The notes beneath the pieces are model-generated. The model was given only the letters and a program-made list of their open reading frames with translations. It searched no databases and had not been told where the DNA came from. A DNA stretch of 64,000 nt, taken from positions 124,001-188,000 of the forward strand of contig JAJGRE010000003.1 in NCBI GenBank assembly GCA_021083345.1. The letters run 5' to 3'. The position numbers and the translations under genes are program-made. The stretch comes from Calditrichales bacterium MX18-03 (GTDB lineage Bacteria; Bacillota; Clostridia; Lutisporales; Lutisporaceae). This document shows positions 1 to 64,000 of the stretch, in pieces; position 1 is the first letter of the stretch, and each line of letters opens with the position of its first letter.

Positions 1-118
1 CATCGGCATTCAGAATAATTTCAGGGTCATTCAAATATTCCACAGCCAAGGGCAGATCCTCTTCCTTAATGGCCCTTAAATTAATACTGACGCCTGCAAA
101 TAGGATTCGATCATGCAT
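1..118 (-). CDS. GNAT-family acetyltransferase, N-terminal fragment (gene runs off left edge)
   Basis: The first 39 codons read on the minus strand from an ATG at 118. They resemble the opening of RimJ/RimL-type GNAT proteins: a short beta strand with SINLRAI, then an acidic stretch and an NDPE turn. The same pattern (ANISLRAV, then NEEE) opens the gene just upstream, so the two look like tandem paralogues. The start overlaps the upstream stop by 8 bases, which suggests translational coupling. The acetyl-CoA-binding core lies outside the window, so substrate and completeness cannot be judged. Confidence 0.7.
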   Translation of the reverse strand, partial: MHDRILFAGVSINLRAIKEEDLPLAVEYLNDPEIILNAD

Positions 119-668
119 GCTTATTCCCCCAAACCATTTCGTCATATTCTCTTTTCAGAATGCTCATCTGCACCACATCGTGGTACCGGCCGTTCCTGTA
201 CAGCTCCTGCCTTAGGATGCCTTCAACCCGGAAGCCGATTTTCTCATAGCTCCTGACTGCTCTTTGGTTGAATGCAAATACATACAGACGGACCCTATTC
301 AGATTCATCTGATCAAAGATAAACCCCACCAGCAGCCGCATGGCTTCTGTACCATAACCGCAGCACCTGTTTTCGGCACCGCCGATATAGATATAAACCG
401 TAGTCTCACTGGTCATCCACTTTGTGTCCATGGTCCCGCACTTCCCAATGACGGTACCGTCCTGCTTTTCAATCACAAACTCCAGGTTATCGCGATGCTT
501 TTTCTTATATTTCTCAGCATAGCTTTCCTCTTCTGCCGCTACCGGTATAGGATAAGGAATCTTGGAAACCAGATTCAAAAGCACCTCTTCCTCGTTCCTC
601 AGCCTTGAGAGTACCGGTATATCTTCCTTTTCAACGGCTCTCAGACTAATATTTGCTCCCTTTAACAC
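111..668 (-). CDS. GNAT-family N-acetyltransferase (RimJ/RimL-like)
   Basis: 185 residues, the usual length for a single-domain GNAT of the Acetyltransf_3 type. The acetyl-CoA pocket region is visible as ENRCCGYGTEAMRLL near residues 96-110, followed by NQRAVRSYEKIGFRVEG, the typical helix and last strand of the fold. The start is GTG at 668, with GGAGG seven bases upstream. Proteins of this family acetylate N-terminal or small-molecule amines; the substrate cannot be read here. It overlaps a downstream paralogue by 8 bases. Confidence 0.85.
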   Translation of the reverse strand: MLKGANISLRAVEKEDIPVLSRLRNEEEVLLNLVSKIPYPIPVAAEEESYAEKYKKKHRDNLEFVIEKQDGTVIGKCGTMDTKWMTSETTVYIYIGGAENRCCGYGTEAMRLLVGFIFDQMNLNRVRLYVFAFNQRAVRSYEKIGFRVEGILRQELYRNGRYHDVVQMSILKREYDEMVWGNKHA

Positions 669-792
669 ACTCTGACCTCCTACTATAAAAAAACTTATAT
701 TGGCTAACCCCTATTTACATACTATATAGTAACTTTATTGGTTATCATTGTCAACGAAAGGTTTCCCAGCTTTGCCGGTACAGTTGGAAACA

Positions 793-822
793 AAAAAGCC
801 TACCTTTCGGTAAGCTTTCTCA
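793..822 (-). terminator. Rho-independent terminator after the riboswitch-controlled GNAT gene
   Basis: On the minus strand an AGCTTACC / GGTAGGCT hairpin with a GAAA loop is followed by TTTTTTG, just past the stop at 826. Confidence 0.75.
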
Positions 823-825
823 GGA

Positions 826-1449
826 CTATTCAACTTGCTTATGATAAATCAGGTCAGTGTACAAGGTTCCCTTATACTGCTCATACCGGACCCCTGCCAG
901 ATTGTAGCTCTGCTTCTTTCTAAACTGCAGCGATGCAAAGTTGGGAGCAGGACTGATAATCGTCTCTGCGAATATGTTATTGATCTCCTTGGCCTTCAGG
1001 TCCTCCATCAGCCGCTTATAAATCAAGCTGCCGATGCCCATGCCCGTCATATCGGCCAGAACGGCCGTCTTGTCAACCACAATGAACTGATTGATTTTTC
1101 TCATATCAAATTCCGGGCTCCAATAGACTTCTTCCACCCACTTGGGATTGTCATGCAGCCATTCTTCTTTGTTGTAGGCGATCATGAAGGCATATATCCT
1201 GTCATATTCGGCAACATAAAAATGCTCAAGGCTGTTGATGCCTTTTCTGATTTTCATTTTGTAGTAATTGGGATCCGACTGATAGTCGTCTACCAGAAAC
1301 CCCTGCTCCGATACCTTTTCACAGGTTCCTACCGAGCATGCAACTTCATAAATCGCTTCAGCATCTTCTGCCTGCGCCTTCCTGACCCTCAGGAGCTTTC
1401 TCAGTAAATACGGATTGATATTCTGTTTTATCTTGTTTGCAACCGCCAT
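826..1449 (-). CDS. GNAT-family acetyltransferase under a c-di-AMP riboswitch
   Basis: 207 residues from the ATG at 1449. A GGAGG lies seven bases before this codon, while the ATG at 1455 is too close to it, and longer reading would run into the leader RNA. The GNAT core shows as FIVVDKTAVLADMTGMGIGSLIYKRL (shortened here to its key part, GMGIGSLIYKRL), with an NFASLQFRKK helix afterwards. It is not recognisably one of the two GNAT genes to its left. It has its own promoter, riboswitch, leader terminator and 3' terminator, so it is a single-gene unit. c-di-AMP control points to osmotic or cell-envelope homeostasis, but the substrate is unknown. Confidence 0.8.
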   Translation of the reverse strand: MAVANKIKQNINPYLLRKLLRVRKAQAEDAEAIYEVACSVGTCEKVSEQGFLVDDYQSDPNYYKMKIRKGINSLEHFYVAEYDRIYAFMIAYNKEEWLHDNPKWVEEVYWSPEFDMRKINQFIVVDKTAVLADMTGMGIGSLIYKRLMEDLKAKEINNIFAETIISPAPNFASLQFRKKQSYNLAGVRYEQYKGTLYTDLIYHKQVE

Positions 1450-1493
1450 ATTCATACCTCCTTTAAAATCGATTAAGGAAGCATATGAATGTA

Positions 1494-1521
1494 ATAAAAA
1501 AACCGTAGAACATCTACGGTT
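1494..1521 (-). terminator. Leader terminator of the c-di-AMP riboswitch
   Basis: AACCGTAG and CTACGGTT pair around a five-base loop, followed on the minus strand by a long T run. It lies between the aptamer and the GNAT start at 1449. That is the place expected for a transcription-terminating expression platform. Confidence 0.85.
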
Positions 1522-1544
1522 ATCTTGGTACGCCAAATAAAGCG

Positions 1545-1715
1545 CAACAAAATTACACCCAGACCTCCTCTTCCCACGCTTACGAGGTTAGCTGACGGAT
1601 TCGGACCGAAAGAAGAATGGCCCTACCTTAGGGCAGCAGGTGCTGCCTTACCGGATTCACCCCAAAATATGGTTCCCCCGTTCCTGCACTTGCAGGACTC
1701 AGCGATCATTGGCGG
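1545..1715 (-). promoter_or_regulatory. c-di-AMP (ydaO/yuaA-type) riboswitch aptamer
   Basis: Read on the minus strand the region contains the blocks that mark the ydaO class in order: GGGGGAACC, then TTGGGGTGAATCC, a variable hairpin (GGCAGCACCTGCTGCC), and TCCGAATCCGTCAGCTAACC followed by CTCGTAAGCG. These match the conserved core as I remember it. ydaO aptamers bind two c-di-AMP molecules and usually turn genes off by termination. Here a T-tailed hairpin follows before a GNAT gene. Boundaries are approximate to about 10 bases. Confidence 0.9.
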
Positions 1716-1738
1716 ATTGGTATATAGTTGTATAGTAT

Positions 1739-1767
1739 ATTATATTAGAATGAGACACAAATTACAA
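1739..1767 (-). promoter_or_regulatory. SigmaA promoter of the riboswitch-GNAT unit
   Basis: TTGTAA (1767-1762) and TATAAT (1744-1739) on the minus strand, 17-base spacer, directly upstream of the aptamer. Confidence 0.7.
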
Positions 1768-1912
1768 CGCAAATCAAAAATTTGTTACGATTTTTTTACA
1801 TAAACGGTTATGGATTCCTGCAAGGCTTATCGCAAATCCATAGGCATTTTACGGAAATAATGCTATACTATTGAGGACAAGAACATTGCATATGACGCAG
1901 GGAGGTATAACA

Positions 1913-2644
1913 ATGAGTGTAGTCGGTACCAATATCAAAAATATCAGACTGAAGAAAAACATGAGCCTTAAGGATGTAGCAAAGAAATGCGGCGTTTCGG
2001 AGCTTTTCCTCAGCGATATAGAAAGCGGAAAGCGTGTCCCCAATACACAGGTCATCAGCAGCCTATCCAAGGCCCTGGGAATTCAGATCGATGCCATAGA
2101 GCCATCTTATTTTTCCGATTATTTTGACGCTGAGCCCCAGGCGGCAAAGCAGCCGGATACAGTCAGGCAGGACCGTCATGTTGTTTACAAAGCGGAAGAA
2201 AAAGCCCGCCCTACAGACAATACCCTGTCAGATGCCTTTTCAAAGGCTGTCAGGAAAATTCCCGTCCTTGGCAAAATTACGGCAGGCAAAAAGGTGCCTT
2301 ATGAGATGGATATTGTGGATCAGAAGTTTGAACCGGTTTTCCAGTCAAAAAACCACAATGTGGCCGGTGAGGAATTCATCTATTTCATTGTTCCCGACAA
2401 CAGCATGAGTGGTGCCCGTATCCTTAAGAATGACCTGGCTCTGGTGTTTTTGACAGATTCCTATTTTGACAAGGATATTCTCCTGGTAACCTGCAATAAC
2501 CGTACCTATATCCGCAGATGCAGGAATGTAGAAGACAAGCGCGTCCTGCTCTATCCCGAGAACCCTGAGTCGGAAATCCTGATAGCGGATAAAAAGGACA
2601 TACATGTCATCGGAAAGGTTGTCAGAGTAGAGTTCAAGCTTTAG
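1913..2644 (+). CDS. XRE-family HTH regulator with S24 (LexA/CI-like) C-terminal domain
   Basis: 243 residues from the ATG at 1913, preceded by GGAGG seven bases upstream. Residues about 6-60 form a Cro/CI helix-turn-helix (KDVAKKCGVSELFLSDIESG). The C-terminal half, from about residue 115, looks like an S24 peptidase fold: the IPVLGKITAGK strand with the Ala-Gly pair, then PDNSMSG with the expected nucleophile Ser164. The general-base lysine of LexA lies 37 residues after its serine; here that position is Arg201 (TYIRRC). Self-cleavage is therefore doubtful, and the domain may serve dimerisation or ligand sensing. No prophage genes are nearby. The target is unknown. Confidence 0.85.
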   Translation: MSVVGTNIKNIRLKKNMSLKDVAKKCGVSELFLSDIESGKRVPNTQVISSLSKALGIQIDAIEPSYFSDYFDAEPQAAKQPDTVRQDRHVVYKAEEKARPTDNTLSDAFSKAVRKIPVLGKITAGKKVPYEMDIVDQKFEPVFQSKNHNVAGEEFIYFIVPDNSMSGARILKNDLALVFLTDSYFDKDILLVTCNNRTYIRRCRNVEDKRVLLYPENPESEILIADKKDIHVIGKVVRVEFKL

Positions 2645-2705
2645 CAACCCGTGCAGCAAATATGGATATAAGGCTGGGACAACCGTCTCCAGCCTTTTGC
2701 TTCTG

Positions 2706-3128
2706 TCAATATACCCTGCTCTGCAGCACACTGCACCGCTCCCGAACCTTTTCCATTAACTTTTCACGGTTAACAATGTACCGGATATGATGTCCTGTTC
2801 CTATCTGACTGATTTCATCAAAAGCCTTTATCTCAAAGGTCAGAATATTGCCATCCACCTCAGTCAGAGTGGCGTTCACCGTCACCGTCATGCCTTCCTT
2901 TGTTGGATTGCTGTGCTCGATATCCAGCGTTTTTCCGATGGTAATGATGCCATCCGGAAGCAGCGGGTCCACCGTCAAGACCGCAGCCTCGATCATCAAC
3001 GCCGCCAAGGTCGGTGTTGCCAGCAGGTCCGTCAATGCGCCGCTTCCGATATTCAAGGCTGTATCCTCCCGGGTGATGACCTTTTGTACCGATTTTGTCA
3101 TTCCAGCTTTCAATTCAGGCAGCTTCAT
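2706..3128 (-). CDS. Hotdog-fold thioesterase, fluoroacetyl-CoA thioesterase (FlK)-like
   Basis: 140 residues, the length of the FlK-like family. The family pattern is present: an N-terminal LKAGM strand, ALTDLLATPTLAALMIEAA holding the Thr and Glu that align with the FlK catalytic Thr and Glu, and DIEHSNPTKEGM with the His. A GTGHHIRYIVN strand closes the fold. Relatives in clostridia are annotated as thioesterases without a proven acyl-CoA substrate; true fluoroacetyl-CoA activity is unlikely. It is convergent with the S24-like regulator and faces away from the M42 peptidase gene. Confidence 0.8.
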   Translation of the reverse strand: MKLPELKAGMTKSVQKVITREDTALNIGSGALTDLLATPTLAALMIEAAVLTVDPLLPDGIITIGKTLDIEHSNPTKEGMTVTVNATLTEVDGNILTFEIKAFDEISQIGTGHHIRYIVNREKLMEKVRERCSVLQSRVY

Positions 3129-3242
3129 AACAATACCCCCTTTATTTCATTATATCACAATGATTGGCTTTGTTGCCATATTATTCTGACAATTTCGATT
3201 GATTATACTTTTTTACAATCTGTAGATTCACATCCAAGCTCA

Positions 3243-3251
3243 TGCTATAAT
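3243..3251 (+). promoter_or_regulatory. Extended -10 promoter for the M42 peptidase gene
   Basis: TGCTATAAT ends at 3251, about 60 bases before the start codon. No convincing -35 box is seen, which fits an extended -10 promoter. Confidence 0.5.
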
Positions 3252-3311
3252 AGCCATATAAGTTTGCCCGCGAAGAATTCGCAGCATCGACTACAGCTTA
3301 GGAGGCAAGTT

Positions 3312-4346
3312 ATGATTGACCAGAAATACCTACTGGAAATCCTGGAAACATTATGCCGGACCCCCAGTCCCACCGGCTTCACCCAGCACATTCTGCCGCT
3401 TTTGGAAAAGGAATTCAATCAGCTGGGACTGCAGCCTGTCCGCAGTCACAACGGCAGCATCTCAGCCATTATAAATGGAAAAAGCGGAAACGTTAGAAAG
3501 GTACTGGCCGCCCACATCGATACGTTGGGTGCCATGGTCAAGGATATTAAGGATAACGGCAGATTGGTCTTTTCTCCCGTCGGGAGTTACATGGCAAATT
3601 CCATTGAATGTGAAAACTGCCAGGTCCATACGGCTTCCGGCAAGGTTGTCGGCGGCACGGTCTTTTCCCTCAAGCCCTCTGTGCACGTTCATTCCGATGC
3701 AAGGAGCTATGAGCGTCGTTTCGAAAACATGGAAATACTGTTGGACGAGAAAATACGGTCAAAGGACGAAACCAAAGCATTGGGCGTGGAGATTGGAGAT
3801 TTCATCACCTTCGACAGCCGGTTCACCGTAACGGAAAAAGGCTTCGTCAAGACAAGGCATTTGGACGACAAAGCCGGCGTAGCCATTCTGCTGAGCCTTT
3901 GCAGAGCAATTAAGGAAAGCGGCGGTATACCGGCGGATTCCGTCCAGATCATGATCACAGCCTATGAGGAAGTAGGTCACGGCGCTTGCAGCGGGATTGA
4001 TCCGACAGCGCAGGAGCTGCTGTGCATCGATATGGGAGCGCCGGGTGAGGGGCAGAATTCAGATGAATACACCGTATCCATCTGCGCCAAGGATAGCGGC
4101 GGACCTTACAACTACGAGCTTCGCAGCAGGCTGGTGCAGCTGGCCAAGGCACAGCAGATCGATTATCGCGTTGACCTTTACCCCAATTATTCTTCAGATG
4201 CGCTCGCCGCTCTGAAAGCCGGCTATAATCTGAGGACTGCGCTTATCGGACCGGGTGTTTACGCTTCACATTCCTATGAGAGGACCCATATTGATTCCAT
4301 TGAATATACTGCAAGATTGGCATTGGCTTATATGATGGAGTCATAG
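3312..4346 (+). CDS. M42-family metallopeptidase (glutamyl aminopeptidase/FrvX-like)
   Basis: 344 residues from the ATG at 3312 with AGGAGG six bases before it; the longer open frame upstream overlaps the thioesterase gene and has no ribosome site. Metal-site motifs of M42 enzymes are in order: AAHIDTLGAMV, TRHLDDKAGVA, AYEEVGHGA (general-base glutamate pair), CIDMGAPGEG and a C-terminal ASHSYERTH. Members are dinuclear Zn/Co aminopeptidases that form tetrahedral complexes and degrade cytosolic peptides. The gene is monocistronic with its own terminator. Confidence 0.92.
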   Translation: MIDQKYLLEILETLCRTPSPTGFTQHILPLLEKEFNQLGLQPVRSHNGSISAIINGKSGNVRKVLAAHIDTLGAMVKDIKDNGRLVFSPVGSYMANSIECENCQVHTASGKVVGGTVFSLKPSVHVHSDARSYERRFENMEILLDEKIRSKDETKALGVEIGDFITFDSRFTVTEKGFVKTRHLDDKAGVAILLSLCRAIKESGGIPADSVQIMITAYEEVGHGACSGIDPTAQELLCIDMGAPGEGQNSDEYTVSICAKDSGGPYNYELRSRLVQLAKAQQIDYRVDLYPNYSSDALAALKAGYNLRTALIGPGVYASHSYERTHIDSIEYTARLALAYMMES

Positions 4347-4352
4347 AAATAG

Positions 4353-4389
4353 ATAAAGATCCGGGTTTCAAAAGAAACCCGGATCTTTT
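4353..4389. terminator. Bidirectional terminator between the M42 peptidase gene and pyrI
   Basis: GATCCGGGTTT and AAACCCGGATC form an 11-bp stem, flanked by A and T runs on both sides. It can serve both convergent genes. Confidence 0.85.
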
Positions 4390-4393
4390 AGAT

Positions 4394-4825
4394 TTAGATC
4401 GAATAAGTTGTAAGTTCCTCGCAGTAATTGCAGCTGTAGTGCATTTTTCCGTTGGCATGCTGCAGGGTGAACTTGGGTGTGACGTATTCGTCAAAATTGC
4501 TGACGCACCTCGGGTTCTTGCACTTGAAGAGCCCTGCTACTTCCCGGGGAATATTCACATTCATCTTGTTTACGATGATGTCGTTTTCGATGATATTCAC
4601 AGTAATGCTGGGATCGATGAGACCCAGCATGGTCAGATCCAAGTCGATTTTATTCTCGATTTTGATGATATCCTTTTTCCCCAGTCTGTTGCTGGGCACA
4701 TTGATCAGCAGCACCACCGGGAAATTGACATCGCTGAGCTTCAGCTTTTCAAAGATCTTGATGCCGTTACCCGCTGTAATATGGTCGATTACGATTCCGC
4801 AATTGATACTATTTACCTTCAACAT
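4394..4825 (-). CDS. pyrI: Aspartate carbamoyltransferase regulatory subunit
   Basis: 143 residues from the ATG at 4825; GGGGG lies nine bases before it, while the ATG at 4831 is only three bases from that site. The allosteric domain opens with [18 protein letters not shown]. The zinc domain carries Cys-x4-Cys (CKNPRC) and Cys-x2-Cys (CNYC), the four ligands that hold regulatory to catalytic chains. PyrI binds CTP/ATP and modulates PyrB. It overlaps the 3' end of pyrB by 17 bases, so the two subunits are translationally linked. Confidence 0.95.
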
Positions 4826-5753
4826 TGACATCCACCCCCAACAATAATGCCATCAAGGCCATTCTTACATAAATACCGTACTCGGCTTGCTTGAAGTAAA
4901 CCCCTCTGGGATCGTCATCCACATCATAGCTGATTTCATTGACTCTCGGCAGTGGATGCATGACCAGCATATCTTTCTTTGCATGCTTCAGCTTGCTTCT
5001 GTTGAGTATGTAGCTGTCCTTCAGGCGCATATAATCTGCTTCATTGAAGAAGCGTTCCTTCTGTATTCTTGTCATGTAAAGGATATCGACTTCATTGATC
5101 ACCTTTTCCAGGCTTTCTGTTTCGACAACATCTATATTGTATTTTTCAATGAGGTAATTTTTCAGGGTCTCTGGCAGCCTCAGTTCATTGGGAGAGATCA
5201 GCACAAACCTGCAGCCCTGATATCTTGACAGGGCACTGATCAGTGAGTGGACCGTTCTTCCAAACTTCAGGTCTCCGCAAAAGGCAACTGTCAGCTGATC
5301 GATCCGGCCTTTGTACCTTCTGATGGTCAGCAGGTCCGTCAGGGTCTGCGTCGGGTGCTGGTGGCCTCCATCTCCGCCGTTGATCACCGGCGCTGCAGAA
5401 TACTCCGAAGCCAACTTCGGCGCGCCTTCCTTGGGATGCCTCATGACGACCACATCAGCATATGTGCACAGTACACGGATGGTATCCGCGATACTTTCAC
5501 CTTTTGAAACCGAACTGGTGCTGGCATCAGAAAAGCCTAGCACCGAACCGCCCATTCTGAGCATTGCGGATTCAAAGCTCAAGCGTGTCCGTGTACTGGG
5601 CTCATAAAATAGAGTACCCAGGATTTTTCCTTTGCAGATGCTGCCATAGGCCTCACGGTTATCGATCATTTTGTCAGCCAGGTCAAAAATCCGGCTCAGT
5701 TCCTCCAGTGTAAAATCATTGGGATCAATCAGGTGTCTTCCTTTTAAGCTCAT
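4809..5753 (-). CDS. pyrB: Aspartate carbamoyltransferase catalytic subunit
   Basis: 314 residues, full length. The carbamoyl-phosphate loop STRTRLSFE is near residue 54, HPTQTLTDL in the middle and [10 protein letters not shown] in the aspartate domain. The enzyme condenses carbamoyl phosphate and aspartate in pyrimidine biosynthesis, in the cytoplasm. It is the first gene of pyrB-pyrI, behind a long leader with a terminator and two PyrR-type loops. The ATG at 5753 has GGAGG eight bases upstream, inside the second loop's flank. No other pyr gene is in the window. Confidence 0.97.
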
Positions 5754-5761
5754 TGTCTTCT

Positions 5762-5784
5762 CCTCCTTCTAGTCTCACGGGACT
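5762..5784 (-). promoter_or_regulatory. PyrR-type RNA loop overlapping the pyrB ribosome site
   Basis: The minus strand reads AGTCCCGTGAGACTAG followed directly by AAGGAGG, 8 bases from the pyrB start. It nearly duplicates the loop at 5900-5923 and matches the conserved PyrR recognition form (AGUCC, GAG, then a pyrimidine-U). Its position suggests PyrR could mask the ribosome site. Confidence 0.65.
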
Positions 5785-5837
5785 ATGTTAAAAAAGGGTC
5801 CTTATTTTATTGTGTAGGATTATATTAATCTTATACA

Positions 5838-5872
5838 ATAAAAAAACCTTCCTGCCTGTGAGCATGAAGGTT
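5838..5872 (-). terminator. Attenuator terminator of the pyrBI leader
   Basis: AACCTTC and GAAGGTT pair around a loop containing CTCACAGG, followed by TTTTTTTATTG on the minus strand. It sits between the first PyrR-type loop and the pyrB start, as in pyr attenuators. Confidence 0.85.
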
Positions 5873-5899
5873 CCTTGCGTCGAAACACAATTCATATAA

Positions 5900-5923
5900 C
5901 CACCTTACTAGCCTCACAGGACT
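5900..5923 (-). promoter_or_regulatory. PyrR-binding anti-antiterminator loop in the pyrBI leader
   Basis: The minus strand reads AGTCCTGTGAGGCTAG then TAAGG, which agrees with the PyrR recognition loop of Bacillus pyr leaders. PyrR with UMP would bind here and favour the downstream terminator. Confidence 0.75.
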
Positions 5924-5947
5924 AAATTAAAGGTTATCGTTTTTTAT

Positions 5948-5976
5948 AAAATAACACAAATATGTTTTTATGTCAA
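5948..5976 (-). promoter_or_regulatory. SigmaA promoter of pyrBI
   Basis: TTGACA (5976-5971), 17-base spacer, TATTTT (5953-5948) on the minus strand, just upstream of the PyrR loop. Confidence 0.6.
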
Positions 5977-6161
5977 GCAAGGAACAACTAAAAGCCGTAA
6001 TCTTGACTTGTTTTCCAATGCGCCAAGAAAATTTTTTAACTTTTTTTCAAATTACTACTAAAAACAAAAAGCACCGCCGAATGATATAACGAGTGACTCA
6101 GACAGATACTTGTATGGTTGACCAAGAACCGAGACCAGAACAACAAAAAGGAGGAACAACA

Positions 6162-8000
6162 ATGTTCAAGAAAAAACTGATTTCATTAGGATTGGCAGTA
6201 CTCATCACCGTCTCTTCCGTTTCAACATCTGTTTTTGCGATGGAATCCAGAAATTTTAATAACGGTAAGTCTGCCGGCAAAACACAGCAAAAGTTCTTTA
6301 CCCCGGAAAACAAGGATAAGAAAAGCGAATCCCATAAGTATAAGTTCAAAGATTCAGGGGATGTCAAATGGGCACTAAACGCCATTGAAAAGCTGGCTGC
6401 AAAAGGAATCCTTGCAGGCAAGACAGCCGACTCCTTCAAGCCCAAAGACCAGCTCTCCAAGCTGGAAGCGCTTGCAATGGTCCTTAAGCTGCTGGGAGAC
6501 GGCAAGGAAGCGGAAAGCAAAAGCAACCTCATCCACCCGCTGTATAAAGGCAATAAGCTGCCATGGGGATTAGGCTACATCTTCCTGGCTATCGAAAAGA
6601 AAATACTGCTTCCGGAAGAGCTTTCGGAATTTAACCCTTCTTCTCCCGCAAAGCGCCATGAAGTGGCAAGGTACATTATAAGGGCACTTGGAAAAACAGA
6701 TGAGGCCCTGAAGCATATGGACGAAGATCTGTCCTTCAAGGATGAAAAAGCAATACCCAAGGCTTCCGTCGGTTATGTTTATCTTGCCAATAAGCTGGAG
6801 CTGATGACAGGCGACGATCGCAACGAATTCAAACCCATGAATACTATTACTAGAGCTGAAATGGCGGTTATTTTGGACCGTGCAGACGGAAAAACCGATT
6901 TGCCCGACAGCGATATTCGGAAATCCAATGTGAGGTTTGTATCCTATAATGATGATACCGATACCATCACCGTTCTGAGCAGGAACACTAGGCTGAACTA
7001 TAAAGTATATTCCAACGCACCCGTATTCGTCGATTCCGGCTTCAAGTCCACTGACGACCTGGAAGCGGGCGATATACTGAGATTGGTGTTCAATCAGAGC
7101 AAGCAGGTCATCTTCATTGAAGTCGTGGGTCACTCTGATGCGGACGACGATGATGACAATGACAGTGACACGGAAGAAGATGAACTGGATATCGATACAA
7201 TGGACTATGATGACCTTCCGGAGATCCTGCAGGAGCAAGTAGATTACCTGAAGCTTTCAAAGAACTACAAGGCTTATGAATACGAAGGCGATATCTATCT
7301 GATTGCAACAAGAGGAAAGAAAAGTACCGGCGGCTATGAAATAGACATTACTGAAGCCTTCAAGGTAACACTGGGCGACAATAAATACAACATCAAAGCA
7401 GTTGTGGAAACAGAAGATCCCTCTGATGACGACAACGTTACACAAGCTATTGCTTACCCCTACAGTGTCGTAAAGCTTGACGATTTCAGCGGTATCCAAA
7501 AGGTAGTTTTTGTCGATGACGACAACAGCAAGCTGGCTGAGGCAGCGGTAGCCGACCTGGATGAGGTCGTAGAAGTCGACGGAGCCATACAGGTCATTTA
7601 CAGCGATGACAGTAAAATAAAGGTGCTCAAAGAAAATGGTTCGACAGCCATCTATCCGATACCGGATTCTGCCGATATCGAAGTCAACAATGAGAACGCG
7701 GATTTCGAAGATTTGAAGGTCAATATGAAAGTTACCTTAGAATTGCACGATGAAAAGGTAACAAAGGTGGAAGCGGAAGATACCGTAACAGAGATCGAGT
7801 GCATCCTTTCAGGAATCAACATGGCCAGCAGCAAAACGATTACCGTCAAGGTAGGCAGTACCTACAAAACCTACAGCGTCGAAAGCAGCACCGATATCAT
7901 CATTGATGACAAGGACGCTGAGCTTCAAGAGCTTACCATCGGCAGCGAAGTGACGCTTACCTTCGAAAACGGTGTTCTGACAAAGATTGAAAAGGAATAG
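6162..8000 (+). CDS. S-layer homology (SLH) domain cell-surface protein
   Basis: 612 residues from the ATG at 6162 (GGAGG upstream). A signal peptide (KKKLISLGLAVLITVSS, cleavage after VFA) is followed by three SLH-type repeats at roughly residues 60-240, the last with ITRAEMAVIL. SLH triplets bind pyruvylated secondary cell-wall polymer, so the protein is surface-anchored. Residues about 324-355 are strongly acidic (ADDDDDNDSD), then come beta-rich segments of unknown type with many aspartates, possibly calcium-binding. The first two SLH copies diverge from consensus. There is no catalytic domain I can name. Single gene with a strong terminator. Confidence 0.88.
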   Translation: MFKKKLISLGLAVLITVSSVSTSVFAMESRNFNNGKSAGKTQQKFFTPENKDKKSESHKYKFKDSGDVKWALNAIEKLAAKGILAGKTADSFKPKDQLSKLEALAMVLKLLGDGKEAESKSNLIHPLYKGNKLPWGLGYIFLAIEKKILLPEELSEFNPSSPAKRHEVARYIIRALGKTDEALKHMDEDLSFKDEKAIPKASVGYVYLANKLELMTGDDRNEFKPMNTITRAEMAVILDRADGKTDLPDSDIRKSNVRFVSYNDDTDTITVLSRNTRLNYKVYSNAPVFVDSGFKSTDDLEAGDILRLVFNQSKQVIFIEVVGHSDADDDDDNDSDTEEDELDIDTMDYDDLPEILQEQVDYLKLSKNYKAYEYEGDIYLIATRGKKSTGGYEIDITEAFKVTLGDNKYNIKAVVETEDPSDDDNVTQAIAYPYSVVKLDDFSGIQKVVFVDDDNSKLAEAAVADLDEVVEVDGAIQVIYSDDSKIKVLKENGSTAIYPIPDSADIEVNNENADFEDLKVNMKVTLELHDEKVTKVEAEDTVTEIECILSGINMASSKTITVKVGSTYKTYSVESSTDIIIDDKDAELQELTIGSEVTLTFENGVLTKIEKE

Positions 8001-8036
8001 CTTATAAAAAAGTATAATATACAAGCGGTCCTCAAT

Positions 8037-8080
8037 AAGATATAAACAGATAAACCTGTTTATATCTTATTTTTCATTTT
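8037..8080 (+). terminator. Terminator of the SLH protein gene
   Basis: AAGATATAAACAG and CTGTTTATATCTT form a perfect 13-bp stem with a six-base loop, then ATTTTTCATTTT. Confidence 0.9.
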
Positions 8081-8107
8081 AAGATCGATTTTTAAGGAGT
8101 GAACGCT

Positions 8108-9643
8108 TTGAAGAAGCTCAGCTATATACAGGGTGCGTTTGTGCTGACAGCCACCAACCTCATTACCGGTACACTGGCCTTTGTATACCGGATTTTCCTC
8201 TCGCGCTCTATTGGTTCAGAAGGTGTCGGCGTGTACCAGCTGGTCATGCCGCTTTATATCCTCTTTATCACACTGGTGTCGGGCGGCATAACCACTGCCG
8301 TATCCAAGCTGGTGGCAGAGCAAAGCATCCGGCACAATTTCAGGAACATGCACAAGACTGTTGCCGTATGTGCCCTTGTACTAGGGTTATGGAGCTCACT
8401 TCTCTGTACCATGATCCTTTTTAACGCAAGCTTTCTTGCAGATTCTGTCCTGAAGGATTCCAGGACCCTCTACTCGATTATGGTCTTTACCCCTGCTGTA
8501 CTATTCATCGCACTTGGCTCGGTGCTCAAAGGTTATTTCTACGGCCAGCAGGACGTAAATCCCCCTGCTTTTATCGATATCCTGGAGAAGATCATTCGAC
8601 TGGCAGGTCTCATTATTACCACTTACTACCTGCTGCCTTACGGGATAGCCTATATTTGTGCCGGTGCCATGATTGCCATGGCGGTGGGCGAATTGATCAG
8701 CCTTATCCTGCTCTATCTATGCTATTTCAATAGAAAATTGAAGCAGCCAAAAACCGGATCCACTGAACCAACCTTTATAATCGTCGGCAATATCCTACGG
8801 ATTGCTATTCCGTTGTCCGTCAGCGGCGCACTCCACACCATCATGGATATGGTCAATGCCGTTTTGATTCCCGCCCAGCTTCGCGCTGCAGGCTTCAATA
8901 ATTCCAACGCACTCTCCCTCTATGGTGAATTGACGGGTATGGTCATGCCGCTGCTCTTTTACCCCTTCATTATCGTCATTTCCCTAGGCATTACACTAGT
9001 CCCGGCCATTACCGCCTCCTATGCCTCCCGCAACTGGGCCGCTCTAAACAAAAAGTGCAATGACTCTTTGAAAATAACCTCTGTCATTGCCTTTGCTTCC
9101 ACAGCACTTTTCCTGATCTTTCCCTGGGAGCTGTGCCGGATCTTCTTCAAATGCCCCGAAGCAGGCAGTTTGCTTTTTGTTCTTGCTTTCACCTGCATTT
9201 TTGAATACTGGCAGTTTACCCTCTTTTCCATCCTGAATGGTATCGGAATGCAGAATAAGGTCCTTGAATACTCCCTCATCAATATCGTCATTACCGTAAT
9301 CTGTGCATACACGCTGATTCCAATGCCTGCCGTCGGGATTTACGGCTATATTGTCGGTTTTGCCGTCAGCGCAGTTTTCGTGGTGCTCCGCATCCTTTCC
9401 GTCATAAAAAAAATCCCCGAAATCCGGATAGACTTCAGGAATTCGCTTTATAAACCCTTTATCGGTTTTATCGGTATGTATGTGATCATACGGTACTGCA
9501 ACGAGTTTCTCCGTTACAGCGGCATTCAGCGCTATAACATGACCATTGCGAGTATTTCCGGCCTTGTTTTTTATTTTGTGATCCTGCTTCTGATGGGTAC
9601 CTTTACCGTCAAGCAATTAAAAAGCACTTTATCCATCCGATGA
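8108..9643 (+). CDS. spoVB: SpoVB-like polysaccharide/lipid flippase (MOP superfamily)
   Basis: 511 residues starting at TTG 8108, eight bases after AAGGAG; the in-frame GTG at 8099 overlaps that ribosome site and is unlikely. The N-terminus (KKLSYIQGAFVLTATNLI, then GFVYRIFL-like and GAEGVGVYQL-like segments) is characteristic of SpoVB/MurJ-type proteins, with about 12-14 hydrophobic segments along the length. SpoVB is needed for spore cortex synthesis and probably flips lipid-linked cortex precursors. Some relatives export other polysaccharides. An O-antigen-ligase-like gene is convergent next door. Confidence 0.82.
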   Translation: MKKLSYIQGAFVLTATNLITGTLAFVYRIFLSRSIGSEGVGVYQLVMPLYILFITLVSGGITTAVSKLVAEQSIRHNFRNMHKTVAVCALVLGLWSSLLCTMILFNASFLADSVLKDSRTLYSIMVFTPAVLFIALGSVLKGYFYGQQDVNPPAFIDILEKIIRLAGLIITTYYLLPYGIAYICAGAMIAMAVGELISLILLYLCYFNRKLKQPKTGSTEPTFIIVGNILRIAIPLSVSGALHTIMDMVNAVLIPAQLRAAGFNNSNALSLYGELTGMVMPLLFYPFIIVISLGITLVPAITASYASRNWAALNKKCNDSLKITSVIAFASTALFLIFPWELCRIFFKCPEAGSLLFVLAFTCIFEYWQFTLFSILNGIGMQNKVLEYSLINIVITVICAYTLIPMPAVGIYGYIVGFAVSAVFVVLRILSVIKKIPEIRIDFRNSLYKPFIGFIGMYVIIRYCNEFLRYSGIQRYNMTIASISGLVFYFVILLLMGTFTVKQLKSTLSIR

Positions 9644-9651
9644 CTTGATAT

Positions 9652-10884
9652 TCAGATAGCTATTTCATCTTGCGTATCCAGCTGTACCTGTTCCGAAGCA
9701 GTCTTTCTGATCAACGCATCGTATTTATTCAGAATCCGCGCAGACAGCGTATAGTAGGTTACAAGAACCATTCCATATACCGGCAGGAAAACAACCGCAT
9801 CTACCAGGCCATGCACCGCCCCTGCTGCCATCATCGCCACAAACCCTTCAATCCAATGCCTGTCCTTTAGCTTGGCTTTGAATTTCAAAAGCTGAATGCT
9901 CCTTTTAAGCATGCCGAAAATGAAAAAAGCAGCGGCTGACAGGCCTATGATGCCCATTTCAGCAGCAATCTGCAAGTATACATTGTGTGCGTGAAGCACA
10001 TAGCGCATCAGTTTGTCTGAGCCTTCGGCAAGAAAATACCAGGCTGTACCGAAGCCGTTGCCCGTCAGAGGGCTTTTCAGAAACAGACCGCAGGCCGACT
10101 TCCAGATTTCCAGGCGGTACAAGCTGCTGCTGTCCGAGCTCAGGGCCAGCAAGTCTGCACGGTTCATGCCTGTCCCAGCTTGATTTATATAAATAAATGC
10201 CGCTGTCATGACTGTGGTATAAATAAGCAAACCCTTCTTCCGCCGAAGAGAATAAAGCGTCAGCATGGCAGCACAGAAACCACCGAATGCACCTCTTGAG
10301 TAGGTCAGCAGAAGACAAAGGGATGAAAGTACCGTACTTGTCCATACAAAATAATCATTTTTCTTTTCTTTCAGTCTCGCCACTGCAAATGAGAGATGCA
10401 TCGCCAGATACCCGCCGAGAACATTGGGATTACCAAAGGTGGCATATATCCTGACCAGATTTCCGTAACTGCCCTGATCGACCCAGCTGCTCCTCACTGC
10501 CAGATCCAATGTCAGGAATTGATAGCCGCCATAAAGGCATACCAGGATGTTAAGGCAGCTCAGCAATTTAAAGTAATCCTCTTCCCCTTGTGATTCACCA
10601 TCCGCCAGCAGCATTGCATAAAAAACAAATAACAGCAGGATAATGCTATCTGCTGCAACACTGAGAACCTTTGCATGTGAGAAAACAGTAGAAAGCAAGA
10701 CCGTAAAAAGCAGTACAGCCAGTGGCCGGTTAGCTGCCGCCGCACCAAGCAGCTTGGCCGATTTATCTTGATAAATATGCAGCATCAGCAATGCAACAAC
10801 TGCGATATATGCTGCCTTGGGCAATAGCACCGATAGTATGATCACGCTTGACGCAGCATATTTGACTAGCTTTTGTCCTTTCAT
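9652..10884 (-). CDS. O-antigen ligase/polymerase-like membrane protein (Wzy_C family)
   Basis: 410 residues from the ATG at 10884; longer reading upstream would enter the RNase P terminator and RNA gene. Ten or more hydrophobic segments are visible. The family signature lies in the middle and second half: a periplasm-facing FGNPNVLGGYLAMHL loop, LLTYSRGAFGGF, and LTGNGFGTAWY with HAHNVYLQIAAEMG. Such proteins ligate or polymerise polyprenyl-linked glycans at the outer face of the membrane. In a Gram-positive the acceptor is unclear. There are no glycosyltransferase neighbours, so it is isolated from a glycan cluster. Confidence 0.82.
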   Translation of the reverse strand: MKGQKLVKYAASSVIILSVLLPKAAYIAVVALLMLHIYQDKSAKLLGAAAANRPLAVLLFTVLLSTVFSHAKVLSVAADSIILLLFVFYAMLLADGESQGEEDYFKLLSCLNILVCLYGGYQFLTLDLAVRSSWVDQGSYGNLVRIYATFGNPNVLGGYLAMHLSFAVARLKEKKNDYFVWTSTVLSSLCLLLTYSRGAFGGFCAAMLTLYSLRRKKGLLIYTTVMTAAFIYINQAGTGMNRADLLALSSDSSSLYRLEIWKSACGLFLKSPLTGNGFGTAWYFLAEGSDKLMRYVLHAHNVYLQIAAEMGIIGLSAAAFFIFGMLKRSIQLLKFKAKLKDRHWIEGFVAMMAAGAVHGLVDAVVFLPVYGMVLVTYYTLSARILNKYDALIRKTASEQVQLDTQDEIAI

Positions 10885-10939
10885 AAGCCGCCCCCCCACC
10901 ATTACTATACGGGTTTGCTCTATCAACTGCAAGTACTTG

Positions 10940-10972
10940 AAAAACAAAAAACACCACGTCACAACGCAGTGT
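10940..10972 (-). terminator. Terminator of rnpB
   Basis: ACACTGCG and CGTGGTGT form an eight-pair stem (two wobbles), then TTTTTTGTTTTT on the minus strand, right after the RNase P RNA 3' end. Confidence 0.8.
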
Positions 10973-10980
10973 CTTGATTG

Positions 10981-11399
10981 CTTGAGTAAGTCTATAAGCC
11001 GGGTTCTGTATTGGATGATCATCTATCTAGGCTTGCCGTCACCGGCAAACTCAAGCGACCTTACCCGGAAGCGGGACGGGCCGTCCCTTGGCATCAGGCT
11101 TTCGCCTGTGCCCTGCCTCCCTATTTGGTCTTGCTCCAGGTGGGGTTTACATAGCCGACTGGTTACCCAGCCGCTGGTGAGCTCTTACCTCGCCTTTCCA
11201 CCCTTACCACAAGGCCAGGCCTTATGGCGGTATCTCTCTGTTGCACTTTCCTTGGAGTCGCCTCCACCGGGGGTTACCCGGCACCCTGCCCTCTGGAGCC
11301 CGGACTTTCCTCGTCAGGTTTCCCATCTTTAACCTGACTTCATAAATGAAGTCAAAGTCTTCCAATGGAAGACATGCCGCGATCATCTGGCTTACTCAA
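10981..11399 (-). ncRNA. rnpB: RNase P RNA, bacterial class A
   Basis: The minus strand carries the class A core: GAGGAAAGTCCGGGCTCC near the 5' part, GGGTGCCGGGTAACCCCCGG, then GGCGAGGTAAGAGCTCACC, ACCCCACCTGGAGCAAG, and a 3' portion ending in CCCGGCTTATAGACTTAC. The end segments TTGAGTAAG and CTTACTCAA pair to form helix P1 and set the boundaries. RNase P RNA cleaves 5' leaders from pre-tRNAs with the protein RnpA. It has its own consensus promoter and terminator. Confidence 0.97.
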
Positions 11400-11424
11400 A
11401 TCATTATTTCTTTATCACTCAATT

Positions 11425-11453
11425 ATTATAGCTTCATTCTGGTTCGAAGTCAA
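11425..11453 (-). promoter_or_regulatory. SigmaA promoter of rnpB
   Basis: TTGACT (11453-11448), exactly 17 bases, TATAAT (11430-11425) on the minus strand. Expected initiation is near 11418, about 19 bases before helix P1. Confidence 0.88.
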
Positions 11454-11502
11454 CCTGACATTATTGGTCCTGCTGCTAATATTCCTCCTGAACTGCCAGT
11501 GT

Positions 11503-12213
11503 CTATTTCCCATGATACAGGAGACGACCGCAGTTCTCACAGCGTATAGCCGCTTTTTCTGCCTTGACAGTCTCATAATCCATAGCCGGCAGCTCCACCA
11601 TGCAGCCGGAGCATTTCCTTCCGTCAAGAAGGACAACCGCATCGGAATGTTGTCTTCTTATTTTTCTATATAATTCCAGCGCATCTGCTTCCACTGTCAC
11701 CAGCAGCCGTTCTATTTCCTGCTGCAATTCAGCCTGAGCGGCTTCCAACTGACAGCATTCCCTTTCAACGCTTTCCTTGGCGCTGCCGTATTTTTTTTTG
11801 ATAAAGTTCAGTTTCTTGATTGTCTCCATCCGATCCTTCTCTATAGTTTCTGCATCTTCAAGGAGCTTTATCAATTCATTTTCCATGTTGGTCCTTTGAT
11901 GATTCAGATGATCGATATGTTTTTCAATATTTTCCAATTTTTTGACCGTATCGGTATCCCTGCTGAACTTAATCGCTTCACTGGTTTGTTTGTTCATCTG
12001 AATCAGCATGATTTCATTATTGCCATCTTCCTGCTGCTTCTGATTCTGCTTTAACTCTGCGTCATCCTGCTCCAGCTTGTTCTTTAGTCTTTGATATTCA
12101 TCCTTTAACCGCTGCTGCGTCTCTTTACCGCCCTTCAGACCATTGAGTCTGGCCACAATCTGATCCATCCTGCTTTCAAGAACCTGAAGCTTGTATAGCG
12201 CATGAAGGTTCAT
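11503..12213 (-). CDS. C4-type zinc-ribbon, coiled-coil protein (CT398-like)
   Basis: 236 residues. Residues about 15-170 are a long charged coiled coil (many K/E/Q heptads). The C-terminus has a zinc ribbon with Cys-x2-Cys (CSGC) and Cys-x2-Cys (CENC) about 23 residues apart, followed by GRLLY. Such proteins recur beside nif3 and trmK across Firmicutes but have no settled function; nucleic-acid or flagellar-chaperone roles have been proposed for relatives. The start has GGGAG eight bases before it. It is the third gene of the run trmK-nif3-this gene. Confidence 0.85.
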   Translation of the reverse strand: MNLHALYKLQVLESRMDQIVARLNGLKGGKETQQRLKDEYQRLKNKLEQDDAELKQNQKQQEDGNNEIMLIQMNKQTSEAIKFSRDTDTVKKLENIEKHIDHLNHQRTNMENELIKLLEDAETIEKDRMETIKKLNFIKKKYGSAKESVERECCQLEAAQAELQQEIERLLVTVEADALELYRKIRRQHSDAVVLLDGRKCSGCMVELPAMDYETVKAEKAAIRCENCGRLLYHGK

Positions 12214-12249
12214 TCCATCAACTCCCTTTCAAAATTCATGTTAAATGAC

Positions 12250-12278
12250 AAAAAGGGAATAGACGCCAAGTCTATCCC
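12250..12278 (-). terminator. Hairpin terminator at the end of the nif3 gene
   Basis: GGGATAGAC and GTCTATTCCC pair around TTGGC, followed by TTTTT on the minus strand. It starts at the stop codon and may reduce read-through into the zinc-ribbon gene. Confidence 0.75.
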
Positions 12279-13399
12279 TATAATACCGAAACCATATCTA
12301 CATTTGCCCTTGATTCAATCACTTCCACCTGGTATTTCAGGTCGTCGAAGCGCCCTTTCAAAAATGCCGCAATAGACTTCATCATGATCTTTTCCGTGCC
12401 GTAATGGCCGGCATCGATAACGCAGAGCCCCATTTCCACTGCATCCAGCAATTCGTGGTATTGGACATCCCCTGTGATAAGCAGGTCTGCACCGGCAAAC
12501 CGGGCATCCGAGGCGAACTTGTTTCCCGCCCCGTTCAGAAGTGCAACCTTCTTGATCAATTTGTTCGGATCACCTGCAAAGCGGATATGCGGTATATCCA
12601 GCAGTTTCTTCACGCTTTCCGCATAAAGAGACAGGGATATCCCGTTTTCCAACTCAGCCAGCCTCCCCAAGCCAAAAACCTTTCCTTCGTTGAAGGTCTG
12701 ATAGATATCATAAGCCACCTCTTCATAAGGGTGAGCCTTCAGCATCTCTTTAACCGCTTTATTCAGCAGCTGCTCGGGAACAATGGTTTCTACCCGGTAT
12801 TCTTCAGTATTTTCCAAGTGTCCTATCTTTCCGGTAAAAGGCTGTGCCCCTTCCTGTGGCTCAAAGGTACCCATTCCGGGTGTACGGAAGGAGCAGTTGC
12901 TGTATTTTCCAATAAAGCCTGCTCCTGCCCTGCATAACGCCTCTATGACCGCTGTTTCATGTCCTGTGGGTACAAAAACCACCAGCTTGTAAAGCTTTTC
13001 CTTTTGCAGCGGCTGTATGGTCTGCCAGCTGGCAAAGCCCAGCTGTCTTGCCATTAAATCATTGAGTCCCCCTGACGCCATATCATAATTGGTATGGAGA
13101 CAATACAGCGAAATATTGTTCCTGATCAGTTTCATGATTTTCCTGCCGATAGGGGTATCGGTATTAATGCGTTTGATGCCGCTAAAAATCATGGGATGAT
13201 GACATACGATCATATCCACCTTTTCCTCAACAGCTTCATCCAATACCCATTCCGGAACATCCAGACACACCATCAGCTTCCTGACCTGCTGCTTTCCGTC
13301 TCCCACCAGCAAGCCCACATTGTCCCAATTCTCTGCGAGTTTTTTGGGAGCCAGTTCCTCCAATATTCCGGCTACATTCTGACATTTTAAAGTACCCAC
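12278..13399 (-). CDS. Nif3-like dinuclear metal-centre protein (GTP cyclohydrolase I type 2 family)
   Basis: 373 residues, the long form with an inserted CutA/PII-like domain at about residues 125-225. Metal ligands show as CHHPMIFSG near residue 66, HTNYD near 102, and GDVQYHELLDA plus DAGHYGTE near the C-terminus. GTG start at 13399 with GGAGG seven bases upstream, overlapping the trmK 3' end. The family is widespread and hexameric, but its substrate is unresolved despite its name. Placement next to trmK is conserved in Firmicutes. Confidence 0.9.
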   Translation of the reverse strand: MGTLKCQNVAGILEELAPKKLAENWDNVGLLVGDGKQQVRKLMVCLDVPEWVLDEAVEEKVDMIVCHHPMIFSGIKRINTDTPIGRKIMKLIRNNISLYCLHTNYDMASGGLNDLMARQLGFASWQTIQPLQKEKLYKLVVFVPTGHETAVIEALCRAGAGFIGKYSNCSFRTPGMGTFEPQEGAQPFTGKIGHLENTEEYRVETIVPEQLLNKAVKEMLKAHPYEEVAYDIYQTFNEGKVFGLGRLAELENGISLSLYAESVKKLLDIPHIRFAGDPNKLIKKVALLNGAGNKFASDARFAGADLLITGDVQYHELLDAVEMGLCVIDAGHYGTEKIMMKSIAAFLKGRFDDLKYQVEVIESRANVDMVSVL

Positions 13400-14088
13400 T
13401 GCCTAACCTCCCTATAGTAAGCCAACATCTCAAGGCAAACCGCCCGCCTGTCCTGCGCGCTGTCAGAATTGCTGATATCCAGGCTGTCCAGTATTTTCTC
13501 CAGTTCCTTGATCCGCCTGTCAATAAGCTCCAGAGCCAGGGGATGCTTCTTCTCTATGATCCTGGTGCCGATGAAGAGCTTTGATGCTGCATCATGCTTT
13601 TCGCTTCCCGGTTTTGCCCAAATGATTTCATAAATCTTCTCAGCTTCCTTCACCAATTCTTCATCTATTATCTCAAAACCATTTGACAAGAGCCAGGCAC
13701 GGAGCAGCTCAGAATCCCGCATGGGCTGCAGAATCAGCAGCCGGGCTGAGCCGGCCTTTTCCCTCTCTTTTTCCAGGATCTCCTTGATCAGGATACCGCC
13801 CATACCGGCTATGACGATGACTTCCGCCTCGCCGGGCATCAGCACCGCCAGTCCATCCCCATGACGCACCTCCACTCTATCCGCGGCCCTGTGGTTAGCG
13901 AGACGCTTTCTGGAGATTTCAACGGGGCCCATATTCACATCTGTTGCAACCGCTTTCTTTATCAAGCCGCTTTTTACCAGATAAATCGGCAGGTATGCAT
14001 GGTCGGAACCTATATCTGCCATGGTCTCATAACCTCTAATACTATCGGCTATCCGCCTCAGCCTTGGTGTTAACTCCAATCCTCTCAT
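13387..14088 (-). CDS. trmK: tRNA (adenine22-N1)-methyltransferase
   Basis: 233 residues. An N-terminal Rossmann methyltransferase opens with LTPRLRRIADSI and the SAM loop MADIGSDHAYLPI, then VIAGMGGILIKEIL in place of the catalytic motif, and LILQPMRDSELLR. A helical coiled C-terminus follows. This is the TrmK pattern, methylating A22 in tRNA with SAM in the cytoplasm. It is followed with 13 bases of overlap by nif3, a standard pairing. Confidence 0.92.
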   Translation of the reverse strand: MRGLELTPRLRRIADSIRGYETMADIGSDHAYLPIYLVKSGLIKKAVATDVNMGPVEISRKRLANHRAADRVEVRHGDGLAVLMPGEAEVIVIAGMGGILIKEILEKEREKAGSARLLILQPMRDSELLRAWLLSNGFEIIDEELVKEAEKIYEIIWAKPGSEKHDAASKLFIGTRIIEKKHPLALELIDRRIKELEKILDSLDISNSDSAQDRRAVCLEMLAYYREVRQWVL

Positions 14089-14226
14089 CCTTGTCCTTCG
14101 CGTAATTTAGAATATTAATCATTATTATACTATACTTTCCATAGTTTTTTATCAGTTTTTGAGAAAAATAATGTTAAAGCTATTATCCCATCCTGGCCTA
14201 TTTTTATTAATCGAAAGGAGTAGCGT

Positions 14227-14391
14227 ATGAGTAAAAAAATGCACATCAAACCCGAGGTCATTCAGAAATTCAATTGGGGCGGCACTACTAAACAATGGGA
14301 AGAGGAAGCGGGCAAGCTGTCTAACCAGTTGGAAACCATAGAAACAGTTTCCCGTATACTGGATAAGCAGGACGAATGTGATAAGAAGTAA
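14227..14391 (+). CDS. Small hypothetical protein, 54 residues
   Basis: ATG at 14227 is preceded by GAAAGGAG, and a terminator-like hairpin follows the TAA. The peptide starts MSKKMHIKPEVIQKFNWGG and continues as one amphipathic charged helix (WEEEAGKLSNQLETIE), ending DECDKK. The good ribosome site, clean frame and own downstream hairpin argue that it is real. I do not recognise the family; its size and helix pattern recall small spore or stress proteins, but this is only an impression. Confidence 0.6.
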   Translation: MSKKMHIKPEVIQKFNWGGTTKQWEEEAGKLSNQLETIETVSRILDKQDECDKK

Positions 14392-14407
14392 GGTGATAGT
14401 AAGTGAA

Positions 14408-14438
14408 ATAAAAAAACCTGATACTTGCGTATCAGGTT
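14408..14438. terminator. Bidirectional terminator between the small ORF and the tRNA pair
   Basis: AACCTGATAC and GTATCAGGTT make a perfect 10-bp stem with a TTGC loop. The T run is strong on the minus strand (end of the tRNA unit) and short on the plus strand. Confidence 0.8.
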
Positions 14439-14450
14439 TACCCTTCTGAA

Positions 14451-14527
14451 TGGTGGGCCTTCAGGGACTCGAACCCCGGACCAACCGGTTATGAGCCGGT
14501 TGCTCTAACCAACTGAGCTAAAGGCCC
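14451..14527 (-). tRNA. tRNA with CAT anticodon (Met, or Ile after lysidine modification)
   Basis: 77 bases including an encoded CCA. A seven-pair acceptor stem (GGGCCTT/AAGGCCC), D-arm GCTC/GAGC, anticodon stem ACCGG/CCGGT with loop CTCATAA, and T-arm CGGGG TTCGAGT CCCTG are complete. CAT anticodons occur in elongator Met and Ile2 tRNAs, and I cannot separate them by eye. The first base pair excludes initiator-type mispairing. Confidence 0.93.
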
Positions 14528-14535
14528 GAAAAAAA

Positions 14536-14611
14536 TGGCTCCCCAAGTTGGACTCGAACCAACGACCCTGCGGTTAACAGCCGCATGCTCTACCGACTGA
14601 GCTATTGAGGA
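14536..14611 (-). tRNA. tRNA-Asn (GTT)
   Basis: 76 bases with encoded CCA. Acceptor TCCTCAA/TTGGGGA contains one G-T pair, the anticodon loop is CTGTTAA in a TGCGG/CCGCA stem, and the T-arm is CGTTGG TTCGAGT CCAACT-like. Eight bases separate it from the CAT tRNA downstream, so both are likely cut from one transcript. Confidence 0.95.
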
Positions 14612-14730
14612 ACGCCTATGTCTCTTGACCGAAGTCAAACTGACAAATATTATTTTACTCACTTTCATTTTAAAAGTCAACAGTAATTTTTTTGGTTTTC
14701 ACCAGATATATACGAATTTTACAATATAAT

Positions 14731-14768
14731 GAATAAACGCATCTGATCATCTTTGCAATCAAATGCGT
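14731..14768 (-). terminator. Probable terminator of rpoD
   Basis: Read on the minus strand, ACGCATTTGAT and ATCAGATGCGT form an imperfect stem, then TTTATTC. The T run is short. Confidence 0.55.
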
Positions 14769-14786
14769 CTTAAACGTTTATTGGGA

Positions 14787-15875
14787 TTATTCCAGGAAAT
14801 CCTTCAGCTTTTTGCTTCTGCTGGGATGACGGAGTTTTCTCAACGCTTTGGCTTCAATCTGCCGGATACGTTCTCTTGTCACGTTGAACTCCTTGCCTAC
14901 CTCTTCCAGCGTCCTTGCTCTGCCGTCTTCCAAGCCGAATCTCAGCTTCAGTACCTTTTCCTCTCTCGGAGTCAGTGTATCCAGGACTTCCATCAACTGC
15001 TCCTTCAGGAGCGTAAAAGCTGCTGATTCTGCCGGTGCAGGTGCATCCTCATCCGGTATGAAGTCTCCCAGGTGGCTGTCTTCCTCTTCTCCGATGGGTG
15101 TTTCCAGTGATACGGGCTCTTGGGCGATTTTCATGATTTCCCGCACTTTTTCTTCCGTCATGCCCATTTCCGATGCAATCTCATCCGGCTGCGGATCTCT
15201 CCCCAGTTCCTGCAGCAGCTGCCGTGAAACCCGGATCAATTTGTTGATGGTCTCCACCATATGTACCGGGATCCGGATGGTCCTTGCCTGGTCGGCTATG
15301 GCTCTGGTTATGGCCTGCCTGATCCACCAGGTAGCATAGGTACTGAATTTATAACCCTTTGTATAATCGAATTTTTCCACGGCTTTGATCAGACCCAGAT
15401 TTCCTTCCTGAATCAAGTCCAGAAACAGCATGCCTCTTCCTACATATCGCTTTGCGATACTGACGACCAGCCTCAGGTTGGCTTCAGTCAGCTTCTTCTT
15501 TGCTTCTGGATCGTTCCGCTTGATCCGTTTTGCCAGTTCGATTTCCTCGTCAGGGCTCAAAAGGGGAACCTTACCTATTTCCTTGAGATACATTCTGACC
15601 GGATCATCTATACTAATGCCCTCTGGAATGGAAATGTCCAGATCCACTTCCTCCACTTCGTCATCAAGGGGAGGCATATCCATATCGGTGTCACTCGTAC
15701 CCACCACATCTATACCTTTTGTTTCAAGGTACTCATACAGCTTGTCGATCTGCTCCGGATCCATTTCCACTTCTTCAAAGGTGTCCATTATTTCCTTATA
15801 AGTCAGTACGCCGTTTTTCTTTCCTCTATCCACAAGCTCTTTAATATACGCCATTTTTAACTCTTCAGCTTTCAT
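14787..15875 (-). CDS. rpoD: Primary sigma factor of RNA polymerase (SigA/RpoD)
   Basis: 362 residues from ATG 15875 (GGAGG eight bases upstream); a TTG one codon earlier is less likely. It has region 1.1 (about residues 1-75), region 1.2 with [12 protein letters not shown], region 2 with [19 protein letters not shown]-type sequence and [13 protein letters not shown], region 3, and region 4 with [17 protein letters not shown] and [16 protein letters not shown]. The length is typical for Firmicutes SigA, which lacks the large insert of E. coli. It directs recognition of TTGACA/TATAAT promoters, many of which occur in this window. It follows dnaG in the classic macromolecular-synthesis block. 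Confidence 0.97.
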
Positions 15876-15898
15876 CAATATCCCCTCCCTTCTGGTAA

Positions 15899-17668
15899 CT
15901 ACTTTCTTAGCTTTTGCAGCTCGATTATTTCGACAAACAGCTTATTGGCCTGTTCTTTTTCACCCGCTTGAAACAATGCATTCATTTTTTCAGTAAGCTC
16001 CTGAATCCTTCTTGTGTTTTTTGATTGCTTTATTTTATCGATGCAGGACATCATCAGGTCATCTGATTTCCCTTCCGGCAGCTCTATGCTGAATAGAGCT
16101 GCAGCCTGAAGCTTCACTTCTTCATTTTCAAAGCAGCTGATGATTTCTCCGGCAGTAATGGTTTTTCCTTCATCGGATTTAGTTTTGATCAAACTGGCAA
16201 TCTTCTCATGCAGATCGACCGAGAAATCTTCCGGTTCAATCATTTTAAAAATATTTTTCGCTTTATCAAAATAATAAATACATATATTAAGGAGATAAGT
16301 CTCTGCAATAATTTCTCCTTTTAGCATTTTGGACTCGGATTTCTTATCACTTATTATATTATGTTTATTATTTCCATTTTTATTCTTATCTCTTAGTCGG
16401 TTTAGCTCTGCATATACCGCTGTTTCATCCACCTGCATGTCCTTGCTGTATTTCTTGACATACGCATCTACTTCAGTATTGCTTTCTATATCCTTCAAAA
16501 TCTCTGAGAAGCCTTTTGTAAAACGGATACGATCCTGCAGGTTGTTGGTGTCCAGGCCTTTCTTTACCGACTCGATCTTATAAGCTATCAAAGGAAGGCT
16601 CTTCTTGATCCTTTCCTTGAAGGCTTCCAGTCCTTCCTTTCGGATATACTCGTCCGGATCCTTTCCGCTCGGCAGGCTCAGCACCTTTACCATGCAGCCC
16701 GCCTTCTCAAGAATAGCCAGCCCCTTCAGTGTGGCTGCCTGTCCCGCCAGATCCGAGTCATATGCAATGACGATTTCGTTGGAAAAGCGTTTCAGCAGCT
16801 TTGCCTGATGCTCGGTAAAAGCAGTGCCCAGAGAGGCTACAGCGTTGTTAACCCCAAACTGGTGTAATGCGATGACATCCATATAGCCTTCCACGATGAT
16901 GATATTCTCCAGTCCGGCTACCTTTTTGACAAAGTTCATAGCGTATATGTTGTGACCTTTACTGAATACCGGTGTCTCAGGGGAATTCAGATACTTCGGC
17001 TTTGAGTCATCCATCACCCGCCCGCCGAAAGCAATGACATTGCCCTTCAGATCGATGATGGGAAACATGACCCTGTTTCTGAACTTGTCATAATACCTTC
17101 CAGCATCTTCTTTCTTTGCCAGCAAACCTGCCTGATGAAGGGCTGCTGCCGAAAAACCTTTTTTACTCATATCATTCAACAGGTTCTGCCATTCATTGGG
17201 TGCATAGCCCAAACCGAAGCGTTTGATCACCGCTTCTGAGAGCCCCCTGCCGGTGAGGTATTGCATAGGCATCCTGTTATCCTGCAGCTTGCTGTAAAAA
17301 AAACGGGCAGCTTCCTGGTTGATCCGATAGATGGCCTTTTTCTCGTTTGCCTCTTTGATGGCTTTTGGATCCCGGTCCCTTGCCAGTTCTACACCGGCTC
17401 TCTCTGCAAGAAGCCTAAGTGCTTCGACATAGCTCAGCCTTTCGATCTTCTGTATGAAAGACACGACATTTCCGCCTACGCCGCAGCCGAAGCAGTAAAA
17501 GATCTGCTTGGGGGACGATACGCTGAAGGAAGGTGTCTTTTCAGAATGAAAAGGGCATAAGCTGGAATAGTTGCTGCCGCTTTTCTTAAGGTTCATGTAT
17601 TCCGAAACAACATCGACAATATCGTTTTTTTCAATGATCTCAGAAACTTTTTCTTCTGAGAATAGCAT
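15899..17668 (-). CDS. dnaG: DNA primase
   Basis: 589 residues. The CHC2 zinc finger at about residues 38-62 has [11 protein letters not shown] and CFGCG. The TOPRIM core follows with [14 protein letters not shown] and [11 protein letters not shown], with the acidic metal-binding residues present. The C-terminal third, from about residue 430, is the DnaB-interacting helical domain. It makes RNA primers at the replication fork. The start ATG 17668 has GGAG seven bases upstream. It precedes rpoD by 23 bases, so the pair is very likely cotranscribed. Confidence 0.97.
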
Positions 17669-17748
17669 CTTACAACTCCACCTCTATTACAGACAACGCA
17701 TCAGCGCTTCTTAACTATAAAGTGCGATAATAATATTCTCCAAATAAT

Positions 17749-18204
17749 TCAAATATCCTGCAAATTTTTTAAAATTAGGGACCTTAATCCTTGAGTGAAC
17801 TGTGCATTGTCATCTGCTTGTCTCTTTGCCGGTCCCTTCATCCGTCCGCCGCTGCGCCTGATCACACCTGAAAGGTGCCTCTCAAACAGCAGTGCGTCGA
17901 TATTGTCAGCGTTATAGGGTTTGCCGCTGAAAGATAATGCAAAAGCCCTCTTCCCCAATACCAGGGATGCCAGTCCAAAATCACCGGTAATCACGAGGTC
18001 TCCGGAGGATACCTTATTCATTATTGCCATATCGGCAGCCTGTGATTCATTGTCAACCATGATTTTTTCGACGTCCGGGTATCGCTCAACCGGGCTGTAA
18101 TGGCTGGTGCTGAATACGAATACGGTATGGATTCCATACTCTGCCGCAACTCTTTGAATAATATCCTTAACCGGACAAGCATCGGCATCAACAAATATCC
18201 TCAT
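17749..18204 (-). CDS. YaiI/YqxD-family protein (DUF188, UPF0178)
   Basis: 151 residues. The N-terminus MRIFVDADACPVKDII is the family hallmark: a PIN-like fold with acidic residues. GDLVITGDFGLASLVL and the basic GRMKGP segment also match. The biochemical role is not established; a nuclease-type activity is suspected from the fold. AAGGTG lies before ATG 18204. It sits between dgt and dnaG, a frequent clostridial and bacillar arrangement. Confidence 0.9.
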   Translation of the reverse strand: MRIFVDADACPVKDIIQRVAAEYGIHTVFVFSTSHYSPVERYPDVEKIMVDNESQAADMAIMNKVSSGDLVITGDFGLASLVLGKRAFALSFSGKPYNADNIDALLFERHLSGVIRRSGGRMKGPAKRQADDNAQFTQGLRSLILKNLQDI

Positions 18205-18252
18205 TCTTCACCTTAGCGCATGAATTAGAAATTCCGCGGCTATTCCTTTATT

Positions 18253-18282
18253 ATATGTCGAAGAATCTATAATTCGACATAT
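18253..18282. repeat. Perfect 10-bp inverted repeat upstream of yaiI
   Basis: ATATGTCGAA and TTCGACATAT flank a 10-base spacer. On the minus strand a TATAAT follows at once, so the palindrome would cover the promoter region of the yaiI-dnaG-rpoD run. It could be an operator or a hairpin; there is no T run. Confidence 0.5.
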
Positions 18283-18325
18283 GGTACGAATATCCTGCAA
18301 GTTCTTTTATTTTTTTTAGTTTCGC

Positions 18326-19324
18326 TTAAAATTGCCAGGAATTGGGGATAAACAGACTCTTGAAGGTATTGATGGCATATCGGTCCGACATGCCGGCGAT
18401 ATAGTCGCATACCAGTCGGCTCATATCGACCTGTTCCATCCTCTTAAAGGTCTCTGACGGCATCTTCTCGGGATATTGAATAAAATATTGGTACAGCTCG
18501 CAAATGATATGCTTTGCCTTCTGCTCCTCCCCCTTGGCCTGGGAACCGATATAGACGTTTTCAAACATGAAGCTCCTCAGATCGTCGGTAGCTTGTTTCA
18601 CCTGGCTGCTCATGATGATTTCATCCTTACCAATGCTCTCCATGATGATATCGGTAATCATTCTGTTGATGCGGGATTTATGCGTATGTCCCAACACCTG
18701 CAGACAACTTTCAGGTATCTCTTCGATGCAGAGGATCCCGCCTCTCAATGCATCGTCTATATCGTGGTTGATATACGCGATCCTGTCTGATAGATTGACG
18801 ACCCTGCCTTCCAGGGTCAGAGGGGTATCTTTTTTCGTGTGCTTCAATATACCGTCCCGTACCTCATAGGTCAGGTTAAGCCCACTGCCGCCCTCAAGCA
18901 AATCCACTACCCTCAGGCTTTGCTCATTATGCTTGAACCCTTCCGGGTGTATTTCGTTCAGCACCTTCTCCCCGGCATGCCCGAAGGGGGTATGCCCAAG
19001 ATCATGTCCCAGTGCGATGGCCTCCGTCAGGTCTTCGTTCAGCCGCAGCGCCCTGGCAATGGTCCTTGCTATCTGGGCCACCTCCAGCGTATGGGTCAGC
19101 CTGGTCCGGTAATGGTCTCCTTCCGGCGCTATAAAAACTTGTGTTTTATGCTTCAGTCTTCTAAAAGCTTTTGAATGAATGATCCGGTCTCTGTCCCTCT
19201 GGTAATCGGTGCGGATGTCGCATTTTTCCTCTTCGATGGCCCGCCCTTTGGTCTTGCTGCTCAGTGCGGCAAAAGGAGAGAGAATCTGCATTTCCAATCC
19301 TTCCGTTACTTCTCGTATATTCAT
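18326..19324 (-). CDS. dgt: dGTP triphosphohydrolase-like HD-domain protein
   Basis: 332 residues, the short dGTPase-like form without the E. coli insert. Motifs: RDRDRIIHSKAFRRLKHKTQVF near residue 45, TRLTHTLEVAQIAR (first HD histidine), ALGHDLGHTPFGHAGE (HD pair), and YEVRDGILKHT. Such enzymes cleave dGTP or other dNTPs to nucleoside and triphosphate, and help keep dNTP pools and replication fidelity. The position before dnaG is conserved in clostridia. GGAG lies before ATG 19324. Confidence 0.93.
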   Translation of the reverse strand: MNIREVTEGLEMQILSPFAALSSKTKGRAIEEEKCDIRTDYQRDRDRIIHSKAFRRLKHKTQVFIAPEGDHYRTRLTHTLEVAQIARTIARALRLNEDLTEAIALGHDLGHTPFGHAGEKVLNEIHPEGFKHNEQSLRVVDLLEGGSGLNLTYEVRDGILKHTKKDTPLTLEGRVVNLSDRIAYINHDIDDALRGGILCIEEIPESCLQVLGHTHKSRINRMITDIIMESIGKDEIIMSSQVKQATDDLRSFMFENVYIGSQAKGEEQKAKHIICELYQYFIQYPEKMPSETFKRMEQVDMSRLVCDYIAGMSDRYAINTFKSLFIPNSWQF

Positions 19325-19412
19325 TCAACCATCTCCGCTCATGCTTTTTATCTTATATACAACAGAAAAATCCAATTCCCTTTTTATTTTTAACAAAAAT
19401 GAAAATTTATTT

Positions 19413-19440
19413 TCAAAAAAATAAACCGGCTTACGCCGAT
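19413..19440 (-). terminator. Terminator of the ArsR-type regulator gene
   Basis: Minus strand CGGCGTAAGCCG hairpin right after the stop codon, followed by GTTTATTTTTTTG. Confidence 0.7.
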
Positions 19441-20469
19441 TTATTCCGCCCCAAAGAAATACTTGTTTATATCCTCGATGACTTTTTTTATTTTCTCTTT
19501 CTCTGCATAGAAATATTTGATGTTCCTTATCTTTTCTTCCTTCACAAAACCGGCCTGCTTCAAAATGTCCAGATGATGAGATACAGTAGGAGTCGAAATG
19601 CCTACTCTGTCGGAAATAGCCTTCCCGTAGCTTTTATCGTTGACCAGTATCCGGAGGATCTCCATTCTGGACTTGTCATCGATAACCTTCAATATGGTAG
19701 AAAGCTCATCCAGTAGGGCTTCCCTTTTATCCCGGGTCAGTCTGCAATCGAATACCACATATAATCTGTCGCCTGAATAGATCCGGATGCAAATCTGTGG
19801 TGATACAAAATAGGAAGGGATGATGCAGTATTCCTTATACCCCATAAAAACTTTCTTCTGCCTTCCTGTTACTTTCTCTAGCACCGATTCGATGGGGTCC
19901 TTTCCAAGATAGGCGTTGATATACTGAATTCCGCTTTCCATTTTATCCTGACAGCGTTCAAGTTTCGTCAGAAAGCCGTTATGGTACACTTCCTTGATAA
20001 ATTTGAGAGTCTTGTCCTTAACATCGTTGGGGTTATCGAAAAAAGCCATCAGATCCTGCTCCTCGATGATCCATTTGACTTTTTCCTGAATCCTGTAGCG
20101 TTCCTTGCGCTCGGTGAAGGCTTTTGAAATCTTGGATTTTTCGATGTCTTCATTTAAAATATAGAAGTAAAAATCAATCACATTGACCTGCTCCAGATAA
20201 TCAATGAACCGGTCGATGGACTGAAGCTCCTCGCTGTTCAGGACAAAATTCAAAAGGAATATCCCCCCTGCAGGGAATTGTCTTATGATCTGAACTGCTT
20301 TGGTCCCATCCGCCGTCAGTTTGCCAATGGTATCTTCCGCCCACTTGGCCTCATATTGATGATGTGCTGCATCGGTCAGCAAATGAACCGCACAAATCAG
20401 TTCAATAACCGGGGAATTGAAGATTTTTATGTCCGGCTCGTTCATTTCCCCGTATATCTCCATTGGCAT
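19441..20469 (-). CDS. ArsR-type winged-helix regulator with long N-terminal sensor region
   Basis: 342 residues. The C-terminal 80 residues are an ArsR winged helix: SRMEILRILVNDKSYGKAISDRVGISTPTVSHHLDILK, shown here in part as STPTVSHHLDILKQAG, then a KIRNIKYFY wing. The first 250 residues are a helical/beta domain of the kind seen in DUF5937-type regulators, with no metal-binding cysteine pair, so it is not a classic metal sensor. GGGAGGT precedes ATG 20469. An 18-bp palindrome lies just upstream of the ribosome site, probably an autoregulatory operator. No obvious target operon is adjacent. Confidence 0.82.
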   Translation of the reverse strand: MPMEIYGEMNEPDIKIFNSPVIELICAVHLLTDAAHHQYEAKWAEDTIGKLTADGTKAVQIIRQFPAGGIFLLNFVLNSEELQSIDRFIDYLEQVNVIDFYFYILNEDIEKSKISKAFTERKERYRIQEKVKWIIEEQDLMAFFDNPNDVKDKTLKFIKEVYHNGFLTKLERCQDKMESGIQYINAYLGKDPIESVLEKVTGRQKKVFMGYKEYCIIPSYFVSPQICIRIYSGDRLYVVFDCRLTRDKREALLDELSTILKVIDDKSRMEILRILVNDKSYGKAISDRVGISTPTVSHHLDILKQAGFVKEEKIRNIKYFYAEKEKIKKVIEDINKYFFGAE

Positions 20470-20486
20470 TTAAAAACTACCTCCCA

Positions 20487-20504
20487 ATTAGATATCTATC
20501 TAAT
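20487..20504. promoter_or_regulatory. Palindromic operator before the ArsR-type gene
   Basis: ATTAGATA-TC-TATCTAAT has perfect 8-bp arms and lies 18 bases before the start codon. The symmetry and length fit an ArsR dimer site. Confidence 0.6.
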
Positions 20505-20562
20505 TAAATATGATACCAATATTTTTTATCGCTTGCAATCAGTTTTTATCAAATTTTGCTTT

Positions 20563-21279
20563 CTAATTATCTTTATGTAGTATTTCCAGCTCTTCCTCCG
20601 ACATTTCCCTGAATTCGCCGGGGCTCAGGCGATCATCCAATGCAAGACCTCCCATTGCGATCCGCTTGAGATAGATCACTTCTTTGCCCACCGCCTGGAA
20701 CATCCTTTTCACCTGATGAAATTTCCCCTCACAGATGGTTATTTCTATCAGTGAAAGCCTGCCTTGCTCAAGAATGATCAGCTTCGCCGGTAGGGTCTTA
20801 TACCCGTCATCCAGTACAACGCCTGCCTTGAAGGCTTCAATATCCTTCTCGGTCACACGCCCCTCGATCCTCGCCAGATAGGTCTTCGGTACATGCTTTT
20901 TGGGCGCCAGCAGCTGGTGGGAAAACTGCCCGTCATTGGTCAGGATCAGCATGCCCTCGGTATCCTTATCCAACCTTCCAACCGGAAAAGGCTCATATAT
21001 CCTGTAATTTTCGGGAAGCAGGCTGACAACGGTCCGCTCTTTTCTATCTTCTGTAGCAGAGACGACCCCTTGCGGCTTATTCATTAATATGTAGATATGC
21101 TCCCTATATGCCAATACTTCACCATTGACTGCGATCTTCTGCTGTTCGGTATCCACTAGAAAGCCTGGATCCCTGACAACCTTCCCAGCAATCTCTACAG
21201 CCCCGTCTTTAATCAGGGCTTTGACCTCTTTTCGCGTTCCAAAGCCGCGATTGGCCAGTATCTTGTCTATCCTTTGCAT
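20563..21279 (-). CDS. rsuA: 16S rRNA pseudouridine516 synthase family (RsuA)
   Basis: 238 residues. The N-terminal S4 domain (QRIDKILANRGFGTRKEV) is followed by the RsuA/RluB catalytic core with FPVGRLDKDTEGMLILTNDG, which holds the catalytic aspartate, and HHVPKTY-like and GKFHQVKRMF segments. The NDGQFSHQL stretch favours RsuA over RluB, but the two are close. It modifies a uridine in small-subunit rRNA. Confidence 0.88.
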   Translation of the reverse strand: MQRIDKILANRGFGTRKEVKALIKDGAVEIAGKVVRDPGFLVDTEQQKIAVNGEVLAYREHIYILMNKPQGVVSATEDRKERTVVSLLPENYRIYEPFPVGRLDKDTEGMLILTNDGQFSHQLLAPKKHVPKTYLARIEGRVTEKDIEAFKAGVVLDDGYKTLPAKLIILEQGRLSLIEITICEGKFHQVKRMFQAVGKEVIYLKRIAMGGLALDDRLSPGEFREMSEEELEILHKDN

Positions 21280-21404
21280 GTGAATATCCTTCCTTATATA
21301 AATTAATGCCGTGAAACACTTTTAGGCTATCGCCAATTGTCTTCAGAATGCGCATCAGCATACTCTACATATTATTATACATAAGTTTTATTTACTTATG
21401 AAGG

Positions 21405-21432
21405 TTGAAAAACACATTCATTAGGCTATAAT
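21405..21432 (+). promoter_or_regulatory. SigmaA promoter of the HD/NadD-like operon
   Basis: TTGAAA (21405-21410), 16-base spacer, TATAAT (21427-21432), about 47 bases before the start codon of the 1643-residue protein. Confidence 0.75.
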
Positions 21433-21478
21433 GAGGTAAAGACATAATGTGTTGATTGAGTGTGTCAGGAGGTGCGGT

Positions 21479-24400
21479 ATGATACAGCAGAATGTAACAG
21501 GAATGATCAAAGCAATTGCAATTGCGCTTTCAGATATGGAATGGTCTGAACATGTTGAGAAAAAGCAGCAAGTGGTTGATAACCATTTGAACCAGACCTA
21601 TTTCCGAGACCATATTGCTGACATGGCTCTGGAGCAGGATTACAGCTGCACGTCGGTATTTCAGCTTTGTGAGCGGATGATTCGTGATCTCAGCGGCAAG
21701 ATGAAGCAGCAGGATCTCCTGAATTCCTTCTATCAGGAAGCTTTAAGCAGGGCTTTCCCTCAAACCCCAGCTTCTGATTCCCATGCCGGTGAGTTGACAG
21801 ATACCCGCAGGCTTTACCTGGAAGTGCTTCGCGTCTTTTCCAGGCTGCAGCAAGTCTCGGAGGACGGTACCTGGCAAAGCAGATACCCGCTGGTCTTTCT
21901 GACCAGGGATGAAGAAAAAGCGCTGGAGAACCCCATAGAATACAGACGGTTTGTAAAAGCCTTCCAGCATGACTATATATACGAAATGATGAAGCTGAAC
22001 CAGGAACTGTTGGGCTTCAATACCTTGGATCATATTTGCGGCGTCCACCATCTGGCCATGCACATCGGCAGGCAGCTGAAGCAAGCCGGTCTGCCCGTGG
22101 ATCTGGGACGGGTTTCGGGAGCTGCTGCTGGCCATGACATAGGCAAATACGGCTGCAAGCCCAATGAATACAGGAAAGTGCCCTATCTGCACTACTATTA
22201 TACCGATCAATGGTTCAAGCGGCACGATATCCCCTACATCGGCCATATCGCCCTGAACCATTCCACCTGGGACCTGGAGCTGGAAAACCTGCCTCTGGAG
22301 TCCCTCATCCTTATCTACAGCGATTTCCGTGTAAAAAACCGCATCGATAACGCAGGTAAGGAAAAAATGCATATTTTTGACCTCCGTGCATCCTTCAAGG
22401 TTATTTTAGATAAGCTGGACAATGTGGACCAGGAGAAGGAACGCCGCTACCAGCGGGTTTACGCCAAGCTGAAGGACTTTGAAGCTTATATTGTAAGCCT
22501 TGGTATCACCGTATCACCCGATGACGTGAAGCCGGACGCTTTGTCAATACCCGTCAGGCATACGCCTTTTGCATTGCTTCAAGGCAGTGAGATCATCCAA
22601 AGGATGAAATATATGGCCATCAACCATAATATCAACCTCATGCACCGGCTGCGTGACGAATACTCGCTTACCTCCATATTGGAACTGGCAAGAAGCGAAA
22701 ACGACTGGAAGAAACTGCGGGAATACATTCATGTTTTTGAAGAGTATTCCACCTACCTGACGCAAAAGCAGAAGCTGATCATGATCCGGTTCCTTTTCGA
22801 GCAGCTGGTACATTCCGAGGATGATATCAGGCGCCAATGCGCAGAATTGATCGGCCTGCTGATTGCAACCTTTGACGAGGATTACCGCAAGGAGGTTCCC
22901 GAAAACGTCTTTATGGCACCGCCTCCCGTAACCAGCAGCGACTTGCTCGACAAGTACATGCATATGTTTGTATTTCCGGACCATAAAATGGTTCCGCTGC
23001 ACCGCAATTTTATCGGATACAGCATCAGCAGCATGATTGCAGCTCTCTTTAACCGCTGCCGTGCTAAACAGATTGAAGAATTCAAGCAGGTCATTATCAA
23101 GTACTACCTAAATTCCGGTCCAAGAGCTCCTGAAACTGATCTGTATCTACTGGAGGCTACCCGCCATATCCCCTTGACAGGAAGCCTGACTGCCTGCAAT
23201 GCCGTTTATGACTTTATCCTGCAGCTGCTGTCCGATGCGCGGAGCTATATCCGCATATCCGCCCTTGAGATGGCATACAGCATCATGTTGAAGCTCAGAC
23301 AGAGCGATAGTTCGTTGTCCTGCAGGGAAGCTTACGACCGTTTTGTTTCCGGTTTGAAGTCCCATTTAGAAAAAAGCACGGAACCCTCAGACTTACCGGC
23401 TGAAAACTATCTCATGCTGAGGTTGTCCGGCATGTCCGGCGTCAGCGATAATATCAGCCGGGCTTTGTCAAAAGCATGCAGCAGGGATGACCGCAAAATA
23501 TCCGAAACCTTCCTCAGCAACTTGAAATCTGCTACCGGCTGGGTCGTCAAACGGACACAGGTTGACTACCTGCTGAGCTATGCTCTGGAAGAGCCTGGTG
23601 CCAACGGCTTTTACACCGCCATGCACTTCTGCAATCTGCTTAAGGTCAGCGCGGTAGAAAATGTAAGAAACCGTGCCGGTGAAGCCCTTATCCGAATCAT
23701 CCCCCACCTGTCCCCCGAGCAGCGCAACGACGTGGCGGTTGAATTGTTGAGAGCCCTTGAGATCAGCGGCTATCAATATGCCGAATACATCCCGCTTTAC
23801 TTCGGCAAGCTGATTCTTTTCCTGCAGCCTGTCGAACTGGACGAGATTATCGATGATTTTATCATCAAGCTGAAGCATTCAAGTCCCCAGCTTAACTCAC
23901 TGATTCTCCGAACAGTGGGTATTGCTGTTGTGCATTATGTGGGGCTTAAGGACCGCCTTCACGAAGATCATTCCTTATATATAAATCGTATGACAAAAAT
24001 GCTGGGAATACTACTGAATGGCGTAGCCCATTTCGACTTGCAGGTGAAACAGGCTGCCTTCAGTGCTCTGGGCAGGGAAATTTTCGGCTCAGCAGCTTTG
24101 GACCTGGAGGAAAAACAGCATATATTCCGCCTGGTCGCCAAGAAGATACTGAATCTGATGACCGACAGCAAGGATGTAGAACTGCTGTTTTTGACAAACT
24201 CGGCAGGACTGAACCATATTTACCGTTTCATAGCCGATTATACCTTCTTCAGAAATGACATACAAATCCGGATCCCGGAAAAGGTTGCCTTCTTCCCTGG
24301 TGCTTTTGACCCCTTTTCCCTGAGCCATAAGGAAATTTCCAAAGCGATCCGCAACCTTGGTTTTGAGGTCTACCTGTCGGTAGACGAGTTTTCCTGGTCC

Positions 24401-26410
24401 AAGAGAACACTGCCAAACCTTCTGCGAAAGAATATCATTAATATGTCGGCAGCCGACGAATTGGACATCTATCTTTATCCTGAGAATTATCCGGTCAATA
24501 TTGCCAACCCTAAGGACCTGGAGTGCCTGAGGAGCAGTTTCCCCCATTCCGAGGTCTTTATTGTGGCGGGCAGCGATGTGATCGTCAATGCGTCAGCCTA
24601 TAAGCAGCAAAAAACGCCCCATTCCATACTGTCCTTCTCCCACATCCTTTTTGAACGCAGGATCCTGACGGGACAGGGCAGCTTGCTTGACGCTGCAGTG
24701 GATGATTCCATCCGCAAAATAGAAGGAGAGGTGATCCGGCTGACTTTGCCGTCACAGCTTGAAGATATCAGCTCGACACAGATCCGCGATTATATTGATG
24801 AAAACAGGGACATAACCATGATGGTTGATCCGCTGGTGCAGCAGTATATCTACGAAAACGGCTTCTACCAGCGGGAGCCCCAGTATAAATCGCTGATCAA
24901 GACCATGTCCATCGATATTGAAGTGATTGAAGAAATCAACCGCAGCTATATGGAGGAGATTGCAGAGGCGATGCAAATCAGCCTTGAAGCAGCCCTGGAC
25001 AAATTCAACGTTTTTTTTGACAAACCGTCTTACCGGCTTCTGCTTATACGGAATGCCAACCAGAAAGGCCGCATCATCGGCTTCACTGCTTTCCACCGCA
25101 TCCACTTCAGCTTGCTGTACCAGGAATTCAAGAATAGTGCGGTAACGGAGTATATCCGGAACCATTCCGCGGGAAAGATCGTCCACATCGACGGTGTTTT
25201 TGTCTGTACAGGCACAGTGATGGACAATTTTGAGCAGATACTGCTGACTGAGACCTTATCCTATTGCTTGACAAAAGACTATGATTATGCCGTATTCAAT
25301 AACGTGCTAAATGCCGGTACATCCTATTCGCTGCTTGAGGCACTTGAGCTCAAAGGTTTTACAGCCTTGCCGCTGGAGGGCGAGCCGGGGAACATCATGA
25401 CGGTCAATATGAGCAAACCTTGTACGCTGAACTTGGATATCGAGACCATGATCAAGGAACCTTACAGGAGCAATACCCGAATTGTGAAGGCTATAGCCAA
25501 GACCCGAAAAAGGCTTTTAAGGGTCATGACAGGGCTGTACCCCGGCTATTTGACCCTGCCCTTTGACCGCAATATCATGTACGAGGTTTTGGTTAAGAAA
25601 ATCTGCATGGTGAACCAAGTCCCTGCCGAAACGCTGGTACCTCGCGTGCTGGGACCTTCCATGTGCGTTCCCTATGGTACGGTCTTGGGCAAGAGCATTG
25701 TTCCCAATACTGTTACCAAAGCACTGCATACGGAAAAAATGTTTGAGCCGGATGCCAAAGCCTTCAGCATCGGACCCTTCCCCTACTACCTGGATCTGGA
25801 AAGCCAGATTCGAATGCTGCGTTCCTTTGACAGGCCGGTTATCCTGGTGGATGACATACTGGACAAAGGCCACCGGATCAGAGCACTGGACCCCCTGTTC
25901 AAAAAGGAGAATATTAAAATTGAAAAAATCATTGTGGGCATCCTTTCAGGCAGCGGCAAGGAACTGATGGAGATTCAGGGTCACGAGGTAGACAGTGCGT
26001 ATTTCATTCCAAAACTGAGAGATTGGTTCAATGAAAACGCATTTTACCCCTTCATCGGCGGGGATGCCTTATGGCGCGGTGAATACCCCAGCCGGAACTT
26101 GCTGCCGTCCCTCAATCTGATACTGCCCTATGCCTCTCCGGCTTTTCTGAAGGGCGTGGAAAAAAAATCCATCTTCAAGCTGTCTGAGACAGCCATTGAA
26201 AATGCCATCGAAATCCTTTCAATTGTAGAAGAAGAGTTCCAGGAGATCAACGAAAGAAGCATGACGCTGGCTTCCATGGGTCAGGTATTCACGACACCCC
26301 GCTGTCCTGACCACGGCAAGCACATGGAATATGACCTGAGCCGTTGCCCTTCCTTCTATCTGAAGAATGACCTGGAGCTTTTGAACAGGCTTGAAAATGT
26401 TTTGCGTTAA
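21479..26410 (+). CDS. 1643-residue multidomain protein: HD, helical repeat, NadD-like, GNAT-like and PRTase-like regions
   Basis: The start is ATG 21479, six bases after AGGAGG. An HD domain spans about 180-330: DHICGVHH near H185, GHDIGK with H219-D220, and YSDFRV near D282. Residues about 350-930 are mainly helical and HEAT-like. A nicotinate-mononucleotide-adenylyltransferase-like domain covers about 935-1135: GAFDPFSLSH (H950, with the first His of the HxGH signature replaced by Ser), VAGSDVI, and SSTQIRDYI at about 1098. A region resembling a GNAT lies at about 1140-1320. A phosphoribosyltransferase-like region at about 1360-1540 carries VILVDDILDKGHR (D1458-D1459). It heads a three-gene operon. 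The combination suggests nucleotide or cofactor synthesis or turnover; this is inference, and the reaction is unknown. Confidence 0.85.
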   Translation: MIQQNVTGMIKAIAIALSDMEWSEHVEKKQQVVDNHLNQTYFRDHIADMALEQDYSCTSVFQLCERMIRDLSGKMKQQDLLNSFYQEALSRAFPQTPASDSHAGELTDTRRLYLEVLRVFSRLQQVSEDGTWQSRYPLVFLTRDEEKALENPIEYRRFVKAFQHDYIYEMMKLNQELLGFNTLDHICGVHHLAMHIGRQLKQAGLPVDLGRVSGAAAGHDIGKYGCKPNEYRKVPYLHYYYTDQWFKRHDIPYIGHIALNHSTWDLELENLPLESLILIYSDFRVKNRIDNAGKEKMHIFDLRASFKVILDKLDNVDQEKERRYQRVYAKLKDFEAYIVSLGITVSPDDVKPDALSIPVRHTPFALLQGSEIIQRMKYMAINHNINLMHRLRDEYSLTSILELARSENDWKKLREYIHVFEEYSTYLTQKQKLIMIRFLFEQLVHSEDDIRRQCAELIGLLIATFDEDYRKEVPENVFMAPPPVTSSDLLDKYMHMFVFPDHKMVPLHRNFIGYSISSMIAALFNRCRAKQIEEFKQVIIKYYLNSGPRAPETDLYLLEATRHIPLTGSLTACNAVYDFILQLLSDARSYIRISALEMAYSIMLKLRQSDSSLSCREAYDRFVSGLKSHLEKSTEPSDLPAENYLMLRLSGMSGVSDNISRALSKACSRDDRKISETFLSNLKSATGWVVKRTQVDYLLSYALEEPGANGFYTAMHFCNLLKVSAVENVRNRAGEALIRIIPHLSPEQRNDVAVELLRALEISGYQYAEYIPLYFGKLILFLQPVELDEIIDDFIIKLKHSSPQLNSLILRTVGIAVVHYVGLKDRLHEDHSLYINRMTKMLGILLNGVAHFDLQVKQAAFSALGREIFGSAALDLEEKQHIFRLVAKKILNLMTDSKDVELLFLTNSAGLNHIYRFIADYTFFRNDIQIRIPEKVAFFPGAFDPFSLSHKEISKAIRNLGFEVYLSVDEFSWSKRTLPNLLRKNIINMSAADELDIYLYPENYPVNIANPKDLECLRSSFPHSEVFIVAGSDVIVNASAYKQQKTPHSILSFSHILFERRILTGQGSLLDAAVDDSIRKIEGEVIRLTLPSQLEDISSTQIRDYIDENRDITMMVDPLVQQYIYENGFYQREPQYKSLIKTMSIDIEVIEEINRSYMEEIAEAMQISLEAALDKFNVFFDKPSYRLLLIRNANQKGRIIGFTAFHRIHFSLLYQEFKNSAVTEYIRNHSAGKIVHIDGVFVCTGTVMDNFEQILLTETLSYCLTKDYDYAVFNNVLNAGTSYSLLEALELKGFTALPLEGEPGNIMTVNMSKPCTLNLDIETMIKEPYRSNTRIVKAIAKTRKRLLRVMTGLYPGYLTLPFDRNIMYEVLVKKICMVNQVPAETLVPRVLGPSMCVPYGTVLGKSIVPNTVTKALHTEKMFEPDAKAFSIGPFPYYLDLESQIRMLRSFDRPVILVDDILDKGHRIRALDPLFKKENIKIEKIIVGILSGSGKELMEIQGHEVDSAYFIPKLRDWFNENAFYPFIGGDALWRGEYPSRNLLPSLNLILPYASPAFLKGVEKKSIFKLSETAIENAIEILSIVEEEFQEINERSMTLASMGQVFTTPRCPDHGKHMEYDLSRCPSFYLKNDLELLNRLENVLR

Positions 26411-26421
26411 GGAGGCATTTT

Positions 26422-27672
26422 ATGAACTATTACCGATATGACCACCGTATCCTATTTTCCGAAGCAGTGTATGAGGATCTGCAGCACGTAACAGAGTCGG
26501 AGGCATCCCTATCGGAAGAAAGGTTTTTTTGGCTTCACAGCCGTGACCCCAAGGCATCACGGCGCAGCTTCTGTCTGTCCGATGCCTCTCTTGCCGGCAT
26601 TCCCGACGAGGGATTGGCGCTGCTCCGTAAGATGGATGGGCCCTATCTTTTTCCCCAATGGATCATGGAACGGATAGAACAAAAAAAGGTAACGGCGGTC
26701 AATACCGCTTATCCAGACTGGCTGGATGCCCTGGACTTCCATGTGCCCGCGCGCTGCCGGATCCATGTCGTTGGCTTGGGAGATGTAGGCGGCATCATGC
26801 TGACGGGACTTCGGCTCCTGGGTGACGCTTCGGTGTCCGCAATCGGCATCTACGATATCGATCAAAACAAGGTGCTCCGTTGGTGCTATGAAGCCAACCA
26901 GATCCTTTCTCCGGTGGAATTGCCGGCAGAAAGCCGCTATCCGGAGGTTGTGGCCATAGACGATTCCAGCCTCTTTGACTGTGACCTCTTTGTTTTCTGT
27001 GTCACGGCCGGGGTTCCGGCGCTGGACGACCAGACTCGGGATGTGCGGTTGGCCCAGTTCGAAAGCAACGCACGAATCATCGGCGGCTATGCCAGGAAAG
27101 CGCGTGAAAGACGCTTCAAAGGCATCTTTGCCGTGGTTTCCGATCCTGTGGATCTTCTCTGCAAGGCTGCCTTCGCCGCTGCCAATACCGACGAAAATGG
27201 TCAGTGGGATATGCAGGGCCTTGCTGCAGAGCAGATCCGCGGCTACGGTCTCGGCGTCATGCACGCCCGTGCCGCCTTCTTTGCCGGCCAATCTCCGGAT
27301 ACGCGGCAGTACCTCCATGAAGGCCGTGCGTTTGGTCCCCATGGTGAGGGTCTGGTGATCGCAGACAGTGTCTCGAATTATAATGAAGCTGCCTCGCTGC
27401 TGCTGACGGAAAAGACCAAACATGCCAATATGGAGGTCCGCGCAGCCGGCTTCAAGCCGTACATCGCACCTGCCATTTCCTCAGCTTGCCTGTCACTTCT
27501 GGCTACCATACGCGGCCAGTGGCATTACAGTGCCACTTACATGGGCGGCGTCTTTATGGGGGCCAGAAACAGGCTGCTGCCGGCAGGTGTGGAACTGGAG
27601 CGGCTGGATATCCCGCCTGCGCTGTTTTCGAGACTGGAAAATACATACGAAAGTCTGGCGAAAATGATATGA
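26422..27672 (+). CDS. Lactate/malate-dehydrogenase-fold oxidoreductase
   Basis: 416 residues, longer than LDH because of a roughly 105-residue N-terminal extension. The NAD loop VVGLGDVGGIML (G118-G123) is followed by YDIDQNK, whose acidic residue favours NAD over NADP. VTAGVPALDDQTRDVRL, ending in an ESNARI helix, corresponds to the LDH active-site loop, and VVSDPVDLL to the NPVD strand. GPHGEG places the catalytic His at 307. These features suggest an active 2-hydroxyacid-type dehydrogenase of unknown substrate. AAGGAGG precedes ATG 26422, 11 bases after the large gene; its 3' end overlaps the next gene by ATGA. Confidence 0.8.
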   Translation: MNYYRYDHRILFSEAVYEDLQHVTESEASLSEERFFWLHSRDPKASRRSFCLSDASLAGIPDEGLALLRKMDGPYLFPQWIMERIEQKKVTAVNTAYPDWLDALDFHVPARCRIHVVGLGDVGGIMLTGLRLLGDASVSAIGIYDIDQNKVLRWCYEANQILSPVELPAESRYPEVVAIDDSSLFDCDLFVFCVTAGVPALDDQTRDVRLAQFESNARIIGGYARKARERRFKGIFAVVSDPVDLLCKAAFAAANTDENGQWDMQGLAAEQIRGYGLGVMHARAAFFAGQSPDTRQYLHEGRAFGPHGEGLVIADSVSNYNEAASLLLTEKTKHANMEVRAAGFKPYIAPAISSACLSLLATIRGQWHYSATYMGGVFMGARNRLLPAGVELERLDIPPALFSRLENTYESLAKMI

Positions 27673-28718
27673 GCGCACTCCATGTTTTTGTACCGCCCGA
27701 TGCTTCCTCTTTACTCCGCAGGATGGTTGAAAAGACAGTTGGCCAAACCCCCTTCCTTCGGATTCAAAATGACATTGCACTCCCGGATCTTCGGGATAAA
27801 AAGCTGTTGATAGCGGTAGAGATAAGCAAAGCAGGCTTTAGTATGCCGGCTGCCCAGCTCATTACCAGGCTTTACGATACCGGAGCTGACTCTCTTTCAG
27901 GGGCTTCCGCTGTTTTGCTGCTTCACAGCCCCAATGAATTCTATACCAAGAGTATGGCTTCCAACCTTGTTTTCCTGTTGAACCAACTAGGCTGCCGCTT
28001 TCCCGGCCATCCGGTCATAGATGCTACCGGCAGCCTGATGAACTTCTCCACCTGGCAGAAAACCATGGATATGTCCTTGGAGGAGATATGCCTTGAAAAC
28101 TGTTCGGCTCTTGGGAGGCGTTTCCTGAATGAATATCCGAATCAGATAAAAAAGCCCCGCATTCTTGCACTGCATTCCAGTTCATCCAGAACTTCAAACA
28201 CGCTGATGCTCTGGAATATGGTCAAGAAAGGGCTGGAAGGCTGTGAAATCCAGGAGTTCCATGTTGAAAACGGAAAGGTCCTGGATTGTATCGGATGCAG
28301 TTTCAGGACCTGCATCCATTTCAGCAAGCAGCACAGCTGCTTTTATGGCGGCGTCATGGTTGAAGAAATCATGCCGGCTATCGAAAATTCCGATGCGGTC
28401 GTCTGGATCTGTCCCAACTACAATGATGCGGTCTCTGCCAACCTGACAGCAGTCATGAATCGGCTGACTGCTCTTTACAGGCGGATACCCTTTTACGCCA
28501 AATCCATGTATGCCGTCATCGTATCCGGAAATTCCGGAAGTGATACATTGGCAAAGCAGCTGATCGGAGCACTGTGTGTCAATAAGGGCTTTTCACTGCC
28601 GCCTCGTTTCTGCATAACGGCAACGGCCAACGATCCGGGTGCCATTATGCATATTCCTGGCGTCGAGGCTTCCGCATCGGATTTTGCCCGGCTTCTACTA
28701 ACTGAAACAAGAAAATAG
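27669..28718 (+). CDS. NAD(P)H-dependent FMN reductase/iron-sulfur flavoprotein-like protein
   Basis: 349 residues from ATG 27669, whose ATGA overlap with the upstream stop points to coupled translation. The C-terminal 200 residues form a flavodoxin-like domain. The flavin phosphate loop is HSSSSRTSNT, and CIGCSFRTC (C207, C210, C215) plus a further Cys near 224 resemble the cluster or metal motif of iron-sulfur flavoproteins, though the spacing is unusual. The N-terminal ~150 residues match no family I know. Expected role: electron transfer from a nicotinamide cofactor to a product of the operon. Confidence 0.75.
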   Translation: MSALHVFVPPDASSLLRRMVEKTVGQTPFLRIQNDIALPDLRDKKLLIAVEISKAGFSMPAAQLITRLYDTGADSLSGASAVLLLHSPNEFYTKSMASNLVFLLNQLGCRFPGHPVIDATGSLMNFSTWQKTMDMSLEEICLENCSALGRRFLNEYPNQIKKPRILALHSSSSRTSNTLMLWNMVKKGLEGCEIQEFHVENGKVLDCIGCSFRTCIHFSKQHSCFYGGVMVEEIMPAIENSDAVVWICPNYNDAVSANLTAVMNRLTALYRRIPFYAKSMYAVIVSGNSGSDTLAKQLIGALCVNKGFSLPPRFCITATANDPGAIMHIPGVEASASDFARLLLTETRK

Positions 28719-29115
28719 CAATTAAAAAATTAATGGAAGCATAAAATTTTTTTCTAAACGATGCAGGATTTTTTGCATTTTTATAGAAATGTATAAATAT
28801 AGAATATTTAACTTTGAAATTTCACTAATATTTATATTTATGCATAGATTGTTGGGTTTTATACGTTATTTCATCGAAGTTTTATGCATTGCATTTACTT
28901 TTAGGTATTGATATTTTCCGCTAAATCTGTTATATCTTATATTGTGAAGCAAATATTTCAATGTGCTACACTGTTAATTGTTTAACATAATTATATCAAT
29001 ATTCTGATTATTCTGCCCCAAGGATTTCCTAATGTGATGTATTATTAAACTTTTATTGGGAATACTGTGAATTAGTGTTTTCTTGTATCCGATGCTTGCT
29101 TCAGGTTTTAAGCAA
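28719..29115. other. AT-rich intergenic stretch without a recognisable gene
   Basis: Nearly 400 bases with stops in all frames, much richer in A and T than the flanks. I see no strong hairpin with a T run and no riboswitch core. Several A/T tracts could form curved DNA upstream of the gdhA promoter. Confidence 0.7.
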
Positions 29116-29143
29116 TTGTCAGATGTTGTCAGTTGCTTATAAT
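29116..29143 (+). promoter_or_regulatory. SigmaA promoter of gdhA
   Basis: TTGTCA (29116-29121), 16-base spacer, TATAAT (29138-29143), about 27 bases before the start codon, followed by TTGGGAGGAG as ribosome site. Confidence 0.75.
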
Positions 29144-29145
29144 AA

Positions 29146-30516
<1,371 letters not shown>

Positions 30517-30592
30517 TGTAAAGGGACACCCCCTGCTCGAGTAGGGAGTATTGTTTTACGTTAAGGAATGTCCCTTAATGAAAAGTTGACTC

Positions 30593-30625
30593 AAAAGTCC
30601 TACGCATGTGCGTAGGACTTTTTTA
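30593..30625. terminator. Bidirectional terminator between gdhA and yjbQ
   Basis: AAAAGTCCTACGCA pairs with TGCGTAGGACTTTT in a long stem, with T runs on both strands. An additional weaker stem pairs AAGGGACA and TGTCCCTT between 30520 and 30575. Confidence 0.9.
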
Positions 30626-31039
30626 TTCCCCTATGATCTTGACCAGCACCCGTTTCCGCCTCATTCCATCAAACTCCCCGTAAAACACCTGCTCCCAGGT
30701 TCCCAGGTCCAGCTTTCCCTCTGTTATGGCTACCACGACCTCCCGTCCCATAATAGTCCGCTTCAGATGGGCATCGGCATTGTCTTCAAAGCCGTTGTGC
30801 CGGTACTGGGAATGAGGCTTTTCCGGTGCAAGCTTCTCAAGCCAGGCCTCGAAATCCGAATGCAGGCCGGATTCGTCATCATTGATGAAAACACTGGCAG
30901 TAATATGCATGGCATTGCAAAGCAGCAAGCCCTCCTTGATGCCGCTTTCAGCTATGCAATCATGCAATGCAGGCGTGATATTGATCAGTTCGCGCCTTTT
31001 CCTGGTCTGAAACCACAGCTCCTTCCGAAAGCTTTTCAT
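30623..31039 (-). CDS. yjbQ: YjbQ family protein (UPF0047, secondary thiamine-phosphate synthase)
   Basis: 138 residues, full length. Family blocks are visible: [37 protein letters not shown] and [16 protein letters not shown]. The two histidine clusters form the likely active site. Overexpression of E. coli YjbQ bypasses loss of thiE, hence the name, but the native role is unsettled. It stands alone and faces away from the bioY operon. Confidence 0.92.
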
Positions 31040-31135
31040 ATGATCACCTCTTCATTCAGCTATAATAACAATTTATCAGTCTTTTCCGCTATTGGCAAGT
31101 CTCCTTGCGACGTAGCGCAACCGTCATGAAATCTT

Positions 31136-31169
31136 ATTGTCAACTCATTCGACCGTTTTGGTTGACAAT
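31136..31169. promoter_or_regulatory. BirA-type biotin operator
   Basis: ATTGTCAAC and GTTGACAAT are perfect 9-bp arms separated by 16 bases, the architecture of BirA operators (TTGTNAAC-N14-16-GTTNACAA). The right arm includes the -35 box of the bioY promoter. Bound BirA-biotinyl-AMP would block polymerase. Confidence 0.8.
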
Positions 31170-31190
31170 ACATCCGTACACCGCTATACT
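31162..31190 (+). promoter_or_regulatory. SigmaA promoter of bioYB
   Basis: TTGACA (31162-31167), 17-base spacer, TATACT (31185-31190), near consensus and overlapping the operator. Confidence 0.85.
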
Positions 31191-31243
31191 GTTATTGTAA
31201 TCCATTTATTCCAGTCTGCAATTTTGAAAGCGAGGAAATGTAA

Positions 31244-31798
31244 ATGAAAAAGACAAGTATCCGGGACATCACACTGGTTGCACTATTCACCGCCCTAATG
31301 GTCATTGGTGCCTTCATCCGCATCCCGCTACCCTGGGTGCCTTTGACCTTCCAGCCTTTCTTCTGTGCCTTTGCAGGCATCTTACTGGGGGCTCGTCTGG
31401 GAATGCTTTCACAAGTGACTTATATCGTGCTGGGTCTCATAGGTATCCCTGTATTTACACAGGGTGGGGGTCTTGCCTACATATTCAAGCCTACATTCGG
31501 CTTTCTGATCGGGTTTGCTGCGGCTGCCTATGTGATCGGGAAAGTGTCTGAGAGCCTTGGAACCATTAATTTTAAAAATACTCTCATATCGGTTATGTCC
31601 GGTTTGGTGGTTATCTTTGCCATCGGACTGCCTTACCTGTATGTCATTCTTCATTTTTACATGAAAATGCCGAATGTACCGCTTGTATCCGCAACCATAA
31701 TTCCCATCATCATCAAGGATGCTGTTCTGTTTGTCGTTGTAGCCGCCGTTTCCGTCAAGGTTGCGCCATTAGTCAGAAAAGCAGCCCGCTCCAATTAG
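31244..31798 (+). CDS. bioY: Biotin transporter BioY (ECF S component)
   Basis: 184 residues with about six membrane segments. The BioY pattern is present: DITLVALFTALMVIGAF, the proline-rich PWVPLTFQPFF loop, then GLIGIPVFTQGGG and FGFLIGFAAAAY. It captures biotin at the membrane. No EcfA/EcfT genes adjoin it, so it probably shares a group-II ECF energy module encoded elsewhere, or works alone. Cotranscribed with bioB seven bases downstream and under the BirA-like operator. Confidence 0.95.
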   Translation: MKKTSIRDITLVALFTALMVIGAFIRIPLPWVPLTFQPFFCAFAGILLGARLGMLSQVTYIVLGLIGIPVFTQGGGLAYIFKPTFGFLIGFAAAAYVIGKVSESLGTINFKNTLISVMSGLVVIFAIGLPYLYVILHFYMKMPNVPLVSATIIPIIIKDAVLFVVVAAVSVKVAPLVRKAARSN

Positions 31799-31805
31799 AA
31801 CGGGC

Positions 31806-32780
31806 ATGGGAAACGCAATGAAAAACGTACTTTCTCATATCGAAGCAATTGTGATGGGCGGCGGTGCCATAGGGTTTGAAGAAGCCCTCACCCTGGTGAA
31901 GCATGAGGATCTTTCAGGCTTGCTAGCTGCTGCAAACAGGATCCGAAAGCACTTCTGCGGTAATCACGCTGACCTGTGTACCATTATGAATGCCAAATCC
32001 GGCAGATGTACTGAGAACTGCAGGTATTGCGCACAATCGGGACATTACAGTACAGGTATTGAAGTTTATGATTTGGCAGGCTTTTCGGATGTGCTGACGC
32101 TTGCAAAGGAAAATGAGCAGTCGGGTGTACACCGTTTTTCCCTTGTAACAAGCGGCACGTCTTTATCGGACGAGGAGTTCCGGCAGATGGTTGCTATTTA
32201 TAAAAGGTTGGATGAAGAAACCGGTTTAGCGCTCTGCGCTTCTCTGGGCAGCATTTCCACCGATCGGGCGGTGCAGCTCCTTGAAGCCGGCGTTACCACG
32301 TATCATCATAATGTGGAAACCAGCCGGAGCTTTTTTCCCGCAATATGCACTACACATACCTATGACAGTAGAATTGCCACCATTAAAGCTGTTCAGGCAG
32401 CTGGATTGGCAGTATGCTCGGGGGGTATCATCGGGATGGGAGAATCCATGGAGCAGCGCATCGAAATGGCTTTTGAACTTAAGGCTCTGGGCATCCGCAG
32501 CATCCCCATCAATATCCTGAACCCAATAAAAGGAACACCACTGGAAAACGCCGAAAAGCTTGACCCGAAGGAAATACTGCGGACGATTGCCATATTCCGC
32601 TTTATTCACCCTAGCGGCAGCATCCGTTATGCAGGCGGCCGGAATGCCCTTGGACATTACCAGTTCCAAGGCCTTCAAGGCGGAGTCAATGCCTTACTGA
32701 CGGGTAACTACCTTACAACCACCGGAAATGATATCAGAGGTGATTTGATCCTCTTGACAGAGGCGGGATACACGGTCTGA
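31806..32780 (+). CDS. bioB: Biotin synthase
   Basis: 324 residues. The radical-SAM motif Cys-x3-Cys-x2-Cys is CTENCRYC, within NAKSGRCTENCRYCAQS. YHHNVETSRSFF, GGIIGMGE and NILNPIKGTPL follow, and a C-terminal AGGRNALGH helix matches BioB. It inserts sulfur into dethiobiotin using SAM and Fe-S clusters. Without bioF, bioA or bioD nearby, the cell may import precursors or encode those genes elsewhere. An alternative ATG at 31818 fits the family's usual N-terminus equally well; neither has a strong ribosome site. Confidence 0.95.
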   Translation: MGNAMKNVLSHIEAIVMGGGAIGFEEALTLVKHEDLSGLLAAANRIRKHFCGNHADLCTIMNAKSGRCTENCRYCAQSGHYSTGIEVYDLAGFSDVLTLAKENEQSGVHRFSLVTSGTSLSDEEFRQMVAIYKRLDEETGLALCASLGSISTDRAVQLLEAGVTTYHHNVETSRSFFPAICTTHTYDSRIATIKAVQAAGLAVCSGGIIGMGESMEQRIEMAFELKALGIRSIPINILNPIKGTPLENAEKLDPKEILRTIAIFRFIHPSGSIRYAGGRNALGHYQFQGLQGGVNALLTGNYLTTTGNDIRGDLILLTEAGYTV

Positions 32781-32789
32781 TACCTCATA

Positions 32790-33128
32790 TCAGCGCAAAA
32801 TCAGAATATCGCCCTCTTGAATCCCTTTTTCCCTGATGCAGCCTTCCGGCAGCTCAACAGTGATATAGGCATTTTTTATGAAACCCAGCATGCGCCAGGG
32901 TTTTATTTTTTCTTTTATACCGATCACCCGGTGATTGATGTCCAAAAACACAACATCGATGGCGAAACACATGAACCAGGTGTGAATACTGCTGCAGTGC
33001 AGCAAAATCAATCCTTCACTGGGGTTGATGGATTTTCTGAACATCAGCCCCCTCAAGCGCTGGAAAAAGGTGTCTGCAATTTCAACATGATAGACGACTT
33101 CCTGGTTTTTTGTTTCATTGTAGAGCAT
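32790..33128 (-). CDS. DUF192 family protein
   Basis: 112 residues. The N-terminal FFQRLRGLMFRKSI, IHTWFMCFAIDVVFLD and C-terminal VELPEGCIREKGIQEGD are the family's signature blocks. Many DUF192 proteins have a signal peptide; this one does not. The role is unknown. It is 12 bases after tadC and, by gene order, the last gene of the Tad operon, an association seen in other clostridial and actinobacterial genomes. GGAGGG precedes the ATG. Confidence 0.85.
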   Translation of the reverse strand: MLYNETKNQEVVYHVEIADTFFQRLRGLMFRKSINPSEGLILLHCSSIHTWFMCFAIDVVFLDINHRVIGIKEKIKPWRMLGFIKNAYITVELPEGCIREKGIQEGDILILR

Positions 33129-33140
33129 TCTTCATCCCTC

Positions 33141-34052
33141 CTAACCGAACATTTCCAGCATTCTTATCAGTACCGGACCCAGCAGCACGATGAATATCGT
33201 CGGCAGTATAAAAAAAACCATCGGAAATAACATTTTGATCGGTGCTTTCATTGCAGCCTCCTGTGCCCGATGCCGTCTTTTCTGCCGGGTGAGGGAAGAT
33301 TGTATCCGCAGGACATTTCCCACACTGACACCCAACTGGTCAGCCTGAAGGATTGCCCCGATAAAAGTGATCAGATTTGGCACCGGAACCCTTTCGATCA
33401 GCGATTTGAATGCATCACGCTTTGACACGCCCACTCTCATTTCTCTCAGGACACCCGTGAACTCCTGCACCAGGACGCCTGACATTTTCTCCACCAGCTT
33501 TGCCATCGCACCGTCGAAGCTAAGCCCGGCCTCTATGGATACAGCCAGCAGATCAATGACGTCCGGCAGGCTTTTTTCTATTTCCTTTTGCCTTTGCAGG
33601 ATCTTTTGCTTTAAGTACAGCTTGGGAAAAATATAGATGATACCTGCCAGTATACTGATAACGACCAGGACCTTGAGCAGGGGAGGTCTGAAAACGGCCC
33701 ATACATAGAGTACGCCCACGGTAGCTGCAGTTATCAGTCCCAGCTGCGCGAATATCAGACCGCTTGCACTGATATTCATCGGGCTCCCTGCTTCCTTTAG
33801 GCGCCTTTCCATTTGCTCAAAGTAATTCTTAGGTGTTATCCGATTGACAAACCCGTTTGTATTCCTGATCAGAGGTTTGATGATACGGTCTGTCAGTGTC
33901 CCTTCGATGAGCCCGCTGTTCTTGTCCTGAGGTGCTGCAAAGGATTTCAGCCTCTTTTGTATCTCCAGCTTTTCTTTAAAAAGCGTATGAAGCAGCAGCA
34001 GCATGATGCAAAGTACAGTCGCAAAGGTGCTTATGAAAATGGCAAACAGCAT
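33141..34052 (-). CDS. tadC: Tad pilus inner-membrane platform protein TadC
   Basis: 303 residues of type II secretion F family. Membrane segments occur at the N-terminus, around residues 95-140 and at the C-terminus. The F-domain signature is DVIDLLAVSIEAGLSFDGA near the centre, then GVLREMRVGVSKRDAF and QADQLGVSVGNVLRIQS. With TadB it forms the platform moved by TadA to assemble Flp fibres. It follows tadB by 4 bases. Confidence 0.92.
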   Translation of the reverse strand: MLFAIFISTFATVLCIMLLLLHTLFKEKLEIQKRLKSFAAPQDKNSGLIEGTLTDRIIKPLIRNTNGFVNRITPKNYFEQMERRLKEAGSPMNISASGLIFAQLGLITAATVGVLYVWAVFRPPLLKVLVVISILAGIIYIFPKLYLKQKILQRQKEIEKSLPDVIDLLAVSIEAGLSFDGAMAKLVEKMSGVLVQEFTGVLREMRVGVSKRDAFKSLIERVPVPNLITFIGAILQADQLGVSVGNVLRIQSSLTRQKRRHRAQEAAMKAPIKMLFPMVFFILPTIFIVLLGPVLIRMLEMFG

Positions 34053-34056
34053 TGGT

Positions 34057-35022
34057 CTACACCTCGATTCCTATGATTCTTTTTATAAAGAAGATCCCTA
34101 CTGCCTGCATGAGTATTGCCATGACAAGCATTCCCCACCCGAGGGGATGCTGAAAAAGCTGTCGTATATACTCCGGATTCAATAAGTAAATGATAAAGCC
34201 CAACGCAAGGGGCATAAGAGAAATAATCAGACCCGATATGCGGCCTTGTGCTGTCAGGATGCGGATCTCGCCCTTTATTTTGATCCTGGACCGGATGGTC
34301 TCGGAAATGTTGTCGAGGATTTCCGACAGGTTTCCGCCTATCTGGCGCTGAATCAGCACCGCCAGCATGATCAGCTCCAGATCCTCGCTTTGGACTCTTT
34401 TGCTTAGCGCCTCCAGTGCCTTGTCGGTATTGACGCCCAGATTGATTTCCTTCATCATTTGCCTGAATTCCGATGATATGGGCGGCGGCAGCTCCTTGGA
34501 TGCCGAATCCAGTGCTTGTAGAAAGCTGTAACCGGCTTTCAGCGTGTTGGAAATAAGCGTAATGGTATCAGGCAGCTGCTGGTCTATTTTCTGGATAATG
34601 CTTCTTTTCCTCGTAGAGACATAGATACCCGGTATAAAGGTTGATAGCACGGCCAACAGCAAAGCCGCAGCCGGATTCCTGCTGACTGGATAGATGATAC
34701 CAAAAATCAGTAGAAATAAAAGTCCCTTTATGGTGATATACTCCTCCGGCTTCAACGGCAAATGGGCTTGAACCAGGCTGATTTCAACCCGTTCCCTGTA
34801 ACGTGATCCGATACGGCTTCTGCCGATGGTCTTCCCTACCACGCTTAAGCCTTCCCGCCAGTGAAGCGTTTTTTCGCGTTCCACCTTTTCCCTGTTTTTT
34901 TCCGGATTCAGATAATGCTGCATCCTGTTCATAATCGTCTTTTTATTTGAAAAAGCGGCATAGAGAATATAAAGCACGATCATGCAATCCAAAAATACGA
35001 AGATAAAAATCAGTTCCAGCAT
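34057..35022 (-). CDS. tadB: Tad pilus inner-membrane platform protein TadB
   Basis: 321 residues. An N-terminal membrane segment (IFIFVFLDCMIVLYI) and two central and two C-terminal ones frame the F domain: QLPDTITLISNTLKAGYSF, REINLGVNTDKAL-like and RQIGGNLSEILDNISETIR. It pairs with TadC as the platform. It lies in the run tadA-tadB-tadC with short gaps. Confidence 0.92.
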   Translation of the reverse strand: MLELIFIFVFLDCMIVLYILYAAFSNKKTIMNRMQHYLNPEKNREKVEREKTLHWREGLSVVGKTIGRSRIGSRYRERVEISLVQAHLPLKPEEYITIKGLLFLLIFGIIYPVSRNPAAALLLAVLSTFIPGIYVSTRKRSIIQKIDQQLPDTITLISNTLKAGYSFLQALDSASKELPPPISSEFRQMMKEINLGVNTDKALEALSKRVQSEDLELIMLAVLIQRQIGGNLSEILDNISETIRSRIKIKGEIRILTAQGRISGLIISLMPLALGFIIYLLNPEYIRQLFQHPLGWGMLVMAILMQAVGIFFIKRIIGIEV

Positions 35023-35078
35023 GCTATCACCTCCAAATTATGATTTCCCATAGCTTTCTTCTGGATAGCCCTTGACGG

Positions 35079-36428
35079 TCAATGCATGCTGAACAGGTTC
35101 GGCGGCAACGGAACTCTGGCGTTCAGCAACTTTTCCATGAATTTCGGCCGTATGCCGGTGGGGCCGTAGCTGCCTGTGATCCTTCCCTTTTCATCGAAAC
35201 CCTTTTGATTGAACAGGAATAAGTCCTGCAGGATGATGGTGTCCTGCTCCATCCCTTGCACTTCCGTGATATGCGTGACTTTCCTGCTTCCATCCTTCAA
35301 TCTGGACTGCTGCACAATGACATCCACAGCGGACGATATCTGCTCCCGGATGGCACGCACCGGTAAATCCATACCGGCCATCAGCACCATGGTTTCCAGC
35401 CTTGCCAGCATATCCCTGGGTGAATTGGCGTGACCCGTGGTCAGAGAACCGTCATGTCCCGTATTCATCGCCTGCAGCATGTCCAGCGCTTCACCGCCTC
35501 TCACTTCCCCAATGACGATTCGGTCAGGCCTCATTCTCAAGGAGTTCTTGACCAGATCACGGATATGGATGGCGCCTTTTCCTTCAATATTGGGCGGTCT
35601 GCTTTCCAGCCTTACCACATGCTCCTGACGGAGCTGCAACTCTGCGGCGTCTTCTATTGTAACAATTCTCTCATCGTTGGGTATAAAGGACGACAAAACA
35701 TTCAGCGTCGTTGTTTTACCGCTTCCGGTACCGCCGGATACGACGATGTTCAGCCTGGCCTTGATGCACGCCTCCAGAAATACGGCCATATCTGCCGTCA
35801 GGGTACCGAACTCTATCAGCTTTCCAACATCCAGCGGCTTCTTGGAGAATTTCCGGATGGTTATGCTTGGACCATCCAGTGCTAAAGGCGGTATGATGGC
35901 ATTGACACGGGAACCGTCCGGCAGCCGCGCATCCACCATGGGAGAGCCTTCATCAATCCTTCTGCCGAGTGGTGACACGATCTTCTCAATGATGCGCATG
36001 ACATGCTGGTTATCCTCAAATACCGCATCCGTCATCACCAGCTTGCCTTTCTTTTCAATATAGACCTGCTTGGGGCCGTTTACCATGACTTCCGAGACTT
36101 CTTCATCGATCAGAAAGCGGCTGATAGGTCCGAAGCCGATGGATTCATCAATGATATACCGCACCATGTTATGCTTATCGGTTCGTGACAGATAGATGTC
36201 CCGCTCTTTCAGGGTCTCTTCCACAATATCCGCAATCTGTGCATTGATCCGCTGTTCATCTTTCTCATCCTGCTGGAAGCCGGCATCCACCTTTTCGATG
36301 ATTTTCTTGTGAATGATGCTCTTTATCTCGCTATGGGGATCTTCCTTCCTGCTTTCCTTGGAAACGCTTTTACCGTCCGCCTGCATTTCACCCTTTTCCT
36401 GCTCCATTCTTTTCAAAAGACTCATCAT
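35079..36428 (-). CDS. tadA: Tad pilus assembly ATPase TadA (CpaF)
   Basis: 449 residues. The N-terminal domain (about 1-200) precedes a secretion-ATPase core: Walker A SGGTGSGKTTT near residue 233, the Asp box VTIEDAAELQL, Walker B RIVIGEVRGGEA and GHDGSLTTGHANS with the His box. It energises Flp assembly from the cytoplasmic side. The FSRFLIDEEVSEVMVNGP-like region is typical CpaF. It overlaps no neighbour and is 9 bases after tadZ. Confidence 0.95.
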   Translation of the reverse strand: MMSLLKRMEQEKGEMQADGKSVSKESRKEDPHSEIKSIIHKKIIEKVDAGFQQDEKDEQRINAQIADIVEETLKERDIYLSRTDKHNMVRYIIDESIGFGPISRFLIDEEVSEVMVNGPKQVYIEKKGKLVMTDAVFEDNQHVMRIIEKIVSPLGRRIDEGSPMVDARLPDGSRVNAIIPPLALDGPSITIRKFSKKPLDVGKLIEFGTLTADMAVFLEACIKARLNIVVSGGTGSGKTTTLNVLSSFIPNDERIVTIEDAAELQLRQEHVVRLESRPPNIEGKGAIHIRDLVKNSLRMRPDRIVIGEVRGGEALDMLQAMNTGHDGSLTTGHANSPRDMLARLETMVLMAGMDLPVRAIREQISSAVDVIVQQSRLKDGSRKVTHITEVQGMEQDTIILQDLFLFNQKGFDEKGRITGSYGPTGIRPKFMEKLLNARVPLPPNLFSMH

Positions 36429-36437
36429 ATCACATCC

Positions 36438-37631
36438 TTAAAGTATTGCTGACAACAAGCCTTTCTTCTCAGCCCCTTGACCGGCCAGAAACTGGCTCAG
36501 CTTCAATATCCGCTTGGCTACATGGGATGCCTTCCTGTGAGAGACCAACGGGTGGCCATTGTTGACCGAAACCGTTACTGAAGCTGTATCATCCGGTATC
36601 ACCATCCAGATATCCACATTGAGAGCCGACTTGAAATCTGCATATTTGATTCCGTAGCTTTCATTGGCTTTGTTGACTACCAGCTTGACCTTTTCATCCG
36701 AATAGTTCAGGGTCTTCATCACTTCCAGACCGTTTTTGGTATTTTTTATAGAGGGAAGGTCCAAAGTAGACATATAGATGATGACATCTGAGGCATCCAG
36801 TGCCGTAATAACCGTATCATGAAAGCCTTGGGACGTATCAATCAGGATATAGTCATACCTGCCTCTCAAGGCGTCGATCAGCTTTTTAATATGATCTGCC
36901 GTTACATATTCGGCGTTTTCCGGTCTCAAGGGTGCTGCCAGAACCTTGACACCTGAATAATGCGTCAAAAGGTACTCCTCCACCAGGCTGCTTTCCTGTT
37001 CGATATTCCCGATATCCTTAATCAGCTCGGTAATGGAATTTTTGACATAAAGGTTCAAGCATATGGCCACGTCTCCGAATTGCAGGTCAAAGTCCAGCAA
37101 CGCAACCCTTTTTCCTGTGGTATTTGCCAGAGATACTGCCAAATTTGTCACCAATGTGGTTTTACCTACACCGCCTTTGGTGGAAAAAACACTGATCACC
37201 TTTGATTCTATCTTTTCAACCGCAGTTACGGTATTGTATTTTCTTTTCTTGGTCAGATCTATATCATAAACATGTCTGACAGCATCCACCAATTCCTTCA
37301 CGCCGAAAGGCTTCACCACATAGTCCCTAGCGCCTGCCGCCATCGCTTTCTTGATATATTCCCGCTCGCCCTGTATGGACATGATGATGATAGAGCCCTC
37401 CAGGCCTTCTTCAGTTATCTCTTCAGTGGCCCTGATCCCGTCCATCTCAGGCATGTTGATGTCCATAAGGATAATGTCCGGTTTCTTTTCCTTGACCAGT
37501 TGAACTGCTTCCATTCCGTTGCGTGCCTGTCCTACGATTTCGATATCCTTTTCCCAGTTAAAAATAGCAGCAATGTTCTCTCTGGTCTGCTCCGAGTCAT
37601 CCGCAATGACTACCCGAATCCTTCTTTCCAT
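36438..37631 (-). CDS. tadZ: Tad localisation protein TadZ/CpaE: receiver domain fused to ParA/MinD-like ATPase
   Basis: 397 residues. Residues about 4-125 form a response-regulator receiver with VVIADDSEQTRENI, the phospho-acceptor aspartate in IILMDINMPEMDG, and the conserved lysine in DYVVKPFGVKE, so phosphorylation is possible. The C-terminal ATPase has the deviant Walker A STKGGVGKTTLVTNLA and DTSQGFHD. It places the pilus machine at a cell site in other bacteria. AAGGAGG precedes the ATG. Confidence 0.92.
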   Translation of the reverse strand: MERRIRVVIADDSEQTRENIAAIFNWEKDIEIVGQARNGMEAVQLVKEKKPDIILMDINMPEMDGIRATEEITEEGLEGSIIIMSIQGEREYIKKAMAAGARDYVVKPFGVKELVDAVRHVYDIDLTKKRKYNTVTAVEKIESKVISVFSTKGGVGKTTLVTNLAVSLANTTGKRVALLDFDLQFGDVAICLNLYVKNSITELIKDIGNIEQESSLVEEYLLTHYSGVKVLAAPLRPENAEYVTADHIKKLIDALRGRYDYILIDTSQGFHDTVITALDASDVIIYMSTLDLPSIKNTKNGLEVMKTLNYSDEKVKLVVNKANESYGIKYADFKSALNVDIWMVIPDDTASVTVSVNNGHPLVSHRKASHVAKRILKLSQFLAGQGAEKKGLLSAIL

Positions 37632-37643
37632 AATTCCACCTCC

Positions 37644-38405
37644 TTACTTGGCAAACTCCAGTTTTCCTTTGCCATAGGTCATTTCATCGCGTATGACACC
37701 TGGTGTCTGCACAGTCGTCGTATCCGATACCGGCTTCAGAGCCAGCCTTAAAACACCGCTTTCATCCGCCAGCACCAGCCGCTCTGCTTCCTCAAGTGTC
37801 ACAGCCAGCGTTACACTGACCGGAAGCTTTTCTCCCTCTTTTCTTTCTTCCTTGGTCTCCATGCGCATGCTTTGCCCGATGCCAAGGATTTGTACATTCT
37901 GCAATATGACCTTTGTCAGCTTGGGATAATAGATTTTTCTGGCACCAAGCTCCTTATCCTTTTCCTCAAAGGTAGCGATGACATCCACCAGGTCCCCCTG
38001 TGTAATGAAATCCCCGACCTCCGCCACTTCATTCACGCCTATGGTAACAGCCCTTTTCCCCTTTGGAATCACATAGGACAGAGTATTTTTCTCACCCTGG
38101 TACAAACGCTCCAGGACAACCGGTTCCCCTTTCAGGACCCGCTCCTTTGTAAGCTTTCCTACGATCTGGCTCTTATCGCCGGTACCTTTGATCAGGCTGG
38201 CGTTTTCGGGAACTTGAACCAGCATCAGCATGTCTTCTTTTATAACAACCCTTGCCGGGATGTTTTCCTTTGCAATATAGACACCCGTGTAAGGTATTTC
38301 CGCCTCCTGTCTGTTTAACCTCGCTATATAGAAATAAACCAGCAGGCTTGTGCATAACGCCATCACCACTGCCAGTATCCAAATCTTTCTGTTTATTCCT
38401 TCCAT
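37644..38405 (-). CDS. cpaB: Flp pilus assembly protein CpaB/RcpC (SAF domain)
   Basis: 253 residues. An N-terminal membrane segment (IWILAVVMALCTSLLVYFY) is followed by a SAF domain (ARVVIKEDMLMLVQVPEN) and a second domain with RAVTIGVNEVAEVGDF and a DVIATFEE strand. Proteins of this type sit on the outer side of the membrane and stabilise the pilus base. In Gram-negatives it works with the RcpA secretin, which is absent here, as expected for a single-membrane cell. Confidence 0.9.
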   Translation of the reverse strand: MEGINRKIWILAVVMALCTSLLVYFYIARLNRQEAEIPYTGVYIAKENIPARVVIKEDMLMLVQVPENASLIKGTGDKSQIVGKLTKERVLKGEPVVLERLYQGEKNTLSYVIPKGKRAVTIGVNEVAEVGDFITQGDLVDVIATFEEKDKELGARKIYYPKLTKVILQNVQILGIGQSMRMETKEERKEGEKLPVSVTLAVTLEEAERLVLADESGVLRLALKPVSDTTTVQTPGVIRDEMTYGKGKLEFAK

Positions 38406-38427
38406 GACATGAACTCCCCCCTCAGTG

Positions 38428-39378
38428 CTATTCGATCAGCTTGATGCCGAATAACCCGAAATCATTGGCTGCTTCACCGATTTCTCCCTCATCCAGTTTA
38501 CGGATGAATTTTCCGCTTACCTCTGTTTTGCCCCCATTATCTATGACATCTTCCAGAAAGAATGCTGCAAACCCTACAATTTTAACTGTTTTTCTTCCAG
38601 GAACACTTAATGAATCAACGATTGGGATCTTGATGACCCTTGGGCAATTGACCTCCAAATTTGTAATATCTCCGTCGGAGTGGTCATGCGGATCGGATTC
38701 CAGAATAAAAGTAATTCCCTCCAGTGTGGGCCCTGCCATGTTGCCAGGCTCAGTATCAAATTCATCGCCTATCTCGACCATATCGCCCATGCCAATGGTA
38801 CCGAAGTAACCATATTTTAGGTTGTTCCGGTAGTTGGAAGCCCCGCTCCCCCCCAGTGCCAATGCGCCGTAATTGCCACAATAGCCGTCTCCACCGCCTC
38901 TTTTCAGTGTATAGGATTGACCCAATACAAAGCTCTGCTGTTCTACCGCCAAAGGCCGAAGCCCTCTTACCCCGGTGATGTTTCCTACAACGGCAGTTGC
39001 TCTTGCCTTTACAGATGCATCCATGATATTGAAGATCCTTGCAAAATGCAGTCCCACAACCTTGGTGGACTCAACAGATATCCTTCTCTGACCCTCTGCG
39101 ATATCGATAGTTAGCGTTTCAGGGGCTATGCCGTTCAAACCCGCATATTTGAATGCTTCTTGCAGCATCTCCATATCGCCCTTATCAAACTTCGCCGCTG
39201 CTGCCAGGGCAGCTGCATCAACGGCGTTCTGCAGCTTGCTCTCTTCGAAATATAAAAGACCGGCATCCACACTAAGGGACATCAATGCCGCCATTGATGT
39301 CATGACCAGCATCAGAATGATGGAACTGCTGCCTTTTCTGTTGAAATACTGTTTTATATTTGAACATTCAAATCTCAT
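38428..39378 (-). CDS. TadG-like surface/pilus assembly protein
   Basis: 316 residues from the ATG at 39378, nine bases after GAGGG; a TTG at 39387 is in frame but less likely. A single membrane segment SSIILMLVMTSMAALMSLSV is followed by ESKLQNAVDAAALAAAA, the signature of TadG-type Flp proteins. The rest is an extracytoplasmic beta-rich domain with LGGSGASNYRNNL and no vWA metal site. The start lies two bases from the tadE stop, so the two minor pilins are made together. Confidence 0.85.
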   Translation of the reverse strand: MRFECSNIKQYFNRKGSSSIILMLVMTSMAALMSLSVDAGLLYFEESKLQNAVDAAALAAAAKFDKGDMEMLQEAFKYAGLNGIAPETLTIDIAEGQRRISVESTKVVGLHFARIFNIMDASVKARATAVVGNITGVRGLRPLAVEQQSFVLGQSYTLKRGGGDGYCGNYGALALGGSGASNYRNNLKYGYFGTIGMGDMVEIGDEFDTEPGNMAGPTLEGITFILESDPHDHSDGDITNLEVNCPRVIKIPIVDSLSVPGRKTVKIVGFAAFFLEDVIDNGGKTEVSGKFIRKLDEGEIGEAANDFGLFGIKLIE

Positions 39379-39379
39379 T

Positions 39380-39784
39380 TTATTCAACCCTCATGTACGT
39401 ATTGGATTCCATATTTAAAGGATTCGGAATGATGCCGCTTAATATCGGTGTATAGATGACAACGGCATATTCTACCGTCACACAGACATCCGAACCGCTG
39501 ATTCTTGAATCATCATCCGGTGTCAGATCGACTTCGATAGCGCTGGCACTCAAAAGGCCAGCTTTGCTCTTGACATTCAGGATGACTTCCTCATCGCTTT
39601 TCCCTATGGCTGCCAGTCTTGCCCCTTCCCGGGATGCATGAGTAATAATCAGGTAGGAACCGAAGATTCTGGTAAACTCAACCATCCCCATCAGGAGAAG
39701 GATAATGAGGGGCAATATCAAAGCCGTTTCCACCAATGACTGCCCTTTGCTGTTCCTAAGACTTTTAATCATGCTTCCTCGCAT
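39380..39784 (-). CDS. tadE: TadE-like minor pseudopilin
   Basis: 134 residues from ATG 39784, nine bases after GGAGGG; an upstream frame to 39826 lacks that site. The leader ends NSKGQSLVETALILPLIIL, in which the Gly and the Glu five residues later mark the prepilin peptidase site of the TadE class, then FTRIFGSYLIITHASREGARLAA. It is presumed to prime or cap the Flp fibre. Confidence 0.9.
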   Translation of the reverse strand: MRGSMIKSLRNSKGQSLVETALILPLIILLLMGMVEFTRIFGSYLIITHASREGARLAAIGKSDEEVILNVKSKAGLLSASAIEVDLTPDDDSRISGSDVCVTVEYAVVIYTPILSGIIPNPLNMESNTYMRVE

Positions 39785-39844
39785 CGTATTGTCCCTCCCT
39801 TTCAGTCTTTCAACTTCCTGATTCATACCTAAATGAGTGAAGGT

Positions 39845-39882
39845 AGAAAAATGACCCTACCTGGGGGTATCAAGTAGGGTCA
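39845..39882 (-). terminator. Intra-operon terminator between flp and tadE
   Basis: TGACCCTAC and GTAGGGTCA form a perfect 9-bp stem, then TTTTTC on the minus strand. It would lower expression of the assembly genes relative to the major pilin. Confidence 0.8.
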
Positions 39883-39928
39883 GGTCAGTGTAATTGATTC
39901 ATTGCTCGTTTTGAAGGTCCTGACATTA

Positions 39929-40117
39929 TCAGCTTCCGGGCGTGAGCGCAGTGATAATCTGGGTGAACTTCGCTGCTATGGATGTGCTAAGACCTGTCAA
40001 TGTTGCAATCAGGAGTACAGCTACGAAGGCTATGATCAGTACATATTCCACCATCCCCTGTCCCCTTTTGTCGGATAACATTTCCTTTACTCTTAACCAG
40101 CACATTAATAGTGTCAT
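39929..40117 (-). CDS. flp: Flp/Fap-type major pilin
   Basis: 62 residues, the size of Flp prepilins. The leader has KRGQGMVEYVLIIAFVAVL, with Gly before the mature Gln/Gly end and Glu at position 5 of the hydrophobic helix. FTQIITAL closes the short C-terminus. TadV-type peptidase would cleave it and the helices would polymerise into a thin fibre. GGAGGC precedes the ATG. It is the first gene of the Tad operon, with a terminator behind it. Confidence 0.93.
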   Translation of the reverse strand: MTLLMCWLRVKEMLSDKRGQGMVEYVLIIAFVAVLLIATLTGLSTSIAAKFTQIITALTPGS

Positions 40118-40288
40118 TGTTACCGCCTCCTTTTTCTATTTTTATATAGTAAGCTTCTGTTGCATGTTTTCATTATAGACCCCATCGTCAAGATAAACTA
40201 TCCAACGAATGCATTAATTTGCAGGTAGCTGCCAAGCCTATATCTGAGCACTTTGTCCCATTGTGCATTCTTATAAAATCTGATGAAT

Positions 40289-40306
40289 ATTATACATATT
40301 ATACCA
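40289..40306 (-). promoter_or_regulatory. Extended -10 promoter(s) of the flp-tad operon
   Basis: TGGTATAAT (40306-40298) and a second TATAAT (40294-40289) on the minus strand give two overlapping -10 elements. No good -35 is at the usual distance, which fits an extended -10 type. The flp leader would be about 170 bases. Confidence 0.6.
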
Positions 40307-40361
40307 GCAGCAACAGTTGATTGCCGCAATTCTGACAGAATAGTCTGACTTTTTTCGGTAG

Positions 40362-40405
40362 AAAAAAAGACGCAGGATACATCAACATTCATTGAAATCC
40401 CTGCG
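40362..40405 (-). terminator. Terminator after the second Tad-like operon
   Basis: CGCAGGGAT and ATCCTGCG pair (one bulge) and are followed by TCTTTTTTT on the minus strand, nearly 200 bases past the last stop. Confidence 0.75.
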
Positions 40406-40595
40406 CGCTCCTCTATAGCGTCTATCGGCTGCTTTCCTCTTAATCCATCCTCCCCTGTATGAATGTGTTCCCGAACCGCCCCCATAATATGGATGGCTTA
40501 TCTTCACTTCATATAGTCCTGCAGTCCTATAAGGATAAAAGCTCTTTATGCAGCTGCTAAAATGCGTTTAACAAGTATTTCATTTAAAATCACTG
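40406..40595 (-). other. Long 3' region of the second Tad-like operon, possibly structured RNA
   Basis: About 190 bases between the last stop and the terminator. On the minus strand CCATCC (from about 40498) and GGATGG enclose a G-rich loop with GGGGGCGGTTCGGGAAC, followed by purine-rich AGAGGAAAGCAGCC. I match it to no known riboswitch. An open frame here (40198-40485) crosses the terminator and is probably not a gene. Confidence 0.4.
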
Positions 40596-41378
40596 TTATT
40601 TTCTTCGAATTTCTCCGCCGCCCAGCCCATAAGCAAAAAAACGCTGGCTTTTAAAGGGATTCATGGAAGGAAGAGGTATGCCTTCGCAAAACACAATAAA
40701 ATTCACACCGCCGATGGGACTGATCCGATCATCCGGAACATCACCCAGGGATATATTCAAGCGGTATCGGTTGCCGCTTTCTTTATTGTACCTGTTGTTC
40801 ATAAAACAGCTCAGCTCACTGATGATATATTCCCCAAGAAGCAGCTGCCTTTCTTCTGTCGTCAAGCCAAGCTGGGATCCGCTGATCCATTCTCCTGCCG
40901 TCATATCGTATATCTGATCAGATAATGTGAATCGGTACGGCATTCCACAGTATTGCATGTCATAGCCCTTTTCGCCGGCGGCATTGTAAGCCGTCCAGTC
41001 ATCATTCATATCTGCAATCATGAGCCTGTCATAGCAGATCAGTGCTTTCATGGGTATGTACATCTTAATCCTTTCCTGGTCTGCTGCCTCCAATAGGCTT
41101 GAATTGCAAAAAAACAGCCGGTAAAACCATTCCAATGCTTTATCCCTGTCCACTGCAACATTTCTGCTGTCCTCCAACCCGGTGCCATAACCGGCTCCCT
41201 GCTGCTCAAGCATGTCCTCCGAGACATAAGCATGACAGGCTGCCGCAGCATTGGCCCCGGAGTCCAAAGCACGCTTATAGCGCTCCGACATCCATTCAAC
41301 CTGATCGACGCCCATCCCGATAAATATCATCGTTATAGAACAGAAAAGAAAAATAAGGCTCCAAAAGAAGATCTTCAT
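40596..41378 (-). CDS. Membrane-anchored hypothetical protein of the second Tad-like operon
   Basis: 260 residues. An N-terminal hydrophobic segment (FFWSLIFLFCSITMIFIGMG) is followed by VDQVEWMSERYKRALDSGANAAAACHA, reminiscent of the TadG-type helix and small-residue patch. The rest is a predicted extracytoplasmic domain rich in aromatic and acidic residues, ending FAYGLGGGEIRRK. No family recognised. By position and topology it is a candidate structural component, corresponding to tadG. It is the last gene of the operon. Confidence 0.7.
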   Translation of the reverse strand: MKIFFWSLIFLFCSITMIFIGMGVDQVEWMSERYKRALDSGANAAAACHAYVSEDMLEQQGAGYGTGLEDSRNVAVDRDKALEWFYRLFFCNSSLLEAADQERIKMYIPMKALICYDRLMIADMNDDWTAYNAAGEKGYDMQYCGMPYRFTLSDQIYDMTAGEWISGSQLGLTTEERQLLLGEYIISELSCFMNNRYNKESGNRYRLNISLGDVPDDRISPIGGVNFIVFCEGIPLPSMNPFKSQRFFAYGLGGGEIRRK

Positions 41379-41393
41379 GGTTCTGCCCCCCAG

Positions 41394-41840
41394 CTATTGG
41401 ATATAGACCGATGCCTTGCCATATAACCGGATATCATAAGCGCCGGATATGGATTGCCCGAGCGGTGTCATCTCATATAACCTGCTGAGTGGATGTCTGG
41501 TCTTGCATTTCACATAAATATTGATAATATCATAACCTTCTTCTCTCAATTCTCTTCCGATGACCGACATGTTTGAGATCAACTGGGGCTGATCGGTATT
41601 TCCCCTGTATTTTTCGGCAGAAACACTGATGTCAAAAATGCCGAATGGCTTTAGCCTTTCTTGGAGTTCGTTATAGACAGATTCATACAGTGCACCCTTC
41701 TTCGCAGCAATTTGGGTATATTGATATACGATGTTCTCGACGGACTGCTGCCTGATCTTAAAATCTCGGTCCAGGGTACCATGAAACGAAAACCAGGTCA
41801 GCAGAGGCATTACCAGCAGCGATGCCCAAAATTTCTCCAT
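41394..41840 (-). CDS. Pilin-like anchored protein of the second Tad-like operon
   Basis: 148 residues from ATG 41840, with GGAGG six bases before it. It opens MEKFWASLLVMPLLTWFSF, one membrane helix with a very short N-tail, then a soluble alpha/beta domain. The first six residues except one repeat the start of the next gene upstream (MEKFWA in both). There is no classical Gly/Glu prepilin cleavage site. Possibly a minor pilin-like subunit; function unknown. Confidence 0.7.
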   Translation of the reverse strand: MEKFWASLLVMPLLTWFSFHGTLDRDFKIRQQSVENIVYQYTQIAAKKGALYESVYNELQERLKPFGIFDISVSAEKYRGNTDQPQLISNMSVIGRELREEGYDIINIYVKCKTRHPLSRLYEMTPLGQSISGAYDIRLYGKASVYIQ

Positions 41841-41864
41841 AGTATCCTCCACTTAATGATGAGA

Positions 41865-42272
41865 TTATTGTATCATTGTAAAATCAATACTGGAGATGGT
41901 TCCTGAAGCATTCTTGGTGACTTCCTTAACATAATATTTTGCCAGATCATTCACTTTATCCGAAACGTTGTTGCAATCCGTGACGTACGTCTGATCTCCA
42001 GTGCATCCGGATGCACCGCCCCCGCTGACATGGATACTAATTGTATTGCCGGTCTTGCAATATAGTGTAATGGTATTGATGACATTTGATGCTGTCACTG
42101 TGGAGGGTGCCGTATCCTCAACATCGGATTTCACTGCCGAAAGCGTCTGGTTGGCAGTATCCGCCATTGCCAGTTGAGAGTCCTTTTGAGGATTATAAAC
42201 TTGATTGACATACATCAATCCGGCTGCTGCCACAACAACAAAGATGAGTATAACCGCCCAGAATTTTTCCAT
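41865..42272 (-). CDS. Pilin-like anchored protein with four cysteines, second Tad-like operon
   Basis: 135 residues. MEKFWAVILIFVVVAAAGLMYVNQVYNP is best described as a short tail, one membrane helix and a Tyr-rich exit (first 12 residues MEKFWAVILIFV). The exported part is Ser/Thr/Asn-rich with three or four cysteines (YCKTGN, ASGCTGD, TDCNNV) that could form disulfides. It has the size and topology expected of a major structural subunit that would replace Flp in this locus. AAGGAG precedes the ATG. No known family. Confidence 0.68.
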   Translation of the reverse strand: MEKFWAVILIFVVVAAAGLMYVNQVYNPQKDSQLAMADTANQTLSAVKSDVEDTAPSTVTASNVINTITLYCKTGNTISIHVSGGGASGCTGDQTYVTDCNNVSDKVNDLAKYYVKEVTKNASGTISSIDFTMIQ

Positions 42273-42310
42273 TGCTTCTTCTCCTTATCATTTAATGTAG
42301 TTTTTGAGGT

Positions 42311-43456
42311 CTATTTTATGAAATTGGATGGATTTGTGAGGATCGTCAGGCTATATGAGAAGTATACTGCTGCCAGCAGCATAGCCGCTGCAACCGGGAC
42401 CATGGCATAGAGCTGCTTGGTCTTCCTGCGTTTCAGGTTTTTCACTTCCATCCAATTCTGATAGTCTTCTGCCATTTCATCTGCTGCGTCCGCTATACCC
42501 TGAAAGCCCGTATTGGCTGACAGCTTCAACAAGGCAAGCAGCTCATACAGCTCCTGGTTTTCAACCGTTTGCATCTCTTGTTCAAAAACTGCTTCCGCCT
42601 TTCCGCTTTTTACGCCGTTCAGCAACGTGCCCAGCCGGCTGCTATACAGCTCCGAAACCAGCAGCATGGCTGACAGGACTGCTTTAAGGCTGTATGGCGG
42701 CAGCCTGCCGAAAATTGAAAACACATTGATGCAGTGGAGCACCTCCCAGTCCCGTTTATCCTCAATCAACCTGATTTTGATTGCCGCTAGCATATTGGGC
42801 AGGAAAAACATCACAACGGAAACTAGAAATGCTTGGACATAAGGGTGATACTGTGTTTCGATCCGGCTGACCTTGACCAGTTTTTCGTATAGTCTTTCAG
42901 CCATTTCCTGTGTGTCCTCCCGAACATCCTTTCCACTGACACTGATCATTTGAGAAATGTATTCCACATAGAGGGCCCTGCCTTCTGCACTAGACAGGTT
43001 TTCAAACGTTGGCCTTCCGGATTTGACAGCCTCCCGGGCACTCCGGAACAGCGTCTGTTCCATTATCGTCCTCTGTGACTCCGGCATGCGGTATGCCTCT
43101 ATTGCCGTCCTGTTATAATTCAAATCATCAATAACGGCTTGACACTGCAAATTAACACTGGTCACTTGAATATTGACCAGGCTAATGCAAGCAGCTGACA
43201 TCAGACATACCTTGGCCAAATAAAAGCTCTCCACCGAAAAACAGAATCCAGCTTGCTCCAGCAGGGCAGCGGTACGGACATAGCGCAGATCCTCCGGCTT
43301 TGGCATCAAGGGATACAGGCGCCACATTTTTTCACGAAAGCGGCTTCTAATAAAGTCCGGCCTGTAAAGCTTTCTCAGTCTATTATACTGAAGCAGCTGC
43401 TGCAACGCTGTAACAGTCAGTGCTGCCAGCAGCACCAATGAAACGTATCGGATCAC
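42311..43456 (-). CDS. TadC-like platform protein, divergent
   Basis: 381 residues from a GTG. Membrane segments lie at about 5-25, 75-95, 205-225 and 350-375, the spacing of GspF/TadC proteins. GTLLNGVKSGKAEAVF and LLALLKLSANTGFQGIADAADEMAEDY recall the F-domain helices, but the signature is weak. Loops are longer than in the canonical tadC. It follows the TadB-like gene and is upstream of the pilin-like genes, so an inner-membrane platform role is inferred. Confidence 0.65.
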   Translation of the reverse strand: MIRYVSLVLLAALTVTALQQLLQYNRLRKLYRPDFIRSRFREKMWRLYPLMPKPEDLRYVRTAALLEQAGFCFSVESFYLAKVCLMSAACISLVNIQVTSVNLQCQAVIDDLNYNRTAIEAYRMPESQRTIMEQTLFRSAREAVKSGRPTFENLSSAEGRALYVEYISQMISVSGKDVREDTQEMAERLYEKLVKVSRIETQYHPYVQAFLVSVVMFFLPNMLAAIKIRLIEDKRDWEVLHCINVFSIFGRLPPYSLKAVLSAMLLVSELYSSRLGTLLNGVKSGKAEAVFEQEMQTVENQELYELLALLKLSANTGFQGIADAADEMAEDYQNWMEVKNLKRRKTKQLYAMVPVAAAMLLAAVYFSYSLTILTNPSNFIK

Positions 43457-43491
43457 CAGGTGGGGAAAGATAGTACCGCCTCCCGTCCATA

Positions 43492-44358
43492 CTAATTCTG
43501 AAGTTTTCGCATCCAGTGAATGAATACCGTACCCAGGTTGCTAATCATCATCATTGCTGCAGTGAGGCTTTGGGCCTGGATACTGCCATAAATGGAATCC
43601 ATGTCGATATCCCTCAAGAGGCTGGTGTTGTACCACTGAGATATAGGTATGACGAAATACGGAAATAGAAATACAAAAAGCTGCATGCTCAGGAGCTCCA
43701 CATTATTGAATTCCTGTTCGATGCTCAAACGGGTGATGCAGTGGTTCAAGCGTTTCAGGTTCCTAGCAATCACATCGGCCTGCCGGTCTTGAGCCCCCGG
43801 CAAGGCTGCATGTCCGCCATTCTCCTTGGCAAAATGCATCAGCCTGCAGAGCATTTTCAACCATACCGATGGCATGACGGCTTCCAGCCTCTCTACTTGC
43901 CTTTGGCTGTCTGCTGAAAGAATGGCATCCCGGAGACGAAGTAAAAAAACTTTATTATTTGCCGCACACCTGGTGATGGTTTCATCCAGTGCAGCAACGA
44001 CATTTCCATGGTAGTGAGAATAATAATGTGAGAGTACCTTCAGTGTGTTGGGTATTTCCTTCTTAATGCGTTTTTCCTTTATTTCAAAGTAAATATCAAC
44101 GATCAAATAGACAAAAATCACAGCGGAGACCAGAGAAAGCAGCTTATGATACCAGAGCTTATGAAACAAAGCCAATGCAGCAGCACCATAGACGGTTCCC
44201 GCCAAGACGGCTGTTACTACAATAAGAAAGCTGGCATGCAGATTCCTTTGAGGTGATAATTGATTTATCTTGCACAAACGTCTGTTTATCAACATGACCG
44301 GTCCGCCCATCATAGGGCTGTCCTCTATCTTGAAAAACAGCATCTTTCTGTCACGCAT
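43492..44358 (-). CDS. TadB-like platform protein, divergent
   Basis: 288 residues from ATG 44358 (nine bases after GGGGG; longer starts at 44379 and 44406 exist). Two hydrophobic segments at about 40-95, then a helical domain with KEIPNTLKVLSHYYSHYHGNVVAALDE, corresponding to the F-domain helix pair, and further membrane segments at about 225-285. The start overlaps the TadA-like stop by 8 bases. Role by synteny and topology. Confidence 0.68.
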   Translation of the reverse strand: MRDRKMLFFKIEDSPMMGGPVMLINRRLCKINQLSPQRNLHASFLIVVTAVLAGTVYGAAALALFHKLWYHKLLSLVSAVIFVYLIVDIYFEIKEKRIKKEIPNTLKVLSHYYSHYHGNVVAALDETITRCAANNKVFLLRLRDAILSADSQRQVERLEAVMPSVWLKMLCRLMHFAKENGGHAALPGAQDRQADVIARNLKRLNHCITRLSIEQEFNNVELLSMQLFVFLFPYFVIPISQWYNTSLLRDIDMDSIYGSIQAQSLTAAMMMISNLGTVFIHWMRKLQN

Positions 44359-46135
44359 CCTTGAATACCCCCTGAACATACTGGGGAATGGGCTGCCCCG
44401 TCTCACGCCTGATCATCTCAACATAACGGTTCATATACTTGAAAGCCTCCCTTTTTTTTGCAGCTTTGTCCAGCATGTGCGGCGAGGGATAATTGACAAG
44501 CTTTGATTCATAGCCGTCATACTCATACAAGGTATTCAGCCGGTATAGATTGGATGGGCTGCGCTGGATCTCTTGGACATAAGCCAGCCGCTTCAAGACC
44601 CGGATGTCGCTTTCAGGACTATAATCAAAGGCGCAAAAGGTCTCAGCAAGGGGTATGATTTCTACGATTTTCGTAATGCAAATACGGCCATCCATATTCT
44701 GATGCTGAAATATGACATTGACGCAATGAATGATGTCCATGACAGCACTCTGCTCCGAATGGTAGTGGCTTGTTCCGGTCAGCATATTTTTAAGTCTGGG
44801 CACTGTTGTCTCCGGATTTGTAATATGTGTGGTAAACCAGGCTGCTACTGAAACTGATTGTACTAGCTGAATATAAGAAAACAGCGCATCTCCATCCCTC
44901 ACTTCACCTATGTTGGCCACATCCACCGACATCCGGAGGATGGTTTTGACCACGTCCTGCAGGCTCTTTCCGGGAATGGACTGTCCCTCAACGATCCGCT
45001 TCAGAGGATATTTCTCCATGATGTGCTGCTCGAAATAATCCTCTACTGTGCCGATATGAAGTGCATCATCCAAAAGCTCATACATGACATTCATGGTGGT
45101 TGTTTTGCCTGTGCCCAATCCCCCTTGCAGGCAGATGCTCATACCGGATCTGACCAACGCTGCAATCAGGACTCTGAGCCGCTCCTCTGCAAACAAGTTT
45201 CCGAATGAGGCGTTGCTTTGGTTGAATATCCGGATGCAAAGGTTGCGAGCTGAAAAGTAAGGCTTCTGTGTTACTGTGATCCGGGCACCGTCCCCTCTAT
45301 GGCAGAGGATCTCCGGATTGCCCGAGTCAAGCTGCATGCAGTATTTGTCGAAGCTGATGGCTCTGTCTTGTATCACTCTTGCCTGTTTTTCGGGTATTTG
45401 GATGAAACTGAGCCATATCTTGCAGCCGCACCAGCAGTAAACATATCGGCCATTATCTGAAAAACCTATTTCATTGATATCCGAGTAGGCCAGTTGGTCA
45501 ATCTGCATTAAGCCGAAAATCTCCTCATACAGACGCTGTACGACGATATCCAGTTTATCGCCAAAGCGCAGCACCGGGTTTTCCTGCCTGTACAATCGGC
45601 TAATGTCCGCTTCGTCCAGTTCATGCCGAATGCTCTCATATTCCGGCTCGATTCTTTGCTTTCTGATGCAGCCGCAGCGTTCCAGCAGCCTTCGGAAAGC
45701 ACCGTCCCTGCCGTTTGATTCCCGGTGCTCAAACCAGTGCAGCAAAATGGAAAACTGTTCTCTAGCCGTCAGCAACTCATGCTTATCAAAAGGTATGATG
45801 CGGTCAACCAAGCCATTGGCCTCACTGATGAACTCTTTTTCGCTGAGGATGCTGTCCTCCGGTTCGCCGGCTGCATTCTGCCTGTATAAGCTGAACCCGG
45901 TGAGCAGATCGGTCTTTATATTCGCTTTGATGATGCTGCGTGCTTCGGGCAGACCGGAGGTGGACTTTTCCTTGTAAACTTTGATAAGCTCGGTGATTTT
46001 GCGCTGCTGTTCATCTTCTGGGCCAGAATTGATCACATTGTTCATGTTGCGTTCTATCTGAAGCGTCAGATTGTCGATGCTCAAACATTTAACCAGTAAT
46101 TCTTCATTATGCCTTCCAAATCCATCTCTAGTCAA
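44351..46135 (-). CDS. TadA/CpaF-like secretion ATPase, divergent
   Basis: 594 residues from a TTG at 46135 after GAGGTG. The N-terminal ~330 residues are long and unlike the canonical tadA of this window. The ATPase core has Walker A QGGLGTGKTTTMN near residue 340, GTVEDYFEQH as the Asp box and NIGEVRDGDAL as Walker B; the HDGS element of TadA is replaced by VAAWFTTHI, which keeps a His. Likely an active motor. It overlaps the preceding gene by 4 bases. Confidence 0.82.
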   Translation of the reverse strand: MTRDGFGRHNEELLVKCLSIDNLTLQIERNMNNVINSGPEDEQQRKITELIKVYKEKSTSGLPEARSIIKANIKTDLLTGFSLYRQNAAGEPEDSILSEKEFISEANGLVDRIIPFDKHELLTAREQFSILLHWFEHRESNGRDGAFRRLLERCGCIRKQRIEPEYESIRHELDEADISRLYRQENPVLRFGDKLDIVVQRLYEEIFGLMQIDQLAYSDINEIGFSDNGRYVYCWCGCKIWLSFIQIPEKQARVIQDRAISFDKYCMQLDSGNPEILCHRGDGARITVTQKPYFSARNLCIRIFNQSNASFGNLFAEERLRVLIAALVRSGMSICLQGGLGTGKTTTMNVMYELLDDALHIGTVEDYFEQHIMEKYPLKRIVEGQSIPGKSLQDVVKTILRMSVDVANIGEVRDGDALFSYIQLVQSVSVAAWFTTHITNPETTVPRLKNMLTGTSHYHSEQSAVMDIIHCVNVIFQHQNMDGRICITKIVEIIPLAETFCAFDYSPESDIRVLKRLAYVQEIQRSPSNLYRLNTLYEYDGYESKLVNYPSPHMLDKAAKKREAFKYMNRYVEMIRRETGQPIPQYVQGVFKDA

Positions 46136-47004
46136 ATTCGCACCTCGGATTGTGAATATTTTTTCTTTAAAAACCTATTGAAAAGGGAACGCTTTTCGTA
46201 CCGGACTGCTTGTGCTTCAGGTATTTTCAGGCGTTTTGCCATAAATCCGCAAATCTCCGATATCTCGCTGGCAAAGGCGTACTCCTGGCAAGCAATGCTT
46301 CCGCTAAAATAAGAGTAGAAGTTCCTGTCCTGGCAGCAAGCTGTCATGACCTCGCTATCATAGCTTATACCAAACACATGCTCAAAACTGAAACGCCTTT
46401 TCAACCCTGCTGCCTGTCCTGACCAATCCTTATCCGGATAAAGCTTGTTCAATACCACAGTCGTTTTGTTCTGATCCAGCAGATACCTATTTGCTTCCTG
46501 GTACTTTATGTTTGAGAACAGCTCTTCCAGCATGATGGCATTGGGTGTGACTACCGCTATGATCTGATCTGCCCGTTCCAGATATTGCTTGTTTTCCGTC
46601 TTCACACCGGACGTCAAATCAACCAACACAATATCAAAGCCTTCAAGGCACCGGTCCAGTAAAACCGCATCGAAGCCGCGGCCTGTCTTGGTCAGCGCAT
46701 CATCCAGTCTTGAACCTGCGATCATGAACAGGTCCGGATTGATTCTGGTTGCGTAGGTACGGATGTGCTCCACTTGAAGGCTCTCATTAAAAACCTTCAG
46801 GCTGTCCAGTGTATATTTGACCTCCATGTCTCTTTCAATAAACCTTTCCATATAGCTTAAATGATCGCTGCGGTTTATCATGATGACTTTTCCCGCAGTC
46901 AGGCGCTGCAGTCCGAAACCGACAGCAGCCGCAACTGTAGAACAGCCTTCACCATGCAGTAAAGGAGACCATATGCACACCAGCACGCCTTTATTTCTTC
47001 GCAT
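46132..47004 (-). CDS. ParA/TadZ-like protein with degenerate P-loop
   Basis: 290 residues. A ParA/MinD-like fold is suggested by VCIWSPLLHGEGCSTVAAAVG at the start, FDIVLVDLTSGVKTENKQYLERADQII in the middle, and VVLNKLYPDKDW. The P-loop lacks the usual lysine (HGEGCST instead of GxGKT/S), so nucleotide hydrolysis is doubtful. It may be a structural or regulatory partner of the other CpaE-like protein in this operon. AAGGTG precedes the ATG. Confidence 0.65.
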   Translation of the reverse strand: MRRNKGVLVCIWSPLLHGEGCSTVAAAVGFGLQRLTAGKVIMINRSDHLSYMERFIERDMEVKYTLDSLKVFNESLQVEHIRTYATRINPDLFMIAGSRLDDALTKTGRGFDAVLLDRCLEGFDIVLVDLTSGVKTENKQYLERADQIIAVVTPNAIMLEELFSNIKYQEANRYLLDQNKTTVVLNKLYPDKDWSGQAAGLKRRFSFEHVFGISYDSEVMTACCQDRNFYSYFSGSIACQEYAFASEISEICGFMAKRLKIPEAQAVRYEKRSLFNRFLKKKYSQSEVRI

Positions 47005-47040
47005 CTTATCACCTTCTTCCTCGTATGGATTTACGTGTTA

Positions 47041-47616
47041 TTATTGAGCAGCCGGATGCTTCATGTAACCCGGCAGGTAGGTGACCGGGCTGGGGCTTTG
47101 GAAAGGATCAGCGTATAATACAACGAAAAGCTGCCCTTCATTGGAGGCTTCCTTAAGATACTCCTGCTCCTCTGCATTTAGAAAGAAAGAAAGCAGGTTG
47201 CCGTTCCTTTCCATGACTGTTGCCTTGGAAACCACTACGGCGTCCTCTGCTCCCGCCTTAAAAAGCTTGATATCGATCAGGCTGCTGCTCTCCAAAGCTT
47301 CAGGTACAGACCGTTCGGCGAATAAGTGATCTGTCAGGCGGTCGGTTTCCTCAAATTTGTGCACTGCTGCACTGGTCTGCTTTTCGGGTTTATTCTCCAC
47401 AGCCTGCTGAGCAGATACCGCTTCTGGAATCACCTGTTTGCCGTCATTCTGACCCTGTATAGCTGCTTCAGCATCCTCTGCACCACTGCCAACACCAGTA
47501 ACGGCATTCTTGTAGAACATACCGACGGCCAAGACAGCAGCAGCAAGAATGACGGCAACTGCAGCAAACTTCAGCTGCCGGAAGCGGATCCCCCTAAAAT
47601 GCTTGCCATAATTCAA
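47041..47616 (-). CDS. CpaB/RcpC-like anchored protein, truncated form
   Basis: 191 residues from a TTG at 47616, eight bases after GAGGGGG. One membrane segment at about residues 15-40 is followed by an acidic linker. The C-terminal part (SSLIDIKLFKAGAEDAVVVSK, then NAEEQEYLKEASNEGQLFVVLY, ending PVTYLPGYMKHP) resembles the C-terminal domain of CpaB. The N-terminal SAF domain seems missing. Synteny with cpaB in the first locus supports the call. Confidence 0.6.
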   Translation of the reverse strand: MNYGKHFRGIRFRQLKFAAVAVILAAAVLAVGMFYKNAVTGVGSGAEDAEAAIQGQNDGKQVIPEAVSAQQAVENKPEKQTSAAVHKFEETDRLTDHLFAERSVPEALESSSLIDIKLFKAGAEDAVVVSKATVMERNGNLLSFFLNAEEQEYLKEASNEGQLFVVLYADPFQSPSPVTYLPGYMKHPAAQ

Positions 47617-47651
47617 GCAAGCAACCCCCTCTCTGACTAGAATGCTCTTTA

Positions 47652-48800
47652 TTACCAGGAGCAAATAAAACCGGACAGTTTATCCATATCCTCAGCATAC
47701 TTTCCCCTCTCATCTGCAGCAATATATATGCCGGTAAAAGGTATGAAACTTCTGCTTAGGTCATTGTATACCCTTTTGAAATCCGGGGAGCGTATGTCGG
47801 CATTATTAATCAGTGCAACGGTTTTTTCGGGCACAAAGTCTTCCTTCAATGCTTCCAGCATCTTCAGATTCATCAAGTAATGATGCGGATTGCAGTCAAA
47901 AACCAGGACATCCAGGCTGGAATGCTTTATTGCACTTTGCGTCGTATCACATATTCCCGTACGGGTATCCAGCAGTGTTATATCCGACCTGCTTCGGACA
48001 TGATAAAGCAGCTTTTCAAAGTCCTCTCTCCCGATTTCTTCCGTATCTCCGGGCTTTCCGCTTATAATGCTCTGTTTTCCCATCTTGCAGCATTTTTCCA
48101 GTATCGAATGGTGTTCATTCCTTGTTATAATGTAGTTTAAAAGCTCATGGTACCGCCTATCCGGATTGAAATAGTGGTTGGCGGAATATCCTCGATCCAT
48201 ATTGATCAAGCTGCAAGAAAAACCTTTCTCTGCCAGACTGTGCATCAGATTCCATGCTGTATACGTTTTCCCCGTTGTGTGATTGGAAATGAACGATACC
48301 ACTGCTTTGCTGCCGGCTTTTGGGAAGCTATGCTTGTACTGTCCGGTAGGAGCCTTATGAAAAAGCCTTTTCATCCGTTTCAGCATGGAACCGCCTTTCT
48401 TAAGCGGGGACCGAGTCCTTTCCATGCCGGACAAGCTGCCTATTGCGCCAAACAACGCCATATCAATGGTTACAGAAGTAATTTCACTGCCCACCAAAAC
48501 CACATTGACGCCGCAATTATTCAGAAAGCTTTCGTAGTCCTCTCTCTCCCTGTCATCATCTCCGTAGATGTAGACGATTCTGCATCTGGCATTCTTGCAG
48601 GCAGTTGTCATTCTGATGACATCCTGCATATCCCCTTCCCCCGGCAAGTCATGTGCAATGAAAATTACATCAGGTTTGATGCTTTCCAACTGCTTGATGA
48701 TCTCCCCCTTTGTTTTGACCACGGTCACCGTACTTACACCCTCTATGCCTGCTATATAAGTCTCCATTTCATCATGGTCAATTGCTAGCAGGATTTTCAC
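47652..48800 (-). CDS. CpaE/TadZ-like protein: receiver-like plus P-loop ATPase domain
   Basis: 382 residues from the GTG at 48800, seven bases after GGAGG. The N-terminal ~120 residues resemble a receiver (KILLAIDHDEMETYI, then PDVIFIAHDLPGEG). The usual phospho-acceptor Asp position reads His-Asp, so activity is uncertain. The ATPase-like part has VSFISNHTTGKTYTAWNLM, lacking the KGG of canonical ParA but keeping Gly-Lys-Thr, plus ITLLDTRTGICD. First gene of the second Tad-like operon, 45 bases after a consensus -10. Confidence 0.7.
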   Translation of the reverse strand: MKILLAIDHDEMETYIAGIEGVSTVTVVKTKGEIIKQLESIKPDVIFIAHDLPGEGDMQDVIRMTTACKNARCRIVYIYGDDDREREDYESFLNNCGVNVVLVGSEITSVTIDMALFGAIGSLSGMERTRSPLKKGGSMLKRMKRLFHKAPTGQYKHSFPKAGSKAVVSFISNHTTGKTYTAWNLMHSLAEKGFSCSLINMDRGYSANHYFNPDRRYHELLNYIITRNEHHSILEKCCKMGKQSIISGKPGDTEEIGREDFEKLLYHVRSRSDITLLDTRTGICDTTQSAIKHSSLDVLVFDCNPHHYLMNLKMLEALKEDFVPEKTVALINNADIRSPDFKRVYNDLSRSFIPFTGIYIAADERGKYAEDMDKLSGFICSW

Positions 48801-48844
48801 AACCGCTCCTCCATTTTCCATATTATTACATTTAATATGATTTG

Positions 48845-48873
48845 ATTGTACATTTATTTCCATATTTTGTCAA
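48845..48873 (-). promoter_or_regulatory. SigmaA promoter of the second Tad-like operon
   Basis: TTGACA (48873-48868), 17 bases, TACAAT (48850-48845) on the minus strand. Confidence 0.8.
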
Positions 48874-49005
48874 TATTTTATTTTTTCTTGCAAATTGAGA
48901 AGGATTGCGTTAGAATGTACAGGCACTAAAGTTTTTTCTGCATTTGCCGACATAATGAATATAAGATTGTATTAGCGCAATGCTCCGAAGGGACGGGGAA
49001 ACGGG

Positions 49006-49260
49006 ATGAGGAGAAAGAGAAAGGGTGCAGATTCTGCGTTGTACCAGCAACTGGCTTTTGACAGCATCAGCCTGAATGTAGGCGACCAGCTTTATAAGAA
49101 CGGTGCTCTGTATGCTGTGGTTACAGGTGAAAGTGATGAGCTGTATTTCCTGAGGAAGGTCAGCAGCGGGTGTGATATGTCAACCCCCTATTTTAAGAGC
49201 ACCCTTATCGACAGTATCCTTTTCGGAAAACTGGCAATCAATCAACTGAGCTACAAATGA
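49006..49260 (+). CDS. Small hypothetical protein, 84 residues
   Basis: Starts with RRKRKGADSALYQQL, then a probably beta-rich body (NVGDQLYKNGALYAVVTGES, in two short pieces: QLYKNGALYAVVTG) and a C-terminal ILFGKLAINQL. It is followed at once by a strong terminator. It faces away from the Tad-like operon. The charged start and small size are seen in clostridial proteins of unknown function. I do not recognise the family; ribosome site (GGGACGGGGAAAC) is weak but present. Confidence 0.6.
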   Translation: MRRKRKGADSALYQQLAFDSISLNVGDQLYKNGALYAVVTGESDELYFLRKVSSGCDMSTPYFKSTLIDSILFGKLAINQLSYK

Positions 49261-49261
49261 C

Positions 49262-49295
49262 AAAAGCAAGAGGGATAACCCCCTTGCCTTTTTTA
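49262..49295. terminator. Bidirectional terminator
   Basis: GCAAGAGGG and CCCCCTTGC form a stem with a short loop, then CTTTTTTATT on the plus strand and TTTTGTC on the minus. It serves the small ORF and the deacetylase gene. Confidence 0.85.
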
Positions 49296-50399
49296 TTCTT
49301 CCAGCTTATAGGTCCTCAATGTCTTGCCTTTTAAGCTGTCCCTATTTATGTTTTCTTTTTCCGATTCGGGTATGGTGATAGTATCCGGATCTCCATCGCT
49401 GATAAATCTTCTGTGGGGGTATTTGTCAAACACAGCCAGCCAATCGTACATGCCGACACCTGCTGTATTGGCTTCGCTGGCCCTGACCCTCGGCAGCTTT
49501 AGGGGATCGTATTTCAAGCTGACCGGAGAATAGGCAGGATTGCTTCCTACTTTCAGTATAGCCCGGTGGTTGTAGCTTGTATCCTGATACGTCCCTTGTG
49601 CCGCATATTTGTAATCGTCACCCTTAGGCCCGATCCCATATGGCAGCGCCAGTGCATATACATCGTAGTCCGGCAAATACGACAGTGTCTGCTTTACATT
49701 TAGCGCTAGCGCCTTTTGAACGCCTTGCGCATCCAGCTTGCCCAAGTTCTCATGGGTATAGCTGTGGTTTCCGATATCATAACCGTTTTGTATCAAAAAA
49801 TCATATTTATCCTTGATTAGTGCCTTCTGTCTGAAGGGCAGCGGGTAATAGACAAAAAAGCTTCCGCCAGCACCAAAATCCGGATGACGTTTCTTGAAAT
49901 CCTCCAAGATTCCAACTGCACAATCAGGATCCAGGCGCTTTTGACCGTTTTCTTCAATGATATTGAACTGGTTCAGCAAACCGTCATCGAAGGCCAGCAC
50001 CACCGGCGATAAGCCTGCTTCCACCTGGATGTTGTTTTCAATATAGTCTTTGAGTGAAATCAGTCTGTATCCCTTTTCATACAGGACATCAAGATCCTTC
50101 CTGAAATTCTCCGGAGTTCTGACCCACTCTTCTTCCTTTTCACCGATTCCATGATACATCAGAATCATGACCTGCCCGTTTTCATTGGGTCTTATCTTAG
50201 AAAAATCTATTTCTTCTACATCTTTTTCCTGCACCTGCGGCGTCTGTTGTTCCGGCAGCTTTCCTTCCTGCAGCGGTTTCTCCTGGCTTTCCTTGACGGT
50301 GTTTTCTTTAGGTTCTTCCCGCCAGGAGCTGCATCCAGCCAGAATAATAAGCATCAATAGTGGCAATAGGGCTGCAAATAAGCTTCGATTAAACTTCAT
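49293..50399 (-). CDS. Lipoprotein polysaccharide deacetylase (NodB domain)
   Basis: 368 residues. A lipoprotein signal ends LIILAGCSS, with the lipid-acceptor Cys near 23, followed by a Pro/Glu/Gln linker. The NodB domain has VMILMYHGIG, VLAFDDG with the metal and catalytic aspartates, and GYDIGNHSYTHENLG with the His-x3-His metal pair, so the active site is intact. The long insert with VYALALPYGIGP also fits. Such enzymes deacetylate N-acetylglucosamine in peptidoglycan or exopolysaccharide outside the cell. AAGGAG precedes the ATG. Confidence 0.92.
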   Translation of the reverse strand: MKFNRSLFAALLPLLMLIILAGCSSWREEPKENTVKESQEKPLQEGKLPEQQTPQVQEKDVEEIDFSKIRPNENGQVMILMYHGIGEKEEEWVRTPENFRKDLDVLYEKGYRLISLKDYIENNIQVEAGLSPVVLAFDDGLLNQFNIIEENGQKRLDPDCAVGILEDFKKRHPDFGAGGSFFVYYPLPFRQKALIKDKYDFLIQNGYDIGNHSYTHENLGKLDAQGVQKALALNVKQTLSYLPDYDVYALALPYGIGPKGDDYKYAAQGTYQDTSYNHRAILKVGSNPAYSPVSLKYDPLKLPRVRASEANTAGVGMYDWLAVFDKYPHRRFISDGDPDTITIPESEKENINRDSLKGKTLRTYKLEE

Positions 50400-50643
50400 C
50401 CCCTGCTCCTTTCATTTTAACGTAACACTATTATATCAGATGCTTCATGCAATTTCGACAGAATCCGGGTTTCAAGCATGACAAAAATTTTGGGTTTTTT
50501 GCCATGATATCACTGATTGTGCTGCTGTGTGAAAGCATTCTTACACTTTCCAGACTGCGTTTTTTAATATTGCATAAAATATAAAGGCGACCATTCATTG
50601 AAATTGCTTTCCAAAGTCGAATCTGCTGGCGGGAGGGAAAACC

Positions 50644-50832
50644 ATGTCGTTGAAATACGGTATGTTTACCAATATCCGAGGTCAGCGTGTTGAATTTGCA
50701 ACAGAGCTGATCGTACCCCAGGACAGACACTATCACAGGGAAGCAAAGTCACAGAAATCTCAGCTGGAAAGTGAACACAAGCATGGTACCAGCAAAGACA
50801 TCAAAACACCAATAGAGAAAAAAATGACATAA
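50644..50832 (+). CDS. Small hypothetical protein, 62 residues
   Basis: ATG 50644 follows GGGAGGGAAAACC. The peptide begins SLKYGMFTNIRGQRVEFAT and becomes highly charged and Lys/His/Ser-rich (HYHREAKSQKSQLESEHKHG). It is followed by a strong terminator, so it looks like a real single-gene unit. It sits near the SASP gene, and small basic clostridial proteins of this type are sometimes spore-associated, but that is a guess. Confidence 0.65.
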   Translation: MSLKYGMFTNIRGQRVEFATELIVPQDRHYHREAKSQKSQLESEHKHGTSKDIKTPIEKKMT

Positions 50833-50846
50833 CTGGCACCGGCTCA

Positions 50847-50873
50847 AGAAGGCTTATCCGGCCTTCTTTTTTA
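50847..50873 (+). terminator. Terminator of the 62-residue ORF
   Basis: AGAAGGC and GCCTTCT stem with a short loop, then TTTTTTA. Confidence 0.85.
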
Positions 50874-50904
50874 TGATGAAATGCTAGTGCGGGCAGTTAA
50901 AATG

Positions 50905-50953
50905 AATTTATTATTGTATCGGAAAGTTATACTTACCGATACAATAATAAATT
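50905..50953. repeat. Perfect 18-bp inverted repeat upstream of the SASP gene
   Basis: AATTTATTATTGTATCGG and its exact complement flank a 13-base loop. No T run follows on either strand. It is the largest unexplained palindrome in the window outside terminators. It could be an RNA hairpin, a protein site or a small repeat remnant. Confidence 0.7.
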
Positions 50954-51097
50954 TCCTGAAACTATAATTATATGCTGAACTAATCGAATTTATGCATAAA
51001 AACAATTAGTTCTAACATATTTTTTTTAAAAAAGGTTAAATTAATAGTGCAACATCAAATTTTTAAGAAATCATAAATAATGAAGGAGGAATAACAT

Positions 51098-51322
51098 ATG
51101 GCAGCAGGAAGTGGAAAATTCAATAAGGGTCTTGAAGTACCGAATGCCCATAAGGCACTTGATAATATGAAATATGAAATCGCATCGGAATTGAATCTGC
51201 CGGTGCATCAGGGTTCTGAAGACTATTGGGGAAACCTGACCTCCAAGGACTGTGGAAAAGTGGGAGGCAGGATGGTCAAAAAACTGGTTGAAATGGCTGA
51301 GAATCAGCTTCAGAACCAATAA
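51098..51322 (+). CDS. Small acid-soluble spore protein, alpha/beta type
   Basis: 74 residues, AAGGAGG before ATG 51098. The two conserved blocks are ALDNMKYEIASELNLP, containing the germination protease region, and WGNLTSKDCGKVGGRMVKKLVEMAE, the DNA-contacting helix. The protein coats spore DNA in the forespore and protects it from UV and heat. It would be transcribed by sigma-G; I could not identify its promoter with confidence. It is direct evidence of endosporulation. Confidence 0.95.
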   Translation: MAAGSGKFNKGLEVPNAHKALDNMKYEIASELNLPVHQGSEDYWGNLTSKDCGKVGGRMVKKLVEMAENQLQNQ

Positions 51323-51324
51323 TA

Positions 51325-51356
51325 GAAACCAATGGGTCACCCCATTGGTTTCTTCC
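51325..51356 (+). terminator. Terminator of the SASP gene
   Basis: AAACCAATGGG and CCCATTGGTTT, an 11-bp perfect stem with a TCAC loop, then CTTCC. Confidence 0.85.
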
Positions 51357-51401
51357 TGTATAAGGCCTCAATCAGCCTCAGAATTTGTCTGAATTTTGTC
51401 T

Positions 51402-51431
51402 TTGATTCAGTTTCACACCTTATGCTATAAT
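51402..51431 (+). promoter_or_regulatory. SigmaA promoter of the DUF4364 gene
   Basis: TTGATT (51402-51407), 18 bases, TATAAT (51426-51431). Confidence 0.6.
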
Positions 51432-51453
51432 GGAACGGCAAGGAGTGATGGAT

Positions 51454-51978
51454 ATGACAACAGATACAGGCAGAATTGCAGATAACAAGCTGATTATCCT
51501 CTATATCTTGGACAGGCTGGATATGCCCCTGACAAAGCTGCAAACCAGCAATATCGTACTGGAAAACAACCTGATCGATTTTTTCACGCTGCAGCAATGT
51601 CTGGCTGAACTGGAGCAATCCGACCTGGTAAAGCTGGTTGAATATCAGAGAAAAACTGCTTATGAGATCAGCGAAACTGGAAGAAAAGCCGTTGATGTCT
51701 TTATCAAACGCATTCCCAGATCAACAGCGGCCGCCATTGACCGTTATATCTCCCTCAATAAGGAAGCCTTGAAAAAGGAATCAGAGCTTACAGCAGACTT
51801 CAGCAAGGTCAATGACAAGGAATATATCGTCAATTTGAAGGTTATTGAGCGGGATATGGTGTTGATCGATTTGAGGCTCAGCGTTGTCTCAGCCAAGCAA
51901 GCCAAGCAGATATGCGAAAAATGGAAGGATTCCTCCGAAAAGATTTACGGTCAGATCATGAGTACCTTGATCAATTGA
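51454..51978 (+). CDS. DUF4364 family protein (winged-helix-like)
   Basis: 174 residues from ATG 51454, eight bases after AAGGAG. The first ~80 residues (DNKLIILYILDRLDMPLT, TLQQCLAELEQSDLVKL, AYEISETGRKAV) look like a PadR/MarR-like winged helix that reads as a DNA-binding regulator. The C-terminal half, with an IVNLKVIERDMVLIDLRL strand pair, is typical of the family in Clostridia. Its target is unknown. It precedes ychF but each has its own promoter. Confidence 0.85.
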   Translation: MTTDTGRIADNKLIILYILDRLDMPLTKLQTSNIVLENNLIDFFTLQQCLAELEQSDLVKLVEYQRKTAYEISETGRKAVDVFIKRIPRSTAAAIDRYISLNKEALKKESELTADFSKVNDKEYIVNLKVIERDMVLIDLRLSVVSAKQAKQICEKWKDSSEKIYGQIMSTLIN

Positions 51979-51985
51979 AAAAAAT

Positions 51986-52013
51986 TTGATATTTATTGAT
52001 TTATTGTTATAAT
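51986..52013 (+). promoter_or_regulatory. SigmaA promoter of the YchF-family gene
   Basis: TTGATA (51986-51991), 16 bases, TATAAT (52008-52013), with AGGAGG before the start. Confidence 0.65.
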
Positions 52014-52066
52014 AATTAAGGAAAATACTTTGCTTTAAATAGAATGATACATAGGAGGTTTCATCT

Positions 52067-53155
52067 ATGAAAATAGGACTCGTCGGGCTGCCCTTGGTTG
52101 GGAAGACCACTTTTTTCAATTTATTGACCCATGCCCATGCTGAAATTTCCAATTTCGCATCCGGAAAGGTTACATCCAATATCGGCTCTGCTAAAGTTCC
52201 GGACCATCGCATCGATTTTCTTTCGAAGCTTTACAAACCCAAAAAGACAACCTATGCGCTGATAGACTTTACCGATGTCCCCGGGCTCGTAAGCGGTTCC
52301 AGCGCAGGCAAAGGCGTCGGAAACCAGTTCCTGGAAGATATTCGCAAAGTGGATGCTCTTGTACATATTGTAAGAGCTTTTGAAAACCCCGATGTCCTGC
52401 ATTCCGACGGCAGCATTGAACCTATGCGGGATATTGAGACAATCAACCTGGAACTCCTCTTCTCCGACCTGGGCATCATTGAGAATCGGATAACACGCAT
52501 TCAAGGCGGCAAGAAGGTTACCAAAGAAAACCTGGTAGAACTGGAAGTTCTGAAGAAGTGCAAGGAAGAGCTGGAAAACGGCAAGCTGATCCATCAGATC
52601 AACCTTGACGATGAGGAAAAAGAAGTGCTGAAAACCTTCAGCTTCCTCTCGGAAAAACCCATGATCCTGGCGATTAACATAGATGAGGACGCTCTGAAAT
52701 CCGGCAGTTATCCGCAGAAGGATGAGATCTTTGCCTATGCCGCGGAAAGGAATGTTTCCGTCATCGAAGTCTGTGCCAAAGCAGAAATGGAAATCAGCGA
52801 ACTGGATGAAGAAGACAAAATGCTCTTCATGGAGGAACTGGGTATCAAGAAATCCGGTATCGACATTCTGGCCAACACCGCTTATGACTTCCTAGGCCTG
52901 ATTTCCTTCCTGACAGCTGGCGAAGACGAAGTCAGGGCTTGGACCATCAAGAAAGGCACCGATGCCAGAAAAGCGGCGGGCAAGATCCACTCGGACATCG
53001 AACGTGGCTTTATCCGCGCCGAAGTCGTTAAGTTCAGGGATATCCAGGAACTGGGCTCCATGGCGAAAGCGAAGGAAAAAGGCCTGTACCGCTTGGAAGG
53101 CAAGGAATATATCGTCGAAGACGGGGATATCATCAACTTCAGATTTAATGTATAA
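52067..53155 (+). CDS. YchF-family (Obg-like) P-loop NTPase
   Basis: 362 residues, the family's length. The P-loop is GLPLVGKTTFFNLL, where typical YchF has an Asn and Ser (PNVGKST). DFTDVPGLVSGSSAGKGVGNQFLEDIRKVDA follows as switch II (core DVPGLV), a coiled helical hairpin lies at about 130-210, and a C-terminal TGS-type domain ends GKEYIVEDGDIINFRF. The Leu/Thr changes and the SNFASGKVTSNIG G1-proximal segment mark a divergent paralogue, not the housekeeping ychF. Ribosome-associated ATPase activity is known for the family; the role of this paralogue is unknown. Confidence 0.88.
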   Translation: MKIGLVGLPLVGKTTFFNLLTHAHAEISNFASGKVTSNIGSAKVPDHRIDFLSKLYKPKKTTYALIDFTDVPGLVSGSSAGKGVGNQFLEDIRKVDALVHIVRAFENPDVLHSDGSIEPMRDIETINLELLFSDLGIIENRITRIQGGKKVTKENLVELEVLKKCKEELENGKLIHQINLDDEEKEVLKTFSFLSEKPMILAINIDEDALKSGSYPQKDEIFAYAAERNVSVIEVCAKAEMEISELDEEDKMLFMEELGIKKSGIDILANTAYDFLGLISFLTAGEDEVRAWTIKKGTDARKAAGKIHSDIERGFIRAEVVKFRDIQELGSMAKAKEKGLYRLEGKEYIVEDGDIINFRFNV

Positions 53156-53159
53156 CGAT

Positions 53160-53184
53160 AAAAAGCGCCGTGAAGGCGCTTTTT
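53160..53184. terminator. Bidirectional terminator between the YchF-family gene and folC
   Basis: AAAAAGCGCC and GGCGCTTTTT pair around GTGAA. Confidence 0.9.
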
Positions 53185-53187
53185 GAT

Positions 53188-54477
53188 TTATTCCGATAAA
53201 TAGGCATAGGCACTTCCGGCCAAGTAAAGTGATCCGCAGATGCAGATCAGACTGTTTTTCTGATAGAGTGTCTTTGCTTTTACTATCGCCTGTGAAATGT
53301 CCGGGACAGCATAGGTTTCGCTGCAGAACGGGCTTATTGCTGCAGCCATTTCTGCAGCAGACAACGTCCTTTCGCTTACCGGTTCTGTTGCAATCGCAGC
53401 CGCTGCCATAGGCATGAGCTTTTCAACAGCATACCTGTAATTTTTGTCCTTCAACATGCCGATCACAAATATGATCCGCTTACCGCAGAAGTACTTCAAC
53501 AAGGCAGCCTCCAGAGAGTCGATTCCCTCCTCATTGTGGGCACCGTCTATCAGTATCAGCGGATTTTTCGACAGGATGCTCAGCCTGCAGGGCCAGGAAA
53601 CCGTCTCAATACCCTTCCTCACTGCTTCGTCTTCTATTGTGTACCCGCATTCTCGGAGAGCAGAAATCGTGGTCAACACCGTTGCTGTGTTTTTCAGCTG
53701 ATGATCCCCCAAAAGAGGCAGCAGTAAATGTTCAATGATAATATCCCGATGCCGGATGCTGATCACTTGTCCATCTACACTGTACTGCGCCAGCTGGACG
53801 CTCTGCTCATCTGCTTTCATCAGCCTGACGCCTTTTTCTGCACAGACATTCTCGATTACCCCCGAAGCGCCCTGAAAACGCTGCGGATAAGTAACGGCAA
53901 CGGAGCCTTGCTTGATGATGCCTGCTTTCTCCGCTGCGATTTTTTCTATGGTATCACCCAGCACCTCCATGTGGTCAAAGCTGATGGAGGTAATCACCGA
54001 AACAAGGCCGTCAATGACATTGGTGGCATCATATTTCCCGCCTAATCCCACTTCTATTACAGCAAAATCCACCGCTTTTTCAGCGAAGTAAAGAAAGGCC
54101 ATGGCCGTATACATCTCAAACTGGGTAGGCTCTTCCATGCCCAGTCGTTCCATCTCCTTTATCCGGTCCAGCACCACCAGCGCAAAACGCACGAAGTCCT
54201 CTTCTGAGATCTGGGTGCCGTCAATCAGCATCCTTTCGGTGTCCTTGTACAGATGCGGCGATATGTACATGCCGGTCCTGTACCCTGCACATTTAAGAAT
54301 ATTTGCCAGCATGGCCGTGGTGGAGCCTTTTCCGTTGGTGCCAGCCACATGGATGGCCTTAAGCCGCTTATGGGGGTTTCCAAGAAGCTGCAGCAGGTTT
54401 TGGGTCCGTTCCAGCCCGGGCTTGCTTCCGAATTTAACAGTTTTTTCAATATATTGAACGACTTCCTGGTAGCTCAT
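53188..54477 (-). CDS. folC: Bifunctional folylpolyglutamate/dihydrofolate synthase
   Basis: 429 residues from ATG 54477, nine bases after GAGG; a start two codons earlier (54483) is closer to it but less well spaced. SYQEVVQYIEKTVKFGSKPG is the FolC opening (its first 12 residues suffice), then the ATP loop VAGTNGKGSTTAM, FAVIEVGLGGKYDATN and LIDGAHNEEGID. It adds glutamates to folates using ATP. In Firmicutes it very often follows valS, as here, 40 bases downstream. Confidence 0.95.
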   Translation of the reverse strand: MSYQEVVQYIEKTVKFGSKPGLERTQNLLQLLGNPHKRLKAIHVAGTNGKGSTTAMLANILKCAGYRTGMYISPHLYKDTERMLIDGTQISEEDFVRFALVVLDRIKEMERLGMEEPTQFEMYTAMAFLYFAEKAVDFAVIEVGLGGKYDATNVIDGLVSVITSISFDHMEVLGDTIEKIAAEKAGIIKQGSVAVTYPQRFQGASGVIENVCAEKGVRLMKADEQSVQLAQYSVDGQVISIRHRDIIIEHLLLPLLGDHQLKNTATVLTTISALRECGYTIEDEAVRKGIETVSWPCRLSILSKNPLILIDGAHNEEGIDSLEAALLKYFCGKRIIFVIGMLKDKNYRYAVEKLMPMAAAAIATEPVSERTLSAAEMAAAISPFCSETYAVPDISQAIVKAKTLYQKNSLICICGSLYLAGSAYAYLSE

Positions 54478-54492
54478 ATCCATACACCTCAT

Positions 54493-54521
54493 AAATAGGA
54501 TGCGCTGGAGCGCATCCTATT
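54493..54521 (-). terminator. Hairpin between valS and folC
   Basis: AATAGGATGCGCT and AGCGCATCCTATT form a nearly perfect 13-bp stem over the valS stop. The T run is weak, so it may only reduce read-through to folC. Confidence 0.6.
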
Positions 54522-57174
54522 TCTTTATTGAACTCATGCGTTCCAGTACCTTGCCTAGCATATCCTGGTACTTCGCCTCTTTTGCTTTCTCTTCTTCGAT
54601 AACCTGTGGCGGCGCCTTGGACACAAAGCCCTGGTTGCCCAGCTTACCCCTGACCCGTTGCAGCTCCTTCTCCAGGTTCTCCTTCTCCTTGCTCAGCCGT
54701 TCCAATTCCTTCTCAAAATCCACAAGGTCCTCCAACGGCAAGTAAATCTCTGCACCGCTGATCACAACGGATACGGCGCCCTCAGGAATATCCTTCTTCT
54801 CAGCCATAACGGCTACGGAGGATGCTGATGCCAGCTTTTCAAAGTAGGCCTTGCCTTCCTCTACAGCTGCCTGGATGACGGAATCAGCTGACACAACGAT
54901 TACCTTTGCCTTTCTTGAAGGCACTACATTCATTTCAGCCCGGATATTGCGGATAGCTTTGATGGCTTCCATAACAGATTCCATCTGCTTCTCTTCCTCC
55001 GGTTTTACCAGCGAAGCATTGTACTCCGGCCATTTGGCTATCACGATGCTCTCTTCTTCAACCGGCAGATGCTGGTAGATCTCTTCGGTGATGAACGGCA
55101 TGAAGGGATGCAGCAGCTTCATCATGCCCGAGAGCGTATCGCAAAGCGTAACCTGTGCAGCCAGCTTTGATACTTCGTTATCTCCATAGAGTCTGGGTTT
55201 GACCAGTTCAATGTACCAATCGCAGAACTCAAACCAAATGAAGTCATACAGCTTCTGTGCAGCCATACCAAGTTCAAATTTCTCCAGGTTCTCAGTTACT
55301 TCCTTGATAACGGTATTGTAGCGGCTGATGACCCATCTGTCAGCAGTGGTAAGGCTCTTCTCACAGTCAGACCTGTCTGCAGACCGGATCTGCTCCGGCT
55401 CGATGTTCATCAGAACAAACCTTGAGGCATTCCATATTTTATTGGCAAAGTTGCTGTAAGCTTCAACCTTCTCCCAGAAGAAACGCATGTCGTTTCCAGG
55501 AGAATTTCCGGATACCAGATTGAACCGCAGTGCATCAGCCCCATGCTTGTCGATGACATCCAGCGGATCGATGCCGTTGCCAAGGGACTTGCTCATTTTC
55601 CTGCCTTCGGAGTCGCGGATGATGCCATGAATGAATACATGTTTGAAGGGCTCCTGACCCATATTTTCCATAGCTGAGAAAATCATTCTGGCTACCCAGA
55701 AGAAAATAATATCATAGCCTGTTACCAGAACGCTGGTGGGGTAAAAATAAGCCAGGTCTTTGGTCTTGTCAGGCCAGCCCAGTGTGGAAAACGGCCATAG
55801 TGCCGAACTGAACCAGGTATCCAGCGTATCCTCATCCTGCTTCAGGCTGCCGCCGCATTTTCCGCAAGCTTCCGGTGCATGAGCCGCAACGATTATTTCC
55901 CCGCAGTCCTTGCAATAGTATGCCGGTATCCTGTGTCCCCACCAAAGTTGTCTGGATATGCACCAGTCCTGAATGTTTTCCATCCAGTTGAAATAGATCT
56001 TGGAAAAGCGCTCCGGAACAAATTTGACCCGTCCGTCTTTTACGACTTCAATAGCCGGTTCTGCCAGGGGCTTCATCCTAACAAACCATTGCTTCGAGAG
56101 AATAGGCTCAATGGTGGTATGGCAGCGCTGGCAATGGCCTACATTGTGGTCGTGATCCTTGATCTTGACCAGCAAGCCCTGCGCCTCCAGATCCTTTACA
56201 ATCTGCTTCCTGGCTTCGTAGCGGCTCATGTCTTTGTATTGCCCGCCCAGCGCGTTGATGGTTCCGTCATCGTTCATGACTCTGGGCATTGGCAGGTTGT
56301 GCCTTACACCGACTTCAAAGTCATTGGGATCATGAGCCGGTGTTATCTTGACTGCACCGGTTCCGAATTCCATATCCACATAATCGTCTGCAATTACCGG
56401 AATTTCTTTGTTCATCAGCGGAAGGACCAGCGTCTTTCCAATCAGGTGCTTGTATCTCGGATCCTCCGGGTTGACTGCAACGGCAGTATCACCCAGCATG
56501 GTTTCCGGTCTGGTGGTTGCGATCTCGACAAATTCACTGCTGTCCTTTACCGGATACTTGATGTGCCAGAAGTGCCCTTTGGATTCCTCATAAATGGTCT
56601 CAATATCAGAGATGGAGGTCTGGCAGTTGGGGCACCAGTTGATGATTCTTTCACCTCTATATATCAGCCCTTTTTCATATAACCGTATGAATACCTCCAG
56701 AACGGCCTTGGAACAGCCCTCGTCCATGGTAAAGCGTTCCCTGGTCCAATCACAGGAGCTTCCCAGCTTTTTCAGCTGGTTCAGTATCTTGCCGCCGTAT
56801 ACATCCTTCCATTCCCACGCCTTTTCCAGGAAGCCCTCCCGGCCCAGCTCATACTTGCTTTTACCTTCTTTGGCCAACGCTTCAACGATTTTGGCTTCGG
56901 TTGCGATGCTGGCATGATCCGTTCCGGGGAGCCACAAGGTGGCGTATCCCTGCATTCTTCTCCATCGGATCAGGATATCCTGAATGGTATTGTCCAATGC
57001 ATGGCCCATATGAAGCTGCCCTGTAATGTTTGGCGGCGGGATCACGATGGTATAGGGCTCTTTGCTGCTATCCGGTTCAGGGGTGAAATACCCTTTGTCA
57101 ACCCAGGTATTATAAAGCCTCTCCTCTACCTGCTTCGGATCATAGGTTTTAGCCAGATTTTTCGATTCGTCCAT
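54517..57174 (-). CDS. valS: Valyl-tRNA synthetase
   Basis: 885 residues, full length for class I ValRS. The ATP motif is [15 protein letters not shown] near residue 48 and [12 protein letters not shown] near residue 527; the editing domain ([13 protein letters not shown]) lies between. The C-terminal coiled coil ([19 protein letters not shown], in part) binds tRNA. It charges tRNA-Val. Expression is controlled by a T-box leader upstream that senses uncharged tRNA. Confidence 0.97.
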
Positions 57175-57218
57175 TTTTGCTCACTTTCCTTTCTGCTGTA
57201 ATCATTATTTGCATGGTT

Positions 57219-57480
57219 GCTCAAAAAACAACAAACCCTTCGTCCCATAATAAGGGCGAAGGGCAATATCCGCGGTACCACCTTAATTCCGGCGGCGTAC
57301 TTGACGCTTACCGGCTCTCTGCGCGATAACGGGCAGACCCGCCTGTATCTACTCTGTTCGATGCAGGAGTTCAGAAGCTACCTTCAGCAGCACCGGTTCC
57401 TAAAAAGCCTTTCAACCAAGGGCTTTTCTCTCTGTAAGGGGGTGAATGCCTACTCCTCTTCCTCATCACTTTTACTTATT
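57219..57480 (-). promoter_or_regulatory. T-box leader of valS
   Basis: The minus strand carries the T-box AAGGTGGTACCGCGG (57285-57271) after a stem-rich region. A terminator hairpin CCCTTCGCCC/GGGACGAAGGG follows with GTTTGTTGTTTTTT (57263-57219). AGTA near 57460 fits the Stem I bulge. Uncharged tRNA-Val pairing with the specifier and T-box would stabilise the antiterminator. I could not settle the specifier codon; GTA is present in the right area. Confidence 0.93.
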
Positions 57481-57495
57481 ATAAATTATATTTAA

Positions 57496-57524
57496 ATAGT
57501 ATTAAAATTGTGTATGATTGTCAA
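57496..57524 (-). promoter_or_regulatory. SigmaA promoter of the valS leader
   Basis: TTGACA (57524-57519), 17 bases, TACTAT (57501-57496) on the minus strand; the -35 box lies 3 bases from the pgsA stop. Confidence 0.7.
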
Positions 57525-57526
57525 TA

Positions 57527-58066
57527 TTATTTTTTGATCAGCTTCATCCGATGCTGTTTTTTTATGCTCAGGTAGTTATTCAGGTATACGATCAGAGCCA
57601 GGAATGTCAGCACGACGAACACATTCATAAACAGCCCACTATAAGGCAGCCGAAAAGTAACAGCTAGAATAGCGACATAAAACGCTATGGTCGACAGCTT
57701 ACCGAATTTGTTTGCCGGAATGACAATATCATGGTCGTTGAAAAGGGTAACAGCCCCCAGTACCATTAATGTCTCTTTTACAGCTACAACCGATATGATC
57801 CAGAAGGGAATCTGGTTTTTCAAGGTGATGCTGACCAATACCGTCAGAAGCATTAGTTTATCCGCCAGTGGGTCCATCACGATCCCCAGTCTGGTGATCA
57901 GGTTATATTTGCGTGCAATATACCCGTCCAGAACATCCGTCAGCCCGGCTGAAACGAATATGACTGTGGCAATTTGCATTCCATTGACCATAGGAGAAAA
58001 AAAATAGTAAACAAATGCAGGTATCAGAAGAAAACGGATGATGGTTAAAATGTTCGGTATGTTCAT
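57527..58066 (-). CDS. pgsA: Phosphatidylglycerophosphate synthase (CDP-alcohol phosphatidyltransferase)
   Basis: 179 residues with about four to six membrane segments. The CDP-alcohol phosphotransferase motif DG-x2-AR-x8-G-x3-D-x3-D is present as DVLDGYIARKYNLITRLG and VMDPLADKL. It makes phosphatidylglycerophosphate from CDP-diacylglycerol and glycerol-3-phosphate. GGAGGT precedes ATG 58066. The start overlaps a short upstream frame by ATGA. Confidence 0.93.
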   Translation of the reverse strand: MNIPNILTIIRFLLIPAFVYYFFSPMVNGMQIATVIFVSAGLTDVLDGYIARKYNLITRLGIVMDPLADKLMLLTVLVSITLKNQIPFWIISVVAVKETLMVLGAVTLFNDHDIVIPANKFGKLSTIAFYVAILAVTFRLPYSGLFMNVFVVLTFLALIVYLNNYLSIKKQHRMKLIKK

Positions 58067-58197
58067 GGCTCACCTCCCAGCAAAGCTAATTCTATGTTCT
58101 CCAAATTGCTGTCCAAATATTTATGGCACTGCCGCTCCTGCTCCGGATCCGGCAATCGATTTCCAGCTAATTTCCATATATATTTCAATTCTATCAT
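58063..58197 (-). CDS. Possible small protein coupled to pgsA, about 44 residues
   Basis: An open frame ends in an ATGA overlap with pgsA, and its last codons contain the pgsA ribosome site. The peptide (IELKYIWKLAGNRLPDPEQ, then LDSNLENIELALLGGEP) has a plausible composition. The start is uncertain: no ribosome site is seen at 58197, and the frame continues to 58245. It may be a leader peptide or chance. Confidence 0.35.
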   Translation of the reverse strand: MIELKYIWKLAGNRLPDPEQERQCHKYLDSNLENIELALLGGEP

Positions 58198-58313
58198 TCG
58201 AAGCGGCATAAAGCTACAATAATCCGAAATCCGCATTCCGGACATTCACATTTTTTTCCTGGCTGAATACGATGGAAATGATAGGATCATGATTATTATT
58301 AGGAGGGAGTAAA

Positions 58314-59330
58314 GTGAAGCGTTCTTTCAAGTCCTTATCCTTGCTGCTCATCTGTATTCTGATGTTTTCCCTGGTATCAGGTATTGGCACAGGCTGCAGC
58401 AAGAAGCCGCTGACTGTTATCAAGCTCAATGAAGTGGTGCGCTCCATATTCTATGCGCCGCAGTACGTAGCCCTGAATAAAGGCTTTTTTGAAGAGCAGG
58501 GCATCAAGATCGAACTGACCACCGGTCAGGGCGCTGACAAAACCATGACGGCGCTTTTGTCGGGTCAATGCGACATCGGCTTTGCAGGTCCGGAGGCCTG
58601 CATCTACGTGTATAACCAAGGAAAAGAAGACTACGCCGTCGTATTTGCCCAACTGACGCAAAGGGATGGATCCTTCCTTGTGGGGAGGCACGATGAGTCT
58701 GCTTTCAAATGGGAAAACACAGCAGGAAAAACCATCATCGGCGGAAGGCCGGGCGGTGTACCGGAAATGACGCTGGAATATGTTCTGGGACAGCATGGTG
58801 TCGTTCCAGGAAAGGATGTCAATATTATAACCAATCTTCAATTCACAGCTACTGCAGGTGCTTTCAAAAGCGGCACCGGCGACTATGTTGCTCTTTTTGA
58901 ACCAACAGCTTCCATGCTGGAACAGGAGGGAGCCGGTAAAATCGTCGCTTCCGTTGGTGAAGACAGCGGTCTCATTCCCTATACAGCCTACTTTACAACC
59001 AAAAGCTATCTGTCAAAGAATGCAGACATCGTTCAGAAATTTACCAATGCCGTCCGCAAGGGCCAGTTATGGGTCATGAGCCATACGGCGGAAGAAATCG
59101 CCAATGAAGTCAAACCCTTCTTCCCCGATGCCGACGAAAAGCTCCTGACCACTGTCGTCAACCGCTACAAGGACATCGATGCCTGGAGTGAAACCCCCAT
59201 TATGACGCCTGAGTCTCTTGAACTGCTTCAAAAGGTCATGCAGACTGCCGGACAGTTGGATAAAAAAGTAGAATTCAATCAGTTGGTGGATAATACCTTT
59301 GCAGAAAAAGCCGTCAAGAACGTGAAGTAA
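58314..59330 (+). CDS. ABC-transporter substrate-binding lipoprotein, NMT1/THI5-like
   Basis: 338 residues from a GTG at 58314 (GGAGGG upstream). Lipoprotein signal ending SGIGTGCSKK. The periplasmic-binding fold of SsuA/ThiY type is indicated by RSIFYAPQYVALNKGFFEEQGI, GQCDIGFAGPEA and GRPGGVPEMTLEY. Substrates in the family are sulfonates, nitrate or thiamine pyrimidines; none can be chosen here. It has no permease or ATPase gene beside it, and no thiamine riboswitch is visible, so it is an orphan. Confidence 0.85.
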   Translation: MKRSFKSLSLLLICILMFSLVSGIGTGCSKKPLTVIKLNEVVRSIFYAPQYVALNKGFFEEQGIKIELTTGQGADKTMTALLSGQCDIGFAGPEACIYVYNQGKEDYAVVFAQLTQRDGSFLVGRHDESAFKWENTAGKTIIGGRPGGVPEMTLEYVLGQHGVVPGKDVNIITNLQFTATAGAFKSGTGDYVALFEPTASMLEQEGAGKIVASVGEDSGLIPYTAYFTTKSYLSKNADIVQKFTNAVRKGQLWVMSHTAEEIANEVKPFFPDADEKLLTTVVNRYKDIDAWSETPIMTPESLELLQKVMQTAGQLDKKVEFNQLVDNTFAEKAVKNVK

Positions 59331-59368
59331 CTGCTTATATTACAAATAGACCATCATGTCGGGCATTG

Positions 59369-59410
59369 GCCGGAACCGCTTTCCAGGAAGTGTTCCGGCT
59401 TTTCATTTTC
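59369..59410. terminator. Bidirectional terminator between the binding protein gene and mnmH
   Basis: GCCGGAAC and GTTCCGGC stem; TTTTC follows on the plus strand. mnmH ends inside it on the minus strand. Confidence 0.75.
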
Positions 59411-60446
59411 TTTGCAGCTCAACCGCTGTTTTTCGGTGCCATCCCATTATTTGTTGAACTGCTTCCTCCATATCGTCCGTATTGACCGTGCAATCGAAAC
59501 CGATATGCTTCAACTCATTTTTATACATCGGGTCATAGTATTTCGTGATCAGTTCTTCCACAACTTCCTCATACCGTTCTTCAGCAACCAGCTGCTTGTA
59601 TCGCTGGATCCTCTGCCCTGAAATATACCTGCCCAGTTTCTCCATTGCTTTTATGATCTCAGTCTTGCTGCCTGCTTCCGTAGTATACTCTTTTATGATC
59701 CGGCGGACCCTTGTGTCCATTCCGGCTTCCACTAAGACATGTCTGCCTGCTTTCATCCGGCTCATGATAAAGGCCGGTATGATGATATTGCCGATCCTGC
59801 TGCTTTCACCTTCTACAAAGATATCACCGGAGTTCCGGTGCCTCAGCTTCTCATAGACCAATGCCTCAAATTGTTTCTGGCTGATACTTTCTCCAAGGCC
59901 TACATCCCCTAAAAGGGAACCCCGATGATTGGCATATTTCTCCAGGTCCAGTATTTCCAATCCCCTTGCAGAGAGCAGGCTGAGCAATTCCGTTTTCCCT
60001 GTCCCTGTCAGACCGTGTAATACAATATAATCTACCATTGCGTTCAGCTTGGGGAGCTCTTCATTCACCGCAGCCCTATACCCCTTATACCCGCCCTTCA
60101 GCTTAACAACACCCATACCGATGGTGTTCAGCAGTCCGCACAAGGAACTGCTGCGCATACCGCCACGCTCACAGAAAAGGATCACCTTGTCGTGTCTTTC
60201 CTTCATTGCTGCTAGCCGGCTGTACAATTCAGGCAGCCTTTTTGAAGCGTATTGCACACCCAATTCCTTAGCCTTGTCAATGCTTTCTTTTGTATAGACC
60301 GTTCCAATGATCCGCCGTTCTTCATCATCAAAAATCGGCACATTGACCGCTCCCGGAATGGTGTATTCGGAATACTCGCAGGGACTGCGCAGATCCACCA
60401 AAATATAATTGCCTTCCAACGACTTGTATTCTACAGATTTTATCAT
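59403..60446 (-). CDS. mnmH: tRNA 2-selenouridine synthase (SelU/MnmH)
   Basis: 347 residues. An N-terminal rhodanese domain has LVDLRSPCEYSEYTIPGA and the active-site Cys in FCERGGMRSSS near residue 92. A P-loop domain follows: LHGLTGTGKTELL, then GDIFVEGESSRIGNI. It replaces sulfur by selenium (through geranylation) at wobble U34 of Lys/Glu/Gln tRNAs. GGAGG precedes ATG 60446. It implies selenophosphate synthesis (selD) elsewhere; no other selenium gene is in the window. Confidence 0.93.
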   Translation of the reverse strand: MIKSVEYKSLEGNYILVDLRSPCEYSEYTIPGAVNVPIFDDEERRIIGTVYTKESIDKAKELGVQYASKRLPELYSRLAAMKERHDKVILFCERGGMRSSSLCGLLNTIGMGVVKLKGGYKGYRAAVNEELPKLNAMVDYIVLHGLTGTGKTELLSLLSARGLEILDLEKYANHRGSLLGDVGLGESISQKQFEALVYEKLRHRNSGDIFVEGESSRIGNIIIPAFIMSRMKAGRHVLVEAGMDTRVRRIIKEYTTEAGSKTEIIKAMEKLGRYISGQRIQRYKQLVAEERYEEVVEELITKYYDPMYKNELKHIGFDCTVNTDDMEEAVQQIMGWHRKTAVELQRK

Positions 60447-60479
60447 TCGTCCTCCTCCAGTTGCGGTTGCATTGTCCCT

Positions 60480-62072
60480 TTAGGTGTTCTCCCTCATGTA
60501 GAGGAGCTCCCCGTTGACCACTGTCATAACCACATCCACATCCTTAACCTGCTCACCTGTCAAAACGGACATGTCCTCGGACAACACGATGAAATCCGCT
60601 TTATAGCCCTGCTTCAGCCGTCCAAGGAATACCTCACTGTTATTGGCATAGGCAGAATTGATTGTATAGCATTTCAAGGCCTCCATCACAGTGAGCCTTT
60701 CCTTCATGTTGTGATGATGTGAAGCTGCAGCATGTATTCCGAGTATCGGCTCAAAGCCGATATAGGGCGTACCGTCCTTTTTTGCCGGGAAGCTGCCACC
60801 GCCATATGGCCAATCGCTGTTAAAAACAACATTGGCTCCGCTTTCAACCATACTTCTGAACCGGTAAGTCTGATTCAGCCTGCTTTCTCCCAGCCTGGCA
60901 AGGGTCATTTCTTCCTCATAAAGGAATACCGGCTGGAAGGATGCTGTCGCAGCAAGGGCCTTGAACCGGCCAATATCCGATTCTCTTATGATCTGCATAT
61001 GCTCGATACGGTTTCTGACCAGATGCCCGATCTGATCCTTAATCCGTTCCATGCTGTCAAGGACACTGCTTACAGCCAAATCGCCGATTGCATGTACAGT
61101 AACCGGAATCTCATTGGAATTGTGTCTCTTCAGTACATCATCAAGCTTACTTTCTTCCAGCAGCCTCAACCCTATGTTTCCATGATCGTCGCTATATTCA
61201 TCATACAGCAAGGCTGTCCTTGATCCGAAGCTTCCATCCATAAAGAGCTTCGGGAAGCCTATCCGCAGATGCTCAGATTCAGACCCTCGGTGTTTATTGA
61301 AATACAAGACAGATTCATTATTCAGTCCGTCAGCGGCCGCCGTGACCCTGATCCTGAGCTTCCCTTCCCGCTCAAGCCGCCGGTATAGATCCAGGATTCT
61401 GGGCTCAGCGGTACAGATATCGTTTACTGAACAGATTCCATTCTCTACAAAAAGTGACTGCGCTTCCAGCACCAGTCTTTCCAAATAAGCTTCAGACAGG
61501 CTTCTGCGTATTTTTGCCGCAATCTCTGAAGCTGCGTTTTCGAAAAACATGCCTGCGGGAAAGCCGTCGGCACCCGCCGGAACTTCCGCCGAATCAAAGG
61601 GCTTAAGCAGATCAAGCCCTTTCATGGCGCAGGTATTGAGGCAAAGCGAATGGCCGTCCATTCTGATGGCGGCAAAGGGACGCTCCTGACATAAGGCATC
61701 CATAAGCTGCCGGGTGGGGAAGCATCCTCCAAATAGTAAGCTTTCATCCCAGCCGTGTCCTATGACCCAATCATCTGCTGAAAGCCGCTTGCAATATGCT
61801 TCCAGTTTTTCTTTCAGTGTCTGAAGGCATGACATGCTTCTCATATTGAGTTCTGTCAGGCTGCGCATGCCATCTATGATATGCAGGTGTGTTTCCCAGA
61901 AACCGGGTATTACAGTACGCCCTTTCAAGTCCATCTGCACGGCGGCACAATACTTTTCCGGGATATCCCCCATGCCAACATCAGCTATGATACCATCTTC
62001 CACTACCATATAATTGCCTGTAGGCATGTGCGCATCCATGGTCAGGAAATTACCGTTTTTATAAAGAATCAA
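60480..62072 (-). CDS. Amidohydrolase family protein (YtcJ-like)
   Basis: 530 residues from a TTG at 62072, nine bases after GGAGG. An amidohydrolase-3 pattern: VIPGFWETHLHIIDG (metal His pair) near residue 56, VIGHGWDES, MDGSFGSRTALL, VHAIGDLAVS, HMQIIRESDI and FNSDWPYGG. These zinc enzymes hydrolyse amide or formamide-type bonds; YtcJ relatives act on unknown substrates. No signal peptide. It is followed closely by mnmH on the same strand. Confidence 0.88.
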   Translation of the reverse strand: MILYKNGNFLTMDAHMPTGNYMVVEDGIIADVGMGDIPEKYCAAVQMDLKGRTVIPGFWETHLHIIDGMRSLTELNMRSMSCLQTLKEKLEAYCKRLSADDWVIGHGWDESLLFGGCFPTRQLMDALCQERPFAAIRMDGHSLCLNTCAMKGLDLLKPFDSAEVPAGADGFPAGMFFENAASEIAAKIRRSLSEAYLERLVLEAQSLFVENGICSVNDICTAEPRILDLYRRLEREGKLRIRVTAAADGLNNESVLYFNKHRGSESEHLRIGFPKLFMDGSFGSRTALLYDEYSDDHGNIGLRLLEESKLDDVLKRHNSNEIPVTVHAIGDLAVSSVLDSMERIKDQIGHLVRNRIEHMQIIRESDIGRFKALAATASFQPVFLYEEEMTLARLGESRLNQTYRFRSMVESGANVVFNSDWPYGGGSFPAKKDGTPYIGFEPILGIHAAASHHHNMKERLTVMEALKCYTINSAYANNSEVFLGRLKQGYKADFIVLSEDMSVLTGEQVKDVDVVMTVVNGELLYMRENT

Positions 62073-62093
62073 TCACTGCTGCCTCCTTATATC

Positions 62094-64000
62094 TTATTGT
62101 ACCGCACCAGTCAGGCATTTAACCGGAACCTCCGAGCGGTACCCATTCTTCATTCCTGTTCCCAGCTGTCCTGAAGCGTTGGTTCCCCAAGCCCATACTG
62201 TTCCGTCTCTTTTCAGCGCCAGGGAGAAATTCTCACCGGCAGCGATGCCGGTTATATCGCTCAGGTTCGGAATAGCAAAAGGATTGAAATGAATGCTGCG
62301 TTCCTTTTCGCCCAGCTGGCAATAGGAGTTATCACCCCATCCCCATACGGTTCCGTTTGATTTAAGCGCCAATGAATGTCTGTAGCCCGCCGCTACTGCT
62401 GTCACATCCGCAAGCCCTTCTATTGTCCTTGGTGTCTGTGTCTGGTCGATTTTTACGATACCAAGCTGACCGTAGGCATTATCGCCCCATACCCTTACTG
62501 TTTTATCCCGGCCTGCAGCCACGACATGGTCGTAACCGCCGCTTACCATTGTAATGTCGTCAGTTCTGCTGATGATTCTCGGCGTCGAGACGACATTGTC
62601 CGCATTCTCTGAGGGTTTGATGCCCAACTGTCCGCTGAAACTGCTCCCCCAGCCCCATACCTGCATGCTGCGTTTTACCGAAAGAGCGTATTCGGCACCT
62701 GCACAAATCTGCATCATGCCGGAAATGCCTTCTATCCTCACCGGAACGTTGGTAATGTCCTCCTTGGCTTTTTTGGGGGTATAACCGCTGCTGCCGCAGG
62801 CATAAACCAGCCCGGTCTTTGCCAAAGCAAGCGTAAAGCCGTTTCCTGCAGAGATTGCCACTATCTGCTTCAGCCCGTTTATTTTCACCGGCTGCTTTCT
62901 TGTCTCATAGGTTCCGTCTCCCAATTCCCCGTTGCTATTGGTACCCCAACCCCAGACAGTACCGTCCTTTTTCAGAACCATCATATGTGAATGGCCCGCT
63001 GCCACATCAACAACATCCGTAAGTCCGAATGGCTGAATCGGCAGCCGCTTCTCAGTTTCGGTGCTGCTGTCCTGCTGACCGTGCCGATTGGCGCCCCATG
63101 TCCATAGTGTTCCGTCATCCTTTAATGCAGCTGCATAATCCCTGGAAGCAACCACTTTTTTCACATTCTGCAGCATCGTTACCTGAAGGGGTTTCCCGTA
63201 ACAGTAGGCGCCTCCATCTCCTAATTGTCCGTAGTAGTTATCCCCCAATGACCAGATTTCTCCTTCCTCAGTCAGCATGGCTACATGCTTTATGCCTGCG
63301 GCCAGCGCTTTAGCGCGATGCTGAAAGGCCAGCCTTTCCGGCTTTTCTGATCCGGCTTTCCATTGCCACACCTGTCCTTCCTGATCGATTGCGTAGATCT
63401 TCTCATCGGGACCTGCACAAAGTTGCTTTATCTCTTTCAAACTATTCAGTTTTGCTGCTCCGCTTGCGCTGATTTTCCAATACCAGACACTTCCGTCTGC
63501 TTTAATGGCATAAACAAAGCCGTGGGCTTCAGTAACGTGCTTTACCTGTGCCAGGTTTTTCATTTCGTAAGGTTTGTCGGAATCCCCTCTGAAAACCCAA
63601 AGTGTTCCATCCTTCTTGACTGCATAGGTGTTGAGCACCCCGCTGTACAACACCTCTACATCCGTAAACTGTTTGACCTGTGTAGGCACGACCTTTGTTT
63701 TTCCCATCTGCTGACCCTTATAAGCACCCCAGATCCATGCCGTATTGTCCACATCAACGGCAGCGCTGTCATTGAGTCCGGCAGTAACCGACTTAACAAC
63801 ATATAGATCATTGACGGTAACCGGTTTTAGAATTTTACTCTTTACGGTATCACTGTTGATCTGGTATTGGGCATTATTTCCCAGACCCCATACCATTCCG
63901 TGTCGGTCCAGCGCCAGTACGAAGCCATTTCCGGCTGTAACGGCCTGGATGTCTTCAAATCCCTTGATCCTGAGCGGACGAAAAGCATATTTGATATTTT
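62094..64000 (-). CDS. RCC1-repeat (alpha-tubulin-suppressor-like) protein, C-terminal part
   Basis: The frame is open from the stop at 62094 to the right edge; the ATG at 63896 is internal, since the reading continues upstream as VTAGNGFVLALDRHG, another repeat. I count at least thirteen RCC1/BNR-like repeats in 635 residues, each built around AAGxxHSLALKxDGTVWxWG with GQLG turns. Together they would form one or two seven-bladed propellers. Bacterial members are often exported or anchored, but the N-terminus is outside the window. Function unknown. Confidence 0.9.
   Translation of the reverse strand, partial: NIKYAFRPLRIKGFEDIQAVTAGNGFVLALDRHGMVWGLGNNAQYQINSDTVKSKILKPVTVNDLYVVKSVTAGLNDSAAVDVDNTAWIWGAYKGQQMGKTKVVPTQVKQFTDVEVLYSGVLNTYAVKKDGTLWVFRGDSDKPYEMKNLAQVKHVTEAHGFVYAIKADGSVWYWKISASGAAKLNSLKEIKQLCAGPDEKIYAIDQEGQVWQWKAGSEKPERLAFQHRAKALAAGIKHVAMLTEEGEIWSLGDNYYGQLGDGGAYCYGKPLQVTMLQNVKKVVASRDYAAALKDDGTLWTWGANRHGQQDSSTETEKRLPIQPFGLTDVVDVAAGHSHMMVLKKDGTVWGWGTNSNGELGDGTYETRKQPVKINGLKQIVAISAGNGFTLALAKTGLVYACGSSGYTPKKAKEDITNVPVRIEGISGMMQICAGAEYALSVKRSMQVWGWGSSFSGQLGIKPSENADNVVSTPRIISRTDDITMVSGGYDHVVAAGRDKTVRVWGDNAYGQLGIVKIDQTQTPRTIEGLADVTAVAAGYRHSLALKSNGTVWGWGDNSYCQLGEKERSIHFNPFAIPNLSDITGIAAGENFSLALKRDGTVWAWGTNASGQLGTGMKNGYRSEVPVKCLTGAVQ

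Follow-up and report, generated by a model that had tools for sequence, protein, structure and literature searches.

A conserved three-gene bacterial locus built around a 1643-residue HD, HEAT and NadD-like fusion protein, with a possible role in dinucleotide metabolism

Which process could call for a NadD-like adenylyltransferase domain and an HD domain in one long polypeptide, encoded directly beside two redox proteins? The question is raised by three adjacent genes, here called A, B and C, in a window of 64,000 nucleotides (the whole stretch of DNA that was analysed; Table 1). A preliminary description of the locus had proposed a three-gene operon, in which a fusion of HD, NadD-like, GNAT-like and phosphoribosyltransferase (PRTase)-like regions is followed by a dehydrogenase of the LDH/MDH type and a flavoprotein with a cysteine motif, and had suggested that the three act on a nucleotide or cofactor. 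An enzyme of 1640 residues that stays intact over many families of Clostridia-type bacteria, together with the same redox pair, points to an undescribed nucleotide/redox pathway. Here we describe the domains, distribution and conserved motifs of the trio and weigh the functions that they may serve.

Layout and inheritance of the trio

Genes A and B are separated by 11 bp and genes B and C overlap by 4 bp. Upstream of gene A lies a near-consensus sigma-70-type promoter-like site, the best-scoring in a promoter scan of the region, and a comparable TTGAAA...TATAAT box is found 5′ of gene A in several diverged relatives. We favour the ATG at 21479 as the start of gene A over a longer GTG start at 21449 because of the AGGAGG ribosome-binding site that precedes it. 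The scan of the region reported no terminator-like site at the A–B or B–C junction, and no riboswitch or other RNA element reached the gathering threshold. The proposed operon was borne out; that the three genes share one transcript we infer from spacing and gene order.

Table 1 Features of the trio in the window, and kinase-like genes beside second copies of gene A
Feature	Position	Strand	Evidence or remark
Sigma-70-type promoter-like site	21405..21432	+	TTGAAA-16-TATAAT, 11/12 matches
Ribosome-binding site of gene A	21467..21472	+	AGGAGG, read directly
Gene A, fusion protein	21479..26410	+	ATG ORF, 1643 aa
Gene A HD domain, aa 150-345	21926..22513	+	Pfam HD in 11/18 members; six ligands invariant
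Gene A HEAT-like helical solenoid, aa ~366-925	22574..24253	+	AlphaFold (AF2), Foldseek, Pfam HEAT
Gene A NadD-like adenylyltransferase, aa 934-1132	24278..24874	+	GxFDPF(S/T)xxH, GxDV, SSxxIR
Gene A GNAT fold, aa ~1145-1324	24911..25450	+	AlphaFold (AF2), Foldseek
Gene A PRTase fold and C-terminal helices, aa ~1333-1643	25475..26407	+	Foldseek, Pfam Pribosyltran
Gene B, LDH/MDH-superfamily dehydrogenase	26422..27672	+	416 aa
Gene C, flavodoxin-fold (FMN_red) protein	27669..28718	+	349 aa
APH/fructosamine-kinase-like gene, locus L038	14905-15843		Adjoins second copy of gene A
APH/fructosamine-kinase-like gene, locus L045	7017-7946		Adjoins second copy of gene A
APH/fructosamine-kinase-like gene, locus L036	10713-11666		Adjoins second copy of gene A
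APH/fructosamine-kinase-like gene, locus L050	10259-11182		Adjoins second copy of gene A

Across 391 genomes of the class, gene A was found in 32, gene B in 31 and gene C in 30, and no genome had B or C without A; in the two genomes with a missing partner (G012 and G013), a contig ends within the unit. Within these genomes the association is strong (Fisher p about 1e-43, uncorrected for relatedness) and spans at least nine families. The genes also occur in other families of the phylum, where gene A occurs in six further genomes, gene B in all four of those checked, and complete trios in several. The expectation that the three genes would co-occur in related genomes therefore held. Prevalence is patchy, with gene A in ~8% of the class; named carriers of the trio are Anaerosolibacter carboniphilus and Acetoanaerobium noterae.

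The A–B–C order recurs amid unrelated neighbours and the genes are nearly always adjacent. In two genomes of family f22, ~5.5 kb separates A from B–C, and in genome G711 gene B is on a different contig. Pairwise distances between the proteins are correlated (r = 0.82 for A–B, 0.94 for A–C and 0.84 for B–C). A plasmid origin was rejected, as the sole full-length match in the plasmid set is a chromosome-sized Acetoanaerobium noterae record of 2.6 Mb, and so was a phage or defence origin, as searches gave no phage match, nothing in PADLOC and nothing significant among the PHROGs.

Genes of glutamate and ammonium metabolism lie beside several of these loci. In the window, a gene for an NADP-type glutamate dehydrogenase (29170-30516) is directly 3′ of the trio, and sister genomes (loci L040, L042 and L047) carry a glutamate dehydrogenase of this or another type at the equivalent place. 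The insert between A and B–C in the f22 genomes (L046 and L084) holds Amt and glutamate-synthase-like genes. At L097, genes of the NADPH-dependent glutamate synthase small subunit/NfnAB type (12203-14441) lie just upstream of the trio on the same strand, preceded by a likely pyruvate:ferredoxin oxidoreductase gene.

Domains of the fusion protein

Gene A encodes, in order, an HD domain, a HEAT solenoid, a NadD-like adenylyltransferase domain, a GNAT fold and a PRTase fold. The entire chain is kept at ~35-60% identity across ~40 homologues, which, with the co-occurrence of the trio, argues that the fusion did not arise by chance. Single-protein Pfam scans gave sub-threshold matches only, yet the same matches were repeated across homologues: among 18 members, CTP_transf_like matched 15, HEAT 13, HD 11 and Pribosyltran 11. 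The multi-region fusion of the preliminary description was confirmed by sequence for the HD and NadD regions and by AlphaFold and Foldseek for the HEAT, GNAT and PRTase regions, with the protein modelled as two separate pieces (aa 1-930 and aa 1135-1643).

All 24 NadD domains of the members tested matched the NadD model TIGR00482 (best E 2.1e-16), with scores of 41 bits for the window domain and ~60 bits for the best member against a cut-off of 112.45 bits, and a profile search of the region against solved PDB NadD structures gave 3e-8; the NadD-like fold assignment thus withstood both searches. The motifs PGxFDPF...H, GxDV and SSxxIR show no variation across the 37 trio-type copies of gene A. 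Also conserved in these copies are the second His of HxGH and ISSTxIR, the form that this motif takes in adenylyltransferases. At the first His of HxGH, most of the copies listed have Ser or Thr, as in CoaD, and for this reason the acceptor may not be NaMN.

Could gene A simply be the housekeeping NadD/YqeK, given that its chain unites a NadD with an HD domain? The host genome has a canonical nadD with an adjacent yqeK on a separate contig, 23 of 24 trio genomes encode a canonical NadD that exceeds the curated cut-off, and gene A itself scores far below that cut-off. These observations refute such a replacement, which we regard as extremely improbable; genome G075 is a possible exception. It is the only one of the 24 without a NadD above the cut-off, its best match being the fusion itself, and this could reflect assembly loss. 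The separate canonical nadD implies that the product of gene A, or the use made of it, differs from routine NaAD supply.

In the HD domain, the six ligands H185, H219-D220, H238, H261 and D282 do not vary among the 41 gene A proteins compared. This H...HD...H...H...D pattern has been described as a mark of dinuclear sites such as that of YqeK, and in HD phosphatases an Arg lies some three positions ahead of the first His (PMC8177086). Gene A has an invariant Thr182 where the Arg of HD phosphohydrolases is expected. HD oxygenases have the same six ligands as dinuclear HD hydrolases, and hydrolysis of a substrate at this site is for that reason rated only likely. The assignment of the HD domain is sequence-based, and the region does not appear in the Foldseek matches listed for aa 1-930. 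Membership of the YqeK family was rejected: the YqeK model TIGR00488 did not match the fusion at 1e-3 in the host genome and found one of 23 gene A HD domains (E 0.059), and a single-sequence hhalign comparison was weak (E 0.053). Of the YqeK-type HD domain proposed initially, the six-ligand pattern stands and the family assignment does not.

These features bear on a role in NAD quality control, in which gene A would repair or remove faulty NAD-type dinucleotides while B and C handle damaged reduced forms. There is a precedent in the proofreading reported for a NadD–YqeK fusion (PMC9426524), and a host that keeps its own canonical nadD and yqeK could employ gene A as a helper. The same host pair, however, already covers this role; the patchy distribution is ill-suited to a general repair need, and the HD domain has no YqeK-family match. 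We consider this reading distinctly unlikely.

The solenoid makes up about one third of the chain. Foldseek searches with the model of aa 1-930 (29 sequences; pLDDT 87.4, pTM 0.85) returned the HEAT/importin-type solenoids of SF3B1, CAND1 and importins. HEAT repeats often bind proteins, and the NadD-type site might nucleotidylate B, C or some other macromolecule that the solenoid holds, with the HD site reversing the modification. Protein or RNA modification of this kind would fit the strict co-inheritance of gene A with its two partners and the pairing of an adder and a remover site in one chain. Against it, those NadD/CoaD superfamily members that we know of act on small molecules, and neither B nor C was found to have an acceptor site, so we give it a low probability.

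The model of aa 1135-1643 (31 sequences; pLDDT 87.9, pTM 0.89) matched GCN5/PCAF over the GNAT region (E about 1e-5, prob 1.0) and the xanthine PRTase 1y0b over the PRTase region (E 2.8e-4, prob 1.0). Pfam Pribosyltran was found, below threshold, in 21 of 32 C-terminal segments. Both folds named in the preliminary description were therefore recovered. The aligned GNAT region holds no canonical Q/R-x-x-G-x-G/A acetyl-CoA loop, and the PRTase motif ILVDDxLxKGxR (aa 1455-1466) departs from the canonical PRPP motif, which has an acidic pair and T/S-G-x-T/S. Most members have VDDxLxKGxR, and in some the acidic pair is altered (VDN, VTD or SDE). With no recognizable loop in the one and a PRPP motif of unusual form, in some members degenerate, in the other, both folds look catalytically doubtful and may have a binding or structural role.

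Redox partners and second copies

Gene B exceeds the cut-off of Pfam Ldh_1_N (33.9 bits against 27), a model matched by 13 of 13 gene B members, and PDB LDH profiles match as well. It has an N-terminal extension of ~110 aa, which a few members lack. Invariant in 35 sequences are G120-D121-V122-G123, D241, R283 and H307, of which R283 and H307, read by eye, are suggested to correspond to the Arg and His that LDH uses in catalysis; both lie outside the comparison with MDH, which aligned part of the NAD-binding region only. Scores are far below the LDH equivalog cut-offs, and on its profile matches gene B is a predicted remote dehydrogenase of the LDH/MDH type. The host genome, rated 100% complete, contains no other match to the LDH/MDH N-domain model, nor was a canonical LDH or MDH detected there; within this genome an LDH-type domain is detectable in the trio alone.

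Gene C exceeds the Pfam FMN_red cut-off by a wide margin (77.4 bits against 24, E 1.2e-21). Its four cysteines, C207-x2-C210-x4-C215-x8-C224, are invariant in 33 sequences, and PDB sequence searches found no solved relative. Both partners thus agree with what had been read from the sequence at the outset.

A bolder possibility is that the three proteins produce and employ a redox cofactor of dinucleotide type that is distinct from NAD(P). Gene A would then assemble and recycle a NAD-like molecule from a different base, gene B would be its dedicated dehydrogenase and gene C its flavin/Fe-S electron partner. If so, the bacteria that carry the trio would possess a separate redox currency; we hold this to be a long shot.

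In a signalling role, gene A would make and destroy a signal molecule, a dinucleotide resembling Ap4A or NAD, which the GNAT and PRTase folds would sense and which would tune B and C or the metabolism of amino acids. Opposed sites for synthesis and hydrolysis on one HEAT-scaffolded chain are in line with this, as is the degeneracy of the GNAT and PRTase folds, which fits ligand sensing. The dinuclear HD enzyme YqeK cleaves Ap4A (PMC8177086), and genes for glutamate dehydrogenase, glutamate synthase or Amt lie beside the trio in several lineages. B and C, however, are enzymes with intact cofactor motifs, neither receptors nor regulators; no known receptor of a dinucleotide signal was found nearby, and the neighbours vary. 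On balance we think this unlikely.

Second copies of gene A offer a natural contrast as to which activity the partners need. Four paralogues lack adjacent B and C: one in the host genome (G000:C9:107838-112721), one each in G004 and G009, and one in MAG21 (locus L036), where the trio is at another place. NadD motifs are clearly broken in three of the four; in the host-genome copy ISSTQIR has become ASPAQIR, with most motifs kept. The copies retain their HD ligands and the greater part of the PRTase motif, and in a tree of gene A the second-copy state needs two separate origins. An APH/fructosamine-kinase-like gene adjoins each of the four (Table 1). The NadD site, intact in the 37 trio copies and damaged in the four copies without B and C, is thereby tied to the partners, which suggests, from four proteins in two lineages, that it is needed when B and C are present.

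Proposed function and relation to known systems

From the intact NadD and dinuclear-type HD motifs we infer a role in nucleotide or cofactor metabolism, as originally proposed. Our tentative preference is for a scaffolded enzyme that makes and cleaves a dinucleotide, served by two dedicated redox partners. The NadD-type site would transfer AMP from ATP to a phosphorylated partner, giving a dinucleotide of the NaAD/NAD type or an analogue, and the dinuclear HD site would hydrolyse this or another nucleotide, for turnover or clean-up of the NadD-site product. The PRTase and GNAT folds may bind or channel substrate; alternatively, where the PRPP motif is retained, they may synthesize the precursor monophosphate. 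As a frame, the HEAT solenoid would hold the parts of gene A together and probably dock B and C in a physical complex, to which the product could be handed over. Gene B, as an NAD(H)-type dehydrogenase, and gene C, as an electron carrier of the FMN/Fe-S type, would both use or act on that product.

Several lines of evidence favour this dinucleotide-making and -cleaving function. The genes co-occur, keep their order in unrelated surroundings and have correlated distances. The NadD motifs track B and C, TIGR00482 matches every domain tested and the HD motif is of the dinuclear type. Finally, biochemical work on mycoplasma has established a NadD–HD fusion that hydrolyses dinucleotides, its HD part cleaving NaAD and incorrect products of NadD (PMC9426524). 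Counted against it are Thr182, the Ser or Thr in HxGH, the altered acidic pair of the PRTase motif and the missing acetyl-CoA loop.

None of the curated families of Pfam, NCBIfam, PHROGs or PADLOC spans the whole gene A chain, and we found no description of the fusion or the trio in a literature search that reached few subscription journals or preprints. The component folds are known; the fusion architecture and the three-gene system appear to be new as far as these sources show.

Each gene nevertheless has recognizable relatives. Gene B shares with L-lactate/malate dehydrogenases (PF00056) a Rossmann domain with GxGxxG; it differs in its N-terminal extension, in having no match to the C-terminal LDH model and in carrying Asp241 in place of the Asn of the SNPVD motif. 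Gene C has the flavodoxin-type FMN domain and clustered cysteines of FMN_red/iron-sulphur flavoproteins (PF03358), with an additional N-terminal half and a distinct x2-x4-x8 cysteine spacing. Gene A has in common with NadD (TIGR00482) its fold and the motifs GxFDP...H, GxD and ISSTxIR, whereas it scores below the family cut-off, mostly lacks the first HxGH His and coexists with a separate host NadD. The NCBIfam model NF005519 matches its NadD part and has 361 positions against the 1643 aa of the protein.

The closest parallel is the mycoplasma NadD–YqeK fusion (JCVISYN3A_0380; see also NF005519), which likewise joins an adenylyltransferase and an HD phosphohydrolase in one chain, with NadD before HD. 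Unlike gene A, it has no HEAT, GNAT or PRTase regions, and we know of no B or C partners for it. It also serves as the NadD of its organism, which gene A does not, and the HD domain of gene A has no match to the YqeK model. Gene A thus appears to follow the logic of adenylyl-transfer and nucleotide-hydrolysis sites in one chain while standing outside both curated families.
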